A stretch of 23,891 nucleotides of DNA from Ramlibacter sp. (GTDB lineage: Bacteria; Pseudomonadota; Gammaproteobacteria; Burkholderiales; Burkholderiaceae_C), in assembly GCA_025351615.1 (NCBI GenBank), contig JANXVP010000463.1, positions 1 to 23,891 on the forward strand, written 5' to 3'. A model generated the notes under the pieces. That model searched no databases. It was not told the DNA's origin and saw nothing but the letters and a program-made list of their open reading frames with translations. Positions 1 to 23,891 of the stretch are shown here, piece by piece. Each line of letters starts with the position of its first letter. The first letter of the stretch is position 1. Position numbers and translations under genes: made by a program.

Positions 1-1
1 C

Positions 2-58
2 GGAGGTGGTTTAGGCGGCGGCGGCGGTGGCCAGCGCCGCGGCGGCCGCGGCCGCTGA
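2..58 (+). CDS. C-terminal tail of a Gly/Arg-rich protein (partial, 5' end outside window)
   Basis: Reading from base 2, there is an open frame of 18 codons, almost all glycine and arginine with one leucine and one glutamine, ending at TGA 56-58. Its composition matches an RGG-type disordered tail, as found on some DEAD-box RNA helicases and RNA-binding proteins. The body of the protein lies off the left edge, so the family cannot be determined. It could also be chance coding in a G/C-repetitive stretch. Confidence 0.35.
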
Positions 59-120
59 ACCCGGTTCGATTCCGGCGGGGGCAACACGCCGCGCCTTCGG
101 GCGCAGTCCCGCACGCAAGC

Positions 121-126
121 TAAAAT
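121..126 (+). promoter_or_regulatory. Possible -10 element upstream of ndk
   Basis: TAAAAT followed by AC lies 68 bases before the ndk ATG, in a non-coding gap between the TGA at 56-58 and ndk. The same TAAAATAC word occurs before hisZ. No good -35 box is seen at 16-18 bases upstream (the closest, TTCGGG at 96-101, is 19 away), so this is a weak call. Confidence 0.3.
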
Positions 127-194
127 ACAAGGCTTTGCCGAACTTTGACCGCCGGCGAAACCCCAACGATTACTTCAAGCTCAGGAAACTCCAG

Positions 195-620
195 ATGGCC
201 ATCGAACGCACCCTTTCCATCATCAAGCCCGACGCAGTGGCCAAAAACGTGATCGGGCAGATCTACGCACGCTTCGAGGCCTCCGGCCTGAAGATCGTGG
301 CTGCCCGGATGGCGCATCTGTCGCGCGGCGAGGCCGAGCAGTTCTACGCGGTTCACAAGGAACGCCCGTTCTTTAAGGACCTGGTCGAATTCATGATCTC
401 CGGCCCGGTGATGATCACCGCGCTCGAAGGCGAGAACGCGATCGTCAGGAACCGCGACCTGATGGGCGCAACCGATCCGAAGAAGGCTGCCGCGGGGACC
501 ATCCGGGCCGACTTCGCCGACAGCATCGATGCCAATGCGGTGCACGGCTCCGACGCGGCAGAAACCGCCAAGGGCGAAGTCGGGTTCTTTTTCCCCGGCA
601 TGAACGTCTACTCGCGTTAA
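195..620 (+). CDS. ndk: Nucleoside diphosphate kinase
   Basis: Transfers the gamma-phosphate of ATP to nucleoside diphosphates through a phosphohistidine, balancing cytosolic NTP and dNTP pools. The 141-residue product matches the usual bacterial length. It begins [15 protein letters not shown], carries the RPFF and GPV substrate-site segments and ends with the active-site block NAVHGSD, whose histidine is the catalytic residue, followed by the conserved FFFPG tail. The ATG at 195 is chosen because the family starts exactly there and an AGGA lies about 10 bases upstream (182-185). The frame stays open back to base 27, but that extension is low-complexity Ala/Arg sequence with no family counterpart. 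The gene is followed 7 bases later by rlmN. Confidence 0.97.
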
Positions 621-627
621 TCATGCA

Positions 628-1785
628 ATGACGGCCAATCTTCTCGACTTCGATCTGGAAGGCCTGGCCGCGTACTGCGAAACGCTGGGCGAAAAGCGAT
701 TTCGCGCAACCCAGCTGTTTCGCTGGATCCACCAGAAGGGCGCCACCGACTTCGACCAGATGACCGACCTGGCCCGGTCGCTGCGGGAAAAACTCAAGGT
801 CGGCGCCCATCTCCAGGGCCTGAAGATCCTGACCCAGCACGAATCGAAGGACGGCACCATCAAGTGGCTGTTCGACGTCGGCAATGGCGACGCCGTGGAG
901 GCAGTGTTCATTCCCGAGGACGACCGCGGCACCCTGTGCATCTCGTCGCAGGCCGGGTGCGCGGTCGGTTGCCGGTTCTGCTCCACCGGGCACCAGGGCT
1001 TTTCCCGCAACCTGACCACCGGCGAGATCGTCGGCCAGCTCTGGTTCGCCGAACACTTCCTGCGCCGGCACCTGAAATCGGCGCAGCGCGTCATCTCCAA
1101 TGTGGTGATGATGGGCATGGGCGAGCCGCTGCAGAACTACGCGGCGCTGCTGCCGGCGCTTAAGGTGATGCTCGACGACCATGGCTATGGGTTGTCGCGC
1201 CGCCGTGTCACGGTGTCGACATCGGGCATGGTGCGCATGATGGACCGGCTGGCCCGGGACTGCCCCGTGGCCCTGGCCGTGTCCCTGCATGCGCCCAACG
1301 ACGAACTGCGCGATCACCTGGTTCCGCTGAATCGAAAGCACGGTCTGGCCGACCTGCTTGATGCCTGCAACCGCTATCTCGAGCACGCGCCGCGCGACTT
1401 CATTACCTTCGAGTACTGCATGCTCGATGGAGTCAACGACCAGCCCGAACACGCTAGGCAACTGGCGCAACTGGTGCAGCGTCACGCGGGCAGCGGCGTG
1501 TCGTGCAAGTTCAACCTGATTCCGTTCAATCCGTTTCCGGCATCGGGACTGGTGCGTTCGCCGCAACACCGGGTGCAGGCTTTCGCGAAAATACTGATCG
1601 ATGCTGGTATCGTCACCACTGTGCGCAAAACCAGAGGAGACGACATCGACGCGGCGTGTGGACAGCTTGCCGGGGATGTCAAGGACCGCACCCGCGTGGG
1701 TGTGCGGATCGCCCAGCAGCGGACCGTGATGCTGAAACAGGTGCCGGCCGACGCCCGCGCCGCCAAGGAGACCGGAACACCATGA
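628..1785 (+). CDS. rlmN: Dual-specificity 23S rRNA/tRNA adenine-C2 methyltransferase RlmN
   Basis: Radical-SAM enzyme that makes 2-methyladenosine at A2503 of 23S rRNA and A37 of some tRNAs, affecting peptidyl-transferase function and decoding accuracy. The 385-residue protein has the N-terminal accessory domain (about 1-95), then the radical-SAM cluster motif CX3CX2C at C111, C115 and C118. The second cysteine needed for the ping-pong methyl transfer is C344, in the [10 protein letters not shown] segment. The SAM-binding GMGEPLQNY motif is also present. The ATG at 628 lies 7 bases after ndk, and the stop overlaps the next gene's start (ATGA, 1782-1785), so rlmN and the pilus lipoprotein gene are translationally coupled. 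This neighbourhood is standard in Burkholderiales. Confidence 0.97.
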
Positions 1786-2612
1786 ATGCGGACGCTGTGC
1801 GGCCAGGAAACCTGCGGACCTGGCTGGTCTGGTGCTGGCTGGCCGGCGCTTTGCTGCTGGCAATGGGCGGCTGCGCCAGCCGCAGCGGCGAGGCGACGGG
1901 CGCCGATGTCGACATCCTGACGGCTTCCGACGAGCCCGACGGCCGAAAGCGCGCGCGCATCCGAATGGAGCTGGCCGTCGGGTACTTCGAGCAGGGTCAG
2001 ACCAACGTCGCGCTCGATGAACTCAAGCAGGTCATTGCCAACGACCCGACCTTTCCCGACGCATACAACCTGCGCGGCCTGATCTACATGCGTCTGAACG
2101 ACATGAAGCAGTCGGAAGAGAGCTTCCGTCGCGCGGTGTCGCTCAATCCCAAGGATTCGAACGCGCAGCACAATTACGGCTGGCTGCTATGCCAGCTGGG
2201 CCGCTATGACGAGGCGAACCGTGCGTTCGAAGGGGCCATGACCAACCCGCTGTACGCGGACAAGGCCAAAACCCTCATGACCCAGGGCCTGTGCCAGGCC
2301 CGAGCCGGCCGCAAGGCCGACGCCGAGCGCAACCTGGCGCGGTCCTACGAACTCGATGCGGCGAACCCGGTCACCGGCTACAACCTGGCCAACCTGTTGT
2401 ACCAGCGCGGCGAATTCCCGCGGGCGCAGTTTTATATCCGGCGGCTGAACAACACCGAGTTGGCCAATGCCGAAACGCTGTGGCTAGGCATCCGGGTGGA
2501 GCAGCGCCTGAACGACCGGGTCGCCATGTTGCAGCTGGCCGACCAGCTCAAGCGCCGGTTTCCGCAGTCACCCGAAATGACCTCCTACGCGAAGGGGGCG
2601 TTCGATGAATGA
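1782..2612 (+). CDS. pilW: Type IV pilus biogenesis/stability lipoprotein PilF (PilW), TPR protein
   Basis: Outer-membrane lipoprotein (pilotin) that in this family helps the PilQ secretin assemble and stabilises type IV pili. The 276-residue product opens with a positively charged n-region, a hydrophobic stretch (about 14-28) and a lipobox-like MGGC with C31 as the predicted lipidated cysteine. The rest is tandem tetratricopeptide repeats, with recognisable A-Y-NLRG-IYM and [16 protein letters not shown] units, as in PilF. The frame is open far upstream inside rlmN, but the ATG at 1782 is chosen because it precedes the signal peptide and forms the ATGA overlap with rlmN. The 3' end overlaps rodZ by 8 bases. 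The symbol pilF is used for the Pseudomonas orthologue. Confidence 0.88.
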
Positions 2613-3525
2613 GGCGCCGGGGCAGGGGCCTGCCTCGGGATTCGACACGGGCTCTGCTGGCGAGCGCGCCAGTCCGGGAACCATGCTGCGCCAAGCGCGC
2701 GAAGCGGCCGGCCTGCAGGTGGAGACGCTGGCGGTTGCGCTGAAGGTTCCGGTGCGAAAGCTCGAGGCCCTCGAGGCGGACCAGTTCGACCAGCTGCCCG
2801 ACGCCGTGTTCGTGCGGGCGCTGGCGGCCAGCGTCTGCCGCAACCTGAGGGTCGACCCGGCGCCGATTCTGGAGCGGCTTCCCGCGACAGCTGGGCCGCG
2901 ACTGGCGGCGACGGAGGGCGGCATCAATGCACCCTTCCGGTCGCCTCGGGATGGCGCCGGCCCGAGCTGGATGGAACACTTGTCGCGGCCGGTGTTCCTG
3001 GCCGTCTTCGCCCTGCTGCTCGGTGCGTTGGTATTGATCCTGTTGCCGTCGCACCGTGACGAGGTGGCAGCGGCGCCTGAGCCCGCACTTGAGCCCGTAC
3101 CTGCGCCGGTTGAAGGCGCAGTCATCCCGGCAGCTGCCGAGGTGGCGGCGGTGACTACCGCTCCTGCTGCGTCCGCGCTCAGCCTGTCGGCATCCGCAGC
3201 CAGGGCCGAGCCGGCCGCAACGCTGTCCAGGCTGGCAGCTTCCGCAGCGGTGCCTGACGTGCCTGCCGCGCCTGCTGTTGCGCCCATCGATGGAATCGTC
3301 GTGTTCAAGGTCAAGGCGGCGTCCTGGATCCATGTGACCGATGCGAGAGGCGCCGTCCCGTTGCGCAAGCTGCTCGCCGCGGGTGAGTCCGCGGCGGCTT
3401 CCGGCGTCTTGCCGCTGGCGGTCACCGTCGGCAGTGTCAACGTCACCGAAGTCCGGGTGCGGGGCAAGCCATTCGACATGGCCCCGGTGTCCCGGGACAA
3501 CGTTGCACGCTTCGAGGTGAAGTGA
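2605..3525 (+). CDS. rodZ: RodZ-like cytoskeletal protein (HTH, single TM, DUF4115)
   Basis: Bitopic membrane protein that links the MreB filament to the wall-elongation machinery. The 306-residue product has the expected order: an N-terminal cytoplasmic Xre-type helix-turn-helix (about 24-90, with [10 protein letters not shown] and the [12 protein letters not shown] segment), one membrane span (about 129-148, rich in L/V/A), a long Ala/Pro/Val-rich periplasmic linker (about 150-230), and a C-terminal beta-domain of the DUF4115 type (WIHVTDARG...LLAAGE). It starts inside the end of pilW (8-base overlap) and shares its stop with the start of ispG. The pilF-rodZ-ispG-hisS order is conserved among beta- and gammaproteobacteria. 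The divergent linker is normal for the family. Confidence 0.9.
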
Positions 3526-4799
3526 TGGATCCGTCCTGCCTGCCGATTGCAGCGGCATTTCCGAACGCCCGGCGGTCGCGCCAGGCCCGTACCGTGTGGG
3601 GGTCGCGCGTGGTCACGGTTGGCGGCGACGCACCAGTGCGCATTCAGTCGATGACCAACACCGACACGGTCGATGCCATCGGCACGGCGATCCAGGTCAA
3701 GGAACTGGCCATCGCCGGGTCCGAGATGGTCCGCATCACGGTCAACACGCCCGAGGCGGCGGCGCAGGTTCCTTATATCCGCGAGCAGCTCGATCGCATG
3801 GGCATTGACGTGCCGCTGATCGGGGATTTCCATTACAACGGCCACCGCCTGCTGACCGACGACCCGGCCTGCGCGCAGGCGCTGTCCAAGTACCGCATCA
3901 ACCCGGGCAACGTCGGCAAGGGCGACAAGCACGACCGCCAGTTTGGCCAGATGATCGAAGCCGCAATGCGCTGGGACAAGCCGGTCCGCATCGGCGTCAA
4001 CTGGGGCAGCCTCGACCAGGAATTGCTGGCCGGCCTGATGGACACCAACAGTGCCCGCGCCCAGCCCTGGGACGCCAGGCTGGTGATGTACGAGGCGCTC
4101 ATCACATCGGCCATCGATTCGGCCAAGCGTGCCCAGGAGATGGGCATGGATGGCAACCAGATCATCCTGTCCTGCAAGGTCAGCGGCGTGCAGGACCTGG
4201 TTGCGGTCTACCGCGAATTGGCCAAGCGGTGCGACTACGCGTTGCACCTGGGCCTGACCGAAGCGGGCATGGGGACCAAGGGCACGGTGGCGTCGGCGGT
4301 CGCACTGGGCATCCTGTTGCAGGAAGGCATTGGCGATACCATCCGTGTCTCGCTGACGCCGCAACCGGGCGAATCGCGTACGCAGGAGGTGGTGATCGCC
4401 GCCGAGATCCTGCAGTCGCTGGGCCTGCGCAGCTTTGTGCCCAGCGTCACCGCCTGTCCCGGTTGCGGCCGCACCACCAGCACCACCTTCCAGGTCCTGG
4501 CCAAGGAGATCGACGATTACCTGCGAGCGCAGATGCCGGTCTGGCGCAGGAAATATCCCGGCGTCGAAAAGATGATGGTGGCCGTGATGGGCTGCATCGT
4601 CAACGGGCCTGGCGAAAGCAAGCACGCCGACATCGGCATCAGCCTGCCGGGCACCGGCGAAGCGCCGGCGGCGCCGGTTTTCATCGATGGCCAGAAGGCA
4701 CTGACGCTGCGCGGCGAGAACATCGCCAGCGAATTCCACCAGGTCGTCGAAAACTATATCGAACAGCGCTTCGGCAGGCCGGTCGCCGAGTCCGTCTGA
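3525..4799 (+). CDS. ispG: 4-hydroxy-3-methylbut-2-en-1-yl diphosphate synthase (flavodoxin)
   Basis: Iron-sulfur enzyme of the MEP isoprenoid pathway that converts ME-cPP to HMBPP. The 424-residue protein has the N-terminal TIM-barrel ([11 protein letters not shown] near the start, [15 protein letters not shown]) and the C-terminal cluster domain. The [4Fe-4S] ligands are visible as C311 and C314 in CPGCGRT and C357 in GCIVNGPGE, with the conserved glutamate a few residues later. The ATG at 3525 forms a TGATG overlap with the rodZ stop and has GAGG (3514-3517) at good spacing. A GTG at 3522 is an alternative that adds one residue. The N-terminal 20 or so residues before the barrel are typical of betaproteobacterial IspG. 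Confidence 0.96.
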
Positions 4800-4808
4800 A
4801 CACAAGCC

Positions 4809-6146
4809 ATGGCTGAGAAATTGATTGCCGTCAAAGGCATGAACGACATCCTGCCGCCCGATTCGGCGCGCTGGGAGTGGCTGGAAGACAAGGTGCGCAC
4901 GCTGATGGCGAGCTACGCCTACCGCAACATCCGCACGCCGATCGTCGAGCAGACGTCGCTCTTCGTGCGGGGGACAGGCGAGACCACCGACATCGTCGAA
5001 AAGGAGATGTACTCGTTCGAGGACAAGCTCAATGGCGAAGCCCTGACACTGCGCCCGGAGAACACGCCCGGCGTGGTGCGCGCGGCGATCGAGCACAACC
5101 TCACCTATGACGGTGGCAAGCGCCTGTATTACATGGGACCGATGTTCCGGCACGAACGGCCGCAGCGCGGTCGCTATCGCCAGTTCTACCAGCTTGGCGC
5201 CGAAGTGCTCGGCTTTCCGGGCCCCGAGGTCGACGCGGAGCTGATGCTGCTGGCGCACCAGCTCTTCGCCGATCTCGGTCTGCACAACATCCGGGTGGAA
5301 CTCAACAGCCTGGGCATTCCGGCGGAGCGGCAGGCGCACCGCGCCGCCCTTGTGGCGTACTTTGGCGCCAATGCGGGTTTGCTGGACCAGGACGCCCAGC
5401 GGCGGCTGCAGACCAATCCGCTGCGCATCCTCGATACCAAGAATCCCGCCATGCAGGACCTGGTGCTGGCGGCGCCGCAGTTGCTTCACTACCTCGGAGA
5501 TGGCTCGCGCAGGCATCTTGAGACCGTGCAGAGGCTGCTGGACGCGTGCGGGGTGGCCTGGACGGTCAACCACCGGCTGGTGCGCGGGCTGGACTATTAC
5601 AGTCACACGGTGTTCGAATTCACGACCAGCGAACTCGGCGCTCAGGGGACACTTTGCGGCGGCGGGCGTTACGACGGGTTGTTCGAAGTGCTCGGCGGCA
5701 GGCCGACCCCGGCGGTTGGCTGGGGCATGGGGCTGGAGCGGGTGCTGGAACTGGTTGCGCAGCAAGGCGAAATTCGCGCGGCTCCTGGCGTCGATGCCTA
5801 CGCGATCATTCATTCAGCCGACGCCCTGCCGGCTGCGTTGAAGACCTTGCAGGCGTTGCGCGCGGTCGGCGTCAGCGTCCAGATGCACGCGGCGCCGGCG
5901 GGAGCAACAGCTGGCGTGACTGGTGGCGCAACGCCCGGCGTTGCGGCCGACAGCATGGGCAGCATGAAATCGCAATTCAAGAAAGCCGACGCGAGTGGCG
6001 CACGCTTCGCGCTTATTTTCGGCCACGATGAACTCGCTGCCGATGAGGTGACGGTGAAGTCCTTGCGCGACGGCGCCGGCGCGCAGGAGCGCCAGCCGCT
6101 GGCCGACCCGGCCGCATGGGCCCGGAAACTACAATCGTCGGCTTGA
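4809..6146 (+). CDS. hisS: Histidine-tRNA ligase
   Basis: Class II aminoacyl-tRNA synthetase charging tRNA-His. The 445-residue product shows the N-terminal GMNDILPP, motif 2 ([17 protein letters not shown]), the histidine-specific [12 protein letters not shown] (about 259-270) and motif 3 (GWGMGLERV). The C-terminal anticodon-binding domain is present with [13 protein letters not shown] and a terminal W-A-R-K segment. The odd feature is an Ala/Gly/Thr-rich insertion at about residues 361-383 between the HA and MKSQ parts of the anticodon domain. Relatives, as I recall them, have only a short GGG-type loop there. The start is ATG 4809, 9 bases after the ispG stop. Gene order ispG-hisS is standard. 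Confidence 0.97.
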
Positions 6147-6159
6147 CACAAGAATCACA

Positions 6160-6876
6160 ATGGCAAAACCACTCGACCTCGAAGAACAGGAGCAGCTTGA
6201 CGAGATCAAGCACTTCTGGAAGAACTACGGCAACCTCATCACCTGGGCACTGATCGTCGTGTTCGGCGCCATCGCCGCCTGGAACGGCTGGCAGTATTGG
6301 CAGCGGACCCAGGCCGCGCAGGCTTCGGCCATGTACGACGAGGTCGACCGGGCCGCCACCGCCGGTGACATGACGCGGGTCGAGCGAGCCTTCACCGACA
6401 TGAAGGACAAATTCGGCCGCACCACCTATGCGCATCAGGCCGGGTTGCTTGCCGCCAAGGCCTTTGCGGAGAAGGGAAATGTCGAAGCAGCGAAAGCCGC
6501 CCTGGTCTGGGTGGCGGACAAGTCGTCGGACGAAGGCTACCAGGCCACGGCGCGGCTGCGGCTGGCCGGCATTCTCGCCGACAGCAAGGCTTACGACGAT
6601 GCCCTGAAGCAATTGTCCGGCGACTTCCCAATGGAATTCGAGGGACTGGTCGCCGATCGCCGCGGTGACATCTACAACCTGCAGGGCAAGAAGGGCGAGG
6701 CCAGGACCGAGTACCTGAAGGCCTGGCGCAGCCTGGATGAACGGGCCGAGTACCGCCGCCTGGTCGGGGTCAAACTCACCGCCATGGGGGTCGACCCCAC
6801 AGCCGCCCCGGTCCCGCCTGGGGCCGCCGCCGCACCGGCAACCGCAACCGCAGCCTCCGCTGGAGTGAAACCATGA
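6160..6876 (+). CDS. yfgM: YfgM-family TPR-like inner-membrane protein
   Basis: Ancillary periplasmic chaperone-type protein. In E. coli YfgM associates with the SecYEG translocon and PpiD. The 238-residue product has a short cytoplasmic N-terminus (LEEQEQLDEIKHFWKNYG), one membrane helix (about 24-43) with the family-typical W/Y-rich exit, and a helical tetratricopeptide-like periplasmic domain (TPR_21 type) to about residue 215. An Ala/Pro-rich tail follows. It lies between hisS (14 bases upstream) and bamB (ATGA overlap at 6873-6876), the same place as in E. coli, which supports the family call. The symbol is assigned by family and context, not by close sequence identity. Confidence 0.85.
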   Translation: MAKPLDLEEQEQLDEIKHFWKNYGNLITWALIVVFGAIAAWNGWQYWQRTQAAQASAMYDEVDRAATAGDMTRVERAFTDMKDKFGRTTYAHQAGLLAAKAFAEKGNVEAAKAALVWVADKSSDEGYQATARLRLAGILADSKAYDDALKQLSGDFPMEFEGLVADRRGDIYNLQGKKGEARTEYLKAWRSLDERAEYRRLVGVKLTAMGVDPTAAPVPPGAAAAPATATAASAGVKP

Positions 6877-8018
6877 TCGCCTTGGCACAGCGCGCCGCTG
6901 CTCTCGTCTTGATTGCCACGCTGGGGGGCTGTTCGATGTTGCCGTCCTGGCTTGGAAGCGGCCCCGACAAGCCCAAGCCTGCAGAATTGCCGCCCAACGC
7001 AGCGCTGGTCCAGGTTCGTCCGGCGTGGACTGCGCGCATCGGCGAGGTCGGCTTTCCCCTCTCTATGAGCGTCAACGGCAGCACGGTGGCCGTCGCCAGC
7101 AGCAACGGTGAGGTTGCCCAGCTCGAAGCGGCCAGCGGCCGCCAGCTTTGGCGCGCCACTGCCGGCGGCGCGATTTCGGCCGGTGTCGGCAGCGACGGCA
7201 AGCTGACGTCGGTGATCACCCGGACCAATGAAGTCGTGACCTTTGCGGGCGGCGGCGAGCCGCTTTGGCGGCAGAAACTCGGGGCCCAGGCCTATACCGC
7301 TCCCCTCGTCGCGGGGGGTCGTGTCTTCGTGCTCGCGGCGGATCGTTCCGTCACGGCTTTCGATGGCCAGACCGGCCGCCGCCTCTGGAGCCAGCAGCGC
7401 CCGGGCGAGCCGCTGGTGCTGAGGCAATCAGGCGTGATGCTGGCTGTCGGCGACACGCTGGTGGTGGGCCTGGCCGGCCGCCTGGTCGGCCTGAACCCGC
7501 TCAACGGCGGTGTGCGTTGGGAAGCGCCGATCGCCACGCCGCGCGGCACCAACGACGTCGAACGGCTGGTCGACCTGGTCGGCAGCGTCAGCCGGGTCGG
7601 GACTTCGATTTGCGCGCGGGCGTTTCAGGCTCGCGTCGGGTGCGTGGACGCCGAGCGCGGCACGGTGCTGTGGACCAAGCCGGCCGCTGGCGCCGAAGGC
7701 CTGCATGGCGACGAACGGCTGGTGTTTGGCACCGAAAGCGACGGCAAGGTGGTCGCCTGGCGGCGCGACAACGGTGAGCGCGCCTGGAGCACCGACCGCC
7801 TCCAGTACCGTAACCTGACGGCGCCACTTGCGCTCGGCCGCTCGGTCGTCGTCGGCGACGGCACGGGCCTGGTGCATCTGCTGTCGCGTGAAGACGGTAC
7901 GGCGCTGAACCGCCTGAGCACCGACGGCACGGCCATTGCCGCCGCACCGGTGCTCGCCGGCAACACCCTGGTTGTGGTGACACGTGGCGGTGGCGTTTAC
8001 GGCTTCGTTCCCGACTAA
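6873..8018 (+). CDS. bamB: Outer-membrane assembly factor BamB (lipoprotein, PQQ beta-propeller)
   Basis: Lipoprotein subunit of the BAM complex, which folds beta-barrel proteins into the outer membrane. The 381-residue protein has a lipoprotein signal with lipobox LGGC and C20 as the modified residue. An eight-bladed PQQ-like propeller follows, visible as repeats of the form G-L-W, such as ASGRQLWRA, GEPLWRQKLG, TGRRLWSQQ and NPLNGGVRWEAP. It ends with GGGVYGFVPD. It overlaps the upstream yfgM-like gene by 4 bases and lies 9 bases before der. The yfgM-bamB-der order is the same as in E. coli. Confidence 0.94.
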   Translation: MIALAQRAAALVLIATLGGCSMLPSWLGSGPDKPKPAELPPNAALVQVRPAWTARIGEVGFPLSMSVNGSTVAVASSNGEVAQLEAASGRQLWRATAGGAISAGVGSDGKLTSVITRTNEVVTFAGGGEPLWRQKLGAQAYTAPLVAGGRVFVLAADRSVTAFDGQTGRRLWSQQRPGEPLVLRQSGVMLAVGDTLVVGLAGRLVGLNPLNGGVRWEAPIATPRGTNDVERLVDLVGSVSRVGTSICARAFQARVGCVDAERGTVLWTKPAAGAEGLHGDERLVFGTESDGKVVAWRRDNGERAWSTDRLQYRNLTAPLALGRSVVVGDGTGLVHLLSREDGTALNRLSTDGTAIAAAPVLAGNTLVVVTRGGGVYGFVPD

Positions 8019-8027
8019 CGGGACCCG

Positions 8028-9371
8028 ATGAAACCTGTCATCGCGTTGGTGGGACGCCCGAACGTCGGCAAGTCCACGCTCTTCAACCGGCTCACCAAGT
8101 CGCGCGACGCCATTGTGGCGGACTTCGCCGGACTGACGCGGGACCGGCATTACGGCAACGGCAAGCAGGGCAAGCACGAATTCATCGCGATCGACACCGG
8201 CGGGTTCGAGCCGACCGCCGAGAGCGGCATCTACATGGAGATGGCCAAGCAGACGCGGCAGGCCGTCGCGGAGGCCGACGTCGTGATCTTCGTGGTCGAC
8301 GCCCGCGCAGGTATTTCGGCCCAGGACCACGACATCGCCAACTACTTGCGCAAGCTGGGCAAGCCGACGGTGCTGGCGGCAAACAAGGCCGAGGGCATGC
8401 TGGAGGGCGTCCAGCTGAGCGAGTTCTATGAGCTAGGCCTGGGCGACGTGCACGGGATCTCGGCCGCCCATGGGCAGGGGATCCGCGAGCTGGTCGAACT
8501 CGCCCTGGAGCCGCTGAACCTGCCTGACCCCGACGTGGAAGGCGAAACGGTCGACCCCGGCGTGATCAAGCTGGCAGTGGCAGGCCGACCCAACGTCGGC
8601 AAGTCGACCCTGATCAACACCTGGCTCGGCGAAGAGCGGCTGGTCGCCTTCGACTTGCCGGGCACGACGCGGGACGCGATCAGTGTCCCATTCGAACGAG
8701 GCGGCCAGCGCTTCGAGCTGATCGATACGGCCGGCCTGCGGCGCAAGGGCAAGGTGTTCGAAGCCATCGAGAAATTCTCGGTGGTGAAGACGCTGCAGGC
8801 GATCGAGTCGGCAAACGTGGTGTTGCTGTTGCTGGACGCGACCCAGGGCGTGACCGACCAGGACGCCCACATCGCCGGCTACATCCTCGAAAGTGGACGG
8901 GCGGTGGTGCTGGCAGTGAACAAGTGGGACGCCATCGACGCCTATCAGCGCGAACAGGTGCAGCGATCGATCGAGACCCGATTGGCTTTCCTCAAGTTTG
9001 CCGATCTGCACCCGATCTCGGCCATCAAGCGGCAAGGCCTGGGCCCGGTCTGGTCGTCGATCGCGGCGGCCCACCGGTCGGCCATGGTCAAGATGTCGAC
9101 ACCGGTCCTCACCCGGCTCCTGCTCGAGGCTGTGCAGTTCCAGCAGCCCCAGCGCTCGGGCATGTTTCGCCCCAAGCTGCGCTACGCGCACCAGGGTGGG
9201 ATGAATCCCCCGATCATCGTGGTGCATGGCAATTCGCTGGAGCACGTCACCGCCGCTTACAAGCGCTTCCTGGAAAGCCGGTTCCGCAAGGAGTTCAAGC
9301 TCACCGGGACACCGCTGCGCATCGAGATGAAAACCTCCAAAAATCCCTACGCCGGCAAAGACGCCGATTAA
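8028..9371 (+). CDS. der: Ribosome assembly GTPase Der (EngA)
   Basis: Essential double-GTPase needed for 50S subunit maturation. The 447-residue product holds two G domains, each opening with GRPNVGKST (near residues 9 and 187). The G3 motifs are DTGG and DTAG, and the G4 motifs are ANKAEG and NKWD. The C-terminal KH-like domain is seen in the segment from about 355 to the end, including the conserved [12 protein letters not shown] and [13 protein letters not shown]. The ANKAEG form of G4 in the first domain is normal for betaproteobacteria. The stop lies within an 8-bp perfect inverted repeat (9358-9379). Confidence 0.97.
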
Positions 9372-9379
9372 GGCGTCTT
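9358..9379 (+). other. Perfect hairpin spanning the der stop codon
   Basis: AAGACGCC (9358-9365) and GGCGTCTT (9372-9379) form a perfect 8-bp stem with a 6-base loop that contains the der TAA. No T-run follows directly. It may protect the der mRNA 3' end or act together with the terminator just downstream. Confidence 0.5.
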
Positions 9380-9382
9380 GAA

Positions 9383-9427
9383 CTCTGGCGGGGGGGCCCA
9401 ATCTCCCATCCAGCCAGAGGCGTTTTT
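9383..9427 (+). terminator. Probable rho-independent terminator between der and hfq
   Basis: CTCTGGC (9383-9389) pairs perfectly with GCCAGAG (9413-9419). The 23-base loop contains a run of seven G and two CCC runs that can pair internally. Five T follow at 9423-9427. This fits the end of the upstream transcription unit, though the loop is longer than ideal. Confidence 0.5.
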
Positions 9428-9442
9428 CAGCTTTTGGACTAC

Positions 9443-9476
9443 TTGCCCGGCACTGCTGCTGTGGTAAGGTAATAAT
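9443..9476 (+). promoter_or_regulatory. Probable hfq promoter region
   Basis: A TTGCCC -35-like box at 9443-9448 is followed after 16 bases by TAAGGT (9465-9470). An A/T-rich TAATAAT stretch (9470-9476) is an alternative -10. It lies directly after the terminator hairpin and 31-64 bases before the hfq start, in the most A/T-rich part of this block. Confidence 0.4.
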
Positions 9477-9506
9477 TCAACTTTACTTCCAAACACGGAG
9501 AATATC

Positions 9507-9755
9507 GTGAGCAACAAAGGGCAACTGCTACAAGACCCCTTCCTCAACGCCTTGCGGCGGGAGCATGTGCCGGTGTCGATTTATCTCGTCAACGGTATCA
9601 AGCTGCAAGGCCAGATCGAGTCTTTTGATCAATACGTTGTGCTGTTGCGCAATACCGTGACCCAGATGGTCTACAAACACGCCATCTCTACCATCGTCCC
9701 CGGGCGCGCCGTGAATTTTTCCGCGGCCGAAGCCGCCGAGGCCGGCCCCGCCTGA
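9507..9755 (+). CDS. hfq: RNA chaperone Hfq
   Basis: Hexameric Sm-like RNA chaperone that pairs small RNAs with mRNA targets and shapes mRNA stability. The 82-residue protein carries the full Sm fold: [15 protein letters not shown] (distal/proximal RNA-contacting helix), Sm1 with [19 protein letters not shown], and Sm2 with the YKHAIST signature. A short Ala/Glu tail follows. The start codon is GTG at 9507, with GGAG at 9497-9500 at suitable spacing. No in-frame ATG would preserve the N-terminus. It heads the hfq-hflX-hflKC block after a terminator and promoter-like region, so it probably starts a new transcription unit. Confidence 0.97.
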
Positions 9756-9824
9756 GCCCCGCTCACGGGCGCCTGTCGCACCGATGCCCCGGGCTTGCTG
9801 AACCTGACTGCAGGATGTTCAAGC

Positions 9825-11006
9825 TTGTCCGATTCTCCTGAACTGCGCGCCCCGGTCCTGCTGGTCGGCGTCGACCTTGGCCTGCCCAACTTCGATTCCG
9901 AGCTGGCGGAACTCGGCCTGCTCGCGCAGACCGCCGGGATGGTTCCCGTTGCCCGCATCGCGTGCAAACGCAAGGCGCCCGATGCTGCGCTGTTTGTCGG
10001 CAGCGGCAAGGCTGACGAGATCAAGGCGACAGCCGAAGCAACTGGCGCGACCGAGGTGTTGTTCGACCAGTCGCTCAGCCCGGCCCAGCAGCGCAACCTG
10101 GAGCGCCACATCGGCTTGCCGGTCAACGATCGCACATTGCTGATCCTGGAAATCTTCGGCCAACGCGCCCGCAGCCACGAGGGCAAGCTGCAAGTCGAGC
10201 TGGCGCGGCTGCAATATGTCAGCACGCGCCTGGTCCGGCGCTGGTCGCACCTGGAGCGGCAGACCGGCGGCGCCGGAGTGCGCGGCGGCCCGGGTGAAAA
10301 GCAGATCGAGCTGGACCGGCGAATGATCGGCGACGCCATCAAGCGCACCAAGGAGCGGCTGGTCAAGTTGAAGCGCCAGCGCCAGACCCAGCGCCGCCAC
10401 CGTGAGCGGCGGGGCGCTTTCACGATCTCCCTGGTGGGTTACACCAACGCCGGCAAGACCACCCTGTTCAACGCGCTGGTCAAGGCCCGCGCCTATGCCG
10501 CCGATCAGCTGTTCGCGACGCTGGACACGACCACGCGCCAGCTGTATCTTGCGAATTCCTCAGAGTCGGCAGAGGGCGGCGGCCGCTCCGTCTCCCTGTC
10601 CGACACCGTGGGATTCATTCGCGACCTGCCGCACGGCCTGATCGCTGCCTTTCAGGCCACCTTGCAGGAGGCGGTCGATGCCGATCTGCTGCTGCACGTG
10701 GTCGATGCGGCCAACCCCGACCATCCTGAGCAGATCGCGGAGGTCCAGCGTGTGCTGCAGGAAATCGGCGCTGGCGCCGTGCCGCAGATGCTGGTGTTCA
10801 ACAAGATCGACGCCCTGCCCGACGGCCAGCAGCCCCGGCATGCGAGCGACATGTTCGAACTCGATGGGGCCGCGGTGCCGCGCGTGTTCGTGAGCAGCCG
10901 GACTGGCCAGGGGCTAACAGAGTTGCGGCGCCAGCTCGCCGAGACGGTGGCTCGTCCGGCCTTGCCTTTGCCGCAATCCCCTGAACTTCACGAGGACCTG
11001 GCCTGA
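9825..11006 (+). CDS. hflX: Ribosome-associated GTPase HflX
   Basis: GTPase that binds the 50S subunit and can split stalled or heat-damaged ribosomes. The 393-residue product has the N-terminal HflX nucleotide-binding domain (LLVGVDLG..., FVGSGKADEI), the glycine-rich linker GGAGVRGGPGEKQIELDRR followed by a charged coiled-coil, then the G domain with Walker A GYTNAGKTTLFN (about 204-215), SDTVGFIRDLP (G3) and NKID (G4). I prefer the TTG at 9825 because AGGA (9812-9815) lies 9 bases upstream and the resulting MSDSPELR N-terminus looks native. A TTG at 9795 would add ten residues. It lies 69 bases after hfq and 40 before hflK. Confidence 0.94.
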   Translation: MSDSPELRAPVLLVGVDLGLPNFDSELAELGLLAQTAGMVPVARIACKRKAPDAALFVGSGKADEIKATAEATGATEVLFDQSLSPAQQRNLERHIGLPVNDRTLLILEIFGQRARSHEGKLQVELARLQYVSTRLVRRWSHLERQTGGAGVRGGPGEKQIELDRRMIGDAIKRTKERLVKLKRQRQTQRRHRERRGAFTISLVGYTNAGKTTLFNALVKARAYAADQLFATLDTTTRQLYLANSSESAEGGGRSVSLSDTVGFIRDLPHGLIAAFQATLQEAVDADLLLHVVDAANPDHPEQIAEVQRVLQEIGAGAVPQMLVFNKIDALPDGQQPRHASDMFELDGAAVPRVFVSSRTGQGLTELRRQLAETVARPALPLPQSPELHEDLA

Positions 11007-11046
11007 TTGGGCACAATCGGGCGGCAACAACAATGAGATCGAGCGC

Positions 11047-12369
11047 ATGAACCTCCATTTACGCGGCCTGCGGTGGCTTGGGCTGAAGCGCCTGATCCGG
11101 GGCGTGTTCAACCTGAACGATCCGCGCTGGGGACGTGGCGACGACAACGGGCAGAAGTCCGAAGGCGGGCCGCCCAAGGGCCCGAACCAGGGTCCGCCGG
11201 ACCTGGACGAGCTGTGGCGCGATTTCAACCGCAAGCTCGGCGGCCTGTTTGGCGGCAAGGGCAAGCGCCCGGAAGGCAATGGCGGCGGCTTTGGCGGGGG
11301 CGGTGGCGGCTTCAAACCCGACATGCGCAGCGCTGGGATCGGCGCCTTGGTGGTGGCCGCAGTGGTTGTCCTGATCTGGCTGGGCACCGGGTTTTTCATC
11401 GTCCAGGAAGGCCAGCAAGGCGTCATCACACAGTTCGGCAAATACCACGGCACGGTGGAAGCGGGCTTCAACTGGCGGCTGCCGTATCCGATCCAGCGCC
11501 ATGAGACGGTGAACCTGACACAGTTGCGTTCAGTCGAGATCGGCCGCAGCAGCGTGGTGCAGGCCACCGGCCTGAAGGAGTCGTCGATGCTGACGCAGGA
11601 CGAAAACATTGTCGACGTGCGATTCACCATCCAGTACCGCCTCAAGAGTGCGGCGCAGTTCCTGTTCGAGAACCGCAATCCGGACGACGCCGTGATCAAG
11701 GCCGCCGAATCGGCGATCCGCGAAGTGGTCGGGCGCGTCAACATGGACGACCTGCTCGGACGCAACAGCGAGAACATCCAGCGCGATGTCGCCAAGTCGA
11801 TCCAGTTCCAGATGGACCGCTACAAGACCGGCATCGAGGTCCAGAACGTCAACATCCAGAACGTCCAGCCGCCCGAGCAGGTGCAAGCCGCGTTCGACGA
11901 CGCGCTGAAAGCCGGGCAGGACCGCGATCGCCTGAAAAACGAAGGCCAGGCCTACGCCAATGACGTGATTCCACGCGCCAAGGGCGCCGCCGCGCGGCTG
12001 AAGGAAGAGTCTGACGGCTACAGTGCCCGCATCCTGGCGCAGGCTGAAGGTGACGCGCAGCGCTTCCGCTCGGTGCTGACCGAATACCAGAAGGCGCCGC
12101 AGGTGACGCGCGACCGCATGTACATCGACGCGATGCAGCAGGTCTATACCAGTGTGACCAAGGTGCTGGTGGATTCGCGGCAGGGCAACAGCCTGCTGTA
12201 TCTTCCGCTCGACAAGCTGATGCAGCAGGCAGGCGCGGCCGCCGAAAGCGCCGCTCCCGCGTCGGGCGCTACCGCGACGGTCCCGTCCGTCCCCGCCACC
12301 CCGGCGGCCATCCCAGGCGATTCGCGCGCCCGCGACAACTCGCGCACCCGCGACCGCGAAAGCCGCTGA
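11047..12369 (+). CDS. hflK: FtsH protease modulator subunit HflK
   Basis: Inner-membrane SPFH/prohibitin-family protein that with HflC forms a large periplasmic cage around the FtsH protease. The 440-residue protein has a polar Gly-rich cytoplasmic N-terminus (Asn/Pro/Gly-rich to about 95), one membrane helix (about 98-118, ending FFIVQEGQQGVI), the SPFH domain (about 120-290) and an Ala/Glu/Arg-rich helical region with RDRMYIDAMQQVY and VLVDSRQGNSLLYLPLD. The Ala/Pro/Arg tail is low complexity. Two starts are possible: ATG 11047, used here, or GTG 11104, which would give the common FNLNDPRWGRGDD-type start. Neither has a strong ribosome-binding site. Confidence 0.93.
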   Translation: MNLHLRGLRWLGLKRLIRGVFNLNDPRWGRGDDNGQKSEGGPPKGPNQGPPDLDELWRDFNRKLGGLFGGKGKRPEGNGGGFGGGGGGFKPDMRSAGIGALVVAAVVVLIWLGTGFFIVQEGQQGVITQFGKYHGTVEAGFNWRLPYPIQRHETVNLTQLRSVEIGRSSVVQATGLKESSMLTQDENIVDVRFTIQYRLKSAAQFLFENRNPDDAVIKAAESAIREVVGRVNMDDLLGRNSENIQRDVAKSIQFQMDRYKTGIEVQNVNIQNVQPPEQVQAAFDDALKAGQDRDRLKNEGQAYANDVIPRAKGAAARLKEESDGYSARILAQAEGDAQRFRSVLTEYQKAPQVTRDRMYIDAMQQVYTSVTKVLVDSRQGNSLLYLPLDKLMQQAGAAAESAAPASGATATVPSVPATPAAIPGDSRARDNSRTRDRESR

Positions 12370-12370
12370 T

Positions 12371-13270
12371 ATGAACAGAATCGGATTTGTCGTTTCCACC
12401 GTGCTGCTGGCGCTGGCGCTGCTCAGCTCCATGCTTTTCGTGGTTGACCAGCGCCAGTTCGGCGTGGTCTATTCCTTTGGCCAGATCAAGGAAGTGATCA
12501 CCGAGCCGGGCCTGCGTTTCAAGCTGCCGCCGCCGTTCCAGAACGTGGTGTTCCTGGACCGCAGGGTGCTGACGCTGGACAGCCCCGAGACCGGCTCGCT
12601 GCAGACCGCGGAAAAGAAGAACCTGGTGATCGACTGGCTGGTCAAGTGGCGCATCGCCGACCCCAAGCAGTTCATCCGCACCAATTCCGGCGGCGTCAAC
12701 ATCACCACGGCCGAAAATCGCCTGACTTCGGTGGTCCAGGATGCCTTGAAGAACGAAGTGAACCGGCGCACCGCGCGTGAACTGCTGGCGACCGAGCGCG
12801 AGAAGGTCATGCAGGGCGTGCAGCAGCGCCTGGCCGACGACGCGAAAACCTTCGGCATCGAAATCGTCGACGTGCGCATCAAACGCGTGGATTACCCCAA
12901 GGAAGTGGCCGACTCGGTCTATCGCCGGATGGAGTCCGAGCGCAAGCAGGTGGCCAATGAATTGCGCTCCATCGGCCAGGCCGATGGGGAGAAGATCCGC
13001 GCCGACGCCGATCGCCAGCGCGAAGTGATCCTCGCCAACGCCTACCGTGATGCCCAGAAGGTCAAGGGCGAGGGCGACGCCAGGGCTTCCGCGACTTACG
13101 CCGATGCGTTCGGCCGCGATCCGCAGTTCGCGCAGTTCTACCGCAGCCTCGAAGCCTACAAGTCCAGCTTCAGCAAGAAGAGCGACGTGGTGGTGCTCGA
13201 TCCATCCGCATCGGAATTTTTCAAGTCGTTCCGCGGCGGCTCCGCGGCGGCTCCGGCCGGCCGGAAGTAA
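12371..13270 (+). CDS. hflC: FtsH protease modulator subunit HflC
   Basis: Partner of HflK in the SPFH-family HflKC complex that restrains FtsH. The 299-residue product begins with a signal-anchor helix (about 4-24). It has the SPFH domain with VVDQRQFGVVYSFGQIK, DWLVKWRIADPKQF and NRRTARELLATERE, and the helical tail with RMESERKQVANELRSIGQADGEKIRADADRQ, which is the family hallmark. It starts one base after the hflK stop. The Ser/Ala-rich extreme C-terminus (after SEFFKSF) is poorly conserved in the family. Confidence 0.96.
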   Translation: MNRIGFVVSTVLLALALLSSMLFVVDQRQFGVVYSFGQIKEVITEPGLRFKLPPPFQNVVFLDRRVLTLDSPETGSLQTAEKKNLVIDWLVKWRIADPKQFIRTNSGGVNITTAENRLTSVVQDALKNEVNRRTARELLATEREKVMQGVQQRLADDAKTFGIEIVDVRIKRVDYPKEVADSVYRRMESERKQVANELRSIGQADGEKIRADADRQREVILANAYRDAQKVKGEGDARASATYADAFGRDPQFAQFYRSLEAYKSSFSKKSDVVVLDPSASEFFKSFRGGSAAAPAGRK

Positions 13271-13273
13271 AAC

Positions 13274-13462
13274 TTGGACAGCGACCTGCTGTGGGCCGCG
13301 CTGGCCCTGATGCTGGTTTTCGAAGGTCTGTTTCCGTTTCTTTCGCCGCGTGGCTGGCGACGGACCTTCGAACGCCTGCTGGCGATGCAGGACGGGCAGA
13401 TCCGCTTCTTCGGCCTGGTCAGCATCCTGCTCGGGCTCGGCCTGCTCTGGCTGGTCACTTGA
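13274..13462 (+). CDS. Small DUF2065 (YjeT-family) membrane protein
   Basis: A 62-residue protein with two hydrophobic helices (about 5-21 and 44-61) around a basic loop (SPRGWRRTFERLLAMQDGQIRFFG). This is the pattern of the DUF2065/YjeT family, usually found beside hflC. The start is TTG at 13274, 3 bases after the hflC stop. The purine-rich GGAAG at 13262-13266 is about 7 bases upstream. Function is unknown. Coupling to hflKC suggests an inner-membrane role near the FtsH complex, but this is inference. Confidence 0.85.
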   Translation: MDSDLLWAALALMLVFEGLFPFLSPRGWRRTFERLLAMQDGQIRFFGLVSILLGLGLLWLVT

Positions 13463-13497
13463 AGCGGTGGCGACGCGGGACGAACCGCGCAGCCCGG

Positions 13498-13503
13498 TAA
13501 AAT
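13498..13503 (+). promoter_or_regulatory. Possible -10 element upstream of hisZ
   Basis: TAAAAT followed by AC lies 27 bases before the hisZ ATG, in the only gap (68 bases) between the hflKC block and hisZ. It matches the word found before ndk. No convincing -35 box is seen at the right distance. Confidence 0.3.
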
Positions 13504-13530
13504 ACTGTTTTTAACAGCGCCCGAAATTCC

Positions 13531-16084
<2,554 letters not shown>

Positions 16085-16097
16085 CCAGGAAAAAAAC

Positions 16098-16622
16098 ATG
16101 TTGACGGAAGACGGCAAGCATCTGTACGTAAGCTATGACGAGTACCACAACCTGATCGAGAAACTCGCGATCAAGGTGCACCAGTCGGGCTGGGAGTTCG
16201 ACACCATCCTGTGCCTCGCACGCGGCGGGATGCGTCCGGGGGACATCCTGTCGCGCGTCTTCGACAAGCCGCTGGCGATCATGTCGACCAGCTCCTACCG
16301 GGCCGAGGCCGGCACCCGCCAAGGGCACCTCGACATCGCACGCTTCATCACCACCCCCCAGGGCGAGATCGCCGGTAAAGTGCTGCTGGTGGATGACCTG
16401 GCCGATTCCGGAAAGACGCTGCACGCGGTGATCGACCTGCTGCGCAACAACTACGCCCCGATCAGGGAAATGCGCAGCGCTGTGATCTGGACCAAGGGCC
16501 TGTCGACCTTCCAGCCGGATTACTCGGTGGAGTTCTTGCCCACAAACCCATGGATCCACCAGCCGTTCGAGAGCTATGACGGCATGGGCGCGCAGAAGCT
16601 GCTGGACAAGTGGAAAATCTGA
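16098..16622 (+). CDS. Purine-type phosphoribosyltransferase
   Basis: Type I phosphoribosyltransferase, likely salvaging hypoxanthine, guanine or xanthine with PRPP. The 174-residue protein has the PRPP-binding signature VLLVDDLADSGKTLH (about 95-109) and an N-terminal half with LCLARGGMRPGDIL typical of the Gpt/COG2236 group. A clear AGGAAAA precedes the ATG at 16098. It directly follows purA, consistent with purine metabolism. Substrate preference cannot be read from the sequence. A hairpin with a 7-bp stem (16632-16663) follows the stop. Confidence 0.87.
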   Translation: MLTEDGKHLYVSYDEYHNLIEKLAIKVHQSGWEFDTILCLARGGMRPGDILSRVFDKPLAIMSTSSYRAEAGTRQGHLDIARFITTPQGEIAGKVLLVDDLADSGKTLHAVIDLLRNNYAPIREMRSAVIWTKGLSTFQPDYSVEFLPTNPWIHQPFESYDGMGAQKLLDKWKI

Positions 16623-16951
16623 AGTAGTCGTCGCCAAATTTCGGCTGTGCCCATAGTTTGGCGCCGGGTTGACCAGTCAAACGGCCAGGGGCCGACCGGC
16701 GCTTTTCGATGCATTGACAACAACTAGGCCGCTGCACGCGGGAGCAGCAATCCCGGCCCGGTAGTTGGGGTGGCCAAGGCTGTTTCGCTCTCTTTTTGAT
16801 AGCACACGCTTTCGCGCCTGGCCCATCAGGGATAAGGCCTTCGTCCTACGACACGACGCGCGAGCAGCGCATGGCTTGAAGTGATAGTGCGGGCATTGTC
16901 GGGGGCTGGGAAAAATCACTCTCCCGCGAACCAGGCCGAACCCCGGCACTT
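16623..16951. other. 329-bp intergenic gap between purine and polysaccharide blocks
   Basis: No coding region is supported here. It contains a hairpin right after the phosphoribosyltransferase gene: CGCCAAA 16632-16638 pairs with TTTGGCG 16657-16663, with an inner GGC/GCC pair. It lacks a T-run but may end the upstream transcript. A consensus -35 word TTGACA occurs at 16714-16719, but no -10 follows at the right spacing. A TTTTTGATAGC word at 16794-16804 resembles the start of short intergenic repeats common in Comamonadaceae; the rest diverges. The promoter of the following gene is not identified, and its ATG lacks a good ribosome-binding site. Confidence 0.5.
16632..16663 (+). terminator. 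Possible transcript-end hairpin after the phosphoribosyltransferase gene
   Basis: A perfect 7-bp stem (CGCCAAA/TTTGGCG) with an 18-base loop, which can form a further 3-bp GGC/GCC stem, begins 10 bases after the stop codon. There is no following T-run, so it is not a standard rho-independent terminator. Confidence 0.35.
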
Positions 16952-18067
16952 ATGCACAACATCCTCATCATCTCGGGCACTCGCCCGGAAATCATCAAAC
17001 TCGCGCCGGTCTTTCAGGAACTCATGAAAGCCCCATGGGCTCGCGTTGAGTGGCTGCATACCGGACAGCACGGTGAAATGGCAAGTCAGATTCTCGACTG
17101 TTTTGACGTCGTGCCTGACATGACGCTGACCCGCGCCGGGACGAGTTTGCAGGACTTCAGTACAGGCTGCAGGCAACAGCTCGAAGCGGTGATGGAGCAA
17201 CGAAAATGGTCGCTGGTCATTGTTCAAGGCGATACCGAGAGCGCGTTCCAGGGCGCGCTGGCCGCGTTTTACCACCGTGTGCCATTGGCGCATGTCGAGG
17301 CCGGGCTGCGCACCCACAACCTGGGTCGTCCCTTTCCTGAAGAGGGCCTGCGACAGATGATCAGCCGCCTGGCGCAGTTTCACTTTCCGCCGACGCAACG
17401 TTCTCGTGCGGCGCTGAAGACTGAAGGCATCGTAGACGGCCAGATTTACCTGACCGGCAACACCGTGATTGACGCGCAGCAGTGGACCTGCGCGAACCGC
17501 GGAGTCAAACGCACCGCGACCGGCCGCGGTCACCTTCTTGTCACCGTCCATCGGCGCGAGAACTGGGGCGATGATGTCGCCGAGATTTGCCGCGCAATTG
17601 CTGAGATCGCACGCAAGCGGCCGGACCTGGACGTGCTCTTCCCAGTCCATCTGAATCCAGTGATCCAGGGGCCGGTCAACGCGATTCTGGGAGGTATCGA
17701 GAACGTGAAGCTGACAGCGCCGCTTGGCTACACAGAAATGCAGCAGTCGCTCGCGGACGCGTGGTTGGTGTTGACCGATTCAGGTGGACTGCAGGAAGAG
17801 GCGCCCACCTTCGGTGTGCCGGTGCTGGTGTTGCGGGAGGAAACTGAGCGGCCCGAAGCGGTGGAGGCCGGTTGCGCCTTGCTGATCGGACCGACCCGGC
17901 GTGCAATTGTCGATCACGTCACCCGTCTTCTGGGCGATCCAATGGCCTACCGGAAGATGTCGCAGGCCGGCAATCCATTTGGCGACGGCACGGCAGCCCG
18001 GAAGATCGTGCACGCGTTGGCGGCCACCTTCGCTGTGAAACCGGTTGCGCTGCCGGCCTTGGCCTGA
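16952..18067 (+). CDS. wecB: UDP-N-acetylglucosamine 2-epimerase, non-hydrolysing (WecB/MnaA type)
   Basis: Interconverts UDP-GlcNAc and UDP-ManNAc, giving ManNAc-type precursors for surface glycans. The 371-residue protein aligns along its whole length with the family. Motifs are GTRPEIIKLAP at the N-terminus, HTGQHGEM, QGDT with D94, HVEAGLRT with E116, PFPEE with E130, TVHRRENWG with H200, PVHLNP, and the UDP-binding LTDSGGLQEEAP and LREETERPE. D94, E116, E130 and H200 match the catalytic residues D95, E117, E131 and H213 of E. coli WecB, and the hydrolysing NeuC-type pattern is not seen. It is the first gene of the polysaccharide locus, 25 bases before the glycosyltransferase. The Shine-Dalgarno is weak. 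The symbol is by family. Confidence 0.92.
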   Translation: MHNILIISGTRPEIIKLAPVFQELMKAPWARVEWLHTGQHGEMASQILDCFDVVPDMTLTRAGTSLQDFSTGCRQQLEAVMEQRKWSLVIVQGDTESAFQGALAAFYHRVPLAHVEAGLRTHNLGRPFPEEGLRQMISRLAQFHFPPTQRSRAALKTEGIVDGQIYLTGNTVIDAQQWTCANRGVKRTATGRGHLLVTVHRRENWGDDVAEICRAIAEIARKRPDLDVLFPVHLNPVIQGPVNAILGGIENVKLTAPLGYTEMQQSLADAWLVLTDSGGLQEEAPTFGVPVLVLREETERPEAVEAGCALLIGPTRRAIVDHVTRLLGDPMAYRKMSQAGNPFGDGTAARKIVHALAATFAVKPVALPALA

Positions 18068-18092
18068 CCATCTTTTAACAGGAACGCCACGC

Positions 18093-19304
18093 ATGCCGAA
18101 CCCGATTTTCTCAATGGGGCCAAGGAACATGACCAGTGCCTCCGTATCCCTTCTGACGCTCGCACGCAGAGTCATAGCCTGTATGTCGGCGTGCGTTGCA
18201 CGTGTTCAACCGGCCTTTGCCGAGTCGGGCGCGGCAGGCCTCGCGCCGTCCTTCAAGGACTACCGGCTGGCGTCGGTGATGGCCTGCCTGCTGATTGCGA
18301 TCGTGGTGTTGATGGCGCTATACGGACTTCGCCATTTCATCTTCACAATGAATCGCCTGGCTGGAACGCAACGGCATCCTTATATCGACATCGCTGTCGC
18401 GCGGTGGCCGATCGTCACTGTTTTCATTGCCGCGCACAACGAAGAGAAGGTCATTGCCGGCTGCATCGAGGCGCTGCTCAATACCGACTACCCGGCAGAG
18501 CGGCTGAAGATCATTCCGGTCAATGACCGCTCCGTCGATAAGACCGGGGCCATCATCGACAGCTACGCGACGCGCCATCCCTCCCGCATTTCTCCCTTTC
18601 ACCGGGTGGGGGGAAATTCCGGCAAGGCTGCGGCACTCAAGGAAGCTCTCCTTCAAGCCGATGGTGACATTGCGATCATTTTCGATGCCGACTATGTTCC
18701 TGGCCGCGGGTTGATCAAGCAACTGGTGGCGCCGTTTTTCGATCCTGAAGTCGGCGCGGTCATGGGTCGGGTCGTGCCGGTCAACAGCGGCGTCAATCTG
18801 CTGACTCGACTGCTGGATCTGGAGCGCTCGGGCGGCTACCAGGTCGACCAGCAGGCACGGATGAACATGAACCTGTTGCCGCAGTACGGTGGAACCGTTG
18901 GCGGCGTGCGTCTATCCGCGGTTGCGGCGGTCGGAGGCTGGCACGACGACACATTAGCCGAAGACACTGACATTACTTTCCGGCTGATGTTCAATGGGTG
19001 GAAGACGGTCTATACCAATCGCTCGGAGTGCTATGAAGAAGTCCCCGAGGACTGGAGCGTGCGGATCAAGCAAGTCACACGATGGGCCAAGGGACATAAC
19101 CAGGTCATGGCGCGCTACTGGTGGCAGTTTGCAACCAGCCCTTACCTGACGCTGTGGCAGCGCATCGACGGCCTGATGCTGCTTTTCGTGTTCATCATTC
19201 CGCTGGTGATGCTGTTTGGCTGGTGCCTCGCGCTCGGGCTCTATTTCATGAATGCGGGCTCGCTCCTGTCGCAGCTGATCCCTGTGTTTGCGCTGATGAT
19301 CTAA
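18093..19304 (+). CDS. Processive family-2 glycosyltransferase, cut short by an in-frame TAA
   Basis: Predicted inner-membrane synthase that polymerises a sugar nucleotide and moves the chain outward, like BcsA, PgaC or NfrB/YaiP-type enzymes. ATG 18093 is chosen for its AGGAA (18080-18084) 8 bases upstream; the frame is open back to 18045. The 403-residue part contains an unusual N-terminal leader (1-60), a first membrane helix (about 67-85), and a GT-A domain with DAD (198-200), EDTD (290-293) and QVTRW (327-331), the D,D,D,Q(Q/R)XRW signature of processive enzymes. Membrane helices follow near 360-400. TAA at 19302 interrupts the protein, but the same frame runs on to 19526, and that tail belongs to the same protein. 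The catalytic core is intact; the missing tail probably helps form the export channel. As read here it is probably non-functional unless there is readthrough or a base error. Confidence 0.85.
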   Translation: MPNPIFSMGPRNMTSASVSLLTLARRVIACMSACVARVQPAFAESGAAGLAPSFKDYRLASVMACLLIAIVVLMALYGLRHFIFTMNRLAGTQRHPYIDIAVARWPIVTVFIAAHNEEKVIAGCIEALLNTDYPAERLKIIPVNDRSVDKTGAIIDSYATRHPSRISPFHRVGGNSGKAAALKEALLQADGDIAIIFDADYVPGRGLIKQLVAPFFDPEVGAVMGRVVPVNSGVNLLTRLLDLERSGGYQVDQQARMNMNLLPQYGGTVGGVRLSAVAAVGGWHDDTLAEDTDITFRLMFNGWKTVYTNRSECYEEVPEDWSVRIKQVTRWAKGHNQVMARYWWQFATSPYLTLWQRIDGLMLLFVFIIPLVMLFGWCLALGLYFMNAGSLLSQLIPVFALMI

Positions 19305-19526
19305 GGCACCTTGGGCAACTTCGCCGCCTTCTTTGAAATCGTGATCGCCGTACTGCTCGACGGCAACCGGCGCCGGCTGCGCTTGCTGCCGTTCAATATG
19401 CTGGGCTTTATGATCAGCCTGTTCGCAATTTCCGGCGCCGTCTGGAGTTCGATGCTCGACAGCCTTCTCAACCGCGAGATGGTCTGGGACAAGACGATTC
19501 GATACCGTGCGGAGGTGACCCAGTAA
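19305..19526 (+). pseudogene. Detached C-terminal tail of the glycosyltransferase
   Basis: Seventy-three codons directly after the TAA at 19302-19304, in the same frame. They encode GTLGNFAAFFEIVIAVLLDG, a basic RRRLRLLP linker, a strong membrane helix (MLGFMISLFAISGAVW) and a polar end. This is the usual end of a processive GT2 protein, where a G-N-F-A-x-F-x-E segment follows the membrane helices. There is no ribosome-binding site or good start for separate translation; the first possible start is TTG 19311. The final TAA (19524-19526) shares its last A with the ATG of the next gene, showing that the original gene ended here. A single change from TAC or TAT (Tyr) would create the TAA. Confidence 0.8.
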
Positions 19527-20563
19527 TGGCCGCTGACATTCTTCCCTACGCCAGCTTCTGGCTGGTATGTTTGGCGATCCTGGTCCTGCCCTTCGTGCCG
19601 GCATTCCGCGAATGGCGGCATCCCACCGACGCCCTGCCACTACCGGTCCTGCCCAACTACACCAGCGACATCGACCACTTCGCCAGGCGCCTTCGAGCCG
19701 ATGTGTCGTCGAAACTGGGCCGGGGATCACCGACCGGGTATGAGGATTTCGAGATGGTAGGCGACGCACGCCCGGAAATGGATTGGAGCAAGAAGCGGCA
19801 GCGGATGATCTCGGGGGCTATCACAACCGAAGCTCCCATCCGCAGTCCCCAGCAGCTCTACGTGCAAGGCAGTATGCATGCCGGCGGCGGATCGGCCTTT
19901 CCGTCGTTGTACGCGACGGGTGATATCGACTTGGGCGACGAAAGCGAAGTTCGGGACTGGGCACATGCCGACGGCGCTGTGAAGCTGGGCGAGAAGTGCG
20001 TCGCGTTGCGACGGATTTCGGCAGGAACGCGCATCGAACTGGGGAACCAGTCGTGGTTCGAGCGGATGCAAGCTCCGACACTGTATTTCGGCTCGCGTGC
20101 CGGCCGGTCTATGCCTGCCGCGGACACCCGGCAGATTCCGGCCGACTTTGCGGATCTGCCTGATGCGGTTCAGCAAACGCCTTCGCTGTTCCTTGTTCGC
20201 GGCAATTGCACTTTGCCCCCTGGCCGATTCTATCGGGGGTCGCTGGTGGTGACAGGCTTTTTGACAATTGGCGCCGGCACAACCGTTGTGGGCGATATCA
20301 AGGCCCGTGATGGCGTCAGACTGGATCGCCAGGCCCAGGTCCGGGGCGCGCTGACGTGCGAAAAACGGATTTATCTATTCAATGAAGCCCGGGTTGACGG
20401 TCCTGTAATTTCCGAGAGCGATCTGCTGGTCGGCACGGGGGTTGTGGTCGGCTTGGTCGATGTCCAAACAACGGTCAGTGCGGCCAATATCATTGTCGAA
20501 GAAGGAGTCGTGGTCCATGGCGCGGTCTGGGCCCATGAAATCGGAATGGTGAAGCCGGCGTGA
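19526..20563 (+). CDS. Membrane-anchored bactofilin-like (polymer-forming cytoskeletal) protein
   Basis: 345 residues. One N-terminal membrane helix (about 8-27) is followed by a charged linker (28-95) and then two blocks of short beta-strand repeats, about 98-190 and 224-340. In these, hydrophobic residues alternate with Gly and turns, as in LVVTGFLTIGAGTTVVGDI and GALTCEKRIYLFNEARVDG, the right-handed beta-helix pattern of bactofilin (DUF583) proteins. Bactofilins form polymers without nucleotide and act as scaffolds for wall or envelope enzymes. Most are a single soluble domain; the double block behind a membrane anchor is notable. It starts in a TAATG overlap with the glycosyltransferase frame and overlaps the next gene by 4 bases (GTGA), so it is coupled to the synthase. 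A scaffold or gating role is inference. Confidence 0.72.
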   Translation: MAADILPYASFWLVCLAILVLPFVPAFREWRHPTDALPLPVLPNYTSDIDHFARRLRADVSSKLGRGSPTGYEDFEMVGDARPEMDWSKKRQRMISGAITTEAPIRSPQQLYVQGSMHAGGGSAFPSLYATGDIDLGDESEVRDWAHADGAVKLGEKCVALRRISAGTRIELGNQSWFERMQAPTLYFGSRAGRSMPAADTRQIPADFADLPDAVQQTPSLFLVRGNCTLPPGRFYRGSLVVTGFLTIGAGTTVVGDIKARDGVRLDRQAQVRGALTCEKRIYLFNEARVDGPVISESDLLVGTGVVVGLVDVQTTVSAANIIVEEGVVVHGAVWAHEIGMVKPA

Positions 20564-21543
20564 CGTGGCTGCACTTCATGTCGCGCTGGCTCCTGGTTGC
20601 TGTCTTGGGCTATGGCACTGTCGCCGGCGCAGGGACACGACTGGAGCTCAGCGGCTACACGGACGGCAGTGGCGCTATCACGGTCCTGCACCGGGGCGAC
20701 TCGGTCGATCCGTATTTCGCGATGCAAGCCCTTTTGCTTGCGTACGACAATGGGATGGACATTTCGGGTTCGGCCGAAATGTTTGTGAACTGGCTGCTGC
20801 CGCAGCAAAAGCCCGACGGCACTTTCGACCGTTTCTGCCATGGGGCCGACAGGAAGTGGGTGTCGTGCAAGACCGCGGATGCGGACGACTCTCTTTTGGC
20901 CATCTGGATGCGCTTGCTTGAGACGATGCCGTTGCAGTTGCGCACCATCCCTGCCTGGGCAAAAAGTCACTCCATCAGCGAAGCGTCGCTCGATCATTTG
21001 TTCCAGCCGTCGCGGGGCATTTACATGGTTTCCCCTTTGTACCTGCACGGGCTGTTCATGGACAACCTGGAGGTCTGGTCGCTCAACGTCCATTCAAAGC
21101 AGCCGGTCCGGGTGGCTGCTGCCGATAAACTGGCGCGAGCGATCAACGAAACTTTCTGGGACGCGGAGAAGAAGCGATTCTTGGTGTCAACCCAGCTCGA
21201 GCAGAAAACACAGGCGCAGGCCTTCTATCCCGACAAGGTCGCCCAGATTTTCCCGATGCTGGTGGATTTTCCGGTGCCTGGCGGAGATTCGCGATCGTAT
21301 TACCGCAACTGGATGAAGACGCATCGGGCTGAGTGGTTACGACAGGGGGACGCAGATTATCCCTGGGGCCTTCTTGCGGTCCTTGCGATCCGCCAGGGCG
21401 ATCAGTCCAGCGCCCGTTGCTGGATCCGTGGAGCGGCGCCGCTGCGCCACGGTTCGCGGTGGGCGATCACCGATGACATTTCTTATCAGATCCTGGTCAA
21501 CAAGGGCATCGCGGCGGCGCCCAAGGCGGATCCCTGCAAATGA
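20560..21543 (+). CDS. Exported alpha/alpha-toroid glycosidase-like protein
   Basis: 327 residues with an N-terminal signal sequence (about 7-24, ending AGA) and a helix-rich body. It shows spaced hairpin segments typical of six-hairpin glycosidases: AMQALLLAYDNGMDI, MFVNWLLPQQKPDGTFDRF, ADADDSLLAIWMRLL, FMDNLEVWSLNV, AINETFWDAEKKRF and DADYPWGLLAVLAI. D107, D109, D110 and E171 are candidate catalytic acids. Cysteines at about 93 and 103 may form a disulfide in the periplasm. I cannot place it in a named GH or PL family. Periplasmic hydrolases or lyases (BcsZ, PelA, PgaB, AlgL) are common in synthase-dependent polysaccharide loci, so trimming or clearing the polymer is likely. GTG 20560 gives the 4-base overlap; ATG 20578 is an alternative that keeps the signal sequence. 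Confidence 0.7.
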   Translation: MTWLHFMSRWLLVAVLGYGTVAGAGTRLELSGYTDGSGAITVLHRGDSVDPYFAMQALLLAYDNGMDISGSAEMFVNWLLPQQKPDGTFDRFCHGADRKWVSCKTADADDSLLAIWMRLLETMPLQLRTIPAWAKSHSISEASLDHLFQPSRGIYMVSPLYLHGLFMDNLEVWSLNVHSKQPVRVAAADKLARAINETFWDAEKKRFLVSTQLEQKTQAQAFYPDKVAQIFPMLVDFPVPGGDSRSYYRNWMKTHRAEWLRQGDADYPWGLLAVLAIRQGDQSSARCWIRGAAPLRHGSRWAITDDISYQILVNKGIAAAPKADPCK

Positions 21544-21556
21544 AAAATGAACAACT

Positions 21557-22396
21557 ATGAAATCGACGGCCATTTCCCCAATCGATGATTTACGCGAGCA
21601 CGACAGGATGTTCAGTGCCGCATTTGCCGAAGTCCGCAGCGCCCGCGCCCGGCTTGTCCAGGTGCGTCCCCACCGGGCTATCACGCCACTCACGGTGACT
21701 CCGTACCTGCTCGCTCAGGCCATCCTGCTGCCGGTGATACTGTGCGCAGTGCTGTATTGGGCCAAGCCGCAGCTGTTCGATTTCTGGCGCGGATGCATTC
21801 TCTTCTGGTCCGGGCAGCTGGATTTGAACTTTGGCCTGTCGGCCCTGCTGAACGATGCGGGGCAACATGCCTTGATGTTGCCAAGACGTGAGCAGGAAGC
21901 ACCAATGCCGGGCGCGATCATGCTGGTGTTGACTTCGGTGGTCGCCATCGCCGTCTTCGCGCTGTCTTTCGGTATGAAACGTGCGAAGCTACCGCTCAAG
22001 ATCCCGCTGCGGATCATTTCCGTGGTCCAACTCATCGCGGTGGTCTACTTCTGGCTGGCGCCCACTGACTTTCCCTACAGCATCGCCCGGCACAGCGAAG
22101 ACCTCATGACCATCGGTTATGCGTTGATGCTGGCGACGCCGTTGATGCTAGCCATCGGTTATTACATCCTGAATCTGAGCCTGCCTGTCAAGCTGTTTCA
22201 CACCGCGCTGATCCTGCTTTTCATGGCCATCATGGTTCCGCACCAGGTCCTCGTCCAGGCCTTCATCATGGAGCACCTTTCGGTGCTCTTCATGCCGGTC
22301 CTCTATATCTGTTTCGGAGCCGTGTTTGACGCATTGGTCTTCGTTGCGCTGTATTCGTGGGCTGTCAGTAATGCGCCTGTCGACGCCGCAGTTTGA
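21557..22396 (+). CDS. Unrecognised six-pass inner-membrane protein in polysaccharide locus
   Basis: 279 residues. A soluble basic N-terminus (1-46, with several Arg between 27 and 40) is followed by about six membrane helices at roughly 48-68, 119-139, 151-168, 184-207, 211-228 and 240-268. A loop of about 50 residues between helices 1 and 2 carries WRGCILFWSGQLDLNFGLSALLNDAG. I do not recognise a family and see no catalytic motif. It lies 13 bases after the toroid gene and is last in the tightly packed part of the locus. It could be an accessory subunit of the synthase, a transporter or an acyltransferase-like protein; the number of helices is low for an MBOAT or a flippase. Ribosome-binding site weak. 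Confidence 0.7.
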   Translation: MKSTAISPIDDLREHDRMFSAAFAEVRSARARLVQVRPHRAITPLTVTPYLLAQAILLPVILCAVLYWAKPQLFDFWRGCILFWSGQLDLNFGLSALLNDAGQHALMLPRREQEAPMPGAIMLVLTSVVAIAVFALSFGMKRAKLPLKIPLRIISVVQLIAVVYFWLAPTDFPYSIARHSEDLMTIGYALMLATPLMLAIGYYILNLSLPVKLFHTALILLFMAIMVPHQVLVQAFIMEHLSVLFMPVLYICFGAVFDALVFVALYSWAVSNAPVDAAV

Positions 22397-22530
22397 ATCG
22401 GGCGCGCAAGGCGAGACACGGGCCGGCACGCTTGCCGCCGATTTCATATTCAACTGGCAAAATTTTATTTTTCTGCGTTATGTTCCATCGAAAATCCAAC
22501 TTCCTGAGTGCTCCTGACTAAGCACGATCT
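22397..22530 (+). promoter_or_regulatory. A/T-rich gap with leader hairpin before the YaiO-type gene
   Basis: 134 bases, with a clearly A/T-rich stretch at 22440-22500 unlike the flanking genes, suggesting a promoter of its own. No -35/-10 pair is convincing. A small hairpin (GTGCT 22508-22512 with AGCAC 22521-22525) ends 5 bases before the ATG, at the place where a ribosome-binding site would be, and no clear Shine-Dalgarno is seen. Confidence 0.35.
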
Positions 22531-23409
22531 ATGAATAGAACATACCTTGTCTCGCTGGTCGTGACCGGCGTCTGCGGGCCCCTCGCTTTTTCTGCTTCCG
22601 CGCAAAACTCACTTCCGGACCGCACGGCCCCGGAGATGCCGGTAATGCTCGCGCAGGCTGCAATCGAGCCCCCGCCAACCTCGACACCTGTCCCGCCAGC
22701 CTCCCGGTCGGGCGTTGACGTTTACACGAGTCTGCACCAGCTTTCCAGCGGCTTCGGCAACTGGCGCGAAGTCGGCATACGCGGCTCCTATGAATCGGGC
22801 GCCCATCGACTGCGGGCGGAACTGGCCTCAATGCGTCGATATGGCGAGTCGGGAAACTATGTCGGCGCAGGCGATACCGTCACCTTCAGCGAGGACTGGT
22901 TCGCATCGCTTTCGGCCGGCGCCGGAGACGGGGCGTTTTATCTGCCCCGGTATCGGCTCGATGCGTTTGTCAACCGGAAATTTCTCCCTGGCAGGAATCT
23001 CATCGGGACCGTTGGGGCGGGCTATTACCGCGCCCCGGACGGGCACGCCGACCGCAGCGCAAGCCTAGGAGCAACCTACTATTTCAGCCAGCCCCTGGTT
23101 GTGCAAGGAGAAGTACGGTTTAACAACAGCACCCCCGGAAGTATCCGGACGCGGCAGCAATTTATCGCGGCGACGTGGGGCCGAGACAAGGAAACCCAGG
23201 TCATCGGCCGCTATGGCTGGGGCCGCGAGGGGTACCAGACGGTCGCCCAGGGCATGTCGCTGGTCGACTTTCGCAGCAATGAGGCCAGCCTGAAGGTGCG
23301 GCATTGGCTGGGCCCGAATTGGGGGGTACAGGTTGGCGTCGAGCGCTACCGAAATCCGTTCTATGTCCGAAGCGGGGGCAATCTCGGATTTTTCTGGCAA
23401 CTGCCATAG
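22531..23409 (+). CDS. YaiO-family outer-membrane beta-barrel protein
   Basis: 292 residues. A signal peptide ends SASA|Q near residue 24, followed by a Pro/Thr-rich linker (about 35-58). The rest is amphipathic beta-strands with aromatic ends, such as VDVYTSLHQLSSGFGNWRE, GDTVTFSEDWFASLSAGAGD, RYRLDAFVNRKFLPGRNLIGTVGAG, SLGATYYFSQPLVVQGEVRF, ending NLGFFWQLP. The layout and the YYR / YYF-QPL strands match the YaiO type of outer-membrane barrel, whose E. coli member lies near the glycosyltransferase gene yaiP. It likely forms the outer-membrane part of the polysaccharide locus. No TPR scaffold domain is present, unlike BcsC or PgaA. Weak ribosome-binding site; A/T-rich leader upstream. Confidence 0.75.
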   Translation: MNRTYLVSLVVTGVCGPLAFSASAQNSLPDRTAPEMPVMLAQAAIEPPPTSTPVPPASRSGVDVYTSLHQLSSGFGNWREVGIRGSYESGAHRLRAELASMRRYGESGNYVGAGDTVTFSEDWFASLSAGAGDGAFYLPRYRLDAFVNRKFLPGRNLIGTVGAGYYRAPDGHADRSASLGATYYFSQPLVVQGEVRFNNSTPGSIRTRQQFIAATWGRDKETQVIGRYGWGREGYQTVAQGMSLVDFRSNEASLKVRHWLGPNWGVQVGVERYRNPFYVRSGGNLGFFWQLP

Positions 23410-23500
23410 GCGCTTGGGTTGTCGCCGATGCCTATCGGATGCAACGGAGGCTGTTTCTCGGAGGCACGACGTTGCCGCGGCGATGAAGCGCGCCCCGTTG

Positions 23501-23891
23501 TCATCGCTGCCCGAACGCGGCGCCCTCGAACAAATCCTTGAACTCACGGGGCTGGGAGCGCCAGTACTGTTTGGGAGCGGTGACACGCGCGCCCAGCGCA
23601 GCCGCAGCATGCCAGGGCCAGCGCGGGTCATACAGCATCGCACGGGCCAGGGACACCGCATCCGCTTCGCCGCCGGCGATGATGGCTTCGGCTTGTTGCG
23701 GTTCGGTGATCAGGCCGACCGCGATCGTCGGCAGGCCGGCCTCGGCCTTGACGCGTTGCGCATAGGGCACCTGGTAGCCGGGCCCGAGCTTGATAGCCTG
23801 GGCTGGCGATATCCCGCCGGTGGTGACGTGGATCGCGGCGCAACCGCGCTGCCCCAGGGCCTTCGACAATTCCAGCGTGCCGTCGATGTCC
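23501..23891 (-). CDS. Old Yellow Enzyme-type NADH:flavin oxidoreductase (C-terminal part, partial)
   Basis: The minus-strand frame enters from the right edge and stops at 23501-23503. The 129 or so visible residues are the C-terminal third of an FMN TIM-barrel. The motifs are HVTTGGISPAQAIKLGPGYQVPYA, then VGLITEPQQAEAIIAGGEADAVSLARAMLYDPRWPWHAA (phosphate-binding end and the conserved RAMLYDP), and APKQYWRSQP. This is the YqjM/XenA-like class of OYE, which reduces activated C=C bonds or nitro/xenobiotic compounds with NAD(P)H. It is convergent with the YaiO-type gene across a 91-bp gap that shows no strong terminator, so it is not part of the polysaccharide locus. Confidence 0.92.
   Translation of the reverse strand, partial: DIDGTLELSKALGQRGCAAIHVTTGGISPAQAIKLGPGYQVPYAQRVKAEAGLPTIAVGLITEPQQAEAIIAGGEADAVSLARAMLYDPRWPWHAAAALGARVTAPKQYWRSQPREFKDLFEGAAFGQR

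What the first reader, a model, noticed from the sequence alone, without database searches (positions are those of the whole stretch)
19290..19526. In-frame TAA splits the polysaccharide synthase, yet the rest of the gene is intact
Frame 18093-19526 codes one continuous family-2 glycosyltransferase except for one TAA at 19302-19304 (codon 404). Residues on both sides (FALMI / GTLGNFAAFFE) join as in relatives, the tail still looks under protein-coding constraint, and the end still forms the TAATG overlap with the next gene. One base change from a Tyr codon explains it. Options are a recent loss-of-function (polysaccharide and possible phage receptor switched off), stop-codon readthrough as an on/off control, or a base-call error.
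Basis: partly seen in the sequence, partly recalled or inferred. Interest (0 to 1): 0.72.

Follow-up and report, generated by a model that had tools for sequence, protein, structure and literature searches.

The report
Stop codon interrupting polysaccharide synthase gene
One draft bacterial genome carries a single premature stop in an otherwise intact polysaccharide-making gene, most likely an ordinary recent knock-out mutation (or an assembly error) rather than a new control switch.

Summary
The frame 18093-19526 has one in-frame TAA at 19302-19304 (codon 404 of 477) and is otherwise an intact family-2 polysaccharide synthase. All 119 non-self relatives listed by the database search run through this point (118 Tyr, 1 Phe), as do 59 of 60 genome loci. 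In a draw of 399 family genomes, this is the only one of 26 synthase places with a stop. The part after the stop matches relatives about as well as the part before it, so the stop is recent or an artefact. An intact relative is modelled with a cellulose/hyaluronan-synthase-like fold. The stop follows the catalytic domain but removes the last membrane helices and a WxKT motif invariant in 39 aligned sequences, so loss of function is the best prediction. Readthrough has no support: no relative seen shares the stop, UAA is the least leaky stop, no unusual RNA fold was found, and no suppressor tRNA is among the 24 found (an incomplete set). Without raw reads, a real mutation and a base error in this 583-contig assembly cannot be separated. 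Nonsense losses of polysaccharide genes are well documented, so interest is low.

The parts
16952..18067 (+). wecB-type non-hydrolysing UDP-N-acetylglucosamine 2-epimerase, intact
   Evidence: TIGR00236 407.5 bits against cut-off 210.15; PF02350
18093..19304 (+). first 403 codons of the family-2 polysaccharide synthase, with the catalytic domain, ending at the premature TAA
   Evidence: PF13641, PF13632, PF00535 above cut-off; alignment with 119 relatives
19302..19304 (+). in-frame TAA at codon 404, where the listed relatives have Tyr (118) or Phe (1)
19305..19526 (+). in-frame continuation (73 codons and TAA) coding the last membrane helices and the WxKT motif of the synthase
   Evidence: helices as modelled for intact relative P0002
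19511..19515 (+). GGAGG, likely ribosome-binding site of the next gene, lying inside the interrupted tail (judged by eye)
   Evidence: sequence upstream of 19526
19526..20563 (+). bactofilin-like protein gene, intact; its start overlaps the synthase's final stop
   Evidence: PF04519 27.2 bits, just under cut-off 27.9; same strand in 45 of 45 long loci
20560..21543 (+). conserved 327-aa protein of unknown family in the cluster, intact
   Evidence: no Pfam or NCBIfam family at E 0.001 (only a 0.11 match); same strand in 39 of 45 long loci
21557..22396 (+). conserved 279-aa protein, hydrophobic by eye (probably membrane-bound), intact
   Evidence: no Pfam family; same strand in 44 of 45 long loci
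22531..23409 (+). YaiO-type outer-membrane beta-barrel protein, intact
   Evidence: TIGR04390 175.8 bits, cut-off 32; PF19413

Best explanation
A recent single nonsense mutation in the synthase gene of an accessory exopolysaccharide cluster in a Ramlibacter-like bacterium. Shown: one TAA, an otherwise intact reading frame, intact genes in the relatives examined, neighbouring genes of full length. Inferred: translation ends at residue 403 and yields a catalytic domain without the last membrane helices and without the C-terminal WxKT segment, which may be the gating loop. The truncated synthase would then not make or export polymer, and the rest of the cluster, though intact, would be idle. The mutation is young, because no near-invariant residue of the tail has changed.
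Against: The same sequence would result from one base error in a 583-contig, 91.1%-complete assembly. No reads, second strain or second sample was available: the nearest non-self protein, P0002, is 87% identical (95% over residues 60-403). Loss of activity is predicted from homology and a model of a relative, not measured. The catalytic domain is complete, so some residual activity is conceivable.
Confidence: 0.63

Rival explanations
1. Base-call or assembly error (or a minority-strain allele picked by the assembler); the gene is intact in the organism.
For: Draft assembly of 583 contigs with 2.65% contamination; single substitution in an otherwise intact frame with no sign of decay; no independent copy of this allele found.
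Against: The neighbouring cluster genes are full length, and by eye the other ORFs of the window have ordinary lengths. Consensus substitution errors are usually rare in short-read assemblies (general knowledge, not measured here; my own baseline failed).
Confidence: 0.3
2. Programmed or regulated readthrough of the TAA as an on/off or two-product switch.
For: The tail stays conserved and in frame; the position separates the catalytic domain from the last helices.
Against: No relative seen shares the stop: 0 of 119, 0 of the other 25 places. UAA is described as least read through in bacteria (PMC5289835, passages). The RNA 19280-19380 folds no better than shuffles (z 0.89). No UUA-anticodon suppressor is among 24 tRNAs, though tRNA-Tyr, -Phe, -Cys, -Asp, -Glu and -Ile were not among them. 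Five other window genes and the synthase's own final stop use TAA.
Confidence: 0.03
3. The 403-residue protein is a working shortened synthase, or the two parts act as a split protein with the tail re-initiated from an internal start.
For: Catalytic domain lies before the stop, as do the DAD, AED and QxxRW motifs of P0002; candidate internal starts exist in the tail, the first at 19311, 19341, 19383 and 19398.
Against: None of the relatives seen ends here. The stop falls at the end of modelled helix 396-405, inside a hydrophobic stretch of about 385-424. The tail holds residues invariant in 39 aligned sequences. By eye no good ribosome-binding site precedes the internal starts; the only clear one serves the next gene.
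Confidence: 0.04

Closest known systems
Nonsense and frameshift losses in bacterial cellulose (bcs) operons of E. coli (K-12 bcsQ, ATCC 8739 bcsE, ST95 bcs genes)
   Same: A point change gives a premature stop in an otherwise intact exopolysaccharide operon; lack of cellulose is reported for K-12 and for ST95 strain MS7163 (PMC5944007 passages; PMC10881479 passages)
   Different: There many strains and phenotypes were compared; here one draft genome, no phenotype, probably another polymer and another gene cluster
BcsA cellulose synthase and hyaluronan synthases (processive membrane family-2 synthases)
   Different: Sequence identity only 18% and 17% in those two rows; the CelA model scores 78.1 against a cut-off of 699.1 on the 403-aa piece; no PilZ hit; the window's copy is cut before the last helices
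PgaC/IcaA poly-N-acetylglucosamine synthase
   Same: Best NCBIfam model of the catalytic part (131.6 bits)
   Different: Far below the equivalog cut-off of 422.3; the neighbours are wecB, bactofilin-like and YaiO, and named no other Pga protein among them

Membership tests
Recent nonsense-interrupted gene (young pseudogene) | In-frame stop where intact relatives have a sense codon | tested here: met
   119 of 119 listed relatives; only 1 of 26 family places has a stop
Recent nonsense-interrupted gene (young pseudogene) | The change is real in the organism, not an assembly error | not testable with these tools
   No reads held; nearest independent protein is 87% identical
Recent nonsense-interrupted gene (young pseudogene) | Product inactive | not testable with these tools
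   Inferred only, from lost helices and lost invariant residues
Programmed stop-codon readthrough | Stop conserved in relatives | tested here: not met
   0 of 119; 0 of 25 other places
Programmed stop-codon readthrough | Leaky stop codon and stimulatory RNA structure | tested here: not met
   UAA followed by G, UAA being least leaky (PMC5289835 passages); fold of 19280-19380 z 0.89; actual leakiness not measured
Programmed stop-codon readthrough | Suppressor tRNA or reassigned TAA | tested here: inconclusive
   None among 24 tRNAs, but the tRNA set is incomplete; TAA ends five other window genes and the synthase frame itself
Phase variation by repeat slippage | Short repeat tract at the switch point | tested here: not met
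   No repeats in 19200-19420 (which leaves out units of 1-3 bases); by eye no single-base run over 3 in 19280-19340; frame is kept
Processive membrane family-2 polysaccharide synthase | GT-A family-2 domain with DxD, TED-like and QxxRW motifs | tested here: met
   Pfam hits of the window's 403-aa piece; DAD 198, AED 289, QxxRW 327 in P0002
Processive membrane family-2 polysaccharide synthase | Membrane helices after the catalytic domain forming the channel | tested here: inconclusive
PgaC/IcaA (TIGR03937) | Score above the equivalog cut-off | tested here: not met
   131.6 against 422.3 bits for the 403-aa piece
Cellulose synthase CelA (TIGR03030) | Score above cut-off | tested here: not met
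   78.1 against 699.1 bits for the 403-aa piece

The most novel reading that the evidence does not exclude
The TAA is a true, selected off-state of the synthase in this lineage, partly read through, so that cells make a mix of a 403-residue catalytic protein and rare full-length synthase, with the intact downstream genes kept for use when full-length synthase is made.
Probability: 0.03. Interest if true: 0.6.

Novelty: new member of a known kind. Interest (0 to 1): 0.14.

Why it matters
If real, it is one more case of an exopolysaccharide lost through a single point mutation, here caught very young, and it marks a strain in which the rest of a widespread cluster (wecB, synthase, bactofilin-like, YaiO and two unknown proteins) should be idle. 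It also shows the limit of reading single draft assemblies: one base decides between 'gene lost' and 'gene intact'. It gives no sign of new genetic decoding.

Tried and rejected
Readthrough, recoding, phase variation and split-gene readings were tested and found unsupported.

A baseline of nonsense-interrupted genes in the own genome was attempted from 60 contigs (385,290 of 3,860,082 bases) with two codon-usage scorers. Neither reported the known TAA at 19302 (downstream score 1.9 at 50 codons), so the positive control failed. Their candidates (3; 5 and 5) were not followed, and no rate is claimed.

Both are models of the intact relative P0002, not of the window's protein.

Rows dropped: one search counts only loci with head identity of 50% or more, so the distant matches L007-L031 and L090 (29%) are out, as are L001 and L002 (the window itself). 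One search scored only 7999 candidates, 4641 passed, and the best 120 were listed; all 119 non-self ones were used. In one search the 399 genomes are an even draw from a larger family and the cut was E 1e-60. The codon pattern caught only 28 places in the 59 loci, so no count is taken from it.

Paper searches: YaiO with YaiP and polysaccharide, 0 papers; YaiO with outer membrane and exopolysaccharide, 4 papers, by title not about such a cluster, none opened; bactofilin with glycosyltransferase and operon, 1 review, not opened; premature stops in assembled genomes, 0; stop codon readthrough, 88 papers, 8 listed, one opened for passages.

Not claimed: that any phage uses this polymer.

Full report
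What is there. The window is one contig (C322) of a 583-contig draft genome, 91.1% complete with 2.65% contamination. One same-genus genome, G004, has a contig of the same length (21979) and match as a record titled Ramlibacter sp. MGR_bin146, so the host is probably Ramlibacter-like (inference). The frame from ATG 18093 is interrupted by TAA at 19302-19304, codon 404, stays open for 73 more codons and ends at TAA 19524-19526, which overlaps the ATG of the next gene.

It is an interruption, not a natural end. I aligned the window's two pieces, with X at the stop, with the 119 non-self proteins listed by the database search (120 listed of 4641 that passed). All 119 run through column 404, 118 with Tyr and 1 with Phe; all end at the window's columns 476 or 477; and columns 405-415 are identical in every one. 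Among 60 loci with head identity of at least 50% (L003, L005, L032-L089), 59 keep both parts in one open frame. The exception, L086 (Aquitalea pelogenes), has a frameshift near residue 316, a different break. A search of 399 genomes drawn from the family, with intact relative P0002, found 26 synthase places in 25 genomes; the window's is the only one with a stop inside, and it served as positive control for that count.

Age. Against nine relatives the tail's pN differs from that of the head (residues 77-403) by at most about 0.03: slightly higher in seven, lower in two. Against the adjacent 73 codons of the head (331-403) it is lower in seven and higher in two. For L045 the pairs pN/pS are 0.069/0.711 (tail), 0.065/0.629 (head) and 0.078/0.469 (adjacent 73 codons). 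None of 46 near-invariant tail columns has changed in the window, against 1 of 232 in the head. With 102 nonsynonymous sites in those columns, zero changes give a 95% upper bound of about 0.029 neutral substitutions per site since the stop arose. So the stop is either very recent or not real. This does not show that the tail is translated today.

The surroundings. The synthase lies between a wecB-type UDP-GlcNAc 2-epimerase and genes for a bactofilin-like protein, two unknown proteins and a YaiO barrel, all of full length against relatives. In 45 loci of at least 12.5 kb (of 59 in that set, all chosen for having the synthase), matches on the same strand were found for the bactofilin-like protein in 45, the 279-aa protein in 44, wecB in 41, YaiO in 41 and the 327-aa protein in 39; all five in 36. 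In many of the more distant loci the wecB match is only about 40% identical and lies elsewhere in the locus. The frequent epimerase suggests that UDP-ManNAc feeds the polymer (inference). Only 3 of 37 same-genus genomes, own included, carry a strong match, so the cluster is accessory there and its loss is plausible. The next gene's likely ribosome-binding site is inside the tail at 19511-19515, so it may still be translated, apart from possible polarity.

Alternatives. Readthrough: UAA is described as the least read-through stop in bacteria (PMC5289835, passages). The stretch 19280-19380 shows no unusual RNA fold (z 0.89), and no repeat was found. None of the relatives seen shares the stop. 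No suppressor tRNA is among the 24 tRNAs found, but tRNA-Tyr, -Phe and others are missing from that set, so the test is weak. TAA ends five other window genes and the synthase frame itself (gene names mostly given by eye), so a genome-wide reassignment of TAA is very unlikely. Base error: cannot be excluded. No same-species copy appeared in what I searched (best non-self protein 87%), no reads are held, and my attempt at a genome-wide baseline failed its positive control. One loose end: the cluster of P0001 has two member sequences on one contig, and I could not see the second.

Known precedents. E. coli K-12 carries a premature stop in bcsQ from one nucleotide change and makes no cellulose; ATCC 8739 has one in bcsE (PMC5944007, passages). 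ST95 E. coli carry several independent bcs losses (PMC10881479, passages). The present case is of that kind.

Verdict. Observation confirmed. A recent nonsense mutation is most likely (0.63), a sequence error next (0.30); a working or split short form (0.04) and readthrough control (0.03) are unlikely. These odds are judgement, not computed. Interest is low.

Noticed in passing
16952-23409: A conserved cluster: wecB-type epimerase, BcsA/HAS-like synthase, bactofilin-like protein, 327-aa and 279-aa unknown proteins, YaiO barrel. It recurs from Polaromonas to Chromobacterium and in part in Gemmatimonadota. Three paper searches listed none about it.
   Followed up: partly
21557-23409: The 279-aa gene precedes YaiO in the window but follows it in the Polaromonas loci that hold both.
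   Followed up: no
L086 near 6765: The synthase of Aquitalea pelogenes CCM 7557 is split by a frameshift near residue 316 in that draft assembly: a separate break of the same gene, or an assembly error.
   Followed up: partly
19305-19523: The C-terminal WxKT segment of the synthase tail is invariant at W, K and T across 39 sequences and could be this family's gating loop.
   Followed up: no
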